Part shown: piece by piece, positions 1 through 64,000 of the stretch | Position numbering within the stretch: the first letter of the stretch is position 1 | Layout of the letters: each line of letters begins with the position of its first letter | DNA from: Athripsodes cinereus | Taxonomy: Eukaryota > Arthropoda > Insecta > Trichoptera > Leptoceridae | NCBI GenBank assembly: GCA_947579605.1 | Contig: OX388321.1 | Span: forward strand, 13,879,614-13,943,613 | Direction: 5' to 3' | DNA: 64,000 nucleotides | Notes under the pieces: model-generated | The model's database searches: none | The model's input: the letters and a program-made list of their open reading frames with translations, nothing else | Told to the model about the DNA's origin: nothing | Program-made: the position numbers and the translations under genes

Positions 1-1149
1 AATCATGTACAAAATTATTATGCAATCGAGAGCTATATTAATTTATTTTATGTGTTATTTTTCATTTTTGAATTTGTTTAATTATTTTTGTACGAAAATA
101 TATTAAACTACATACAAGTGTTGACATGACAGTGAAAGCATATGATGAACAAGTGTGAATAGACGTGTTCACTTTCGATGAACAGGTTTTACCCTGACAC
201 TCTGGATGATCATCCAAAGTGAAGCAATGTGAATGCTACTTTACATGGTAATATTACTTATGCACAGGTGTAGGGAAAAATGGGAACAAAAACCAAGTGT
301 GTCTTATTGTTTTGACACCATTCCATTAAGTTACGTTTCCGCTGGCTCGAGTATCGCTGCAATAAGAGTCCGACCACACCACAACGCCCTGTGCGGGATC
401 AATCTCATACATTTATAATAAAAAAACACTTTATTGTTGTAATAAAACATACATTCAATAGGCGGTTTTATTACCTGGAGGCAATCTCATCCAGCAAACC
501 TGTACTATATAGGTTTGACATTGCTTTACAAGAACAGAGAATTAAAAGTTCTAATTCCTTATTTATGTATGTAAAAATTGTTCCAAACTCTAGCAACATG
601 GATGGTGAATGTAGATGTATAGAAGGTCATTGAGTGAGGAGGAATTGGCAATAGTCAATTAATTATCTTGTGAATTTAATGGAAGTCCGTGGGAGCTAAG
701 ATTACTAAATCGTTGGAAAGGATATTAAATCAAACTATGATTGTGAAATATTAAAGTTTTTTTTTATATCGGCAAAATAAAGGAGTGAACTTATGTAGGT
801 ACCACACACGAGCCTAATTTATGTTTATTAGTTGCTAAAAGTTTCTAGAAATACGTGTCCAATTCTAAGAATATATGGCAAAGTTTTAAGAATTAGGATT
901 ATAGGAGATCAGAACGACAGGTAGAACATGCGCTGACAGTCTAACATTACTAGACATAACCTATTGAGAAATAGTATGTTGCACATTTTTTCTATGTCTG
1001 ATTTCATTGCATACCTGTTCTTTTGAGACTTGTACCGTCACTTTTTGGACACTAAAATAACACTTCATCTTAAGAAAGATGGGATACATTATATTATAAC
1101 TCATTTCCTCACTCTATATATTAAGTAGATTCCATACCTATCAATAAAT
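1..1149. other. AT-rich non-coding DNA
   Basis: No open reading frame with recognisable similarity, splice-like exon or repeat boundary is visible. Probably intron or intergenic sequence of the host. Confidence 0.5.
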
Positions 1150-1771
1150 CGTTGCCGTGGAGGTGAAGTGATCCAAGCCACACTTTTTTGAAAAATGAGT
1201 TAAGTATGCAGTTTTGTTCAGAAAACCACGGAGAACATAGTGGTGAAGAGAAATAAGTGATTTGATATTCCTAAAGGGCAGTTTTGGAAGATTGTGAAGA
1301 GATGTTAAGTGTTTTTACATCATTTCAAGTGTGTGTCATTTCACTAACAAATAGTTCAATTAAATTATAGAAGTGAAAAGATCCAAGCCACATAGCGCGT
1401 AACTTTCCATACAACTTTTTTACAGGTGGATCTTTCTCAGCTCAGAAGTGAAAAGATCCAAGCCGCATAGCGCGTAACTTTCCAACAACTTTTTTACTGG
1501 TGGATCTTTCTCAGCTACAGTGGTGAAATAACCCAAGTGATAAATTCGTGTTTACTTCTAAAATATAAAAATAAAAATTCTTTAATATTTTGTTATTTAT
1601 ATTAGTGAAATATGTGATCAGGAATATTGTGTAAAAATTTTAGCGAAATCCATGCAAAAATAACTTAGTTATTGTAAGATTAGTATTTTCGGATGCGACA
1701 GCGTAACTTCAACACGCTTTTTCTCGGAATGTCTGTCTTGTGGGTTGGATCATTTCACATCCACGGCAACG
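1150..1771. mobile_element. 622-bp non-autonomous inverted-repeat element
   Basis: The ends are inverted copies of about 30 bp, starting CGTTGCCGTGGA at 1150 and ending in its complement at 1771, with a few mismatches. AAAT lies directly outside both ends (1146-1149 and 1772-1775), a possible 4-bp target duplication. The motif GTGAAATGATCCAAGCC and variants recur inside, including a 75-bp direct tandem pair (1371-1445 and 1446-1519) containing GATCCAAGCC and GGTGGATCTTTCTCAGCT. No coding capacity is seen. Superfamily unassigned. Confidence 0.7.
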
Positions 1772-4700
1772 AAATTAGGTTAGTATATTCTCATAGAGAA
1801 TCGCAGTAAAAGTTACACATATTCAATTACTTGTTTAGAACATTAATTCCTTTGGTATTAGTTGTATTATTGATTTTTCATTTAATATGCCTTCATATGG
1901 TAGGCTAACTACTCAATTGTGTCATATAGATGTGCCTATAAAGGGGCCATTTAATTTTATTTTTGTGTATATGTATTGCTGTAATTTATATTATAGGTAT
2001 GCCTGTTGGTTTACTTTGACGTAAATAAATAAAGATTTTCGTACTTTTTGATTATAATTAGGTATGTAAATTAACATACAAATAATATTTTAAATAACCA
2101 TAATAAAAAGAAAACTCTTGTGTTGTGTCTGTATGAAAATTGTTGATAATGTACAAAATGAATACTTAATAAATGAAGTTTTTATTTATGAAATTATCAC
2201 TCTTTATTATTTGTTTATTTAAAATGTAAATTTGAAATTGTTGTCATTATCTACCTACTTGTATTTCAAAACGAGAGTCTTGATCAACTTAACAAACGCC
2301 TGATAAGAGAATTTTCGTTTCTTTCGTCCGAAGAAAATAACATTCCTTTCATTTTTCAAGTTGGTTAGGAAATTCACGATGATAAATATGTACATTATAT
2401 ATATGTTGAAATTATTTATATATTTCATGTAAAAAAGGCTTTTGCCGTAGATAAATAAATAAATATACTTGTATATTTTTATGCTATCGAGTTTTTTCTC
2501 TTAGGTATTGGGTAAAGTCAGATACATCCTATAATAAATCTTGTGACGGTAATAGTTTGATTGACCACTTGTTCTAATAAAAACCATAATCCATTATTGG
2601 CTTCACAACTTCGCCTATAAGTGATATAAAATATTTCTATATAGTGTGTGTATGGTTACCGATGTAGCTAGGACATGATCTTATATTATACCTATTATAT
2701 ACTAGCTACATATGTATATATTACATATTATTATATGTAGCTCTTCAATATATCCGGTCTCTGTACAGATCACCCACTAAAGATGTCTAGTCATTTTAGC
2801 GTTACAAATAATTTTACATTTACTGCTACGCAAACAAAATAATCAAGTTCTCATAATGTGAACTACAGTTTTTTTTTTTAAATAAGTCGCTGTTCTTACA
2901 AGCAATGATATGTGTTTAAAAAATATTAAAAAAAAACTCACATTTATGGGTTGAAGTATTTTTGCTTTTGACTCAATTAATACTCGATTAACTCAGATAA
3001 TTGTACATAATACGAGAGCTTAATAAATAAAAGTGGTTTTTTGTTTCTGAAAAATACAGAATAGTACCTACCTATTTTGGAATCAACACCGTGATTATTT
3101 CTTATTGCATTAAGTTTCTTACATATCTATCTATATTAATTTTTCTGATTTCATTATGAAGTAAATAAATTAATCGTGTGCACATTTTGAGTATGTATGT
3201 GATCAGTTTCTATTTTTCAGTAGTTTGCTTGTGAATGGTAACAATTTTTTTTTAAAACTATGAGAAATGAAATTGTACAACTATTCGTAATATTTTTAGT
3301 TTATATGTTTATCGATTTTCTAGATGGAAATGGCGAATGATATCTGACTCAAAATTCTCCTATTTTCTCCTGAATGTATGGCAATATAGTTATGTTCTGT
3401 ATCGATACTAGGGTGGCGCTAGGGGAAGTCTACTTCCTTCTATTCTCCCTTCTCCACTGTCGTCTTCTTTCTCCAACTCGCATATTTCCACGTCAACGGC
3501 TTGATGGAATTGCTTAACCTGTGGGTGTTTCTCCTACGACTTTGTAGGTATATTGGATGTAACACACATGTAATAGTTCATATTATATTTTTGTATAGAT
3601 AAGTGAAGCCCTTCGAACTATCGGATTGGTGTTTATTTTTTTATTATTTCTACCGATATTTTTACAAGATTTGATAGGAATTGAATTCAAGATAGACTAT
3701 GGAGTCTATATGATTAATATCCCTCATTTTGCCCTTTGAATAATATGCAATTACCTTAGTGGTTAAGTGAAACAATTTGTACTATTTATTTATAAATTAA
3801 ACGCTGAGGGGGTCGCTGAAAATATTTTATTTACACATATTCAAACGATGGTCACGATCCCTAGCACTGAGAGAACGACAGAATAGAAGAAGAAGATATT
3901 GTTTTTTATTACATTTAAAAATAACTAGGTATGTCATTTATTCAGCAGTTATTTATACAAAATAAAACACAAATGCTCTTAATTTTATGTAAATATCTAC
4001 CTATGGCGTAAAATTGTTGCATCACGGTTTCGCAGGCTGATAGATAGTTTAAGTTTGGTTACTTTTAATTATTATGATAGATAGATTAAATATTTCTCTA
4101 TCGAAACTTTTACCTCGTTTGTAAAATATTTTTAGTGGTATTAGTAAAGTTTTTGACTTGAAACATTTAATTTAATCAGATGGAGTCCATAGTCCATCAT
4201 GATACCAATTCCCATCAGATCTTGCGAAAATATCAGTAGCTGTAAAAAAAAACGCCAATCAGTGCATAATTCAAATCTCACTATATATTTTAGGAATATT
4301 TAATCAACTGATGGACATTGTTAAATGTCCCGTGTCGCACGAACCTGTGAATCATGTTTTAAAATTTGTGGTAAGCACATGAGAATATATTTTCAGTATC
4401 TTCAACCGTGTACATCCGTTCTTGGTCAGGTTGAATGTTTCATGTTTTATTTTCAATTACCCACATCAGTTCTGATCAGCAGTGATGACAGTCACCCCAG
4501 ACTATTGCTTCATCCATCATTATGTACCCAGTACCTATGTCTCTACCCGCAGTTGTATATTATACATGTGTACCTACATATTATATTGTGTATGTAGCAT
4601 GCTTAGGAAATAAAATATAATGTATTGAGGAGAATATTATGTAGGTACCGTATAGGTAGGTACACATACCTATGTACTGCACACAATATCAAAGTATTAA

Positions 4701-4924
4701 ATCTACTTGTTTCACCCATTTCTACGTGTCTTCACTTAACAATATTTCGCGTTAAATTCTTTCTGGTATATTATCTCACAAAACGAAGTTTTTAAAAGAA
4801 ATTCTTTTTAATTAACCATCTCTATTCTCTGTTGAACAATAATTATTCCTAAACCATAACACTTTTCTGTCATTGTTAATGTCGTCACTATTTTTGAAGC
4901 TGGTAGCTTTCTTTCGCTGGTAGA
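1772..4924. other. Non-coding DNA without recognisable genes
   Basis: AT-rich sequence with no coding region I can support. Around 3840-3895 a CACGATCC..CACTGAG..GAACGAC stretch followed by GAAGAAGAAG resembles a LINE or SINE 3' tail, but it is too short to name. Palindromic AT-rich words occur near 2680-2745. Confidence 0.4.
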
Positions 4925-5085
4925 TTTCAAATACTACTACTACACTACACCATCACGGCCTATCCCACAAATGGGGTAGCCAGCAGACCATCTGCATGTA
5001 ATAAACATGCGAGATGTTCTCTCCTTGTCAACAAAATTAAGAAAATCAGGACGGGTGGCAAATCTCATCGCTGAATTTTAGATGT
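4925..5085 (-). repeat. Short retroposon, copy 1 of 3
   Basis: Starts on the plus strand with a (CTA)n tail and the phrase CATCACGGCCTATCCCACAA, and shares about 130 bp with 18735-18870 and with the reverse complement of 44455-44713. The tail at the left shows it lies on the minus strand. The end opposite the tail extends to about 5085 by comparison with copy 3. No clear target duplication was found here. Confidence 0.65.
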
Positions 5086-5086
5086 A

Positions 5087-5464
5087 AAATCGTGTAGTGC
5101 TGCGCGGCTCATTTTCCGTGAGGGCAAAAGATGCCACATCACTCCCCTCCTAGAACGACTACACTGGCTGAGGGTGGAGGAAAGGGTGACATTCAAGGTA
5201 TGCCTTTTGGTCTACAAGGCTATAAACAAAATGGCACCATCGTGCCTCACAGAGCTTTGTCCCCTTGACTCGACTACTAGAGGACCTCTGCGCTCTTCGG
5301 AACTGGCCGTGAGTAGACTTACTGAGCCCAATAGAGCCGGTAAGTCTAACTTCTATGAGAGGGCCTTTGGTGTTGTTGGACCGGTAATGTGGAATCGCCT
5401 ACCGGTGCCATTGAGAGATAGTCAGACCGTCACCAGCTTCAAAAGCAAAATTTCTTTAAAATAA
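5087..5464 (+). pseudogene. LINE reverse transcriptase C-terminus, CR1/L2-like
   Basis: Translation gives a readable tail beginning near FREGKRCHITPLLERLHW and continuing through FKVCLLVYKAINKMAP to a stop at 5462-5464. This is the region after the RT domain in CR1/L2-type LINEs (ITPLL..LHWLPV..RI.FK..LLVYKAL). Endonuclease and RT are missing, so it is a 5'-truncated dead copy. The ATG at 5174 is internal and not a real start. Confidence 0.7.
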
Positions 5465-6583
5465 GTAAATTGAATAATGTGTATATTTTTTATAGACCTG
5501 CCTACATAGTGCTCCGTGGAGTCCCCACCAGAATAATTATTAGGTATATAAAGTTCGTTTCACACTCATTTCTAAAAGCATTCAAGTGTCCTGTAACATC
5601 ACGTACAAAACGTATTTTTTTATTAACACGTATTGAACTACTTCCATTATCATCATTCATAGTTATAGGAGGTATAGATAGGTATCTACCTACATAATAT
5701 TATGTGGTGATGTCACTAAAATTATTTTTGAATTATGTTCTTTCTAACTATCGTATAAGCTGAGTCCTGCTGTACGTAGTGTCCAGTTTCACCCCGTGAT
5801 ACGTCAGATGTGTGATATTATAGTGTGTGGTATAATATAAAATATATATGTAGATAGGTATATACTCCCCCATAGCTTGGCCGGCCTAAGTCAATATTTA
5901 CCAATGTAAGTGGATGGATTCGGTCCGGTCTGGTCTGGTCTGCTCATGCTCTAGTCTCCACTGAATTACTTCAGATGCATCGCTCTCATACATAAATACA
6001 TACATACCTATATACATATGTTATATTATTATTTTTATTGACTAGCTTCAAACCCGACTGCGCTCAAAAAGTAACAGTCATCGTCGTTTTCCCCTTATCG
6101 TAAATCATTGATTTGTCACTTCGGAAGTTGTTCCCTCTTGTTACCCATACTAATCATCAGCTGTGCTTCCATGTTGTCGGCCGCGGTCTTCTTCTGTGCT
6201 TAAAAGGTTGTAAGTTTTGATAAAGAATATTGGTTGCCTTACAACTTGACTGTTAAATGCGTCCATAACTGATATACAAATATTTATACATATCACCGGA
6301 TTCAAATCGTTATACTAAGATAATATATGTTAAACATTCAGTAAAAGAAGTGTAGGTTCATATCTGTGTAATTTAATATACCTACCTACTTATTATTATT
6401 ATTTTTATTTTATTTCTCTTAAAGGACACAAACAGTTCAAATTAACAAATATTAACAAATATTATTTTACTGATATCTATGTACCTACGTTGAACTGTAT
6501 TTTATTATTTTGGTCGGTAGGTAAGTAGGTATATAAATTTGGTTTGTATTAATCTATAGTCAACGCCAAGTACAAAATATTCT

Positions 6584-6629
6584 ACACACACACACACATA
6601 TTAATAGTGTGTGTGTGTGTGTGTGTGTA
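6584..6629. repeat. Inverted (CA)n / (GT)n microsatellite
   Basis: A run of CA dinucleotides is followed by a short TATTAATA spacer and then a run of GT dinucleotides, so the locus can fold on itself. A (CA)n array facing a (GT)n array is unusual compared with a single-direction microsatellite. Confidence 0.85.
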
Positions 6630-6654
6630 GTGGTCATTGGCCAGACAACGTTCC

Positions 6655-6692
6655 TTCTTAAATTAATATGTACCTACATATTAATTTAAGAA
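6655..6692. repeat. Perfect 18-bp-arm palindrome
   Basis: Two perfectly complementary 18-base arms (TTCTTAAATTAATATGTA and its complement) are separated by CC. It lies 26 bp after the (GT)n run. It could be a hairpin left by a foldback element. No function is evident. Confidence 0.85.
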
Positions 6693-7938
6693 GTCGTAAT
6701 TAATAATTTATAGTTTATCTGTGAAAAAACTCTTTATATTCTATAGTATACCAACTAGAAATAATTATATTTCATTTATTTTGTTTTATGTGCAAAAATT
6801 TGTGTATGACAAGGGCACGTTTGATGAAAATAATGCGAGAAAACAACCATCACTCTTACCACATATTGTTTTCTGATACTTGTGTAGTGGGAATTTAGTT
6901 TCGTACTATGCATGAAACAAATAATTACAAAAGTATATTGATGTCATTTTTCACTCTGAACTCGTAAATTTAATATTATCAAAATACAGTAATTCAATAT
7001 TTACCCGAATAAACTCATTCAAAGTAAAGTTACATCCTCTTGTAGTTCTTTATTGGTAGGAGAATTTTTAAACGACCATGTAAAGTATCAACGTGGTCGA
7101 AAAAACTTACAATTATCATGAAAATACAAATGATATCATAATAATTATTTGTGAAATAATACCATAAAAAATGAACTTGTAAACTTTGCCAGGAAGGTGA
7201 AATAAAGGCTTTAGTAGGTATAATCGTGGATCGTACTCATAATAATATTATTATAACGACAGAACCATAAAGCAGTCGGTCAGTCGAGCCGGTGTGATGT
7301 TATTGGATGGATGGATAGGCGTGCCCTAACGGCCACACCCGGATCACAGCGTGTAACCCGATATCTGATGAGGGCCGGTCAATCCCAGCGGTAATCGGCT
7401 CCTTGTGGCGAGGCCACCTAACAACTATTATCCTAAGCCTTAATATAAATCTATTTATAGTTATGTATATTGCTATGCCTATCTACACATTTTGAAGTAA
7501 AGAACGGGTGATAAGATTAGCGCCATTATTATAGGATCTAGTTATTTCGATGACAATTAAATTGTTATATTGTAGTACACTCTTGCTACGTACTGATGTT
7601 TCTGATTTAAAATTGTATTTCCCCTATTTATTACCTTCGTATTAATAGTCGCCGTGTACTTTTGTAGTTACATTGTTTTTAGATTTTGTAGTGCTGGCCT
7701 AATAACTTCTTTTTTTTTTAAACTTTGAATTTGAACTTCGCTATGCATAGGTACTTTAAATATGCAAATATTTTCCAAAGTTATTCTAGCACATACCTGC
7801 CTAGTATCTAATATAAATTTTATTTCAGTGTGTGTGCAACTGGAGTGATTTTTTTAACAATCCTATATTGTAAAATAGGTAGGTACCTAATGTCTGGTAA
7901 CTAATGTATATAATATTTGTATTTTTTTTTTGTTACAG

Positions 7939-8033
7939 ACCCAGGGACATATGCCCGGTATGGAAAAGTCCAGACATTACGACGTTATCAGTAAACTAGA
8001 AGAAGAACTTCAAAAACTTCGCATTCAACAAAG
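7939..8033 (+). CDS. Host-gene exon, unidentified coiled-coil protein
   Basis: A 95-bp exon lies between a strong acceptor (poly-T then TGTTACAG) and a donor (AAAG|GTAAAA). Only one frame is open; both others hit stops. It encodes 31 residues including EKSRHYDVISKLEEELQKLR, whose Leu/Ile spacing fits a coiled coil. It ends with two bases of a codon, which the next candidate exon at 8683 completes in phase. I do not recognise the protein. Codon use is less AT-biased than the surroundings, which supports a genuine host gene. Confidence 0.7.
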
Positions 8034-8682
8034 GTAAAATGGTCAGATACGTTTATTGCCTACGACGAATTTTTACTTCTATTTTATTTTAAACACTTGT
8101 TCGTGGATTCTCCTAAGAAAAATAGTAGTAGGTACTCAGATTTTGTGATTGAAGTAGAAACATTTCTGTTATTTTAGTGTTGTGGTTATTTTTACCTTCC
8201 TAATCTTCATGACCTTTTTTTTATTATGGTATTATGTAATATTTATTCAATATGGTATCCATTATTATTTTGTTATTCATCGAATCTTTCAATTTATATT
8301 TCATTCTTGTCTTTCACAATTTAAAGTATCGTTTGTCTTTCGCCTTCTATTCTCCTCCTCCCTATGATATGATATCCGAGACGTCCGAAAAGATTGATGG
8401 ACGATTTCTTTCTGGACTTTTTAACCTTTTTGTATTATCCTAAAAAGCGTTTTTCTTCTTCACTGGGCATTTTTTTACTTTTAATTTAATATAAGTGAAA
8501 CTTTTTGACACTTCTTTCAAATTAAGTTTTCTGTACCTACCTACTTTCTCGTGTATGACACACTTCCATTTCCACGAATTATACTTTCATTGCTTAAGAC
8601 GCTTTTTGTTTACATATTTATGAAGAGCAAATCCCAAACACTTATTTGTTTACTTATTTGTAAATTTTCGTTTGTTGTGTAG

Positions 8683-8749
8683 TCTTAATCGCGAAGAAGC
8701 ATCCAATTCCTTATCTTTCTCTGGGTCTTGCACTAGTCCGATGAGTCTT
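8683..8749 (+). CDS. Following host-gene exon, cut by the gap
   Basis: A TGTTGTGTAG acceptor precedes an open stretch that completes the split codon of the 7939-8033 exon and reads SLNREEASNSLSFSGSCTSP before running into the run of N. It is Ser-rich and probably continues the same protein after the coiled coil. The intron between would be 649 bp. The reading through the N run is not evidence of coding. Confidence 0.5.
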
Positions 8750-8949
8750 NNNNNNNNNNNNNNNNNNNNNNNNNNNNNNNNNNNNNNNNNNNNNNNNNNN
8801 NNNNNNNNNNNNNNNNNNNNNNNNNNNNNNNNNNNNNNNNNNNNNNNNNNNNNNNNNNNNNNNNNNNNNNNNNNNNNNNNNNNNNNNNNNNNNNNNNNNN
8901 NNNNNNNNNNNNNNNNNNNNNNNNNNNNNNNNNNNNNNNNNNNNNNNNN
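8750..8949. other. Scaffold gap of 200 N
   Basis: Exactly 200 undetermined bases, a conventional assembly placeholder. The real distance is unknown and the rest of the host exon may be inside. Confidence 0.99.
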
Positions 8950-9673
8950 TACAGTAATTAGCTACGCACTTTATTTACTATATTATTACTTTACTTACTT
9001 ATTTAGTTCAATTGACAATCTTAGTATGCAATCAGTAATGTTGCTCACTCTAATTTATCTTTATAAAATAATATTATAACAGCTGTTTAAAGACTGTGCA
9101 AACCCGAATTTCCTGATAGAATTTATTTAAAATAATCTAATAATTATACATCGTTTATATTATTCCCTAACTTAACATTGATCTATATACATAACATGCG
9201 TGAAATGTCGGTATCAGATTTTTTTTGTTTTAAGAAAATATTTTTTGCCTTTTGTATATATCTGAATTAGCAATAAAAGTGGATCGTTAAATATTTTGAT
9301 TACTACCTGCGCTTTGCATCAAGGATGTCAGTTCCCAATCCTTGGAGATGTCCTGTAAGTTTCCTAGCATATTTAAGGTTGTAGATTTAGGGTATAAATG
9401 GGATAGATGCCATACTACTTTTTATGCAATGGAAAATATATTATATAAAAAGGCTATAAAATTAAATCATATATTATTTATTTGAAGATTATGTCAATAC
9501 TATGTATCACAATGTTTTATCTTTCGACCAAAAAATAGTAGTCGGTGAATGGCCAGAGAGAGATGGCATATTATGCGCTTTAGGCCCCGTTCGCAGGAGC
9601 GTTAAAAAAACTTTGCGTTGAAACCTGGCGTTGGCGTTTTTATAACGCTGCCAATATGAGTGTTCATACGAAC

Positions 9674-10371
9674 TAGTAATGGTAAATCCAGTTCTTTTTC
9701 AGTAATCGGTACTTGAGACATAGTTCTTCAAAACAATTCGTTCTTTACATTCGTTCTCGTTCGTGGAATTTGTCACGCGATTTTCACCTTAGTCTCTTTT
9801 TGAAAATAAAGTATTTCAAAGGCCTTTTTCCCAAAAGACGACACGAAGATTTAAATCCTTAAATCTCGTTTGTGATATATGTCACGCGATTTTAAACCTT
9901 AGTCTCTTTGTAAATAGAGTATTCTAATGGTATTTTTACCAAAACAACTTCACAAAGATTTAAATCTTTGAATCATGTTTGTTACATTTGACACGCGATA
10001 TAAAACCTTAATTCCTTTGAAAATAGAATACTCCAATGGCGTTTTTTCCAAAATAATAACACGTAGATTTAAATCCAAGAATCTCGTTCTCAACGTTTGA
10101 CACGCAATATGAAACCTTAGTATCTTTGAAAATAGAGTATCTTAAGGTTTTTTTTCCAAAAAAAAACACACACGAAGATTTAAATCTCGTTCGTGACTTT
10201 ATTTGCCACGCGATGTTAAACCTTAGTTTCTTTGAAAATATAGTACTTTAATGTAATTTTTCCCAAAAGAACGAAAAAGACCGAACAGATTTGGCATTGA
10301 GGATTTAGTTCTTCGAGTTAAGTTGAAGAACGAATACATAAAAACGAATACTCAGATTCTGAACAATACTA
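9674..10371. mobile_element. Non-autonomous hAT element, 698 bp, with tandem core
   Basis: Flanked by the 8-bp direct repeat ATACGAAC (9666-9673 and 10372-10379), the hAT signature, with short inverted ends TAGTA(A/T)TG. It sits inside the Harbinger end. The interior is five tandem units of about 109 bp, anchored by CACGCGAT at about 9774, 9882, 9992, 10100 and 10207. No transposase. Confidence 0.8.
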
Positions 10372-10480
10372 ATACGAACGCTTTTAAATCACTCTTGTCC
10401 CATCTCTCGCTTTAGTAAGACGTGAAAATGGTTTCTGTTAAACTATTAGCAATAGCAACTTGTGTAGCTAGAAGAAGCTA

Positions 10481-10693
10481 TTCTGGGTACATCCTCTGAA
10501 TGAACAAAGATACCTAAAAGGGCAGTTTGTGACACTGTACGAAGGTCTGAGGGAATACCCTAATAATTTTTTTAATATTTTTCGAATGTCTATAACAACA
10601 TTTGACGAATTATTGGAAATAGTCGGGCTTTGAGATACCAACATGCGTTTGGCGATACCGCCTGTACAACGACTGGCGGTTACATTGATGTAA
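10481..10693 (+). pseudogene. PIF/Harbinger transposase fragment
   Basis: Reads FWVHPLNEQRYLKGQF, then TLYEGLREYPNNFFNIFRMS and TTFDELLEIVGL, the conserved region before the DDE_Tnp_4 nuclease domain of HARBI1-like proteins. It then continues NMRLAIPPVQRLAVTL. A TGA at 10631-10633 breaks the frame. The fragment ends at a GTAAGT splice donor. The catalytic part is absent here. Confidence 0.8.
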
Positions 10694-11037
10694 GTAAAAT
10701 ACGAATTACAAAATATCAAATTTTTATTTATTGAAAACAGATTAAATTTAACATTCATCTGGAGACAAGTAAAATTCTTCTGGTGAATTTACATTAGTCA
10801 AGGGGCTTTGAGTTGTTGAGCTTGCTGGGTCAGTTTTCAATTGAGATGGACAAATATATGGATTGAAAGTAATACGCTTTGTGCGGAGTGTGGCCTGGAA
10901 TTTTGTGGAGTTGAATTAGCGGGGCGGTATTGTATATTTTATAAAATTTTAATTACTTTCGATGAATTAGCGGATGATGATTGATGCAAGGGTGGTGTTG
11001 GGTGTGACATTGAGAGCTGCTGATACATATAACGGGC

Positions 11038-11532
11038 TTAAGTGGATGTTGGTTGTAAGTGCTGTTGTGTGGTCTGAGTATAGAGAGGTGTTGGTTGAAG
11101 CGAAAGGCCAGAATTTGGGTGGCTGAAATATGGTTCAACGTTTTGCCTTTTAGACGGTGATTGGTTAAACTGGCTCATGTATTTATTATGCGACCTGTTT
11201 GAAAAAGTGCGAATTATGTTCAATATTTCTATTTTGGCCGATATTTTGTTATCATCATCCATTTTTTTAAGGGACGGAACCAGTGATAAACAGGATGTTC
11301 TATCCTCGTCCGATTCTGACATTTCATTTTTGATGGCCTTGAGTATTTCGTCCTCAAAGAATGATGTAGTTTTCTTTTTCTTCTTGGGAATCTCTGAGAC
11401 ATTATGACAAGTGGCAGTTGAATTTTCAACAGCGGGTGAGTTTTCAATATTCGGCGTTGACGGGTTTCCAGTATTTTGCTCTGATACATTTGTTGGAGTG
11501 CTGTAGTTGCCAGAAGTATTAGCATCTTTCAC
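11038..11532 (-). CDS. Harbinger accessory protein, BESS-motif C-terminus
   Basis: This 164-residue open frame has a low-complexity N-terminal half, a basic run (PKKKKK), and a segment FEDEILKAIK...CLSLVPSLKKM...KISAKIEILNIIRTF that fits a BESS motif. MADF/BESS or Myb-like proteins are the second protein of PIF/Harbinger elements, helping nuclear entry and DNA binding of the nuclease. The MADF or Myb domain expected upstream is not visible, so the first exon is lost or unrecognised. Its neighbour on the other strand is the broken nuclease. Confidence 0.6.
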   Translation of the reverse strand: MKDANTSGNYSTPTNVSEQNTGNPSTPNIENSPAVENSTATCHNVSEIPKKKKKTTSFFEDEILKAIKNEMSESDEDRTSCLSLVPSLKKMDDDNKISAKIEILNIIRTFSNRSHNKYMSQFNQSPSKRQNVEPYFSHPNSGLSLQPTPLYTQTTQQHLQPTST

Positions 11533-11589
11533 GCGTGTGGAACAAGAAATAGTAATGCGTCATAATATCTTTATTTTTTTCTTTTTTTT

Positions 11590-11919
11590 GCACCTTGTCC
11601 TGATGTAATCCTTTTGCAATGAGAAACGATAATTCATACGAAGCTTCAAGCAGTTTTGCTTGACTCGGCAATGGCACTAGTACCTATTATCCAACTTCAT
11701 CCGTTTTAAACTTCCAGATTTTGCAGCAAAGACTCTTTCGGTTTGTCCTTTAAATCAATGTGTTGTCAATAAATGTCGCTCCAGACGAGTCGGTCTTAAC
11801 GCATCATTGCTCAAAACTTCATAACAGATAACGCACTGTGGATGGTCACCATAATTTTTAGTTAGGCAAACGAAACCCTATTTAAGATAATCGTCATTGT
11901 ACTTTTTTGTCGAGCTCAT
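11590..11919 (-). pseudogene. hAT transposase N-terminus with BED zinc finger
   Basis: From ATG at 11919 the minus strand reads MSSTKKYNDDYLK, a stop, then GFVCLTKNYGDHPQCVICYE and LERHLLTTH, a second stop, then QTERVFAAKSGSLKRMKLD and AKLLEASYELSFLIAKG. This is the BED zinc finger (C-x2-C...H-x4-H type) and following region of ZBED/SCAND3-like hAT transposases. The catalytic domain is missing. Confidence 0.8.
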
Positions 11920-12271
11920 CTTGTTGAATTACAAATTAATTACGATAAACAACGCGCGATAGTAGGTGAATATGACTGAAGAGCTCACAACTCGAGCAAG
12001 CAAGCAAGCTGTGAGCCGTGAGAGCCAGGGCGCACGGGTATGAACGCGGCTCGGGGGAGGGATGCATGCCCGAACCAACCGCCCGAAGTACCTCTCGCTG
12101 CGTTAGTGCATTGGTCCTTGCAGTAGGTACGAGCGATTACGAGACTAGAACAGTACTTACCTACGAACGTTGTTTAGGTGTGTGAGTAGCCCACTTTATC
12201 TTTAAATAAGGTCCACTACAGGTGGCCCGCGCCCCTCTTTGAAGGTCTCTTCGCCCCCCCTGTGGGGGGGG

Positions 12272-12288
12272 CACTTTGAAAACCGCCG
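12272..12288. repeat. hAT-like terminal repeat
   Basis: GCACTTTGAAAACCGCC is the complement of the CAG.GGTTTTCAAAGTGC-type terminus of Charlie/SPIN-like hAT elements. Its position just upstream of the BED-finger fragment suggests it is the 5' end of that element. The opposite end is lost. Confidence 0.5.
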
Positions 12289-12404
12289 GTTTACATGCTT
12301 ATTATAGCAATCATATATAAAAAAGAACAAATAATAAAATCTTCTCATAATATAGGGGAGGATGGGGGAATTGGAGCCATGTAAGGGAAAGTTTGAAAAA
12401 TACG

Positions 12405-12545
12405 AGTTTATTTATTTATTTATTTTATTCTTCACTGTACATTGTTTACAATAATACAAATTAACATAGAAAATATCATTTATACAATTCAATGTACAGA
12501 GGGCGAGTTTATCGCTAAAATGCGATGTCTTCCAACTAACCCGGT
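12405..12545 (-). repeat. LINE 3' end with (TAAA)n tail, copy 1 of 3
   Basis: (TTTA)n followed by TTCTTCACTGTACATTG... and GTACAGAGGGCGAGTTTATC matches 21593-21760 in reverse orientation and, less closely, 59361-59480. The short A-rich repeat at one end marks the 3' tail of a non-LTR retrotransposon. The coding part is absent. Confidence 0.75.
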
Positions 12546-13295
12546 TATTAAAATCAAAAAACAAAACAAATCAAAAAAAAACAGACATAAATATACATAT
12601 CTACTAAGTAATATTATAAATATATATAAAAAAAAACAAAAATACAATATAAAGCAAACAAATGAAAAAGGCACATGCAGGCAACAATGCACTCATGGAC
12701 ACATAATAATAAAAAAAAAGTAGAACATACATACATTTATGTGATAATCATTTATTTATTTTTGACACTAATCAGTCTATTGGTTATTTGTCTTTAAGAA
12801 ACAAAAAAGGTACCTGAACCACATATGGCCTACCTAAGCTTTATGTTAAAAGGATGGTTATAAGGAATAGACATTTAGGCATGTAAAAACACCAACATTA
12901 ATTCAAAATTATTCTAGAAGTTGGCTGGTGGATGACAGCTTGATGGCTTGATTTAATTTTAATTTAATTGGAGTAATTATGTTTTGTTTTTGAAAAGACC
13001 AAATTAATGATGCTGAAGAGTCAAGAGAGAGCGATAATATACTAAGGTGGATCAAGGCCTGTCCCAGAGCACGAGCCACGCTCAATTCTGGGACAGGTAC
13101 TTTGATCATGTTAATTGGTGATATATGTATTGTTATTTACTATTAGTATTATGCTGTATTTATTGTAATTTTATTATGTTTTTATTTTATATGGATTGTC
13201 TTATTATATTTAAAAATTATAAAAACAGGGTAACAAAAAAAAGTGTACTTCGGCCATATTGGGTACACAGATTAACCAATATAGTCTGCAATTTT
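12546..13295. other. Non-coding DNA
   Basis: AT-rich with several poly-A runs. No supported gene. 13030-13110 contains a short inverted pair built on CTGTCCCAGA / TCTGGGACAG, possibly a small foldback remnant. Confidence 0.35.
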
Positions 13296-13537
13296 GATTA
13301 AGAGCACATTGGGCAAACAAAGTCCTCTTTATCACTTTTGGTTAGACCAACGCATTTTTCGTGCACGTACATTGAACATGTAATGCACCTACACATATCC
13401 AGCATTTTGTCCTGACCACAGATCACACAATACCAGGACTCCTTTGGACGGTTACCCTACAGTTAATAGCTTTCTTCCTATTACTAACCTTTGGAGTTTT
13501 CTTCACCGGAGTTGGCAGCAAAACAGAGAATGAGCTA
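13296..13537 (-). pseudogene. PHD finger at the C-terminus of an outer pogo element
   Basis: The minus strand reads ESWYCVICGQDKMLDMCRCI, TCSMYVHEKCVGLT and DFVCPMCS then stop, a full Cys4-His-Cys3 PHD spacing. It is the usual tail of insect pogo/Tigger-like DDE_1 transposases. Upstream it reads PTPVKKTPKVSNRKKAINC, cut by the insertion at 13538. The same reading resumes at 16129-16195 (GPSNEDSIQAN). The rest of this protein probably lies at 17237-17806. A one-base shift is needed near 13460. Confidence 0.75.
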
Positions 13538-16126
13538 GGGTCATTATGGGATAGACGCCGCACTTTTTGAAATGTGCCTATAATATTTTTTTTTAAGGTT
13601 TTTTACAAAATTAAAAGCTGAATATGAGAATAGAATTATTTATTTACAAAACAGAATAAAAAAAGTTTTAAAATATTTAATATTTATAAAATAAAATAGA
13701 AAAATAAAAACCTCGAAATGTGGCGTCTCTCCCACACACTGTGGGAGAGTTGCCGCGGTGTGTAGGAGAGATGCCCTATTAACTTATTTAGCAATATTTG
13801 TATTCCTTATTCTAATTTTTTCGCGACCACACTCATTACACATAGTGGTGTACACCGTGCAGCTTTCATGTAGCCATTTGTGACACTCTTGGCATTGGAT
13901 CCAATCACACTTATTTGTTGTTAGAAAATAGTTTTCCCAACACTCCGAGCAACGGTTGCTTTCATCGGCAATTGGCCCGGAAGAAGTGGGTGTCTTTTTA
14001 TTTTTTTCTGCCTTTTTTGTTTTGGATGACTTAATTAATTCGGGCTTATTGGTTTTCTTGAACGCAATGTTTTCGTCCGAGGTTAGCACTTTGGCCACCT
14101 GTTTTCTTTTGACTTTTGAAATTGGTAGTTTTGGTATTGGACTTATTGCTTCCAGAACTTTGGTGGGTGTTTCTTTTTGGGATGTTGCAGAAGTTGTAGG
14201 CAAGTCAGATAACAATGGCTCTGATTGTGTTGGTGTTGACTGAGTGGACGGTGCTGGTGCTATTAATTGAGTGGACGGTGTTGATGCTATTGGCTCAATA
14301 TCTGTATTTTCCGATATTGTAAAAAAATGATCAGGAATGGCATTGGGGTTTAGTGGATAAATTCCACAGGCTGTAAAACCAGACAAAGCATTACCGTTTG
14401 TGGCAGCCTTTCCCCATGCTCGACCTATCAGATCACCAACTTGATATCTAGTTAATGTTCTGGACTTATTTTTTAACATCCAAGAATTGGCTTCTGCGTT
14501 GAAATATATTTTGAGGGACCTAAAAAAACTTCTATCTAATGGTTGTAGGGCCTGAGTTGTATGACTTGGTAAGCATATAATGATAACAGCATTATCACGA
14601 GCAAGGTCTAGGAGTTCTATAGAATTTGAATGTAAAGAGTGCCCGTCTAGAATTAATATAGATTTTCCAGTTGGTGCTTTACGAGGCAAGAAATGTTCCT
14701 TAAACCACTTTATAAAAAGTTCTGTGGTTATGTAGGCAGATTTTTTGTTCATATACACCTCTGATCCAGGTGGAAGTCCATCAGAAAATTCAGATTTCCT
14801 GTTGACCCCTTTCATTATTACAACAGGTGGTAAGAAGTATCCTGCAGCATTACAGCAGGCAATCAGGGAAACTGTCTCGCCTTTTTCTTTTGGTGTTAGG
14901 ACATGGACGTCCTTGGATCATTTTGCAGCCAGTACGCGGCCAGGTTTATTTATTAGTTGGATTCCAGTTTCATCCATATTAAATATATTTTCTCCTTTAT
15001 CAACCAAGTTATTTTCAATCATTTGTTTCTCCAAAATATTTAAAAAATCTTCTACCTCCTTTCTGTTCATTCCCTGTGCCCTCGCCACAGGAAGTCCCTC
15101 AGCTTGCCTGATGGAAATATCTTTATTACGTTCTAAAAACGAAGTCAACCAATGATAGCCAGCTTTTTTGTTTTCCATCGAAAACCGATGTGATATTCCC
15201 AGATTTTCTGCAAAATCATAGGCCAGTGATCGAACTGTTTCTCTATTTGGTGCAAATCCAGCAGCACCAAGTCGTTTAATGTATTGCGCAAGTCGTCTTT
15301 CATTTTCCACACCAAGAGATGCTGAAAAGCCAAAAATCTATTAGTAACAATTCTGTTAGACAATTTATCGAGCGTGTAATGAATATGTATGTATGCATTA
15401 TTTTTGTAACTGCTATATTGAAATTCAATAAATAAATAATGAAAATATTAATTAATTAATACACGAAATATATAATTGATAAAAAAAAACAGTGTAAATA
15501 CCTTGTGGTCCAAGACAAGGTTTCGTGATTTTTCCTGACAATATTCGCCTTGAAATGGTTCTAGCTGGGACTTTGTATAGACGTTCGGCCTGTCGTTTCG
15601 AAATTTTTCCCGAGGTCACTAGTTCTACCGCACATCTTAAGTTGTCTTCTGACCATTCCCCTCTGCCAGAATTTCCTTTTCTCACATACTTCCTAGGCAT
15701 TCTAAAAAAGGTTAATTAGTACAAATAGTAACCGCGGCATCTCTCCCCATATTGTGGGATAGACGCCGCACCCCACAATTAAATGAAAATAAAAATAATA
15801 ATTTAGAAATATTACATAAATCAGTGATAAAGAGAACAATTTTGATATTAAAACACTCACTTACCTTAAATAGTATTATTTTTATATAAATTATTCAAGA
15901 ATAGTAATATGCTGATGAAATTTTTTGAAGATTTTATTGCAAATGTTTTAGTTAAATCGCGATAAAAACTCTCTGCGTGACGCCAGCTACTCAATAACTG
16001 GTAAGAACTTGTCAAATATGATACACTCATCGAAACGAAGCATTCGTACGACAACATCGTTCGTAAAACCCGAACTAGAGCGAGTGCGGCATCTCTACTC
16101 ACGCGGCGCGTCACCCACAATGACCC
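13538..16126 (-). mobile_element. Pogo/Tigger-like element, 2589 bp
   Basis: Bounded by TA on both sides (13536-13537 and 16127-16128). The left end reads GGGTCATTATGGGATAGACG and the right end is its imperfect complement. The motif GCGGCATCTCTCCCACA and relatives recur near both ends (about 13556, 13722-13770, 15733-15770, 16088), as expected of transposase-binding sites. It carries one two-exon transposase gene and is inserted in the C-terminal coding region of an older pogo copy. Confidence 0.85.
13784..15700 (-). pseudogene. Pogo DDE_1 transposase with one nonsense codon
   Basis: Exon 1 (15700-15502) holds a psq-type helix-turn-helix (LRCAVELVTSGKISKRQAER) and ends at a GT donor. Exon 2 starts at 15321 after TTTTCAG and keeps the phase. 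It continues with a CENP-B-like second HTH, then first catalytic Asp in NMDETG, second in ILDGHSLHS, third in LQPLDRSF, and a PHD finger (CSECWENYF...CDWIQCQECHKWLHESC...CNEC). About 579 residues in all. The only visible break is TGA at 14918-14920, directly after the first Asp region. In other respects it looks complete. Confidence 0.85.
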
Positions 16127-16195
16127 TATTGGCTTGAATGGAATCTTCATTACTGGGTCCAGGTCTTATATCGGTTTCTCCTGTTAGTTGAAAAC

Positions 16196-16718
16196 ATGTC
16201 TGGGTAGGGAGGAGTTTGTCTATTTTGGACATTGCACATCTACTGCACCGTCTTCTACCTCCACTCTTTACTGGCATATGGTCTCCAATATTCAACATCT
16301 CTCTCGATCTTTTCGATCGTGGGCCCTTGGGATATATAGACTTTCTCCTTGTATTTGTCTCTTCTCGCCCCATCATGACAAGATCTTCAGCTAATTTGAC
16401 TAAATAAGGCATTAGTGGAGTTTTTTTGCCATTGATCGTTTGATGTAAAATATGTCCATTGACCACGCGGGACATAAGTAATTTGTAAAACACCTTTTTC
16501 CACCACTTGGTAGATTTGCTATTAAAATCATATACCTGGACCTTTTGGTCAGATATATCAACTCCTCCCATTATCTCATTGTAAAAAGCTATAGCTTTGG
16601 GGCAGTACACATCCATTTTTGCTCCGTTTTTTTGCTTTCTTTTTACAGTCACCGTTTCATCCTTGTGACAATTACTTAGAAGGATAACTTCTTTGGAGTC
16701 GATACTCGCATTCGCCAC
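16196..16718 (-). pseudogene. PiggyBac transposase C-terminal fragment
   Basis: Contains FYNEIMGGVDISDQ, the piggyBac motif with the last catalytic Asp, then KWWKKVFYKLLMSRVVNGHI and a Cys-rich tail (RRRCSRCAMSKIDKLLPTQT). The N-terminal two thirds are missing. It merges into pogo-type sequence near 16195, so it appears to sit inside the outer pogo copy. TTAA duplications were not found. Confidence 0.75.
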
Positions 16719-16905
16719 GCTTCAACGGTTTCGAAAATTTTGGTATATTTTTTCGATTTTTCATTACTGTTCCAAGTGCTGGTAAATGTAATGATGCTGT
16801 GAAATAGTTTTTCTACTCATAGGTACAGATAAATTACCCGATATATATTATGTGACCTTAACTTCGGGTTGTATCAGCGACTTGACCATCAAAAGTCTCT
16901 ATGTA

Positions 16906-17116
16906 CCAGCAGGGCTACTCTTGACACAATCTAAATACGATATTAATCTAGCATTGATCTTGATCATACGACGCACGAGGGGACTATGGTCAAAAACACC
17001 GCGCTACCGCTACCGCGCGATCGGTTTGCGCGTATTTTTGGCCAATAGTCACTTCGCCCGTCGTATGATTTTAAGATTAAGATCGTGTTTAGATTTTGTC
17101 AAGAGTAACCCTGCTG
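16906..17116. mobile_element. Foldback MITE, about 211 bp
   Basis: The two halves are inverted copies along most of their length, beginning CAGCAGGGCTACTCTTGACA and ending in the complement CCCTGCTG, with TA immediately outside. The middle is GC-richer (CGCGCTACCGCTACCGCGCG). It is non-coding and should form a long hairpin. It lies in the gap between pogo and piggyBac pieces. Confidence 0.75.
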
Positions 17117-17236
17117 TAGTACTGCTATATTCCTACATATTCTGCTTCAGTGAAAACGTTTCTATCGACGGGAATGATTGATAGGTACCTGATACACACA
17201 ATATTTTTTCTTTTATATCTAAAATATTGTGACTTA

Positions 17237-17806
17237 CAGGAAAAACCTCTGGTTCATTTTCATTCTCAAGTGGATTGTCAGTTACTTGTGCTGGTGCAAA
17301 ATCTTCATCGTTAAATATTTTGTCATCATATGGATATTATTCCACATCGTCTAAATGCGCTTACGGCTTTATCTACATTAGCTGTTCTTTCAAATGCTTT
17401 TGCGAACAATCGGGCGACCTGAAACTGCGTAATAGCCTTCCCAGGATTTGTTACATGCCAGTTTACACACTCGTGGCCATATGCAGCTTTTAAAGTACCA
17501 AAGTATCTTACATCCAATGGTTGCAAACGATGGTTTGCATGTGGAGGGAGGGATAGTAGATGAATTCCATTGTCCTTACATTTGTATACTACGCAGAGGT
17601 ATGTGTGATGAGTGGTTGTCCAGAATTAACATAGAAGGAGCGTCCTTTGTCAATTTTTCCGATTTTATAAAATGGTCCATCCATTCAATAAAAAGTTCTG
17701 TGTTGATGAAGCCAGATTCTGAGACTATTAGAATGGAATTTGCTGGTGCCCTAGTAGCAATTCCTCTTTCAGACTTACTTTTGATGAGTCTATGAAAAGT
17801 CGCCAA
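17237..17806 (-). pseudogene. Outer pogo transposase, DDE half
   Basis: Reads SESGFINTELFIEWMDHFIK, MLILDNHSSHI (second Asp), MQPLDVRYFGTLKAAYGH (third Asp) and AFRRCGI. Frameshifts separate the pieces near 17550 and 17340. At its upstream edge it is joined to the Cys-rich ORF at 17750. The N-terminal HTH domains are missing. The PHD tail of the same gene is probably 13296-13537 plus 16129-16195. Confidence 0.75.
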
Positions 17807-18553
17807 TCTGCTGCGTTATGTTGAAAGTCAAGAACTGCGAACAGACCTTCAATGTCTTGACAGTAACATAAAGTGTCTTCCATGACATAATATGGAACCA
17901 AGAGACGATGCCGGTTTCTAAAGTGGGTGATTTTTGTACCTTTTTTGAGAAGATTCCACTGCTGCAAGCGCGAACCCAACATTTCTGATTGCAGTTTTGA
18001 TAAATTCAGGTTACGTACCAGATCATTTAGGTCATTTTGGTTCAACAAGTGAGGCTTCGCAGAAGTAGACACCTCCACAGAGAATTCAGAATCCGACTTT
18101 TCAGTATCCTCTTCTGATGGATTTGTTTCTAATTGAAAATTTTCTGGAGGTCTCGATATGGGCAATGATTCGTCGTGTGGAACAGGCCTTATAGCCGATT
18201 CGACGTTGTTTGGGTATGTGATGTGCTTCTTTTTTTTTCTTTGTACATCCTAAAATGTTTGTTATGCAGAAGTAGCAATCCGTTATGTGATTTTTTGGCT
18301 CTCTCCAAATCATCGGAATCGCAAACAACATAGCCTTACGTGAACCTTGTAGCCACCCCCTGAGAGTTCTTGTACATCGTACACAACTCACGTGTGGAGC
18401 CCATGGCTTGTCCTGGTCACCAACTTTGCACTTAATGTAGAGTTCATATGCTCGTTTCTCCAAAACGGTCATGGTTTTCCTTTGAGAAATTGGTGTAAAC
18501 TCACCGCACGTGTAACAGAAAATGTCCGCACTATTTTTGCACTTCCGAGGCAT
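17750..18553 (-). pseudogene. Cys-rich transposon-associated protein, copy 1
   Basis: From ATG at 18553 it reads MPRKCKNSADIFCYTCGEF, then YIKCKVGDQDKPWAPHVSC, MIWREPKNHITDCYFC, then after a frameshift near 18165 the region NDLVRNLNLSKLQSEMLGSR and DWRLFIDSSKVSLK. Paired cysteines (C-x2-C several times) suggest zinc binding. I recall the family only as numerous uncharacterised insect proteins and have no function for it. It runs straight into a pogo DDE fragment. A related ORF at 24377-24878 is also fused to pogo sequence. Confidence 0.7.
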
Positions 18554-18734
18554 TTTTAAATTGTTTTCTACCACAATTTACATAAACAAACAAGAAAACA
18601 TGTGCTCAGATAAAGACAGGTTAAGAAAGTGAGAGCAATAGCTGTCAAAATGACATTCGAGCCTAGTGTTGCCATATTATTAAAAAAATCAATGAAAACA
18701 CACGAAAAAATATGAATTTATACATACTTTAGTA

Positions 18735-18870
18735 CTACTACTATACCATCACGGCATATCCCATAAGTGGGGTAACCAGCAGACCAGCTGCATGTAAGAA
18801 ACATGCAAGCTGTCCTCTTCGTGCCAATATAAAATCAAGACATTCAGGATGGGTGGCAAACCTCGTCGCT
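18735..18870 (-). repeat. Short retroposon, copy 2 of 3, with 14-bp target duplication
   Basis: TACATACTTTAGTA occurs on both sides (18721-18734 and 18871-18884), proving insertion by target-primed reverse transcription. The left edge is the (CTA)n tail and the body matches copies 1 and 3. It is 5'-truncated relative to copy 3. Confidence 0.85.
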
Positions 18871-19336
18871 TACATACTTTAGTAAAACTCCATAAATTCC
18901 ATAAAAACCTGACGTGATAGAAAAAAACTAATTACATATCTGAAATCAGCGTGAAATTTCCTATAAGATTTGGCTTAAAAATATAAATTAAAAAAAAAAT
19001 AACCCCATTGATAAAATATATTTTATAATTACTTGAAGATGACACTTCGTTAAATTCACAAAATTCTAACTGTCTTTTTTGTTATTGTACATTGATGACA
19101 CATCATTAACATTGTCTGTAAGCAAAAGTTAAATTATTTGTTAATTTATTTATCATCATAGTAAGAAATCTAACAAGACGAGGGCATTTATGGGTAATGG
19201 GGTACTTGCATTATACTAGGATTCAAATGAACTGTCGACTCCAATAATAAAACAAAATTGCTCGGCGAACTCTTCTTTATAAAAGCCAGGCGTTGGCCAT
19301 TGCGATATCCAAGAAATGATAAAACGTTCGGACTTG

Positions 19337-21370
19337 TCACCGTTTGTTTCTCAATAAAATTTTGTATCTCGCCGTAATACTGTCAATCAAATCAACACCA
19401 CCCATATGGCGGCTGTATTCACCAATAATTTGGGGTCGTTTGATTGAACATATTTTCTTGTTGTATCGGCGAACTTCTGAATTTGGAAGTTCATCTACAA
19501 AACTAGAAGCTAATGTAACTATTTTTTTGTCCTTCCAAGCAACGTTTGTTAGATCTGTGCCTTCGAAATTGGTGACATACTCCACTGAGAATCCACGTTC
19601 TTGTTTTTTCAATTCCTTATCAAAAGGTATCTTAGTATCATAAATCGTGTTTCTGCGAATTGTCCCAAGACTTTGAATTCCGTTCTTTGCTAAATAGGTA
19701 TTCGAGAAGTGACAGATGTGAAATAATTGTCAAAGTAGAGTCTGTAGTTTTGGTTCCTGGGAATATTGCATAAAAGTCTCATAATAACGTTGAACGCAGC
19801 TCCTAATTCTGGTTCTCCCACATTCACAATATTTTCTGTCCCAGTCTCTACTTCGAAATTAAATGCGAACCCACTGACATCACTAAGGACGTACAATTTT
19901 ATAACCCCATTTTTGGGTTTATTGGGATTACCTTTATCTTTTTAAAATGTTTTTTGCCTTGGTGGAACACGTCTGCTCGTCTACACATGTATTTTTCCAA
20001 AGGTATGTAACTGCTTGCCTGCTTTAGTTTCGCCTCATAGCCTCATCAGGGATAAGTGAAGGATTCGTAAAAATCTTGGTAGGTATGTTTAACAAACACA
20101 CAACACCCATCAGCAATTCATATCACCTTGGCAGTGCATTATCAAATGTAGCATGGTTCGACAACCATTTGGTACGCAAAAACCAACCAGAGATCCTTAC
20201 ACAGTGGAGCAATTTGTGGCCTCGTAAAATCTGGATGTAGTCTCAGTTCGTGCCACTAATTAGACTTTGACTGTTTTATTATCGACCTTCTAACACGCTC
20301 GTGTTATCTGTTAAAAACATTTTTACAAAATTCTTTTTTTTTTGCCGTTTTCCACGCCTTGCATCAATAAAAGCTTTTTTAAACTATGGATGCTAACATT
20401 TACAGGATCATCACTATCAATAAAATAACTAGTTAGAACAGTATTGGCAACATTTTTGCTTCTTACAATTTTGACTGTTTTATTATCGATTTTCTAGTAC
20501 GCTCGTGTTATCTGTTAAAAATATTTTTACATAATTCCTTTTTTTTGCCGTTTTCCACGTCTTGCATTAATAAAAGCTTTTTTTTAATCTATGGATGCCA
20601 ACATTTACAGGGTCTTCACTATCAATAAAATAACTAGTTAGAACAGTATTGGCAATATTTTTGATTCTTACAATTTTGACTGTTATATTATCGGCCTTTT
20701 AACACGCTCGTGTTATCTGTTAAAGATATTTTTACAAAATTCTTTTTTTTTGTCGTTTTCCACGCCTTGAATTAATAAAAGCTTTTTTTTAATCTATGGA
20801 TGCCAACATTTACAGGGTCATCACTATCAATAAAATAACTAGTTAGAACAATATTGGCAATATTTTTGATTCTTACAATTTTGAGTGTTTTATTATCGGC
20901 CTTTTAACACGCTCGTGTTATCTGTAAAAAATATTTTTACAAAATTCTTTTTTTTTGCCGTTTTCCACGCCGTGCTTTAATAAAAGCTTTTTTTAATCTA
21001 TGGATGCCAACATTTACAGGGTCATCACTATCAATAAAATAACTAGTTAGAACAGTATTGGCAATATTTTTGATTCTTACAATTTTGACTGTTTTATTAT
21101 CGGCCTTTTAACACGCTCGTGTTATCTGTTAAAGATATTTTTACAAAATTCTTTTTTTTTGCCGTTTTCCACGCCTTGAATTAATAAAAGCTTTTTTTAA
21201 TCTATGAATGCCAACATTTACAGGGTTATCACTATCAGTAAAACCAGTTAGAACAGTATCGGCAAGATTTTTGCTTCTTACAAAGGCAACAAAATCTGCC
21301 AAGAAGTTTTTGTTGCAGTAATCATTTTTAACAGGTAATGGCTTTCCCAAATTTTCGCCTTTGATCAATT
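19337..21370 (-). pseudogene. PiggyBac transposase, decayed and internally amplified
   Basis: Minus-strand pieces in order: LPVKNDYCNKNFLADFVAF and LADTVLTGFTDSDNPVNVG (21368-21141), a tandem array, a region near 20030 with IPDEAM (first catalytic Asp context), YVLSDVSGFAFNFEVETG and LYFDNYF (19896-19690), then EYSRHMGGVDLIDSITARYK (19612-19337) with the last Asp. Many frameshifts and stops. It cannot encode an active enzyme. Without the array the length fits the family. Confidence 0.8.
20269..21275. repeat. Five tandem copies of a 204-205 bp transposase segment
   Basis: The phrase GACTGTTTTATTATCG starts units at 20269, 20473, 20678, 20883 and 21087, a spacing of 204, 205, 205 and 204. Each unit holds AACACGCTCGTGTTATCTGT and, on the minus strand, the piggyBac words DPVNVG and RGKRQKK. 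Units differ by only a few bases, so the amplification is recent relative to the decay of the rest. Confidence 0.9.
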
Positions 21371-21592
21371 TTATGGTTGTTCATATCGGCCATCTTTAAT
21401 TTTCTCCATTTGTATTGGTCAGATGTATTTGAGGGCTCCTCACTTGAGTAATAAAAAAATATAAAACCGTTGTATGAAATATACCCCCTTAATGTTATCT
21501 ACCCCAAATATTGTCATACAATCATACACGGTTTTGATTGAAATGAAGTTCAACCATTCAGATTGTAAATAAATAAATAAAAAATAAATTAT

Positions 21593-21760
21593 ATTTTTTA
21601 AAATCCTAGTAAATGGGTTAGTTGGAAGACATCGCATTTTAGCGATAAACTCGCCCTCTGTACATTGAATTGTATAAATTATATTTTCTATGTAAATTTG
21701 TATTATTGTAAACAATGTACAGTGAAGAATAAAATAAATAAATAAATAAATAAATGTGTT
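21593..21760 (+). repeat. LINE 3' end with (AAAT)n tail, copy 2 of 3
   Basis: Matches 12405-12545 in the opposite orientation (TTAGCGATAAACTCGCCCTC..., GTATTATTGTAAACAATGTA) and ends in (AAAT)n. Only the 3' untranslated end is present. Confidence 0.75.
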
Positions 21761-21779
21761 TCGGGCCGCACATAAGAAC

Positions 21780-21998
21780 TTAACGGACCGCAGGTTGAGT
21801 ATGGCTGCTCTTGACTATCTTCATTTTCAATTTCTTATATGCCAGGTGTGTGCCTAAAACAAGAAACAGTATGCACACAAGTATGATGGCTGCGATTGCC
21901 ACATGGTTGTCCGAATTCTTTGTAGTAGTTGTGGCATCTCCTGCTGCCGCCGTTTGAGCAATCACTATATTTTCTTCTTTAGATTTTGTTCCTCCCAT
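21780..21998 (-). CDS. Small membrane ORF of a gypsy-type element, copy 1
   Basis: A 72-residue protein starting MGGTKSKEE, which fits an N-myristoylation signal (Gly2, Ser6). A polar linker follows, then one hydrophobic segment (AIAAIILVCILFLVLGTHLA) and a basic tail (YKKLKMKIVK). A related 64-residue ORF lies at 45318-45512 directly after a gypsy integrase end, which marks this as the last ORF of that lineage. Start, membrane segment and basic tail are conserved between the copies while the linker differs. Role unknown; membrane anchoring is inferred. Confidence 0.6.
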   Translation of the reverse strand: MGGTKSKEENIVIAQTAAAGDATTTTKNSDNHVAIAAIILVCILFLVLGTHLAYKKLKMKIVKSSHTQPAVR

Positions 21999-22139
21999 AT
22001 TAACGTTGTTAAAGGTTAAATTGTACGCGTCTTTTTATTCGTGTGCCTGAGTGTGTAATGAGTACAAGTTGCTCGGTCTGGGTATTACTCGCGGAAGGTA
22101 TTGACTCATCCTTTTTATTCAGTGGTGTTCCGTTTCTAC

Positions 22140-22735
22140 TACTCAAACTGTCGTTTTCTGTATCACTCGATCATAGTCACAAGATAGCGGTATCCGTATG
22201 ATTCCGGTAGTTTTCTCACGATTTCCATGTGAACATGTTGGAAATGCTTAGCTTGCGCAAATTTTCCATAAGGTGAGAATGTGTGTCTGTACTTTCGCAC
22301 GTTGACATTGTATGCATGATTTTACCCACCCGTTGCAATCCTTTTTCATCGACTACCAAAAGTATCGTTGAGTCATCATTTTCATATTAGCTTTGATGCC
22401 TGGGTGTGAAAATCCGTGTACATGATCAAATGCAGACAGACGGTCACTATTTATGTTGTAGGTATAAACGTGCATTATCGGTAGACATTTCGTAAAACAA
22501 TGGTGTATTGTTGGGTGGCACTTTTATCACTTTCAGCTGAATGTTGTTTTGTCTACTCAAAGATTTCAATTCTTCATCGTTGCATAATTTCTGTTCATCA
22601 TGCGTCGTCGCATGTATCAGAGCAATCTGTCATTAAGGCTAACTTTCCTTGGGCAGAAAGGTGATTAAGTATGACGGCGCTTTGTAGACTTTCCTTAAAC
22701 TTTTCAAATGCTTGTATAGCCGTCGTTATCCATGG
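22140..22735 (-). pseudogene. Gypsy pol fragment, RNase H start to integrase
   Basis: Minus-strand reading starts with AFEKFKESLQSAVILNHLSA, the beginning of the gypsy RNase H domain. After an in-frame stop it passes a pre-integrase region and an H2C2-type finger (FSHPGIKA ... GWVKSCIQCQRAKV), then an integrase core start (LPESYGYRYLVTM). Several stops and frameshifts. Most of RNase H and the rest of integrase are deleted. It lies just upstream of the small membrane ORF on the same strand, so both come from one gypsy copy. Confidence 0.7.
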
Positions 22736-24380
22736 AATTGCTGGATTGTTACCTCATACTCCGAAGAAGAAATCTGGGTAGTCACAGATGTTTGTATTGT
22801 CATTGGTATTTGCTCGAATGGACGATCAGTGACGGAAGAACAAAGAAAATCTGTTTCTGTAAAGATATTGCTATTAAATGGATAGATACCGGTTTTCTGA
22901 AATCCACTACAAATGTTTGTGATAGAAAAAGAGGATCCGTACGCTGATACGCTGAATTCACCAGTTCAGCTATCTTCATTATCGTTACTCGTTGGATTAG
23001 TTGTCAGGATTGGTTGTCATCCAGTTGTTCATAGCTTGGCGATATCTAGTTTTTAATGGCCCGTAAACTGATACTGTTTTTCCGTCCGCAGGGGTTCCGT
23101 CGGCCCGGGCGTCCCTCTTTCACAATACACCGTTCCTATGACAACGATATCAGAGCGCAAGGAATGTCGTGGAAAGAGGTGACGCAATTGGCACAGAGAC
23201 GCTCTGAATGGAGGAGGCTGGTTTCTGCCCTGTGCTCCCGAGAGGAGCGTTGAGGGCGATGATGATGATGATGATGAAACTGATACATCCAAAGGTTGCA
23301 TCTTGTAGCTGGAATGTGGTGGTAACGTTTATATAATGATGTGGTTTTCTCTAGTAAATTCTACAACCTTGATGTTGACGTGTGTTGAATGATTGTCCAT
23401 TATTATTATGGCTCTATTAGCCTTTGAAGGATTCACATGTTGCTTGAAGTGTTTCAGTGATTCCAGAAAGAAGTCCTCAGTCATCCACCCAGTTGAATAG
23501 GCAAGACCTTTACTGCCTATCGGCGCACCTTTGAGCATTCTGTCTTGAAAGTGTACTGTGGGAAATACAAAGACAGGTGGAACTGTGTTTCCCCGCAGCA
23601 TTGATAAAGAAAAGACCAGTTACTAATCTCCTCTTTCAGCAGATGTTACTTGCCCAACTTGCTTGGAACCTCGAGCAGCTATTACTTTTGGTGGCTTTGT
23701 AACAGTTTTGCAAGATGTTTCTTCTGAGTTCCAAATCATATTTGTACTTTTGCATGAGCTTCTCCAAGTTTTTAAAGAACATGTTAGTATTGGTTACAGT
23801 GGGGGCTCAAAAATTAGAGCCACCCAACATTTATAGACTTTTTTTGCAAAATTCTTCTATTTAACTTTTAGGACCATTCTAGATCAATTGTATTTTGGAA
23901 ATATGGGAATCTATAAATATAAAAAAAATAAATTGCTATATTAATTGAAAATAAATTGAAAAAATATAAAAAAATAAATTGCTAAATAAAAAATAAATTC
24001 AGCTTTACGGTTAGGCAAATTGTTTCTGTTCATAAAGCCCGTTAGCCAATCTTTTCCAGGCATGCAAAGATCTTCATTAAAGTTGTGCGTCAAATTATTT
24101 TTAACAGCATATTCGTAAGCCATCTTTTTGATTTGAATTGAAGTGCAGCTATAAAATATCTTACCAAGAAATTTTAATTGATCTGCAATTTCTGCTTCTT
24201 GTTTCTTGGTGAAGACTGGATTTCTTCCAAGAGACGATATGACAGAATTCTTTTTTTCAATCGTTCTTGGAGGGTTGAAAATGGGATACCAGTAGAACGC
24301 GCTGCTTGTCTTATAAGTGTCCCTTGATCGACAAGTTTGAATGCCTTGGTTATATCATCTTGGCTCCAATTCACCTTCAA
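22736..24380 (-). pseudogene. Pogo transposase relic interrupted twice
   Basis: The upstream end reads NWSQDDITKAFKLVDQGT (psq-type HTH), then a second HTH (CMPGKDWLTGFMNRNNLP). A roughly 200-bp insertion at about 23798-23995 starts with CAGTGGGGGCTC. The DDE core follows with GNTVPPVFVFP and AIIIMDNHSTH (second Asp), and KMQPLDVS (third Asp) is cut by a LINE insertion. After it the reading resumes (YGPLKTRYRQAMNNWMT) and continues to FQKTGIYPFNSNIF. The first Asp region is frameshifted. At its 5' side it joins the Cys-rich ORF 24377-24878. Confidence 0.75.
23075..23276 (+). mobile_element. 5'-truncated LINE 3' end with (GAT)n tail, copy 1
   Basis: Flanked by the 10-bp direct repeat AAACTGATAC (23065-23074 and 23277-23286). 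The body encodes FFRPQGFRRPGRPSFTIHRS then SWKEVTQLAQRRSEWRRLVS, a LINE C-terminus, and ends in (GAT)n. It interrupts the pogo codons just after the third Asp. A relative lies at 59970-60264. Confidence 0.85.
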
Positions 24381-24878
24381 TCCTTGGTTCCTGTTTCTGA
24401 AGTTTCCGAATGTAAGTCTTCATTGTCATTTAGTTCTGGAATTATCAAATCTTCCCAGTTCAAAGGTGGAGTTGGAACGGGTAGGCCTTCACCGTGAGGA
24501 ACAGGTTTAATGGCTGAAGGTACAGTCGGATAGTCAATGTTCTTCTTCTTTGAATAACCTTCAGTATTAGTAAGGCAAAAGTAGCAGTCATTAAAGTGGT
24601 TAGTTGGTTCACGCCAAACCATAGGTACAGCAAATGGCATATTGCTTCGGTTACCCTTCATCCACTGAATAAGTGTTACGTGACAGCTCACACAACTACT
24701 TTGATGTGGCGCCCATTGTTTATCTTGGTCTCCTATTTTGCATCCAAGATACAAAAAAATATGCTTTTTTTACATCTTCATTCATATGCCTACCTTGAGA
24801 TTTTAATACATAACGTCCACAAATATAACAAAACTTATCTGGTGAATTTATACAAAGTCTTCGCTGCTTTGATGCCAT
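24377..24878 (-). pseudogene. Cys-rich transposon-associated protein, copy 2
   Basis: From ATG at 24878 it reads MASKQRRLCINSPDKFCYIC, then after a frameshift near 24750 YLGCKIGDQDKQWAPHQSSC, PFAVPMVWREPTNHFNDCYF and KPVPHGEGLPVP. It matches copy 1 at 17750-18553 in the order of paired cysteines and the GDQDK.WAPH and WREP..H..DCYFC blocks. The C-terminal third is replaced by pogo sequence, which starts directly at 24380. Function unknown. Confidence 0.7.
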
Positions 24879-25241
24879 TTGCCATTAAAAACTGTTTTCA
24901 AAAAACAGTTTTTAATATCATTAAGCTGGTTTCAAAACTCAAAAAATCCATATTATCCTTTAACCAATTAAATATCTATTCTTTTTTCTCATATAGGTAT
25001 GAGAATTTACTAAATCCTTCAACAGTTGAAATCAGAACATATATGCTAACCATAATTGGCCTCATAAATAGAAATATTATTTGAAAACATTTTTATAGGA
25101 TTAATTTACAGATTTAATTATGGTATTACTAGTTTATCATTCCTATACCATAGAAGAATTGATAGGTATTGATAATCTTTACCTTAATGAGAATTCGAAC
25201 AGCTGCTTTATGTTAACCCTTACTTACCAATCTTATCAGTG

Positions 25242-26903
25242 CACTGAGAAAAATACTAACGAAATTTCACAACGAATCATTGGTACGTACTATCAAATTA
25301 GGACCAGAGATCGTACAAACGATTCATTAGTACATATCTATTGACTTCGCAACCAATTCATTGGTACATTTACCAACAACTTCTTCACAGTGACGTCATC
25401 AACTTGAAGTTGGTTGCAGAACGAATCGTTGGTAATAATCAATTGATTTACTTGTCATACTTACGTAGGTACCTATACATGACCTCAAAATGTAGCTGTC
25501 AAAAGTCCAATAATATTAATCGCGTTTAGTTGTAAAATGTGATCTATTTTTCTAATAACACTATAATTATTTGAAACATACCAACAAAAATAATATTATT
25601 AGAATAATTATTCACACTTTACAAATAAACATTGTGATTAATATAAGTAGAAAAAGTAGGTAGGAAATTAAAATTAAAAAAAATCTTTTAAGTAGGTAGT
25701 TACTTGCGTAAAATAATAGTTTATTAAAAATTACAAAGGAAAAAAAATAAAAATAAAGACACACATTAAAACATACATAAAAATATACACCATATTATAT
25801 GAAACCAAATAAAACAGCCATAGACATACTATACTTGTAGTGCAGTACATTTTTTTGGAATATTCCTGTTCCAACACTTCCAACATAATACGCATTAATA
25901 ACAATAATGATATTGTGCTGTCTCACTCGATAGTGGTATCTTTGTCTCAGCTCTGTTACATCTTGTTCATTCAATATCAATGTCGATTTGATTTTCTGTG
26001 GGAAAACATAAGGAATATATTAAGTTTAGGTCAATGCATCAAAACTTCAATAATTTAGAATTATTTTAATGTAGCATTATATCTGGGAATAACAATGCGG
26101 TGTAATATTGTGGTTTTATTAAGCACAAAATTATTTATACACTGATTTGTAGGTTAGGCTAGTTATGTAATCTGGTGTTTTTTGTGCAAAAGCACATTTA
26201 TTGGCAATCATTTCATTAACATAACATTTCTTGAGTGAAAACTATGTATATAATTACGAGAATATAAGTAGAAATAAATAAATATTGCACATTAAATTAA
26301 AACAATATGGCAAACAACAAATAAGTGATGGTACTTACTACTGAATAATTATATTTTATCCTCAAATCCCCAGGACTTTAACAACTCAAAAAGATACATA
26401 GCTTTGTTTCATTGGCACAACACACTAACTTCACGGTCAGGAGAATAATAAATTCACACTTTCTCAATAACAAAAGATTAGAAATCGTTGCAACGCAATA
26501 TTTTCTTATGATCGAACACCTTTTGTTGTTTCATGTTTGTATAGGTACATACCGAAAAATGACAGAAAAAACGGAAACGAACTAACAGACGTAAGTAAAC
26601 GGACGTGCCAACGCATTTTTTACTTTATTGTCTTATATGATAAGATCACTTTTTAAATAAACAGAGTACTACTCTTTAAATCCACTAGCGCCATACGGAT
26701 GTTTAGTTAACTAAAACGTTGGTAAAGGAGCCGAATAATTTCAAAATCTATTAGTACACACAAAAGATATTGGTAAGCGCCGAGAAATTTACTGTTACGC
26801 ATAATTGAATCATTGTTTGCGTCTTATTATATCAATAGTAAGGCGAGCGAAATAATTTATTGTTATAGATCAATTGAATTTGGAGATGTACCTTTTCTCA
26901 GTG
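25242..26903. mobile_element. Non-autonomous element with CACTGAGAAAA ends
   Basis: Begins CACTGAGAAAA and ends TTTTCTCAGTG. TG lies outside both ends (25240-25241 and 26904-26905), and GTGC is a possible longer duplication if the first base is excluded. CACTG termini with a 2-3 bp duplication suggest CACTA/EnSpm or Chapaev. The motif (A)ACGA(A/T)TCATTGGTAC recurs near the left end, about four times in 25250-25440. No transposase. Confidence 0.55.
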
Positions 26904-27123
26904 TGCTTCCAGTCTCCTTCAAGCTTCTCTTTGAATCAGATCTAATTGAAAGCCATTATTTTATTTGGTGGAGTCATATTTTAACTAAATGATTTCAGTT
27001 TAAAGGATTCTTTTCGTATGTAATTCAATGGAATGGTTAATGGAGGTAAAGACAGTAAATTATAACAGCACAAAAATATTTTTATTTAGTTCATACTAAA
27101 ATTATATAAAAATAAATTTCAAA

Positions 27124-27778
27124 CTACTTAAAAGTAAGGCTGTCATAGAATGGGTGGTGATCTCTGTCTATGACAACCTTCAGTTCCTGAAGATGTCGGT
27201 ACTTTGTCTCGGACAAGGGTATACTTGTATCGTATAATCTCGGAGCCAGAGTACCAGTATTTCTCCTTCGGTGAGGAATCTCTTTCCACTCCTCATGGTC
27301 TATCTTGTACAAAATTTCTCCAGTTGGCAAGTATCTCAGAGCTCTTCAGTCGGTTACTGTGGGATCTCCTACTTTTTTACCCGGTCTCAGAGAAGGTAAA
27401 TTTGTTACACTCTCATTTTTTTTTAAAAAATCAAAGTGTATGTTGTGCACAATATAAGGCTGTTTTGGGCGGGCCATTTTTTCATTGCGATATAATCGCT
27501 TGGAGCGTAAATAGGCGCCTTAAAATAATGCTCCAAGACAGAGTGGACATTGTCCGCCTCCATCATTGTGTGTCCATTCTCCAAATATAGTTGCTCTATA
27601 GTGATCTTTTTGGATAAGCGTAGTCCCTCAGCGCACTTGCTAATGTCTTGTTTCTATTCTGGTAATTGCAACCATCTGAGACCAGTATAACTTTAAGATA
27701 TGTCGCAGGAAGATTTTCAATAAAATGCACTATGCATGAGGTAAACTCATTTGCAGTGACACCACCATCAGCCATGTG
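27124..27778 (-). pseudogene. DUF7869-like protein fragment
   Basis: The minus strand reads HMADGGVTANEF, VILVSDGCNYQNRNKTLA (second acidic motif), YLENGHTMMEADNVHSVLEH (third), KAPIYAPSDYIAMKKW, PSLRPGKKVGDP, LPTGEILYKIDHEEWKEIPH and finally VVIDRDHHPFYDSL. It is related to the intact protein at 55938-57725 in the order and spacing of SDGC..QNRN and GH....D. Several frameshifts. The 5' part is cut off where Tc1 and hAT sequences begin at 27779. Confidence 0.75.
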
Positions 27779-28640
27779 TATACAGTAGTGATGTAACGAA
27801 TGTCTGATTTTGGATATTCGCGAATGCGAATATTTCATGCCGACATTCGCGAATGCGAATGCGAATGCGAATATTGACTTGAAAATGGTATAGGAATTTG
27901 AAATATTCCAAAACTCCTCGGTTTTCTTAAAGAATATTTTCTTGCAGTACCTTTTTCCACAATGTACCGGGTAAGTATCCGGTACTTTCACCGAATTACT
28001 GATTTGTTTCTTCATTTACATGGTACACAACAGATGAAAGACATATAAATATAAACATGTTAGCGACAAAAACATTCCAATAGTCTTACATCGAAACAGT
28101 GCATACTTCAGCAATAACACACAAAACAATTATAGAAAATCTTACACATAATATAGGTATTAATTCACAATACATCCAATCACCCATTCCTATTACAAAT
28201 CGCTGCTCACCCAATTTCGCACACATACCGAATACATTCATTCGCACAAACACATTCACACTTCACTAATGTATGCAATAACAATACAAAAAAACTCTTA
28301 AAAAAGAAAAATCAAAAATTTAAAAATTTAAAAAACAGTCTAAAAATTAATACTATCCCAAGCACTTCACATTTTATCAAACATATACATTTTTTTTATA
28401 TTTATTTCATCTTATTCTACCCTCAACTTTCCTTTCTCACAAACCTGACGTAATTGGCACTTTAAAATTCTATAAACAGGGTTTCTTGAGTCTGCAATCG
28501 TTTTTGTTTTTTTTTAATGTAGAACGGAAAACAAGATCTTGTTAAAGGAAGCATTCAAAGTTAATCCTATCTAAAATATTAGGCACATCGTATTCGGACA
28601 AGCATATTTTTCTCAGGTTGCATGCATCCAGCAAAACTCT

Positions 28641-31466
28641 TCACAATTCCAATTTAGGCAAATCTTTAATAATTACAGGATAATGCAATCTCTTCCTAAC
28701 CAAACGAATGAATTTAGACTGAATTCTCTCAACTTGATCGACATATTTTTTAAAATGTGGATTCCATACAGAGGAACAGTCCTCCAGCTTGGAGCGAAAC
28801 AACGATAAGTACAAGTACAAATACGATTCATATAACCTAAATGACTTTGTAGATCTCAGAATAAATCCCAGTATTTTATTGCTCTCCTCGATAATTTTGT
28901 TCACGTGATCATCAAAGTGAAGCTCAGAGTCAAACACCACACCTAAATCTCTAATCTTATTTACTTCTTTTAAATCATGATTATGGATATTGTAAATTTA
29001 TCGAATTTTGTTTCTATTTTTGGTAAAAGAGATCAGATTACACTTCTCCAGATTCAAGTGCAAGTTATTTCTTTTACAGTACTCGTGTAGTCTTTCCAAG
29101 TCCTCGTTAAGCATTTCATAGTCAAACAATAATTGAATTTGACAGTATATTTTTAAATCGTCCGCAAATAATAGAAGCTCTGAGTGGTCAAAGCACTTTT
29201 TTATGTTGTTTATGAATATCGTGAAAAGTAAAGGACCCAAAGAAGACCCCTGAGGGACACCAGATGTAACACTGACACTGCCAGATGAGTAACCGTTAAG
29301 TTTAACTGTCATCAATCTATCAGAAATATATGAGTCAATCCACCTTAGTTGAAAAAAGTCGATGTTCTACTTTATCAAATGCCTTTTGAAAGCCGATATA
29401 AATGGCATCCAACTGTATACGATTGTCCATAGCTGAGAAAAAAAATCAGATTTGTTACTGTCGATCTTCCACTCATGAATCCATGCTGCTCTACAAGAAG
29501 ATACGGCTTCAGGAAAAAAGTAATTTGTTCACGAACCATACCCTCAAATATTTTTGAAATAGGTGATAGAATTAAAATTGGTCTGTAGTTACGAACGTCC
29601 GATTTGCTGCCAGATTTATGCAAAGGAATAATACTAGCCATCTTCCATTTGCATGGAAAACATCCTTCTTGTAAACTCCTAATTTATTTATCGTGTCGAA
29701 ACCCAGAGAAAAAACCCATCAAACTGATTTCCAGTACTGCGCAAAACGCGCAGCAGGCAGCAGGTGGAGATGCGTCAAAAATATCCTCCATAGTGCAAGT
29801 GACAGGGCACAATGGACACTCCAACAAGTGTGGCATAGTCTGTGCTGCACCACAGTCACACGCTCCGGATTCGTCCTGTAGGAAGCCCAATCGTTCTCTA
29901 TTGTTGCGGCAGTTTCCTACACCAGATCTCAGTCGATTTAGGGTTTTCCATGTCCCATAGTCTAGATTGCCTCATGCAGCAAGGTGTTCTAATAAATGTC
30001 AGATACAATGGTTTGGTTAAATGACTTACACATCTCTTTAATATATTGGTGCTAGACCATCAGGGCCAACTCCTTTTGTCTCATCTATACCTAATAAACG
30101 TTTATGAATATCAGATTTCAAGATATTAACCATGGATAAACATGAGTTAGTTAAAATATTTTTCAATTCTTTAGTATTAGAATCATGCAAATTATTCAGT
30201 GAAAATACAGAACCAAAAAACGTCGAAAACAAGTTTGCAATCCCCTCTGGATCGCTCGAAGTCTGGTCACCGTCACCCATTACCCTTGGATAGCCTCTAG
30301 ATTCTTTAAGGGAATTCACGAATGAAAAGAAAGACTTGACATTGCCCTTAAGTGACTTCTCAGTGTTATTAATAAAAGACCTATAATCGTGATTCTGCGA
30401 CAACTTCAACTGAGCTCTTAGTTGAAAAAATAAATTGTAGTCAGAATCATTACGGTTCATCTTCAACTTACGCCAAGCCTTAGACTTCTCTTAAACAATA
30501 ACAGAATTCTATTAGGAAAATTATTAGGTGACACCCTCTTCATATGTAGGTGTATGCTTCTCAATTATTGGCAAAACATAACCATAAAAAGATTCAATCA
30601 TCTTATTCACCGGTCCGTTTCCCAAAACACTGACCCAATCAACACTTTGTAGTTCAAAATTTATTTCCGAAAAGTTTGACTTTAAGTATATTAATTTCTG
30701 GATCATATTTTGAGACAAATCCTCAGCAATTTCAAACTCATAATCTATCAACAGTGAAGGATAGTGTGAATCCTTACCAACCAGTGGAGAGTCACATCTG
30801 GTAACAGAACACGGAATAGTTGAAAGAACTAAATCCAAGATAACTTGATTGCTGTTATAAACTCCGTTAGACTGAAACATATTGAGAAAAGATATAGATT
30901 CTATCAAATACTGCGCAACAGGACACGAATAAGAATACGGAACAAAGATTGAATCAACATCGGGGTCTTTTTTCCATTGGATTGTTGGGATATTGGAATC
31001 TCCAATAAGACAAATATCCGTTTTGCCGTAATAGCTGATCAAACGTTCAGATATACTTTAAAAAAAAAATGTTTTAAGTATCTAAGGATGTGGAAGGCGG
31101 TATATACATATACTACACCCAGTAGCGGTGAGCATTTTTTCATGCGTTACCGATGAAAAACGAATACTGGTAAAAAAAACTTTCACCAGTATCATCCCAA
31201 ACAAGAGTGGATGAATATCCTAGTGTCCGATCCACAGCAATTAAGACCCCACCTCCATCCCTTTTACCACTCAACATGAAATCCCTATCCTTGCGGTAAA
31301 CTGTATATTCGTTTTGAAAAAGTTCGCTGTCAAATATGCCACAATTTAGCCAAGCTTCCGTCAGAACAATTATATCATAACTATTTGCAAATAAGTTTGC
31401 TCTAAACTCCTCGATCTTAGTCTTCAAGCCCCGAAAATTCTGAGAGAATACTTTAGTGTGGTTCAC
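28641..31466 (-). pseudogene. Jockey/CR1-group LINE, EN and RT, broken
   Basis: Endonuclease pieces: VFSQNFRGLKTKIEEFRANL and IVLTEAWLN (31466-31140), then DICLIGDSNIP...VGKDSHYPSLLI (31042-30524). RT pieces: GVGPDGLAPIY (to 30038), MASIIPLHKSGSKSDVRNYR (29641), GVPQGSSLGPLLF and the catalytic LLFADDLKIY (29315-28998), then a C-terminal part ending near 28641. Frameshifts separate all pieces, and a second LINE fragment interrupts it at about 29690-29995. It lies inside the hAT element, and its 3' side faces left. Confidence 0.85.
29690..29995 (-). mobile_element. LINE C-terminal fragment inserted in the LINE above
   Basis: The minus strand reads WKTLNRLRSGVGNCRNNRER, GACDCGAAQTMPHLLECPLC and a stop after FRHDK, the zinc-knuckle-like tail of many LINE RT proteins (LNRLR.G.G.C......C.CG..QT..HLL.CP). 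The host LINE reading resumes on both sides. Boundaries are approximate. Confidence 0.7.
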
Positions 31467-31792
31467 CTTGTAGTATGATATAAATATTCCTTAAATAGAA
31501 TATAAAATTATTTTAGGGCCCTATACTCATAGCAGTTGTAATACTTAAAACAAACATATAAATTAAATCTCCACAAATGCATATTTCTCCTAATAATAAT
31601 AACATCATCAAGCAAACGAACACAGGAAACAATACAACAAATGTGGTTAACACGGAACAGACCAGATACTTTATTACTAAAATAATATTCGCAAAACATT
31701 CGCATATTTTTTTGCGAATGCGAATGCGAATACTTTGAAATATGCGAATATTCGCGAATGCGAATGCGAATATTCGTTACATCACTAGTATA

Positions 31793-32610
31793 CAGTGCCG
31801 GCAAAAAAAATCTTGACAAAGTTAATAAAACTACAAAATCTAACATTTCAACATATTTATTCTTTTTTGATATACATATTTCTATTTAATTAATATTTAG
31901 TCATATCTCCCTTATTCTTGATGACCATTTGTAGACGTTTAGGCATCGATTCGGCCAACTTGGTGAAGTAGGCGGTGTCCATGTTCACCCAAATTGTTCT
32001 TAATACCTCCTTTAGTTCTATGATAGAACCTGGTCTCTTCTCTGCTACTTTATTTTTTATGTGGTTCCAGGCATTCTCTATCGGGTTTAAGTCCGGAGAA
32101 TCACCTGTCCACTCCAATACAGCAATATTATGGTCCTTAAGAAACTTTGTTACAGTCTTGGCCTTGTGAGCAGGGGCACTATCGTGGATAAAGAAGTTGC
32201 ACTCATGAATGGCCATAAAGTTCACAACGTGTTCCTCTAAAACACCAATATAATTGCTGGCTCTCATTGTTTCATTCTTTGGAAGGAAAAAAAGACCTGC
32301 CCGGCCCTTGTTTCCACTAAATGCGCCCCAAATCATCACACTGTCTGGATGTTTTACAGTCTTAATTGTATATTTTGGATCATACCGTGACGTGTCATTT
32401 GAGCGACGCACCATCTTGGATCCGCCCCTGATCAATCTGAAAGTGCTCTCGTCACTAAACATTACTTTTTTCCAAGCCTCAGATGTCCAATCTTGATATT
32501 TCTTACAGAATTCAAGTCTTTTCTTCTTCATATTGACTGTAAGAAGGGGCTTCTTTGCTGCACGGCGACTTGGTAGACCAAGATCTTTTTGCAAGCGATG
32601 ACGAATGGTC
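31793..32610 (-). pseudogene. Tc1-like DD34E transposase, 5'-truncated
   Basis: The open frame 32594-31890 (234 aa) has VMFSDESTF (first Asp), FFIHDSAPAHK (second Asp) and SPDLNPIENAWNHIK (Glu), with 34 residues between the second Asp and Glu, the Tc1 spacing. The left terminus CAGTGCCGGCAAAAAAAATC at 31793 is a Tc1-type end preceded by TA. The N-terminal HTH region and the other end are missing. No stop lies inside the retained part. Confidence 0.9.
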
Positions 32611-32899
32611 CTAGTGGAAACATATGTACATGGGTTTGGTTTATATTTGAGTTTTCAAACTATTTTTTCGTAGTGAAATACGAGAATCTGAAAAACACGT
32701 TATAAACATACTCATTTTGTATTATAGGTGTAGGTACATGTACATATTCAACTCTATTTATGTGTATGAGTGGACATTTTGCAAATTTGTAATTTACTCA
32801 GTTATATTTCCACTGCCTTGTTTCCTGTACGTTACTGCAGATCTAACTGCTGTTTTGAGACGTTTTATATAACTTAGAATAATTTTGCACAGCTTAATG

Positions 32900-33200
32900 T
32901 GTGTCAGTAGAAAGTTTTCTTAGTCTGTTGCAATAATTTCGCAGAAAGTAATTTCGCCGCTCTATCTTTTCTACTGATAGATTCTCGCTAGACCCTGCTT
33001 TTAAAATTTTATTGGGATATTTGGTTAACATTAAAGTGACTGGCTTTTTATCTAGCCAACGTGTAATAGATAATATGCCATCAGCACGACTTTTGACTTC
33101 AATACATCCTCTACTTTTTTTTTACAAAAGTCGTTCTCTGACGTAACACAATCTTTATACCGACGAATTATATCGACCTTACATTAAGGAATACATACGA
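32900..33200 (-). pseudogene. PiggyBac transposase fragment, third locus
   Basis: The minus strand reads GCIEVKSRADGILSITRWLD, KKPVTLMLTKYPN and an acidic/basic stretch. RWLDKKPV is the piggyBac motif carrying the second catalytic Asp region. Only about 80 residues are visible. Confidence 0.7.
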
Positions 33201-33214
33201 CATTGTGCAAATTA

Positions 33215-33827
33215 TACTATTACTATACTATACCCTCACGCCGTGTCCCAAGTGGGGTAGGCAGAGAGAACGGAACGCCAAACAGATCTATCTTTACACA
33301 CTTCCTTCGCTTCCTCCAAATTCATACAGTTCCTCATACACGCACGTCGGTTTCTCTTACTCAACACGCGGCCGTCCTTGAGAATTTGATCCACGTGATC
33401 AAGCCACGTGGTTCTCGGACGCCCGCGTTTCCTCACACCCTTTCTTTCAGATAAGTATATCCTATTTGTCATTCTTACCTCGTTCATTCGTTCAACATGC
33501 CCAAACCACCGTAGTTTATTCACACGCATTCTGTCCACAACACTCTTCTTGCATCCGCTCATTCTTCTAATATCCTCATTCTTCACTCTATCACGCAGCG
33601 TTTTACCTACCATTCTTCTCAACGATCGCATCTCTACTGCATTTATTCCACTTTCGTCCTTCTTCAACCACGTCCATGTCTCGCTTGCATACGTAAGTGA
33701 CGGTACCAGAATGGTATTGTGCACCAGCATTTTAGCCATGTTCGACACATTGACATTGCTGACAATGGGTCGAAGTGCACTGTTTGCTCTTGCACCGGCC
33801 ACTTTCCTTCTTTCAATGTCCCTTGTC
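33215..33827 (-). mobile_element. RTE-like LINE 3' end, copy 1, with 12-bp target duplication
   Basis: TTGTGCAAATTA occurs at 33203-33214 and 33828-33839. Between them is a LINE C-terminal coding region (LVPSLTYASETWTWLKKDE, LRWFGHVERMNE, RKRGRPRTTWLDHVDQILKD, ending WRSVLSAYPTWDTA stop at 33236) followed by an AT-rich tail on the left. It is 5'-truncated. A shorter copy is at 46477-46739. Confidence 0.9.
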
Positions 33828-33869
33828 TTGTGCAAATTAATGGATTCATAATCAATTATTAAGGTAAAA

Positions 33870-34620
33870 CCGTTTATTGCTTGCAAAATACTATATAAAT
33901 ATGTCCCTCTTTGACTTTAATAACTGCTTTTACTCGTTTTGGCATGGATTCCACTAGTTATTGACAGTTTTCAGAGATCCTCTCATCCCGTTACCAAACC
34001 TGAATGACCGCTTCAATCATTTTTCAAATATTTCAACATTTCCCTCTATTTGTGGCAGGGAGCAAAGTCCTATTGAAGAATGGCTCCTCCTTGGGGTTAG
34101 CATTTTTCAAGTTTGTTCAAATGTTGTTCCAACATCGATTTGTATTTTTGGCTGTTCATCATACCTTCAATTGGCACCAAAGATCCAACCCTGGAAAAAA
34201 AAACCCAAAACATTTTTTTGACTGAATGTTTTACAGTTTGGTCAATATGAGCTGGAGTAAGTTCTTCGTTTTGAGATCTCGTGACAAATTTAGATCGCTG
34301 TCTCTGAACTATGAAGTGAGTTTCATCTGTAAATAAGAGCTTTCTTCTGTAGTCCAGTCGGTGTATTTTCTGGCCCACGACAGCCTCTGTTTCTTCATGC
34401 ACTGAGTGAATAGCTATTTTTTGTGCTCGAATGGCCCTTTACCAGATTCTAAAAGTCTTCTACGGACAGTCGAGTAATTGTTACGCCTGATGCTGCTAAG
34501 TCTTTAAAATTTTACATACTACCCCCTGACTCACGCCACACTCTCTCGCAATGTCTCTAGGTAATGTTGACATAGACGTAGACGTTCATTCAACGTAACA
34601 ATCTTCGCGCCTCCTAGGTG
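33870..34620 (-). pseudogene. Second Tc1/mariner-like relic
   Basis: The frame 34402-34097 contains KLLFTDETHFIVQRQRSKFV (first Asp) and HIDQTVKHSVKKMFWVFFSR. Further left, frameshifted pieces end in LVESMPKRVKAVIKVKEGH, the usual Tc1 C-terminus. Unrelated in detail to the copy at 31793. Termini not found. Confidence 0.75.
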
Positions 34621-35076
34621 GGATATCCATCACGAAAGATATTCTACACAAACTCACTAATTATTTAATACATAAATTTGAATGATAGATATCAAAAACT
34701 ATTTGCAAATTTGTCAAACAACGATTTCCAGAAAGTTATTGATTATGCTTTATCAGCTATCAAGTGACATTACAGTGTTGCAATTTGCAAATGCAAAACT
34801 TTATAATGATTCCATTAATTTGCGCAATACTGTAACTGTCATAAAAATTTGATGAAGTCATATATTGACTGAAAAAATAAATTATAAATTATTTTCAAAT
34901 AGCTCCTTAGTTGAGGTTTCTTGAAAACTATGATTTTCAGAACAAATCGCTTGGTAAGCGTTATAGTTAATCAATCAAATAACTCTGCAAAATTAGAAGC
35001 GCGTTCCTATTCATGTAAAAGTTGGCATGGCATCGCCGACAGCATTAACTGCTAGGCACATAGTGATGGAACACAC

Positions 35077-35400
35077 TCATTCCTGCGACGTGAGACCACT
35101 TACTTGCTTACGTCCTTTTGTAGAAATAATCTTGGACGGTTTTCGAAACGTATTTACATACGTCTCATCTACATTATAAGTATTTTGAGCTTCAAAGGAA
35201 TGCTTATCCATAACTGAAGCCAAACTCGTCATTTCTTTATTAAAATTCATGGCCCGCGCTAAGCTAGTTGATTCTGAACTTATAGCAAGGGAAAGGTGGC
35301 GTCTCAAAAATGCAATAAGCCAATCTTTTGCAATACCAGCTTCATTCCAACCGTTAGGATAGGTTAACTTATTCAGTAGTGCATACTCTAATGCCATTTT
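35077..35400 (-). pseudogene. Pogo relic, second HTH and start of DDE
   Basis: Reads MALEYALLNKLTYPNGWNEA, IAKDWLIAFLRRHLSLAI, SLARAMNFNKE, then TYNVDETYVNTFRKPSKIIS, which includes the first catalytic Asp. Sequence after LTSQE is unrelated. No other part of this copy is visible. Confidence 0.7.
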
Positions 35401-35989
35401 GCGTATCTTTTGTTATTAATACAAAACAAACAGCTTTTACATATTGTATAATACAATTTAAATATTATATGTTTCACAAGCCAGTGAAGTTTGCTTGTTC
35501 ACAGTAATCAGCCAGTTATTTTTCCAAATGATCCGAAAACACTGTCAGAGGCTCTATATCCAAAAGGTGGAGTTCAATTGCCATTTTTATGTTTCATATA
35601 TCTATGGAGAGAAACGTGACAAATCTCAAAATGTTAAACCGCTTTTCTGACGGCAAATTTTCTTTTTTTACAAAGTCAATAGACTTTTCAAAAATTTCTT
35701 TTTATGCCTTTCCCCTACTCGTTTTTTTCCCTAGGCTTGATCATTTTAAACGTAGAATAACAAAACTTGCTTAAAATATTTTATGTGTAACAAATAATTC
35801 TCTCGAAGATGTTGGTTGTAACATGTTACAATCGACACCATTCGTGGTGTTGCAATGGCGACCACGCGTTTTAAAATATCAAATTATGTTTTAAAATATC
35901 AAAAAAGACGAAAAAGATTTTTAAAGTTTTTAATGTAATATGTGAACCTAGGCTGTCACAAATTACGACTTTATTTCCATCTTTTTTTA

Positions 35990-36838
35990 TTAATAACTGG
36001 AAGCAAATAATTTAAAAAAAATAATAATAATAAAACCAGTCATCAAATATCTCAGCATCTATCCATCCACTTTTAGAGACATCCATTCTTGTATCAAGAG
36101 GTGCTCCTTCGAACCATTTTGACTATTAATGTTTGCCCTTGAATATTATGTACTGTGGAAGCATTTCCACAAAACATTACAGTAAACTTACTCTTTGTGG
36201 AGTTTTTTTTTTATTACTTCTGGGTGCCTACAAAATCTTCTGAATAGTAGTTTATTTTTGGTGTTATCATTAGCCAGCTCTTTATCATGAAAAGCTGTTT
36301 CATCAAAGTTGTGGTGCTAGTTTGAGGTATGTCTTTTGTTTCCCTCTCGAGAATGTCAAAAAAGTTACTAATTGTATTATGATTGACTTGTACCCTCTTA
36401 CGAGATATGTTTGTAGCAAATGTTTCTTTGACTTCTTTGTAAAACTCCTCAAAATTTCCCCCAAACCCAACCAGGCATGTTGTTTGGGAAATCGAAATCT
36501 TGCGATTCGTGGAGTCTAAATACATTTTAATAATTACTAATCTAAGATCATTAAGAGACACCGACATTCCAATATTACTCAATGAAAGGATATGTTGTGC
36601 AAAAGCAGACTCTTTTTCTGAAGGAAAAACTTCAGGTCTTCCTACCTTTCTAGGACGTTCATTTTTTTTATTTTTATTTCAAGGTACTACAATGAATATT
36701 GTACGTCTTTGCAACATCTCTTTGACTCATAGAACCGTTTTTGATAATATCTAATACTTCTTTCAATTTTTCATCACTATAATTTGTTTTCGTTCCATAT
36801 TTACGCGTGCCAGGCAATGTTTTCTTTTGTTTCCCCAT
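35990..36838 (-). pseudogene. Pogo relic with psq HTH and CENP-B-like domain
   Basis: From ATG at 36838 it reads MGKQKKTLPGTRKYGTKTNY, then DEKLKEVLDIIKNGSMSQRD (psq HTH). After frameshifts come GMSVSLNDLRLVIIKMYLDS, GNFEEFYKEVKETFATNISR and NTISNFFDILERETKDIP, then remnants of the DDE core. It is a different pogo lineage from those at 13538 and 53044, closer to copies with ISNFFDHLEKE. Confidence 0.7.
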
Positions 36839-37399
36839 TATGGATTCGAATATATATTCTTCAAAATATAAGCATGGAAGAGGGTGGTACTAAAAGTTTT
36901 AGAATTGGGAATGTTAATATTGGAATTTGAAAATTAAATGCATGATTAAAATTTTTATGGATTTCCAACGTCTCCAAAATATCCAATTTAAAACCTTTTT
37001 CACATATTATATGGAGTTCTGTACCTTATACATTATCTTCACTAAACATGTGTCCCGTTCGCCATCTCAGAATTAATCGCTTTTGTATGCTCTTTTATTC
37101 TGGAGGAATATTTTCTTCCTGTTTGTTCAACATAGACTGCTGAACAATTTGTATACTCCACTTTGCTTTATTTTAGAGATCTCCGATTTATTATTCTTTA
37201 AATTTATAGTTTTGCTGGTATTAAAGGCTCTAGTTTGAACTCTTTATCTTTGCATACATTCAATATATGCAATACATAAGTTGACTAATTTAATAATAAT
37301 AATACAATGTTGTAGTCCAAAGTAGACTTTGGAAGTATGTATTGATGAAATGTGAAAAGTCAATTGATCGAAAACTCATTTTCTCGTTCGTCAGATCCC

Positions 37400-37815
37400 T
37401 CAGAAGTTCCATTTTGCTCATCATCTATTGTCACCTCTGCCGGAAATTTTCCCCCCAATTTTATGGAAAACAGCTGAAGCAACTATTTCCCCTTCAATAC
37501 GTTCTAATTTTAAGCGAAGAGGTAAATAGAATATGGAAATTTACGTTTCCATACCCCGAAACACCTTCCAATCACATTACGGGTTCTAATCTAGGATTCA
37601 TTATATATGTAAACGTTCTACTGCTGTCGTAGGGTTGATTTGTGGTTTTCTTAAATAAGTTTTCCTTGGACCAAAGCCTTGTCTCTTCAAGGCTTTGGTA
37701 GGAAATAGTGGTTATCTTCTTCGAATATTAGAATTATTAAAAATAGTGGAGTCGTGTTCAGAGCCGTGCCATCTCGCAATAATGTTGCAAATATATAATT
37801 TTGCAACACACTGTT
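37400..37815 (-). pseudogene. PIF/Harbinger transposase C-terminal fragment
   Basis: The minus strand reads CNIIARWHGSEHDSTIFNNS (37810-37712), the HARBI1 block around a catalytic Asp, and further left TRNVIGRCFGVWKRKFPYSI then LERIEGEIVASAVFHKIG, the end of the nuclease. Frameshifts and a deletion separate them. It is fused at its upstream side to pogo sequence. Confidence 0.75.
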
Positions 37816-38635
37816 TGCACGTTGACGAGAAAATAATCTTTGCGTGATCTTTAAAGTGAGATATATAATCTAGAAACAGTTCTTGATTGATGAAGCTACA
37901 ATCAGAAACCATTCCCACTAAAGAGGGTAGTGATCCATCGAGTAGTTCGCTTTTCATCCTTTTTCTAGGGTATATATTAAATGCAGGTGGAACGAAATGT
38001 CCACCCGCTTTCATGGCGCATATGACAGTCACGTTTGTACCCCTTTCTGCACTAGATATCTTGTTTACACATTTTTTTTTATTTTGTGGAAAGTACTTTG
38101 GGAGGTTTGTTCGGAACTGTTGAGATGCCGGATTTATCCATGTTATATATATCGTGTGGTGGAAAATTATACTTTGTGAGTAAGTTAAATAAGTTCTTGT
38201 AGAATCGGGCACGTTGTGTTTGATTAACGCCGATGGCTCTGGCAAGGCTGGTGGCAGTTGGTTGTCTCAAAGAAATATCTTAATTCTATTTTTCTTCAAG
38301 ATACTACGCAGCCAACCTTTACCAGCCATCCTTGATGTTGAATCAAATCGATGGGGAATATTATTTTTTTCCACGAATTCTAAAGCCAAAGCTCTCATGG
38401 ATTTAGTTGTCAGGCCATAGAACATGTTATCCAGAGTTTTTAAATAGTTCGAGAGCCTCTATCTCTTTGGATACTGTAAGATCATACCTACCAAGCTTTA
38501 TGGGAACGGTATCTCGCTTAAGGCGTTTTCTTAACGTACTCTCTGCCATTCCAAGGGAAAGTGCGACTTTTCTCTGACTCTCACCGTCGCTGATCCTCTT
38601 TCTGGCTTCTTTTACGAGAAAACATTCTAAAAATA
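37816..38635 (-). pseudogene. Pogo relic, HTH to DDE
   Basis: Pieces in order: KEARKRISDGESQRKVALSL and STLRKRLKRDTVPIKLGRYD (first HTH), SLARAIGVNQTQRARFYKNL, DIYNMDKSGISTVPNKPPKV (first Asp, with DKSG in place of DESG), then ISSAERGTNVTVICAMKAGG and FINQELFLDYISHFKDHAKI. It ends at the Harbinger fragment. Several frameshifts. Confidence 0.75.
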
Positions 38636-38639
38636 ATAA

Positions 38640-40519
38640 TGTTGTCTATTACGTTTAGTTAAAAGTAACATACTCAAATAAAGTAAGGTCTTGTAATAAT
38701 AAATTAGATTCGGAGATCGGTCTGCATATAGTCTTGTAAGAATGCGCGCGCAATCTTACAAACTTTAGGTCTGCGCACTCTTACAGAACATGGTCATTAT
38801 TCTAATTTGATACAAGTGTCGCCATCCTTGTTTAAATTTGGGAATAAACGCTGTCAGTTACACTCGCTACATAGGTTTACTTACTCGATTATGAAAAAAA
38901 ATAACCCATATTATCCATACACAAACACGTACAAATTATAAGATGTGAAAATAATTTAACAAAACACAGAATATTGAGAAAACTTACATGATAGGTATCT
39001 GTCTTTTCTGTGTATTTACGATTTACAGTACGGTAGCGCGTTTTCTGATTACAAATGACAGATTGGAACTGAAATTATCCACTAATGACATTTAGCCCAC
39101 GTAATATGAATGGTGCGCATTCTTTTTGACCGCGCACTCTCGGAGCACTCTACCTTATTATTTTTTTATGAAAATCCACACATAAATATTCTAATGCGTT
39201 CGTATGTATGTTCGTATGTCCTTAATGGACTCTGAAATAAGGAAAGACAGAAGTAAAATAATACACTCTATACGAGGTCTCATATCCTGGGCACGTTCAA
39301 GGCCAAAAACATTTAAAATATCTTATGTATTGATAAAGAAATTATAATAACAAAATTTGTATGGAAAAATCTATAAAAGTTTTTGTAAGTAGCAATATTC
39401 ATGGTCGAACATTTTTCAGTGTATTGAATTAATTTCCCAATGGATGTGACGCGAAATACATCAGTACTGAAACTAAACATTTGGGGATTATTTTGGTTAT
39501 AAATTGTTGTGTTTGGTTATGATAAAAACTCCTGAATTATGCGAGTTAAAATTGCATATTTTTGACATCTTGGGCTAATTTCATAATGGCCGACATGAAT
39601 GACATAGAATCCAATACATTAATATTTTGGTTGGTACTTAAGTTCATTTGTTTGTTTGTTTTGTGATTTGTATGTCCTCTGTACGATATGTCTCATCCAG
39701 TAGGCGAGCTGAAAACATTTAATATGTATACTTTTATAAAGATTTAATTTATAAATGATGATGTATCAACGATCTTTTGTCGATGTTTGGTAAACTTGAA
39801 AATCACTAAAAATCTCATATATCTACGACCATGCTATTAATATGTGTTCTTATTTTATTGTTGATATTCATAGTTTCTTTTTATTTCAAAATATGGTTAC
39901 CAATAATATCAAAAACACAGAACTAATTCAATGATGCTTCAATGTTCTTTTGTCAAAGTAAGGTAAACGTCAAAATAAAATAAAAAAAACTCATATCTAC
40001 AACAATACTATTGATATGTGTTCTTATTTTATTGAAGGATATTCTGAGTTTCTTTTAATTTCTAAATAAAGTTATCTGTTATAACAAACACAGAAAAGGG
40101 TGTGAAAATATCATTCTTAATTATTATGGCTTGGTATAGTTATATTATATTATGTTATAGTTATATTATATTATATCTATAGATAACATTTCTAAAACTT
40201 GCATTTAACATAATGGTAGTTAGGCACTTTTGTAAAGGATATCATTTCAATATTATACTTGCATCAATCTGTTTCATTAGAAGTATTTCATTTATTCAAA
40301 ACATGCATCTAAAAACATAAGATTTTTAAAATTTAGAAATTAAGATACTGTCTACTGATAAAGATAATTATTAGAATTGCATACCAACTTTATAATTCCG
40401 CGTATGATTTGCAGTATTTAACTGTATTTTTTAAATTTCATTAAGGTATTCTAAATTCAAAATAGTTATAGAATTTATTTATATTAAACGCAAACATTTC
40501 AAAACTGTCATTACTAAGT
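38640..40519. other. Non-coding AT-rich DNA
   Basis: No coding region supported. A GCGCGCAATCTTACA / TGCGCACTCTTACAG pair near 38737-38785 and CGCGCACTCTCGGAGCACTC at 39130 may be repeat-element ends. Around 39840-40030 two similar phrases (CTATTAATATGTGTTCTTAT and CTATTGATATGTGTTCTTAT) point to an old local duplication. Confidence 0.4.
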
Positions 40520-40527
40520 GTCAAAAT

Positions 40528-40937
40528 CAGGGCTGCCAGATTGCGTGACCAAAATTACCTGCATTTTGCCAAATAAATACCGTACAATTATTACCAAAAT
40601 ACAATTTTCACTCGAACATGATATAAATCTTACTGTTCAGAATTCTGTTTCATAATTAAATTTCGACCCCTTCCCATCGCTATTTTTTGAAAATGGTAAA
40701 GGAATAAATATCCTTGGTTTTCTTTAACAATATTTTCTCACGGTAGGTACCTTTTTTTACAATGCAATAGGTATTTGTACTGATGATTGTTTATGGCAAT
40801 ATCAAATTAATTACCGTTCATTTTGTATAAATATTATTTTTGATTTTAAAATTCCGTATGTTTGTCGTACGTTAATTTGCTACGGGGAATGAAATTACCA
40901 TATAAATACGATATTTACCGTACGTCTGGCAACGTTG
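40528..40937. mobile_element. Non-autonomous hAT element, 410 bp
   Basis: GTCAAAAT flanks both ends (40520-40527 and 40938-40945), and the ends are imperfect inverted repeats (CAGGGCTGCCAGA against CAACGTTGCCAGA). Its interior at 40685-40790 is homologous to the interiors of the hAT elements at 27786 and 43859. Confidence 0.85.
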
Positions 40938-41172
40938 GTCAAAATCCGAGCCTTTTTCTGGGTTGCTAGAATAATAGTCGTATTAATCGTTACTTTATTA
41001 TGGTTTGATGAGTATTCGTTACTTTCAAATCAGTACCTGAGAAAATACATAATTGGTATTGATAAACATACCACAAAAAAAATGTATTTTTTTGTAGATT
41101 AAATTGTAGATTCTATTTAAAATGAGTTTTTTGACATTTATCCTACATTGAATCCGTTTGTTGAGCTGCTGC

Positions 41173-42254
41173 TGGCCGATCACGTAATTTTTCCATTGTA
41201 ATTGTAATGTATTGTAACGTATTAATAATTAAGTCATAAAATTGGTATCACGTAAAGCCATAAAAGGCATTACAATTACTATTACAGGACCTTACAATCA
41301 ATCTCAAGGTTAAAACATTGGTACACTCGCAGCGTAAATTACCGATACCAGCGGTCTTTTGTGCCAAACTGTGCAAAAGTAATATATTTCATGGACAACG
41401 CAAGTTGTTTAGCCAATTACCAAAACAGAAATTCTTGATTGTGATATTAGCACATTATTGTGGAATTTGACGCGATTTCAAACTGTTTTTGGTTCACTGT
41501 ATTCAAATGCGGACAATTTTGTCCCTTGGGGTGTATCGTTATTTTTATTTTTTGTTGTATGTCGGCAGGCAAGCTTTGTGCGTTTGCGCATAGAATGCTT
41601 TAGTACGCATTGGCGCCACTTGTTGGCGGGTTGGCGGTCATTGCCGTTGTTGTCGGTTTTTTTCTTCCGCAAATTCCAATAATATCACACCAACACAGAA
41701 AAAACCTACAACCAAAATTCGGTAATATTAAATATGTAATAATTAGCCAAAACGCAAAATCATCGTCGAGTTTCACAAATAAAATCTTTATAGAGCTTTC
41801 TTACTTTCTTCTTACGTAAGTTTTTACACGATAACACTATACACAATGTGATAACGCGAAGAATACAAAAACAACAAAAACGCAACGCCAATTCGATAAT
41901 ATGAATTATTTAATATTCATTAATTGCCAACACACAAAAATAAACGTCTATCCTATTTTTTCAAGACCATCCACTCATTTGTGAGTGATTTAAGTAAAAT
42001 AAACGTCGTGTTTCACTGATAGAAGCATCTCTCGAGACGCTCCTATTAGTAATAGTAATTTTATTGCACTTCGACTATTATTAATGGTTACGTGATCGCT
42101 ACATTCTAGCAAGTCCATACAAAAAAAACCTTGGGGTGCAATAAAATTATCAATAGCGATTTTGAAGTGTCAGATGGGCTTAGGTGATCGCAAAAACACT
42201 TTGACAGTTCAAAATCGCTATTACTATAATAGTAACGAAGTTACGTGATCGGCC
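41173..42254. mobile_element. Inverted-repeat element with GGCCGATCACGTAA ends
   Basis: The left end GGCCGATCACGTAA (41174) is matched by its complement ending at 42254. ACGTGATCG words recur inside the right part (42095 region). A possible TGC duplication flanks it. No coding capacity; open frames here are short and low-complexity. Superfamily not assigned. Confidence 0.6.
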
Positions 42255-42450
42255 TGCAGATCACAGGTAAAACGAAAAACACAAATTATTTACACTGGCA
42301 ACACTGACAGATCTGTCAATCATATAATGTTTGGTAGCAAGGTTTATTGGTCTGATAAATTTTGTTTTTGCAACTTTGTTTTGATTTTAAAAGACTTTAA
42401 AAATATAAAAATTAACTAAACAATACGTAGTGGATCTAAAAAAATAGTAA

Positions 42451-43035
42451 TCCCGGTATTATGCGGAGTTGGAAGCTAAGAATCTGTCCTGGGACATTAC
42501 CAATGTTATCGAACCAATGTCTGATTTTACTGGTAAGTACCTACTGTTTTAATTGTATTTTATACTGGTATTTTCATGATTAATTTAACCATATTTATGT
42601 TCATTAGACTAGATTTGAGTACATTTAATTTGTTTTTTATGTTTGACGACACCAAATTGTATTTCTATTATAAGATAACTATTCAATTCTGTGCCTTCTT
42701 AAAACATATTTAATGTACTGAATTTACTTAAAGTGGCAAATTATTTTACTGAATACTAGAATTAGCTAAATAAAAAGCTCAAGTGAATGTCTCAGATGCT
42801 TAATAATAATGAATTATTAAATGATTGTGTATGGAATGTCTAGATGACTCACTTATACGAGGATCCTGTGTATCTAGGAAGTTAAATGACTATTGCTGAT
42901 GAATTTCAATGTTTTTTTTTTCAGGATTATCTGTTAGTTCTATAAGAAGAGTTGTAAAAGAAAGAAATACAAACGGAAGCAAATTTACAACGCTGGATAA
43001 ACACAGGAAAGGCCGTTTGAAAAGAATTGGATGAT
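42451..43035 (+). pseudogene. Spliced helix-turn-helix fragment of a transposon protein
   Basis: Exon 42451-42532 (YYAELEAKNLSWDITNVIEP ... MSDFT) ends at TG|GTAAGT, and exon 42925-43035 begins after TTTTTTTCAG. The joined phase gives TGLSVSSIRRVVKERNTNGS followed by DKHRKGRLKRIG and a stop. The TG.S.S..RR..KE pattern is the HTH seen in several insect transposon proteins. An upstream stop shows the 5' part is missing. The intact splice signals are notable for such a short piece. Confidence 0.55.
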
Positions 43036-43219
43036 TTCAGAATCTGCTCCATTCGCCAAAAATACATATTTCTTATATTTATTTTACTGTTTTTATTAAA
43101 TAGTTTTATATTATAATTCCGAATCTGTTTTATTTTCCCTTTAATGTAAAATATTACAGTAAACAACATATTTTCGATCTAGATATGGTTCTTTTTAAAA
43201 TAGTTAAACTTTTTTTTTT

Positions 43220-43850
43220 TTTTTATTTATTTATTTAAAAAAAAACTTAACAAAAACAAAGCATTATAATTTATACATATGCTTAAGAAACACATTTCTT
43301 CGTGCCACATGTTTTATGCATCCACTCTATATAATATATTATATATTCAAATCTCAATCACATACATATAAATTATTTCGGTAAACTGTAAATAAATTAC
43401 TGTTCTCCCGTTTTTTTCAGTTTACCTTTAAAAGTTTTATAGCTTTTTATCATATTTATATTTTTTGGAAGTCCATTGAAGTACTTTGTGCCAAGATATG
43501 TATAATTGTGCTGTGTCACTGTCTTTTTACATCTAGGTATAATTATATTGCCAATAATTTGAGACCTCTGGCTACGAAAGACACTGAGTGTCTCTTCGCC
43601 AAATATCTTTTTGTGGACCTGTAGTATTGCAATATTCCTGTATATATCATTTATTGTTGGGACCTCGAAAATTTTAAAAAGCTCTTCTGTGGGGAATGTC
43701 CTTTTTTTCTCAAAATAATTTTAATAATTTATTTCTGTGCCACATTCAACGATCTCAAATTAGTTGCATAAGTACCACCCCAAGCGATGATTCCGTACAA
43801 TAAAATTGACTGTATAAAAGTATAGTATATCACCTTCAGAGAATTTGATG
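43220..43850 (-). pseudogene. Jockey-group LINE C-terminus
   Basis: The minus strand reads YTFIQSILLYGIIAWGGTYA, then after one stop IIKIILRKKGHSPTEELFKI, FEVPTINDIYRNIAILQVHK and THNYTYLGTKYFNGLP-like words. It matches the same region of the LINE at 58130-58984 (LVQSVLQYGIIAWGGAY), so it is a diverged relative. The (TTTA)n at its left end is the 3' tail. Endonuclease and RT core are absent. Confidence 0.8.
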
Positions 43851-43858
43851 TTTTAAAC

Positions 43859-44180
43859 CAAGGGTGGACCACATGCGGCCCGTTTGGTGTCTACATGCGG
43901 TACGCGAAGCATATGATTTTTTTTTATAAAAGTCGGTACAAGTACCCGTTGCATTTTTAGAAAGAAGTTTTTTGAAAAAAATATTCTTAAAGAAAACCTA
44001 GGAGTTTTGAAACATATCAAATTTCTGTACCATTTTGGAAATTTGGCGACGGGGGGGGTAGAAATTTTAAGGTGAAGCAAAATTTCAAATGTTCCGTATA
44101 TGGAGTATATTGTAGTGCGGCCCGGTAGAAAATCTCATTCTGAAATTTGGCCCGCCTTCTGAAAAGGTTAGCCACCTATG
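43859..44180. mobile_element. Non-autonomous hAT element, 322 bp
   Basis: The near-identical 8-mers TTTTAAAC and TTTTAAAA lie outside (43851-43858 and 44181-44188). The ends CAAGGGTGGACCACATGCGG and ...GGTTAGCCACCTATG are imperfect inverted repeats with the GGCCCG words typical of hAT MITEs. The interior, on the minus strand, shares a core with elements at 27786 and 40528. Confidence 0.8.
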
Positions 44181-44454
44181 TTTTAAAAATTGTGTTTTAA
44201 TATTGGGAAGAGGATTAAGTACTTTTTTTCATGCAGGTACCTACCTATTTTTTTTACTTAAGCGTGGGCATGTTGGGTATCAAACTTTTTTTTATTATTA
44301 TTTTAATTTTTTTACTTAAATATGGGCATGTGGGTTTTAAACATTGAGTTTTTAAATTGGAAAGATATTTTAAGTATTTTTTTACGTAGGTTTTGCAAGC
44401 ATTTTTTACTTAATCACTTTTGAAAACAGTTTTAACAGAACAGTATAAAATCAT

Positions 44455-44713
44455 CCCGTGGAGCACCCGGTAAAGAATTGGTCTCCCACTCTTCTGCGTA
44501 AGTTTTCGAGTGTCCTGTAAAAGGCAGGTGTTCGAAAAAATTAAGACATTTTACATCTTAAATTCAGCGATGAGGTTTGCCACCCATCCTGAATGTCTTG
44601 ATTTTGTATTGGCACGAAGAGGACAGTTTGCATGTTTCTTACATGCAGCTGATCTGCTGGCTACCCTACTTGTGGGATATGCCGTGATGGTATAGTAGTA
44701 GTAGTAGTAGTAG
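44455..44713 (+). repeat. SINE-like retroposon, copy 3 of 3, full length
   Basis: TATAAAATCAT flanks both sides (44444-44454 and 44714-44724). The 259-bp body starts CCCGTGGAGCACCCGGTAAA and ends in (TAG)n. TGGAGCACCCGG fits a pol III A box and GGTGTTCGAA near 44527 is close to a B box, which suggests a tRNA-derived SINE. Copies 1 and 2 are 5'-truncated versions. Confidence 0.7.
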
Positions 44714-44899
44714 TATAAAATCATGAATCTTAAAACAATCTAGGTTTTTCGTCGGGAAGAGGTTTTCGATACTTTTTCATCCTTAGTGCTAACTTCATTT
44801 TTTCAATAAGATTGTTGTTTTAACTCATGTATTTGGATGAATATCTGTTTTTAAACCCGAGCGATGCCGGGTTATAAAAGCTAGTATTATATAAATGAA

Positions 44900-45300
44900 C
44901 TTTGTTATTGAGATTTATGGCTGCAGCCCGCTTCTTGACACTTTTTTCAAATTGTCCCATTTCAGTTTTATTTGGGACAGATCCCTATGGAAGGAACTCT
45001 CCCTATGGAAACTCTCAGCCAGTTGGTTCCAAAGTAACTCCTTTATTGAGTTGCTCACGGCATCCGTTTTCCACGTTCCTTCATTTTTACCACGTGGCGT
45101 TTGGAGTGTAACGGTAAAGCAAATTCTTTTTTTGAAAAGTCAAAAAACTATTCGACAGCTTGTTTATTTAATCCAGCGGCACGTGCAGCTGAAATGCTTT
45201 CTAGTTTTCGTAATGATTCTTCTGGATGCCTACTTAAAAATCTATGTGCCTAATCTTTGCCAGTATAAAGATTCACCAGCTATGACGATGGTCGGCAGAT
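44900..45300 (-). pseudogene. Pogo and Myb/SANT-like fragments
   Basis: The minus strand from 45300 reads SISAARAAGLNKQAVE, a piece of a pogo second HTH. Next, from about 45110, comes GTWKTDAVSNSIKELLWNQL, AESFHRESSFHRDLSQIKLK and WDNLKKVSRSG, a Myb/SANT-like DNA-binding domain as found in Harbinger accessory proteins. Both are short and broken. Confidence 0.5.
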
Positions 45301-45317
45301 ATGAAGATGTTGATGTA

Positions 45318-45512
45318 TCAGAAGGTATTGACGATTTTCTTCTTAAACTTCTTGTACGCCAGATGTATACTTATTCCGACGAACATTATGCACGCGATGA
45401 TGATGGCTGCTGTGGCCATCTGGTTTTCAGTGTTTCGTATTGGTTGTGTGACTTCTTCTGCTGCTGCAGTCTGTGCAATAATCACTTCTTCCTTTGATTT
45501 AGTACCACCCAT
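45318..45512 (-). CDS. Small membrane ORF of a gypsy-type element, copy 2
   Basis: From ATG at 45512, 64 residues: MGGTKSKEEVIIAQTAAA, a linker, a hydrophobic segment (TAAIIIACIMFVGISIHLAY) and a basic tail (KKFKKKIV). I prefer this start to the upstream ATG at 45665 because copy 1 at 21780-21998 begins with the same residues. It follows the integrase C-terminus by about 95 bp on the same strand. The N-terminus fits a myristoylation signal. Role unknown. Confidence 0.65.
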   Translation of the reverse strand: MGGTKSKEEVIIAQTAAAEEVTQPIRNTENQMATAAIIIACIMFVGISIHLAYKKFKKKIVNTF

Positions 45513-45606
45513 TATGTTGTTGTAATTAGTGTAAGAATCTAACTGGTCTTTTTGATGATCGCCCAGTGCGTGTGATGACTGTGTGTTGAGGCGTTGTCTT
45601 CGGTGG

Positions 45607-46004
45607 TTAGATTGACACTGGTTGTTTCTTGTCGTTGTGTGTCGGTGGTAAACTTGATGTGTCATCTTCTTGTATGGAGACAGGTGCGGCTTCAGGTTCT
45701 TCGTCGCCCGTTGCTACGTATGCGGGTTTCAATCTGTCGATAGAAACGACATTTTCTTTTTCGCCTATTTGGATTTTAAAAGTTTTTCTCTTTCTAGCAC
45801 TTTGTAAGGTCCTAAATATGGCGTTGTGAGCAATTTTTTTACTTCGTTTCTCAGGAACACGTGTGAGCAAGTACTTAGTTGTGACGGTACATTTATTTTT
45901 GTAATACTTGTGCTCTTTTGTTGATGGTGATAGTTTTGCTAGATGTTCCATTAATCGTCGAGTGTAATCTGTTTTGTTGATGTAAAAAAATCTCCAGGGA
46001 GTCT
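45607..46004 (-). pseudogene. Gypsy integrase C-terminal part, downstream half
   Basis: Reads RLPGDFFTSTKQ near 46000, then after a frameshift HLAKLSPSTKEHKYYKNKCT, ARKRKTFKIQIGEKENVVSI and DRLKPAYVAT, the integrase C-terminal domain and end of pol. The upstream half lies at 60942-61205, separated by the element 46007-60939. Confidence 0.8.
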
Positions 46005-46203
46005 TATGACCGGTCTCAATAATCTAACCGAGATAGCCTTGACGACGCGATCCGAGATAGAACACCAATTTGTATCTATCTTTGACCCGCGTCTCAATAA
46101 AGAAAAAGTACGTGGCCAGAGATAGATAGGGTTCCTATCGCTGTTCCCTCCGATTGCCGATGCGATAGATATCCGCATCATATTATAATTACGAATGTTT
46201 GGA

Positions 46204-46420
46204 GTCAAAAAACTTTACAAAGTTTAATTTATCGACCGACGGTTCTTGGTGGAAGTTCATTTTAATAATTTTTAAAATAAAACACGATATTATAGTTATT
46301 CCACTATTGACATTATTTATTTTTGCAAGCCGGCTTGCAAAAATAAATAAAGTCAATAGTGGAATACTTATATATCTTGTTTCATTTTAAAAATTATTAA
46401 AAAACTTTACTTATACCACT
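46204..46420. repeat. Long near-perfect inverted repeat, Penelope-like sequence
   Basis: Arms of about 68 bp (left TTAATAATTTTTAAAATAAA... from 46261, right arm its complement ending near 46400) meet at GCCGGC, so the locus can form a large cruciform. CATTATTTATTTTTGCAAGC and CCACTATTGAC are shared with 47875-48000. The Penelope-like assignment rests on that second copy and is tentative. Confidence 0.7.
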
Positions 46421-46476
46421 AAAAATGATTATATGCGCGACCAAGGTTTTGAGAAACACCATGTTTTGCCATATAC

Positions 46477-46739
46477 ATTATACTACTATACTAAACTATA
46501 CCCTCACGCCGTGTCCCAAGTGGGGTAAGCAGAGAGAACGGAACGCCAAACAGATCTATCTTTACACACTTCCTTCGCTTCCTCCACATTCATACAGTTT
46601 CTCATACACGCACGTCGGTTCCTCTTACTCAACACGCGGCCGTCCTTGAGAATTTGATCCACGTGATCTAGCCACGTGATTCTCGGACGCCCGCGCTTCC
46701 TCACACCCTTTCTTTCAGACAAGTATATCCTTTTCGTCA
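46477..46739 (-). mobile_element. RTE-like LINE 3' end, copy 2, with 11-bp target duplication
   Basis: TTGCCATATAC occurs at 46466-46476 and 46740-46750. The body encodes the same C-terminus as 33215-33827 (RKRGRPRITWLDHVDQILKD) and ends with a TAGTATAGT-type tail on the left. The first residues retained are TKRIYLSERKG. Confidence 0.9.
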
Positions 46740-46750
46740 TTGCCATATAC

Positions 46751-47100
46751 TAATATCGCTATTAAAAATAGGTGTTAATGGTAGAAGGGTGAAAATTTAG
46801 GTCTGTATGTATTTTTTAATGACTCGCCGTATAAAAAATAAAAATAAAAAAATTGTCCAAAAAATAAAATAAAAAAATTCGAGGTGGACCACCCTTAGCT
46901 TTTAATGATATGAAAAATAGATGTTGGCCGATTCTCAGATCTAACCGATAAGCACACAAAATTTCATCAAAATATGTCCAGTCGTTTCGGAGGAATATGG
47001 TAACAAACGCTGTGATACGAGAATTTAATATATAATCAAAATATACTCCAGCTTCGAATAATTGTTAATCGCTTTCGTCGCTTGAAAACATTTTTTTATT
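46751..47100. other. Repeat-like non-coding stretch
   Basis: Includes TTGGCCGATTCTCAGATCTA and ACAAAATTTCATCAAAATAT...CGTTTCGGAGGAATATGG, a phrase I associate with dispersed insect repeats. It has no coding frame. Its parent element is not known to me. Confidence 0.4.
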
Positions 47101-47109
47101 TTACCACAA

Positions 47110-47174
47110 CCTCTTAAAGTCAAAAAATCGCTAGTGACTGGTTGCAGAAAGCCCAGGACAGAGATAGAGAGACA
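47110..47174 (+). pseudogene. LINE C-terminus, left half
   Basis: GGTTGCAGAAAGCCCAGGAC encodes LQKAQDRDRE-type residues, the tail of a common lepidopteran LINE. The right half (GEAYVQQWTGIAA) is at 60628-60670. Removing the element 47177-60625 and one TA joins them in frame. Confidence 0.75.
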
Positions 47175-47864
47175 TATCGATACCTTAATTCGCAGATTGG
47201 GTTACTCCATTTTTTGACAAAATGACTTAATGATGCCATAATGTTGACTGTATTCCAACACACATGCTAGGTAAATTTCTCCAAAAAAAATCCAACGTTA
47301 TTACAAATGCCCTAAAAAAACCTCAAGAAAATTGTGTAACTCCAATGTTAGTATTTACAACGCTGCAAATTGGGTAACTCCACCATTCTGTATGGAGACT
47401 TGCGAGAGATAGGTTGTGTATTAGGAATATTTTACAAAAAAGTGGTTTTGGATATCTTATCCTGAAAAAAAATGTTAGATAACTGTAACCATAAGTGTCA
47501 GCTTTATTTCCTTCAATTTTTTAAAGTTTTTTTTATCATTTGCTCATTATGTGATGTAGTTAATATGTAAGGAACTGACATTTTAAATAATGCAACTTTT
47601 GCAGGAGTTAACTATGTGGAATTTAATTATTACTGGATATGTTTGCGCACAAATTTTGAAGCTGATTTACTGATAATGTATTGTTTTTTAACATAATATA
47701 TTATGTTATTATTTTTTAGTCAAATAAAAAATCTAGGTTTTCAATACTTAAATAAACGAAATTATTTTTTGATATATTAGGATTTGTTGAATCATGATTA
47801 TTTTTAAATTAGCTCAAAATCCAAATAACTGAACGTGTATCTACATACATTACCTACTTATCAT

Positions 47865-48025
47865 TTAAAGTTTGATTTCTCGACCGACGTTTCTTGGTGG
47901 AAGTTCATATTAATAATTTTTAAAATGAAACACGATATATAGTTATTCCACTATTGACATTATTCATTTTGCGAGCCGGCTTTTAAGAGCTTCCGCTCTC
48001 ATCGTCAGGCAAAAGTAAAATGTTT
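47865..48025 (-). repeat. Penelope-like terminal fragment with hammerhead-like core
   Basis: Shares CGACCGACG.TTCTTGGTGG through CCACTATTGACATTATTCAT with 46230-46320. On the minus strand it reads CTGACGATGAGAGCGGAAGC then TCTTAAAAGCCGGC. CTGACGA plus a 7-bp stem capped by GGAA resembles the hammerhead ribozyme core found in Penelope-like terminal repeats, but the expected GAAA is TAAAA here, so cleavage activity is doubtful. Confidence 0.45.
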
Positions 48026-48351
48026 ACATGAATTTACATTTTATAGATGAATAGCAGACTAAAGACTATGGTTAAATCAGTAACTAAAAATTGAAGGAGT
48101 GAAGAAAATCGTATGAGTGAAACAAATCCCAGAAATCATGATTTTCTACAAATTTATCAAAGACAATTCGAATTTTTATTACGGAATTAGCCCATCATAT
48201 TACTTGATAGTGGTAATCTTGCAGAAATCCAAAATATAAATACCTACTGATGATAATAATTTAGATAATAATGCGACACAAGGGATATTGTTAGATGCAC
48301 AGGCTAATGCTATTGATCATAATATTGCAACAGAGAAGGGCAGCATAAGAG

Positions 48352-49080
48352 TCAACATCTCGTTAGTCTCATAATTAAGAACATAAAAATGCAAGTGTGA
48401 TGATCCGTTATATTATTTACCCAGACTATATATTTTATATCAGCTAATTTATCAAGGGAAACATTTGTCCAGATATGATCTAAACAAGATGGTTTTTGGT
48501 CACTGACCTCTCTAGTATATAATTTTGAACATAACTTATAATTAAGTTCAGTCATAATATCCAAATAATTATTTTTATCTGCACTAAAACAATCATCAGC
48601 CACATTGATGTTGATATCACCCGCCACTATAACATTTTTACCTCTATACTGTAAAAGCAAATTTCTAAAATCATTTACAAATTCATGTATAATCGAGCCA
48701 TGAGTTCTATATATTGCAAATATGTGATAATTTAAGTTCGACCTCATTAACTGAATATGTAGGCAATTCACCTTATTCATTTGTATCTCATTACACTCGA
48801 TATCGTCCACATCTCGAGTAAATACAACTATGCCACTATTTTTGTTAATAACATACGATGTACAGTGATATGTGTACCCCTCTATGCGATACTCAGGACT
48901 GTATTCACTCAAATGGGCCTCCGATAAGATGATGCAGTCTGGTTTTTTGTTTAATTCATTCAGATGTATTAAAAACTCGTCGAAATTTTTTTGCATACTT
49001 CTTATATTAGAGTGCATCACCATCAAAGGGTCACCACAAGAATCAATTACACTATTACACTGTTCAGTTGTGCGACACAT
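48352..49080 (-). pseudogene. LINE endonuclease domain, inverted half
   Basis: An AP-endonuclease of 242 residues: MVMHSNIRSMQKNFDEFLIH (N-terminal Asn motif), CIILSEAHLSEY (catalytic Glu), HIFAIYRTHGSIIHEF, NVIVAGDININ (GDxN), SCLDHIWTN and ITDHHTCIF (terminal DHH). All expected motifs are present in order. It then stops at the point where the RT domain should follow, because the sequence changes to unrelated DNA. The matching RT begins on the opposite strand at about 51740. Confidence 0.85.
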
Positions 49081-49106
49081 ATAATCCTGGACATTATAAT
49101 CATTAT

Positions 49107-50246
49107 CTATATCTGTAAATATGTTGTGTTGTATCTTGGATTATTTAAATATATTAGTGTAGATATAATTCTTACAACACTCATACATAAAAAAGTCGGA
49201 CAACTGACAGCGAACAGCCGTGAACATCTCACAACTTTTATACTGAGAACGCATACCACTGATCTGAATTCGAATACAATCATACGAGTATTAATACTTA
49301 TATCTGTAGAATACTGCAACAAAATGCACCAAAAAAAGCATTTTTTCAATCTTATTATTCTTAATTCAAGTTTTAAGTAAAAATTAGATCCCGGTAGTAC
49401 AAAATACAAATAAAGTGGCACAGCTATACCAACCGTATTGAACAAATACAAATTTATCAAACTAACACACATCAAACAATATAACAAATACAATTCACAG
49501 TACATGATGTGTGCGTCAAACATTTTGAAGCAAATCATAGGATGTTGGTTGCTAAAATACAAATATATAAAGAACAGTTTACAATAGCAAAAAATCTTTC
49601 CCAGTAGCGGCAGCACCGTCGCTATCCTCAGCTCATGATTGGTGCGCTGTGATATTGAAATATGATCACTATTAAACGTCAAAAGAATGAGTTCTCCCAT
49701 ACAATTGCAAGTTGAAAATCGAATGCAAGCGACAAAGTCAAAACACACATAGTTAAATACAATATCAGATACAGTCGGACCATTATTTATGTTGAGCGTT
49801 TTTTCGTTATCGACTGACAACAGGATCAACATTTTGCAATAAACAAAACAAAAAAATATTGTCAAATAATAATTTCTCTTTGATGATATGCATTTATCAC
49901 CAGTATGAAGCATCACTAACAAGTTAAGTCGATTCATCAAATGGATAAAATTAATTTCTATCATAATGGGATAGTGGGATAGCTTTTTCTTAATATCATA
50001 GAGTATGTAATATCCAAGAACATTATTATAACTAATATATGAGACAACATAATAAAATAAAAAAATAGTAATTTTAACGTATTGACAGACACGCATTGCC
50101 ATATACGAGGTACAAGTGTAGCAAACACAAGCGACATCTCCATGTAAATCAACCAATGAATGATAGGAAACGTCTCCACACTTTATACAGTGTGTTTTTT
50201 GAGGTGTTGCCATAAATAAATTTATTCTGTTTATAATGGTTTTCAC
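49107..50246 (-). other. 379-codon open frame of doubtful coding status
   Basis: It lies between ORF1 and the endonuclease on the same strand, starts 33 bp after ORF1 and ends by overlapping the region upstream of the endonuclease ATG in another frame. Residues 18-50 have four cysteines (HCIKCGDVSYH...CVCYTC) that could bind zinc. The remainder is rich in Leu, Ile, Phe, Cys and Tyr with several membrane-like runs, unlike a known LINE product. It may be a fortuitously open spacer. Confidence 0.3.
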
Positions 50247-50279
50247 AAACTCTTTACTTAAATCAATAATATCAAATAG

Positions 50280-51476
50280 TCAATATTCAATTCTTTGCAA
50301 GGCTCTTGCTAAAGCACGTCGATAACACTCACACTTTGACTTATCCATAGCACTATGATTAGATTCTGTTGAAGATCCATATTTGGTACTTAAATGTTTA
50401 CAATTTACACATACTGGTTGCTGATCCTTTTTATCGCATGCACCATAGTGATGACTGCCCCCACAATGGGAGCAAACCGCTGGTTTTGCCTTATTCAGGC
50501 AAGTTGTAGAAGTATGTCCATGACCCAGACAGTGGTAGCACTGAGCTACCGGGTCTGAGTCCACAACTTGTAGTCTTTGATATCCTAGGTATATTTTTCC
50601 TTCTCCTACAAGATATCTTCGTAACGTAGGTGTCGTTTCAATCAATATATGATTTTGTTCCCTATTTTTCTTCAACTTTATTATTTTTTTCACAGTCAAC
50701 GCATCAGAATTGAGGTCCATGGTTTTTAGTCCAGCATTCTGTTGTATCACATCATTTAGCAAGTCGCAAGCATCATATTCAGCAGTAACATTTTTGATGA
50801 GCAAGCATGGTCGTCGCTTTTTCAACATCTCTGCCTTGATTATCGTGCAGAATCTTTCAGCCATTAACCTTGTGATGATTTGAGCATCGTTCGGCGTAGG
50901 ACATGATATTAGTAGTCCTTTTTGTCTTAATTTTCTTGTGTAATTTATCGCAACACCAATGGATGCCAACTTCAAATTTTTTTTTAAAAAACTCTCTATG
51001 TCATCTGGCGTCATATCATTTTTTACAGATGTTACAATTAAAGAATATGCTTTCTCATTCTTAAGTTCTGGTTTCTTTTCACTTTTTCCATATGAGAGTT
51101 TATCTGCACATAAAGTCTCTTTTATACAGTTGACTTCCCGCGCCATAGTGTTCAGCAGTGGTACACTAGCACATGATTCCAATCGTAGTTTCTGATTTTC
51201 CTCAAAAAGTGATGTTATTATTTCAGAGACGCGATCGATTTCTCCGAACACCTTTTCTCTACTCGTACTCGATATCTTACCTTTCCCGTCTGTAAGAACC
51301 GTTTTAATATTTTCAAATATATTTTTGGCCTCAGCCAGGGTGTCTTGTTGTGGGTACATTTGTCTCGGAGGTGTTTCAAACCCAAACATGTCAGGAGTAG
51401 TAGATGTAAATCCAGTAGGTGATCTTGGTGTCTTGATCGACCTATCAAACGCGCTTGTCATTATGCTGTGAAGCAC
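50280..51476 (-). CDS. LINE ORF1 gag-like protein
   Basis: 398 residues. A coiled-coil-prone N-terminal third (REKVFGEIDRVSEIITSLFE) is followed by a central RRM-like part, then zinc knuckles: CYHCLGHGHTSTTC (CCHC), CSHCGGSHHYGAC (CCHC) and CVNCKHL. This is the nucleic-acid-binding ORF1 of Jockey/CR1/I-type LINEs. It is intact but lies on the strand opposite to its RT partner at 51790. The short 5' leader reaches about 51500-51740. Confidence 0.85.
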   Translation of the reverse strand: MLHSIMTSAFDRSIKTPRSPTGFTSTTPDMFGFETPPRQMYPQQDTLAEAKNIFENIKTVLTDGKGKISSTSREKVFGEIDRVSEIITSLFEENQKLRLESCASVPLLNTMAREVNCIKETLCADKLSYGKSEKKPELKNEKAYSLIVTSVKNDMTPDDIESFLKKNLKLASIGVAINYTRKLRQKGLLISCPTPNDAQIITRLMAERFCTIIKAEMLKKRRPCLLIKNVTAEYDACDLLNDVIQQNAGLKTMDLNSDALTVKKIIKLKKNREQNHILIETTPTLRRYLVGEGKIYLGYQRLQVVDSDPVAQCYHCLGHGHTSTTCLNKAKPAVCSHCGGSHHYGACDKKDQQPVCVNCKHLSTKYGSSTESNHSAMDKSKCECYRRALARALQRIEY

Positions 51477-51740
51477 GATTACACCCTGTATATTAGGATT
51501 TCGTTTTCGATGATTATGCGTTTTTTTTTTTGTTTAAAAAAGTTCACTCACCGTACACCGAGCACAAATTCACTCACACCAATAAGTTATTAACAAGTTA
51601 TTTACCAAGTATTGTTTGATTAGTCTGAAAATTATTATTTTTTTGTATGAAAACTGAATTTAATTGAGCAGAGCGATTTTGTCACAACTGTTTAGTATTG
51701 CCATAATCTAATCAATGATCTAATCATTCAGGGTTAGTTG

Positions 51741-53043
51741 TCCTTCAAGTGAGCAAAGACGTGTCGAATCAACTGTTACAAAAGTAGATATGAATAAACT
51801 TAAAGAAACACTGGAGGCCGAATCGTGGGACACAACACTAGATTCTCTAGATAGTAATGTATGTGCTACTGAATTTTATAATACGCTTTCATCACATATA
51901 TCACGAGCTACATTTACTTATGATAGAAACCAAAATGTAAAAAGTAAATTTAAGACTATTGCACCATGGATGACAGTAGGTTTGGTAACTTCAATTAGAC
52001 ATAGAGAAAGGTTATATAAATTGACAAGAAAGTTTCCATTTGACTTATCCATAAGAAATACATACAGAGCATATAGAAATGTATTAACTACTCTAATCAG
52101 GAGATCAAAAAATGAACACTACTCGGGTAAATTGATCAGGGCGGGTTCTAGTAGTCGTAGAGTGTGGGGAGTCATAAACGAAGTTATTAATAAAAAGGTT
52201 AAACGCGTCGACATCAGGGAAATAGAACATAATTCTGAAGTGTATAGAATGTCGGAACAGCCAGATAGAATTACTAATGTATTCAATACTTATTTTAGTC
52301 AGGTGGGAGAAAATCTGGCACGACAAATAGATCAGAGAATTCCTGAGGGCGAAACTGACACGAACCTCGACTTACAATTTAGTCTTAAGAAATTTGAACA
52401 GATCAACTCTGACATAGTGCAAAAGGAGATACAAGGTCTGAGTGGCGGATCTTCTCCTGGATTTGATGGTGTGGGAGTTAATATCCTGAAGGAAAATTCC
52501 AAATACCTATGTCACCCAATCACACATATTATCAATGTAAGTCTAAATAGTGGAATATTTCCAGAAGTATATAAGACATCCCATGTTACACCGGTGTACA
52601 AGTCAGGTGATCGTCGAAGCGTTAATAATTATAGACCTATTTCTGTTATTTCGAACATAGCAAAAATATTTGAAAGAATTGTCAAAAAACAAAAACTTAG
52701 TTTTTTAAACTCTGCTAAGATTATAAATGACAATCAGTTTGGTTTCAGACAGGAAATGGGAACTGATGATGCGTTAGCTAGATTTTCAACAGTTGTAAGT
52801 GAATCTCTAGATGAGGGAGAGAAATGTGTGGGAGTATTCGTGGATCTCAAAAAAGCGTTCGATAGCATAAGTCATGATAGATTGATAAATAGGTTGAGAC
52901 AGATTGGAATCAGTGGGAAGGTGGAAAAATGGCTTCAAAGCTATCTTTTTTGTAGAAAGCAAAGAGTAAAAATTAAAACGTTTCTAAGTGAACCATTAAC
53001 CTCCGAATATGGAATCCCACAAGGGACGGTGCTGGGACCAATA
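51741..53043 (+). pseudogene. LINE reverse transcriptase, 5' part
   Basis: Reads SSEQRRVESTVTK, then MNKLKETLEAESWD (the EN-RT linker), SSPGFDGVGVNILKENSKYL, VTPVYKSGDRRSVNNYRPIS, FGFRQEMGTDDALARF, VGVFVDLKKAFDSISHDRLI (first catalytic Asp) and YGIPQGTVLGPI. The frame is uninterrupted to 53043, where the pogo element starts, and resumes at 58076. No stop or frameshift apart from the insertion. Confidence 0.9.
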
Positions 53044-53368
53044 GAGGAAAGTCACCAAATATGGAATACCATTTTGTTTTTGGGATATAAAAAAAAAACT
53101 TCATATAAATTAAATCAGTTTAATGTTTTTACTAATCAGTCATACATTTATATGTAGTAATTAACAGCCTTTAATCAAATATATTAGTTATCAAATTAAA
53201 ATCTAACACAAAAAACAATCTCACAAATTAGTAACCAAATATGGAATAGGTACCCATATATAGAATACAAGCATAAATCAACATAACAATAACAAAAATG
53301 GACATTAATATCTTTGAGATCAATTAAATGAATATAACATATTGTGATCAATGAAATAAGTTACATAA

Positions 53369-55222
53369 TTACTTGCAAAAGTCACAGATCCAAGTATCAA
53401 ACTCTGGACCAGCACAATCATAATGTGCCCAGAGCCCACACATCAAGCATTTAATCCAGCTTTCTCCACTTTTATCCATGGAAAAAAGTCTTGAACAGAA
53501 CATACATTCTGCATCAGCAGAGTCAGGAGGTACTTGGTCCATCAACTCATCATGTTCACTACCTTCATCAAACTGGATAACGTCTAGTTCCTCAGAGTCT
53601 TCTTCTTCACTATCATCCTTATTTTTCTTCGTTTGTTTGTTTCTCTTCGCAGTTTTCTTCTTATTCTTTGTCTTGACTAGTTTACTTTCTTTTTCTTGTC
53701 TCTTCATATTTTTATTTTCTAAATCATTTTTGTAGGGAGAAGATGTTATGACTGCTGCTACAGCAGCTTTTCTTCCTCTGCTAGATACTTTTCTTCGTTT
53801 CTCTGGCACTGGACTTATGGCATGCGGAGACACCAGACCCAAACTGCTGCGATTAAGCCCAGAAGTCGAAGGTGCAGGTTCAGGTTGTAAATTAGCAGTT
53901 GTTTGTGGTGCACGTATTTCTACCAGAACTTGACCAGTTTCAGATCTTGATTCCAGCGGAGGGATATTGGTTGTACAACCATCTATTACAGCATTTTGTT
54001 GCGCAGCAATAAAGTCCACATCACTGAAGACATTTTTATTTAAAGGCCACAATCCAGTGACTTTGAACCCGTTGGCTGCAATTTCGCCTGTTTGTACTTT
54101 CAAATAGGATTTGCCAAACAGCTCCACAATATCATATGGACTTAGAGGTCTGTTGTTGTCTCTAATCCACATGCGTATTTCCTCACTATAGTATGTTTTT
54201 AAAGGCCCCATGAAAGTCTTATCTAACGGCTGCAATTTATGAGTCGTATGAGGAGGTAACGAAACTATGTCCACGTTATTTTCCCTAGCAATATCTATTA
54301 TATCGATATTGTGAGTATGACTATAGTGTCCATCTAGTATCAGTAAAACCCTCGATTCAGGAGTCGGGTTGGTGTGTTGAATAAAGTGCTTGAACCAGTC
54401 TGTAAAGATGTTCATTTGTATCCACCCTGATGGATGCGCAACTCCGACTGATCCTGGAGGACAGCCTCTCATTAGCTGAGCACTCATATTTTTTCTGGGA
54501 AAAATAATGAATGGTGGCACAAAATGACCAGTAGCATTCATGCAAACAACTATTGTCATCAGAGATCCTCTTTCTGCTGAAGTCAGTGCAGCTACCTGGC
54601 GTTTACCTTTGTGGCCGATTATTTGTGGTATCTTACTTTGTACTATTGTGAGGCCTGATTCATCCACGTTGTAAATACGATTTGGTGGATAGTTATTTTT
54701 AGTGTAAAGCTCTTCAAGGAGGTTGAAAAAGGCTTCCACTTTTTCTTTATCAAATCCAAATGCTCTGGCAAATGATGTACCAGTTGGTCTTCTTATCGAA
54801 AGTTTATCTTTATGACGATTTAAAAATAACTTCAACCACTTTTTTCCAGCCATACCAGATTCACCGAAGGGATTCTGCAAATTGTTTCGCTTTGCTAGCA
54901 TGAACGCCATACGGCGAAGATCAGTTCTTGTTAAACCGTGAAACTTGCTCTCCATTATTAGTATGTATTCTACAAGCTGACGTTCAAGTTCGGAGCCCAA
55001 GATAGTTTTTCGTCCTAATGTAGTAGCTGCTGCCACTTCTGGAGACTGTTCATCTTTTTGGCAGAGACGAAATAAAGTTGTCCTAGGCACTTGAAAATGC
55101 TGTGCCGCTTTCAAATACCCCATTTTCTTTGCCCGGACGATTTTTATAGCTTGTGCCATTTTTTCTTCATCCCAGGTTTTTCGTTTGGTTGATTGCGAAT
55201 CGGACATTCTAAAAACAAACAT
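53369..55222 (-). CDS. Intact pogo DDE_1 transposase with PHD finger
   Basis: 617 residues, or 612 from the second Met (MSDSQS), which I prefer. Domains: psq-type HTH about 15-60 ([20 protein letters not shown]), CENP-B-like HTH about 75-140, DDE core about 180-400 with D187 (NVDESG), D297 (LILDGHYSH) and D334 (LQPLDKTF), a Lys/Glu-rich linker about 500-565, and a C-terminal PHD finger (CMFCSRLF...[12 protein letters not shown]...CDFC). It should bind the element's ends, cut and reinsert at TA. No stop or frameshift, so activity is possible. It lies alone on the minus strand of its element. Confidence 0.95.
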
Positions 55223-55640
55223 TACATATATTTTTAAAGAAATAATAGCAAGTATCTATCATATGAAAAATTAAGACCTAATTATGGAATATTCCATAAT
55301 TAGATACCGACGACTGTCCATATTTGGATTTTTATACTAGTTCATACTCTTCTAAATATTTTTTCAAGTCACAATATTTTAATGACAAAAGATCACAAAA
55401 TGGTGAAATAAACATAATACCGATATACTAAATAGTATAAAACTTATGTATACAAACATAACAGCTGGTAATACTCATTTATTACTTACCTTTAAAATTT
55501 TCTACACGACAACAAAACAAAACACGCCTGCCACACATGAAGCGTTCGCGCAACTGACTCGATGGTGTGAGTGCGATAGTTAGTAGACCGAATGAAACAG
55601 AAGATGGTCGAGTGTTGCGTTTCATACTTGAATCGGTTAA

Positions 55641-57994
55641 TTACCAAAGGGAATAAGTCAGCATTTTTCCGATATGGCAATTTTGATGCAGGTTTAATAA
55701 TTTTGCATAGATCTATAATATTATTCAAGAAGAAGATTAAGTCAGTTCATTTACAGTGTAATACAGGCGATCATTTTTTTCGTTTGTTTACGAAGAGGAA
55801 TAAGTCACTGACTTATTTCTTTTCATAACTACACTGGCAACATTATATTTTTTGACATTCAGCTGTCAAACAGTTACTTAATTAGGACGCTATAGTTATT
55901 GTTGGTTTTTTAGTTTTCATTTTGATTTTGCTTTAAAATGTCTGATTCAGAGTCAGAAAACATTGTGCAACCCAACAAAAGAAGAAAAGGTGTTATAAAC
56001 GAAACAAAAAAACAGGAAATCAAACGATGTCGTTTGGGAGGAAAGGAATACACAAATACAAGAGGAAAGACAATTCCAAAAAAGAAACCTGGAGAGACTG
56101 TGTGTGAATGTAAGTTGAAATGTTTTAAAAAGATAAATGAACAGTCTAGATTGCAAGCTTTCAAAGAATTGTACAGTCTAGGCACAAAAAATGAACAAGA
56201 CATATTTCTACAGGGCCTTCTTCAAGCGAAGAATATTAAACAAAGACGACCACGGCTAGAAGTTCCTGTTAAATCAAGAAAATGCTCATTTAAGTATTTT
56301 ATTAAAGTACATGACAATAAACTACCTGTTTGTAAGAAGGCATTTTTGAGCATTTACTCTATTAAAAACAAGGCACTCTTTAGACTTCAACGGCTACTTC
56401 AAGAAGGAGAACTACCTCATGATAAAAGAGGCAAGCAGCAGAACCAAAAAACTATTCCTGCGAACATTAAACTGCAAATCGAAAATCATATTGCATCGTT
56501 TCCTGTTAAGCAGTCACATTATTCTTCACGAGAGTATAATTATTTATCAGCTGAATTGAATATAAAGAAGATGTATGTCATGTTTAAGAATTTATATCCA
56601 GATACTAAAGTGAAACAGTCATTTTATTACAAAATATTTAAAGAGCATTTCAATCTACACTTTGGTCGGCCTCAAGTTGACGCATGTTGTGAGTGTGAAC
56701 GTCTCACAATCAGAGTAAACTCAACTGACTTGGGGGAACGAGCAATTATGGCAGCAAAAGCTGAATTAACAGTTCATAAAAAACGAGCAGCAAAATTCTA
56801 CAGCAGCATTCGTGAAGTACAACAGCTTTGCAGGGATAGAGATGATGTCTTAGGCTTAACATTCGATTATATGCAAAATATATCATTACCCTGCATACCA
56901 GTTCAAGAAATGTTCTACTACCGTCAGTTGTCATTGTACCCATTTTGCATTAAGAATTTAAAAACTAATGAAAGCAGATTTTTTCTTTACCATGAAGGTG
57001 ATGCTATGAAAGGACCAAACGAAACATGCACATTTTTACTTAAGTACATTGAAGAACAAGTCTCAAGTAAAATTAAAGAGCTGTACATCTTCACAGATGG
57101 GTGCGGAGGCCAAAATCGTAATCATATCATGATTAGCTTATGTCAGGCGTTAGTAGATACAGAACGATTCTGTAAAATTGTCCACCGCTTTCCAGTCCGA
57201 GGACATTCTTTTCTTCCAAATGACCGCTCCTTTGGTACGGTGAAAAAAGTTTTGAAACGAAGAGATAGGTATTATTTGCCTATGGAGGTGTGTGAGGTGA
57301 TATGTAACGCACATAATAAATTTACAGTTTCTATGATAGAAACTGATGACATCATTGATTTCAAAAGTTGGTGGGGAAAATTTTACAAGCGCGATACAAT
57401 CTCTTTAGAGAGTCAATCGAAGAATATTCCACATTCGAATAAGCAACATTTTCTTATTTCCAAGTTTATGGAGTTTGAGTATTCCTCACTAATGAAAGGT
57501 TGTGTAATAACAAGGCCTTTCATTGGAAATACTATCGGAGTCAACACATTTGATATGAGAAAAAGGAAAGTACAAAATGTAGCACTTCCATCGGTGAAAG
57601 CTTATGATAGGTTTGTGGCCATTAAAAGGAATAAAATAGAAGACCTTAAGCGTACTTTGCAATACATTCCAGCTGAGAAAAAAGGCTACTATGAAAATAT
57701 AATTCAAAATTGGCCTAATTGTTAATAAAAACACAGTTTTATGACTGCCGTGTTTATTTTCTCCCACAAAAATCACAATTAGTAACCAAAGGGAATAAGT
57801 CAAGCAATTTCAAATGACCATATTTCATTAAAAAAAAAGAGAAATATGGTGAATTTTTGCATAAAATAGTGTATAATTAAACATATTGCTTATTTAAAAT
57901 GAAAATAATCATAGCTGTCAAAGAAAATTTTAGTGTACACAGTTTTTCATTCATTGTGAAAAGTTATGAAGTCTTGACTTATTCCCTTTGGTAA
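55641..57994 (+). mobile_element. TTAA-flanked element, 2354 bp, carrying a DUF7869-like gene
   Basis: TTAA occurs at 55637-55640 and 57995-57998. The ends are perfect 20-bp inverted repeats, TTACCAAAGGGAATAAGTCA. Extra copies of the internal part lie near the ends: GGAATAAGTCA and its complement at 55796-55822, and ACCAAAGGGAATAAGTCA at 57785-57802. One intact gene fills the centre. It sits in the pogo element between the transposase start and the right terminus, so it is the youngest insertion in this nest. TTAA targets are known for piggyBac, Kolobok and Sola3, but the protein resembles neither piggyBac nor a THAP-bearing Kolobok. Confidence 0.9.
55938..57725 (+). CDS. Intact DUF7869-like protein, candidate transposase
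   Basis: 595 residues, uninterrupted. A basic N-terminus (residues 13-50) is followed by a Cys motif (CECKLKC, 56-62) and a second cluster at 250-253 (CCEC). Then come three acidic residues in a line: D310 in LGLTFDYMQN, D387 in YIFTDGCGGQNRNH and D429 in GHSFLPNDRSFG. The order beta-strand-Asp, beta-strand-Asp-Gly, GH.....D looks like an RNase-H-type catalytic core. The same second and third motifs survive in the diverged copy at 27124-27778. The family is catalogued, as far as I recall, only as a domain of unknown function. A transposase role is inferred from its position as sole gene between inverted repeats. Start chosen as first ATG after the left end. Confidence 0.8.
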   Translation: MSDSESENIVQPNKRRKGVINETKKQEIKRCRLGGKEYTNTRGKTIPKKKPGETVCECKLKCFKKINEQSRLQAFKELYSLGTKNEQDIFLQGLLQAKNIKQRRPRLEVPVKSRKCSFKYFIKVHDNKLPVCKKAFLSIYSIKNKALFRLQRLLQEGELPHDKRGKQQNQKTIPANIKLQIENHIASFPVKQSHYSSREYNYLSAELNIKKMYVMFKNLYPDTKVKQSFYYKIFKEHFNLHFGRPQVDACCECERLTIRVNSTDLGERAIMAAKAELTVHKKRAAKFYSSIREVQQLCRDRDDVLGLTFDYMQNISLPCIPVQEMFYYRQLSLYPFCIKNLKTNESRFFLYHEGDAMKGPNETCTFLLKYIEEQVSSKIKELYIFTDGCGGQNRNHIMISLCQALVDTERFCKIVHRFPVRGHSFLPNDRSFGTVKKVLKRRDRYYLPMEVCEVICNAHNKFTVSMIETDDIIDFKSWWGKFYKRDTISLESQSKNIPHSNKQHFLISKFMEFEYSSLMKGCVITRPFIGNTIGVNTFDMRKRKVQNVALPSVKAYDRFVAIKRNKIEDLKRTLQYIPAEKKGYYENIIQNWPNC

Positions 57995-58075
57995 TTAACT
58001 GATTCACTTATAGTCTTAGAGAAATGAAGGTATTCCATATTAGGATACTATTTCATATTTGGTGACTTTCCTCTA

Positions 58076-58984
58076 CTGTTTATAATTTATGTTAATAAAA
58101 TATTTGATCTTCCACTTAGATCGACGATTTTGTCGTTTGCCGATGATACCGCTTTGATTACTCATGGTAAAACATGGAAAGAAGTGGAAGTCATCGTCAA
58201 CGAAGATATCAACACACTAAAAGGCTGGTTTGACAAAAATATTCTGTCACTAAACACAGAGAAGACAAACTACGTGAGCTTTTCTGTCAATGTCAGAGGT
58301 AAGCCCAAAGATGATCTCAGAATAGGAATCCATCATAATTCTTCTCAGAACATAACGGGGGATTGTGTAAATCTTAAATGTGTTTTACTGAAGAATGTGA
58401 AAAAGGTTAAATATCTTGGCGTGGTCGTAGATTCTAATTTGAAATGGAAGGATCATGTGCAGATGACTGTCAATAGAATAAGAAAACTTTTTTATATTTT
58501 TTATAGACTTCGAGATATTATGAATAAAGCCCAATTGAAGAGTGTATACTTCTCCTTAGTACAGTCGGTTTTACAGTACGGTATAATAGCTTGGGGAGGT
58601 GCGTATAAAAACAGCCTATATTCCTTGGGAGTTTGTCAACGTAGTATAATAAAAATAATTCTCAAGAAGCCTATGGACTATTCAACCGTTAGACTGTTTG
58701 AAGAGTTTGCTGTTCCATCCATAGAAAGCATATACAAAAGAAAAGCAGTATGCCAGGTGTGCAAGGAGTATTTTGTACGCGCGATTCATCCAACAAATAG
58801 TATTAGTGAATGTTCGAGGTCAGGAAGACGAATAAAAGTTCCTGCAAAAAAAACTACTTCCGGACAGCACCACTATACTTATCTTGGGGTTGGATTGTAT
58901 AACAATTTGAAAGGAGAATATAAGTTTAAAACAGCAGATAAGCTTTCGAATTTTAGGTATAATCTGAAAAAGGTATTTAGGTGA
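58076..58984 (+). pseudogene. LINE reverse transcriptase, 3' part
   Basis: Continues the frame of 51741-53043 after the TA duplication: LFIIYVNKIFDLPLRS, then ILSFADDTALITHGK with the catalytic FADD, LNTEKTNYVSFS, VKYLGVVVDSNLKWKDHVQM, YFSLVQSVLQYGIIAWGGAY and a C-terminal region to the stop at 58984. A 3' UTR with AATAAATATATTTGAATTTG ends near 59272. Confidence 0.9.
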
Positions 58985-59360
58985 AAATAACTGAGTGTAT
59001 TCTCGTTTTATTGATTTTTATTTTTTGTTTTGTTTTTTTTTATTAAATGTAACTCTATTGTTATTAACTTTAGGTTGGATATTATATACCTAGTTGTGTA
59101 TGTTTTGTTGCTGAATTTAAGAATTACCCTTTATCCTTCAAAGCACGAGCTCTGCTCAATTTTGAAGGAACAAATAAAAGAAAAATATATGTTTTTATTA
59201 TTATTTTGTATTGATTGATTATTGTTTTAAGTGTATATTTTTTACTGAATAAATATATTTGAATTTGAATTCAGATTCTGATGAAATCTCTGAGACTTCT
59301 CTCGGAAAAAGGATGAATCATGGAGTAATAATTTTTTTAAATTAGAATTTAAAAAATCAA

Positions 59361-59480
59361 AAAGACGTGTGATAAACTCGCCCTCTGTATATTGATCACA
59401 CCTAATTTGAATGCATTTTTTTTATAAAATTGTATATATTGTGATTAATGTGCAGTAAAGAATGAATGAATAAATAAATA
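59361..59480 (+). repeat. LINE 3' end, copy 3 of 3
   Basis: GACGTGTGATAAACTCGCCC and the (AATA)n end are recognisably related to 12405-12545 and 21593-21760 but more diverged. A further (TTTA)n-tailed sequence in the other orientation follows at about 59670-59790. Confidence 0.6.
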
Positions 59481-59969
59481 AGTTGCCTCAAAGGAAGAAA
59501 AACCTTGGCCCAAAAAATATTGTCGGCTTAAATAATCTAAACGAGACTGAAAATATCTTCACGAAAATGGACTCAGGACTACCACGATTTCTAAAATAAT
59601 ACTCCACACGAATAATAATTTTCACATTTTGTCACTCTTCATTATTTTTGTCTAGCTATCAACGAGTATATTTATTTATTTATTTAATAATGCAATATAC
59701 GGCTTGCGCCTTTTTACAAATAACATGAACAAAAAATAATACCGTCTTCAATTTCAAACAATAAATATATCAATAGAAAACAAGCAAACATAACTAGGTA
59801 ACATTAGTACTCTATCAACAAATACATATATATAGGCATATATTTATAGTTTGCTCGGGCATAATATGGTACCTACTCACTTGGTACATGGATTGCAAGT
59901 ATATAGTTGGGTATCTATATATTTTACACTATATCTCTAAAGTTGCAACTTTTTTGTTCAACTATGTTG

Positions 59970-60264
59970 AAATGTCATCTCCGTGATACAGGATAGACGA
60001 TGTTCCAGGCTGGGTATTATCCTGAAAATGCCCAGTGATAATTGGCCAAAAAGAGTACCGGTCTTCCGTCCGCAAGGGTTGTCAGCCCGGGATTTCCCTC
60101 TTTCACAATACACCGTTCTTATAACGACAACAGCAGGGCGCAGAAAATATCGTAGAAAGAGGTGACGCAATTGGCGCAGAGTCGCTCTGAATGGAGGAGG
60201 CTGGTTTCTGCCCTGTCCTTCCGAGAGGAGCGTTGATGATGATGATGATGATGATGATGTTGAA
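59970..60264 (+). mobile_element. LINE 3' end with (GAT)n tail, copy 2
   Basis: Shares TTCCGTCCGCA..GG, CCCTCTTTCACAATACACCG and CTGAATGGAGGAGGCTGGTT with 23075-23276, and ends in (GAT)n. It extends further 5' than copy 1. ATGTTGAA-like words on both sides (about 59963 and 60257) may be the target duplication. Confidence 0.75.
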
Positions 60265-60627
60265 GTATTTATCCTATATATTACTTCAATTTTATTTTAT
60301 TTTCATATAAAACACTAAAAATAACATTATTATGAAACCAAACAGTATACAATACTTATAGGCAAATTGGGTAACTCCATCAATTATAGCATTGATTTTA
60401 CAAAATCTATCACAGAAAATTGTGTAACTCCAAAAAAGGCTACAAAACCATTATACACATAATTATGTCATGGTTATTGTGTTACGAACATGTATCTACA
60501 TCATGTAGATATTTTAGAATAAAGAAAATAATAATAATAATATGCATAACAAAATTATTTAGATTTTTGTCCGCCCTGTAAAGTAGCTATTTTGGAGTTA
60601 CCCAATCTGCGAATTGAGGTATCGATA

Positions 60628-60670
60628 TGGGGGAGGCTTATGTTCAGCAGTGGACAGGAATAGCTGCATA
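60628..60670 (+). pseudogene. LINE C-terminus, right half
   Basis: GGGAGGCTTATGTTCAGCAG encodes GEAYVQQW. This is the end of the LINE whose preceding codons are at 47110-47174. Confidence 0.75.
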
Positions 60671-60941
60671 AACTCTACTGTCAAACGAAACTTATCTGTC
60701 AAAGTCCTGCGATAACAAGACCATACAAAAATTTGTTACCACGGATACGACTAACAACTTGAGATAGGATATTGAAACCCATTTTCGTTGATTTCCATAC
60801 ATTCTATAACTCGCAGCACTCCGAGAGATAGATAGAGAATTCGGATAGCGATTCTATCTCAGCTTTGTTTATTGAAACGGAAAAACGTAAAGAAAAATCG
60901 ATTTTTAATAAAAGTTCATCGCTTATTGAGACCGGCCGTTA

Positions 60942-61205
60942 GTGAATGACCAAAAGTCATTTGCGCTGGACTGAATCCACTGTCTTCCTTTAGTGCTGAG
61001 CATAGAGCGAGAAGTATGATTGGAAGTTCTTGTGTCCACTGAGTATTCTCTTTGCATCTGGCTATTATTGCGGCTTTTAAGGTTCTGTGAAAACGTTCTA
61101 TCTTGCCATTGGCTTTGGGATTGTACGCGGTTTTTTTTTCTGTATTCCTAACTTTTTTGTGAGTTGGTTGAAAAGTTCTGCTCTTAATTGTCGTCTTTGA
61201 TCGTT
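60942..61205 (-). pseudogene. Gypsy integrase, upstream half
   Basis: The minus strand reads RAELFNQLTKKLGIQ, TAYNPKANGKIERFHRTLKA with the catalytic Glu, NTQWTQELPIILLALCSALK and FSPAQMTFG. It is the last part of the integrase core. The remainder of the protein is at 45607-46004 beyond the nest, and everything upstream has been replaced by a LINE fragment at about 61205. Confidence 0.85.
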
Positions 61206-61212
61206 CATTAAT

Positions 61213-61405
61213 TTACATGTATGAAATAATTACGTCAGTTATAAGTGTGGACCTAGGTACAAAATATTTTATTCTATACAACATACCACCTATACATCGT
61301 AATCTTTTACAAATACTATTTACATGTAGGTCCCACTTAAATCTATTATCTATAGTTAAACCTAAATATACAAATTTATTTACAATACTTATGACCGGAC
61401 AATCG
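61213..61405 (-). pseudogene. LINE RT C-terminal fragment
   Basis: Reads VISIVNKFVYLGLTIDNRFK, WDLHVNSICKRLRCIGGMLY, the region after the LINE palm domain (YLGL.ID..L.W..HV). It separates the gypsy and Helitron fragments. Confidence 0.75.
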
Positions 61406-63209
61406 GACCTGTGCACTCTGTTCGCTTAATAAAGCTTCTGTTATTTCCTTCCACTTTGGGTTAGTTGTAAATGTTATAAATAAATCAGGTCTTCCAAAGT
61501 TTCGAACGTAGGTCATGGCATCTTGCGTTTTCTCATACATATAACGTGGTCCTCCAGTGAAACTGGATGGCAAAATCACCATTTGCCCAACATTATTTGC
61601 GTGCCCATCATTCCGAATAGCATCTTGCAAATGAACATAGTTTTCACTTCGTAGTTTTGACTGATTCATTTTAATGAATATGAGTCGTTCAGTTTCAACT
61701 TTGACGTACATGTCCACTAAATACTGTTGGAACAGTTGGCGACAATAATGTAAATGGTTTTTGGCAGTATTTCTTATCTGTAAATGATAAGCATAATACT
61801 GCATGCAGCTTACTTTCTTGTTTGTTGCTTCACCATTTACAGGATTTACTTGATACATTATAAAATGGTAACCGTCTTCACCTCGACAAAATATCAATGG
61901 ATACTGTAAACAATCATAAGCTCTGTGTGATTCATATATTCGCTGCAATGTATCATTACGGTGTCTCAAGACAATGTCTCGTTTCTCGCATGATTCCCCT
62001 ACAACTATCACTGCAACTTCGCTTGTGGAAGGCGCATTGTACCTTCCACGATGTTCACCCGCTGGTCTTCTGTCTGCTTCTATTACAATTTTATAATCAT
62101 CATTGTTGGACAGATTATTTTCAAGTGATGTTTTTAAATCTTTTATATATGTATTGTATTGGTGGAGTGTTTGCTGAATAACTTGTAATGTCTCTCTATC
62201 TAAATTGGGGAAATTATTACACCTTACATCTAATTCGTTATCACCTACAAAGTAGATTTGTAAAAATTTGTGTGTATCTCCTTCAACAGGAAGCAGAGAT
62301 CCAATCCTGTGATATATCTGACCTTGAATTTTGAATGTTGGCATATATCTTTCGTCACTAACCTGGTTTGTTCCAAATGATGTCATTTGGAACGCACAAT
62401 TGTAGGCGCGAATATTTTTTAAAAAACTTTTACTTCTACTGTCGTTTAAAAAAAACAATGAATTTAATGGTTCTGGAGGCATTTGTAGTAATGGTAACTT
62501 TATTTTGCCAGATAAACAACACATACCTGGAGTTTCTCCCTCCCATTTCAGAGCATCACAGTATCTGCATACAACTGACATAGATTTTATGTCATTTGCA
62601 TAGTCTAAATTCTTATTATAGGAGAACGCTGACAACTTCAAATTCTTCCATTCACGCATTCTTACTTGACTCGTTCTTTCGCGGGTTTCATTCAATCTTG
62701 TCTGATATTCTTCATTGCTTTCTAAATCTCTAGAAGTACTGGCATGTACACGTAGTTCATTCAATCTCCTTTCACGTTATTCCATACTTTCTGTATTTCT
62801 AGAGGTACTGGTATATACTCGGGAGTTCATTCAATCTTCTTTCATGTTCTTCCATATTCTCTGTATCTCTAGACGAACTGGCATATACTCGGAGTTCATT
62901 CAATCTTCTTTCACGTTCTTCCATATTTTCTGTATCTCTAGACGTACTGGCATATACTTGTAGTTCATTCAATCTCTTCTCTCGTGCAGCTACACTTTCA
63001 TTCGATCTCAAATCAGACATTCTTTCACGTGCATTTTCCAGTCTCCACTCTCGTTCCTCATCAGTCTCATCACATCTTGAAGCTGCCGCATATTCTCTCA
63101 AAGAATTTAGTCTAGCTTCCCTCTGTTCTTGGTCTTCATTCTCCCTATCACTCGTTTTCCTCTTGGCACCAGGAGTCCGTCTTCCAAGAGAAGATTTTTT
63201 TGGTGGCAT
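61405..63209 (-). pseudogene. Helitron Rep/helicase protein, N-terminal part
   Basis: From ATG at 63209: a charged head (MPPKKSSLGRRTPGAKRKTS), then a 23-residue repeat built on RRLNELRVYASTSRDTEN present about four times (DNA unit 69 bp), then the Helitron_like_N region (CRYCDALKWEGETPGMCC, YNCAFQMTSFGTNQV, GQIYHRIGSLLPVEG, ESCEKRDIVL, YPLIFCRGEDGYHF) and the beginning of Rep (GQMVILPSSFTGGPRYM, LFITFTTNPKWKEITEALL). One extra base at about 62820, inside a repeat unit, shifts the frame. It is cut before the HxH and Tyr motifs, so it is not functional. Confidence 0.9.
62730..63010. repeat. 69-bp tandem repeats coding 23-residue units
   Basis: CTAGA(C/A/G)GTACTGGCATATAC-type anchors occur at 62730, 62799, 62869 and 62938, giving spacings of 69, 70 and 69. 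The 70-bp spacing contains the frame-shifting extra G. Such repeats at the Helitron N-terminus probably change copy number easily. Confidence 0.85.
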
Positions 63210-63249
63210 TCTTAAAACAGAGGAAGCTTAATGTAATAAAATAGTTATA

Positions 63250-64000
63250 GGGGAGGGTTGCCTAGAATGGACCATTTTCTATATTTTTGTTCACCACGTA
63301 GAAAGGAGGTAACGAAACAGAAAAAGGTAACTGGTGTTCCAAAGCCTGTAGTATTACCTTTATGATTACATACTTTGTTTTACGAAAATTGAACTAGTTA
63401 ATTGGGAAATCAAAGAAAACTAAACATCGGGAAACGGTCCAATTAAGGAAACTAGTTTCCTTAATTGAACCACTGGTTTCCTAGAATGAACCACCAATAA
63501 GTTTTAAAAAAAAGTCTTTATTTTTATTAAAAGAACAAACCAAGAATACTAATAAAATTACAAAAAATGTAAGAAATAAATTTTATGTATAAAATATATA
63601 GATTTTTATAACAAATAATAGATGCAAAATTACTAAAAAAAATATAATAAAATAAATACTAATAAGATTATAAAAAAATACGACAAATAAATTTTAAGTA
63701 TAAAATATATAATTTTTTTTAACGAATAGGTAATAGAAATTTAATAATAAATTTTAAGCGATGCACTTTAAACAGAAAAATTGTTTTTCGCTGGCTTTTA
63801 TACGTGCACATTTTGTGTGCACCCATTTTTCACATAACATGCATTGGATCATGCTACCTTTTTTAATTTTATTGCAAAGAAAACAATACCATTCAGATTC
63901 AATTATGTCTTCAGATTTGCTGGTTGATGGCATGTTCGATTTTTTATTTACTTCATTCTTTTTTCCTCTTTCTTTCATCTGTTCCAATTCTATTTTGTAT
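63250..64000 (-). mobile_element. 3' part of a pogo-type element, cut by the window edge
   Basis: After TA at 63248-63249 the end reads GGGGAGGGTTGCCTAGAATG, a pogo-like terminus; CCTAGAATG recurs at 63480. A perfect 28-bp palindrome built on CAATTAAGGAAA lies at 63440-63467. The element continues beyond the window. Confidence 0.65.
63754..63987 (-). CDS. PHD-finger C-terminus of a pogo transposase, partial
   Basis: Reads ESEWYCFLCNKIKKGSMIQC, MLCEKWVHTKCARIK and FFCLKCIA then stop, with complete PHD Cys4-His-Cys3 spacing after a Ser/Lys-rich linker. The rest of the protein lies to the right of the window. No break is visible in the part present; the frame probably continues past 63987. Confidence 0.8.
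   Translation of the reverse strand: MEQMKERGKKNEVNKKSNMPSTSKSEDIIESEWYCFLCNKIKKGSMIQCMLCEKWVHTKCARIKASEKQFFCLKCIA

Follow-up and report, generated by a model that had tools for sequence, protein, structure and literature searches.

In the window (the whole stretch of 64,000 nucleotides analysed here), a reading frame for a protein with the Pfam domain DUF7869 lies between inverted ends, and the locus raises three connected questions: where the element that carries this frame begins and ends, which target it inserts into, and whether the DUF7869 protein is the enzyme that moves it. Comparison with other places in the genome shows precise insertion with a 4-bp ANNT target-site duplication (TSD), and we consider the element to be, very probably, a 2376-bp autonomous DNA transposon whose sole gene would encode a DDD transposase with DUF7869 as its catalytic domain.

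Ends of the element and its insertion site

The earlier note, made from this copy, described a TTAA-target transposon at 55641-57994. Much of what it saw at the ends is there: the 20-bp ends (TTACCAAAGGGAATAAGTCA; 55641-55660 and 57975-57994) form a perfect inverted pair with TTAA outside each; no other pair of TTAA-flanked inverted ends of at least 12 bp, 0.5-6 kb apart, occurs in the window, and 20 first-order Markov sequences gave 0 such pairs at 10, 12 or 20 bp; and TTACCAAAGGGAATAAGTCA with up to 3 mismatches has 4 matches in the window vs. 0.01 expected from shuffles. The extra subterminal copies of the motif are likewise present, in weaker form. Alignment with copies from the same genome nevertheless places the true ends 11 bp beyond each previously read end, so that neither the TTAA as target site nor the 20-bp repeats as exact ends can be kept. 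The features are as follows.

55630-58005, plus strand: whole element, 2376 bp (copy alignment within the same genome)
55626-55629: left TSD, ACTT (copy flanks and insertion-free site)
58006-58009: right TSD, ACTT (copy flanks and insertion-free site)
55630-55660, plus strand: left terminal inverted repeat (TIR), 31 bp, GAATCGGTTAATTACCAAAGGGAATAAGTCA (copy alignment)
57975-58005, minus strand: right TIR, 31 bp, starting GAATCAG, 1 mismatch vs. the left TIR (copy alignment)
55637-55640: TTAA inside the left TIR, earlier taken as the left target site
57995-57998: TTAA inside the right TIR, earlier taken as the right target site
55788-55807, plus strand: subterminal TIR-like motif, 3 mismatches (motif search of the window)
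55809-55828, minus strand: subterminal TIR-like motif, inverted, 4 mismatches (also present in the locus copy)
57783-57802, plus strand: subterminal TIR-like motif, 1 mismatch (motif search of the window)

The two TIRs agree at 30/31 bases. Boundaries read from a single copy, which the earlier note held to be unambiguous, are in fact ambiguous here because TTAA reads the same on both strands and belongs to the inverted repeat: TTAA, AATT and TAATTA are each possible as TSD from one copy, and an insertion into a palindrome had to be weighed against a longer TIR. The comparison of copies decided for the longer TIR.

A transposon with 20-bp TIRs and a TTAA target would account for the TTAA at both ends in 9/10 family-A copies. 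However, the count stays at 9.0 after shuffling of the right flanks; as TTAA is invariant and matches equally well after shuffling, its match is uninformative as a TSD. Moreover, GAATCGG or GAATCAG is conserved outside the TTAA, being exact in 19/24 family-A ends (the other 5 are the left ends of L029, L031, L032, L034 and L036), and variation starts past that heptamer. The 4 bp beyond GAATC, in contrast, are the same on the left and right in 6/10 family-A copies vs. 2.07 after shuffling, and they vary between copies (AAAT, AAGT, ACTT, ATTT). Because these 4-bp flanks match while differing from copy to copy, we place the element at 55630-58005 with ACTT on either side. The GAATCAG variant is found at the right end of 3/3 full-length copies and at none of their left ends; the variant base, common to all three, thus belongs to the element and travels with it.

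The insertion-free site settles the matter. We joined window positions 55431-55629 to 58010-58073, keeping one ACTT, and searched the genome with this query: 60 first-look candidates were obtained, and all 40 places that were scored are identical to it (100%) across bases 1-263, with a single ACTT. As the query is pogo-like throughout, these places are other copies of the same pogo-like part without the insertion. Neither TTAA nor GAATCGG stands at the insertion point in the 40 scored places, whereas the TTAA model would demand 22 extra bases there, made up of another ACTT and 18 more. The empty site refutes that model, to which we now give practically no credence. The locus also carries a practical lesson: a palindromic TTAA within a TIR can mimic a target site if one copy alone is seen.

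The position inside another transposon, as the earlier note had it, was confirmed. The host is a pogo-like element with a TA target duplication, itself inserted in the open reading frame (ORF) of a LINE (frame restoration, Pfam and empty site):

53044-58073, minus strand: pogo-like host element
53369-55222, minus strand: ORF of its transposase

Once the pogo-like element is taken out, the LINE reverse-transcriptase frame runs uninterrupted; of the three layers nested here, the DUF7869 element is thus the youngest. The pogo-like host itself looks extremely young, given the 40/40 scored places that are 100% identical over the 263-bp stretch, and the C-terminus of its transposase has a PHD-like stretch that scores below the Pfam cut-off.

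Copies, relatives and the ANNT rule

The genome searched was the window's own assembly (716 Mb, 160 contigs). Other copies with the same ends, whose existence the earlier note had left to a search, do occur, and the ORF is not a single-copy host gene. Three copies are full-length: the window copy, one (C1) identical to it over 2376 bp, and one (C7) with 4 differing bases; the element is recently active. Shorter copies comprise two longer derivatives (C3:1785354-1785694 and C2:8895386-8895806), which keep ~110 bp of the left end and 180-226 bp of the right end, and five MITE-like copies of 228-256 bp, which have both ends in common with the window element. The middles of the MITE-like copies would be of other origin or have diverged, because these copies match the window element only over the terminal 34 bases. 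Allowing up to 3 mismatches, we counted 20 occurrences of the 31-base end genome-wide vs. 0 for a control pattern. At one further place (G000, C23:4594612-4594762), two family-A ends point the same way with 106 bp between them, perhaps what is left of a tandem or a solo end.

Searching the genome with the protein returned at least 77 matches, for which 74 of 1422 candidates were scored; identities range from 100% down to 26%, and many matches fall into groups of near-identical copies. We sampled 43 copies from seven families for their TSDs: the window's family, two close relatives, and families with ~49, 43, 31 and 30% protein identity. Outside this count stand L029, L032 and L040 (partial or one-ended), further loci that duplicate counted or partial places, and L076-L081. 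Of the 43 copies, 37 showed both ends (the remaining six are L031, L067, L055, L058, L062 and L066). Where the earlier note proposed a test for TTAA duplications at other copies, 32 of these 37 have identical 4-bp flanks, and 32/32 of the duplications are ANNT; shuffling of the right flanks (2000 trials) gave a mean of 6.8 matches and a maximum of 15. None of the 32 copies extends the match to 5 or 6 bp, and five two-ended copies (L034, L036, L039, L020 and L056) are without duplication.

Across the families, the termini begin with GAATC, GAATT, GAGGC or GAAGG. At the place of the TTAA, relatives carry GGTTAG or GGTTAT or no TTAA at all, yet they have ANNT duplications, a further point against a TTAA target. 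A second box, AAGTCA, occupies bases 26-31 counted from either end in the representatives of the window family, the 43% family and the relative at 62%; in the representative of the 49% family it is confined to the left end, at bases 27-32. It was not found at the corresponding place in representative copies of the two most distant resolved families. In L076-L081 (three DUF7869 groups, 25-28% identical), element ends and a target rule were sought and not found; these loci have repeated stretches toward their ends, with termini that look different, e.g. ATCTGTACCTGAG. The intact, essentially identical copies and the defined target rule provide material for a transposition assay.

The DUF7869 protein as the probable transposase

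The intact 595-aa ORF of the earlier note was confirmed, as were the three aspartates that it proposed. Features of the coding part are as follows.

55938-57725, plus strand: ORF of 595 aa, proposed transposase (ORF list, Pfam, genome protein search)
57003-57386, plus strand: Pfam PF25273 DUF7869, residues 356-483, E 1.8e-12, 47.7 bits (cut-off 26)
56865-56867, plus strand: D310, first proposed catalytic aspartate (invariant in 9/9 proteins)
57096-57098, plus strand: D387, second proposed catalytic aspartate, in TDGCGGQNRN (invariant in 9/9 proteins)
57222-57224, plus strand: D429, third proposed catalytic aspartate, in GHSFLPND (invariant in 9/9 proteins)
57724-57729, plus strand: AATAAA, overlapping the stop codon, a likely polyadenylation signal (sequence)

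DUF7869 is the sole Pfam match of the ORF at E up to 1. When the window protein was aligned with one protein from each of eight other groups (25-62% identical to it), the nine aligned across most of their length, and all nine match DUF7869 (E up to 0.01). D310, D387 and D429, spaced D-76-D-41-D, are invariant, together with C250, C253, H280, G391, Q392, N393, N395, G422, H423 and others.

Everything expected of a DNA transposon was found at this locus (TIRs, a TSD, several copies and an empty site), and with the Pfam match these bear out the earlier description of a complete transposon with a single gene, that of the DUF7869 protein. Whether the DUF7869 protein moves the element is a separate matter, as co-residence alone is no proof of enzyme activity; the ORF could be a passenger in an element moved in trans by another transposase, and the window does hold others (pogo-like and piggyBac-like). 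We judge this quite improbable: among six intact elements examined, one from each of six families, five have no ORF of at least 100 aa besides the DUF7869 ORF, and in the other one this ORF is much the longest, although their TIRs differ and the target rule is the same; the acidic triad is invariant; and the pogo-like element makes TA duplications, which do not fit ANNT. The main argument for the DUF7869 ORF as the transposase is thus its linkage to different TIR sequences under one target rule.

We propose that the transposase would bind the TIR through the terminal GAATCGG and the AAGTCA box at bases 26-31, which is repeated subterminally, and would cut at the GAATC ends by means of D310, D387 and D429; the cut ends would then be joined to a target ANNT whose strands are cut 4 bases apart, and fill-in of this stagger by the host would yield the target duplication. 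The overall mode would be cut-and-paste, with presumed excision of the element.

Structure prediction added little. Single-sequence AlphaFold models have low confidence (mean pLDDT 36 for the whole protein and 42 for the core, residues 296-485), and in these low-confidence models the order of strands and helices is compatible with RNase H past the first strand, which is absent in both. The Foldseek matches are uninterpretable and none is counted as evidence: the whole-protein model returned acetyl-CoA carboxylase first, RuvC third (E 0.12) and SIV integrase eighth (E 0.21), and the core model an African swine fever virus RNA polymerase subunit (E 8e-4, rmsd 13.9). A sequence search of the PDB gave one insignificant match to an unrelated protein (E 0.14), the DUF7869 profile gave none there, and NCBIfam held no significant relative.

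DUF7869 scores above the Pfam cut-off at 150 or more places in the genome, many of them forming groups with equal score and frame length; because 150 is the number of all those scored among 404 candidates, the genome probably has more of them. A Pfam domain of unknown function, present at 150 places or more above cut-off in one 716-Mb genome, would thereby acquire a probable role, and genes bearing DUF7869 should be suspected as transposases first rather than as host genes. The domain was found in 0/14 control genomes (of unspecified kind). The outside collections searched were viral, prokaryotic, plasmid and phage, which have no bearing on animals, and they held no relatives: viral contigs gave only 2 pattern matches and two chance matches, prokaryotic genome contigs gave 12 pattern matches and three chance matches read as broken frames, and plasmids and phages gave none.

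Comparison with known transposon groups and other features of the window

Sola transposons are reportedly of the DDD type with 4-bp target duplications, and Sola3 is TTAA-specific. Since a proposed DDD triad and 4-bp TSDs fit Sola as it is said to be, the element is most likely Sola-like in the broad sense, a likeness drawn by description only. The 4-bp duplication ascribed to Sola1 and Sola2 is also seen here (32/37 copies, all exactly 4 bp), and the three aspartates, a proposed triad known from sequence alone, are invariant in 9/9 proteins, as would suit the DDD class attributed to Sola. The Sola3-like branch that the earlier note named as one option falls with the TTAA target: Sola3 is held to target TTAA, whereas the present element targets ANNT and has TTAA within its TIR. 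Sola-labelled elements appear among moth transposons inserted in a baculovirus genome (PMC4735498, PMC8634313), and the literature searched, available in part, gave no Sola termini or target motifs.

The other TTAA groups do not fit either. Kolobok has 5'-RR termini, TTAA duplications and a C/DxxH motif between the second and third catalytic residues (PMC9587614); the GA terminus of our element agrees with the first of these, but its duplication is ANNT, and no C/DxxH as given there was read by eye between D387 and D429. piggyBac is, like our element, a DNA transposon with TIRs, and TTAA meets the eye at the element's ends; however, piggyBac duplicates TTAA rather than ANNT, and its DDE_Tnp_1_7 domain has no match in the 595-aa protein (Pfam, E up to 1). 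The ORF is a member of Pfam PF25273 above the curated cut-off, and Pfam assigns DUF7869 no function.

A minority chance remains with a separate superfamily outside Sola and all Repbase superfamilies, characterised by DUF7869, 5'-GA termini and ANNT, and set apart, again, by description only. The literature searched held no mention of DUF7869 by name, the protein has no significant PDB or NCBIfam relative, and the target rule is unlike that of the TTAA groups; on the other hand, the DDD class and 4-bp duplications ascribed to Sola would fit the element, and we regard a superfamily of its own as rather unlikely. Were it real, it would be a very successful superfamily with a strict ANNT rule, undescribed as such, and the DUF7869 genes annotated elsewhere would be its transposases. 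The window also holds what is left of a second DUF7869 protein, decayed and frame-shifted (27127-27814, minus strand; SDGCNYQNRN, GHTMMEADNVHS), whose best match is the L078 protein (E 1.7e-9) and whose pieces have no match to Pfam DUF7869.

Further features of the window are as follows.

17728-18577 and 24377-24769, minus strand: two similar pieces of a protein in which Cys motifs recur (GDQDKxWAPH, DCYFC); Pfam matches neither of the two frames within 17728-18577
16095-16721 and 19337-19729, minus strand: two piggyBac-like fragments (DDE_Tnp_1_7)
13784-15337, minus strand: second pogo-like DDE_1 transposase, divided between two open frames; its weakly PHD-like C-terminus scores under the Pfam cut-off
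61376-62776, minus strand: Helitron-like N-terminal domain, E 1.2e-39
20266-21283: five units of 205 bp in tandem, 92% matched
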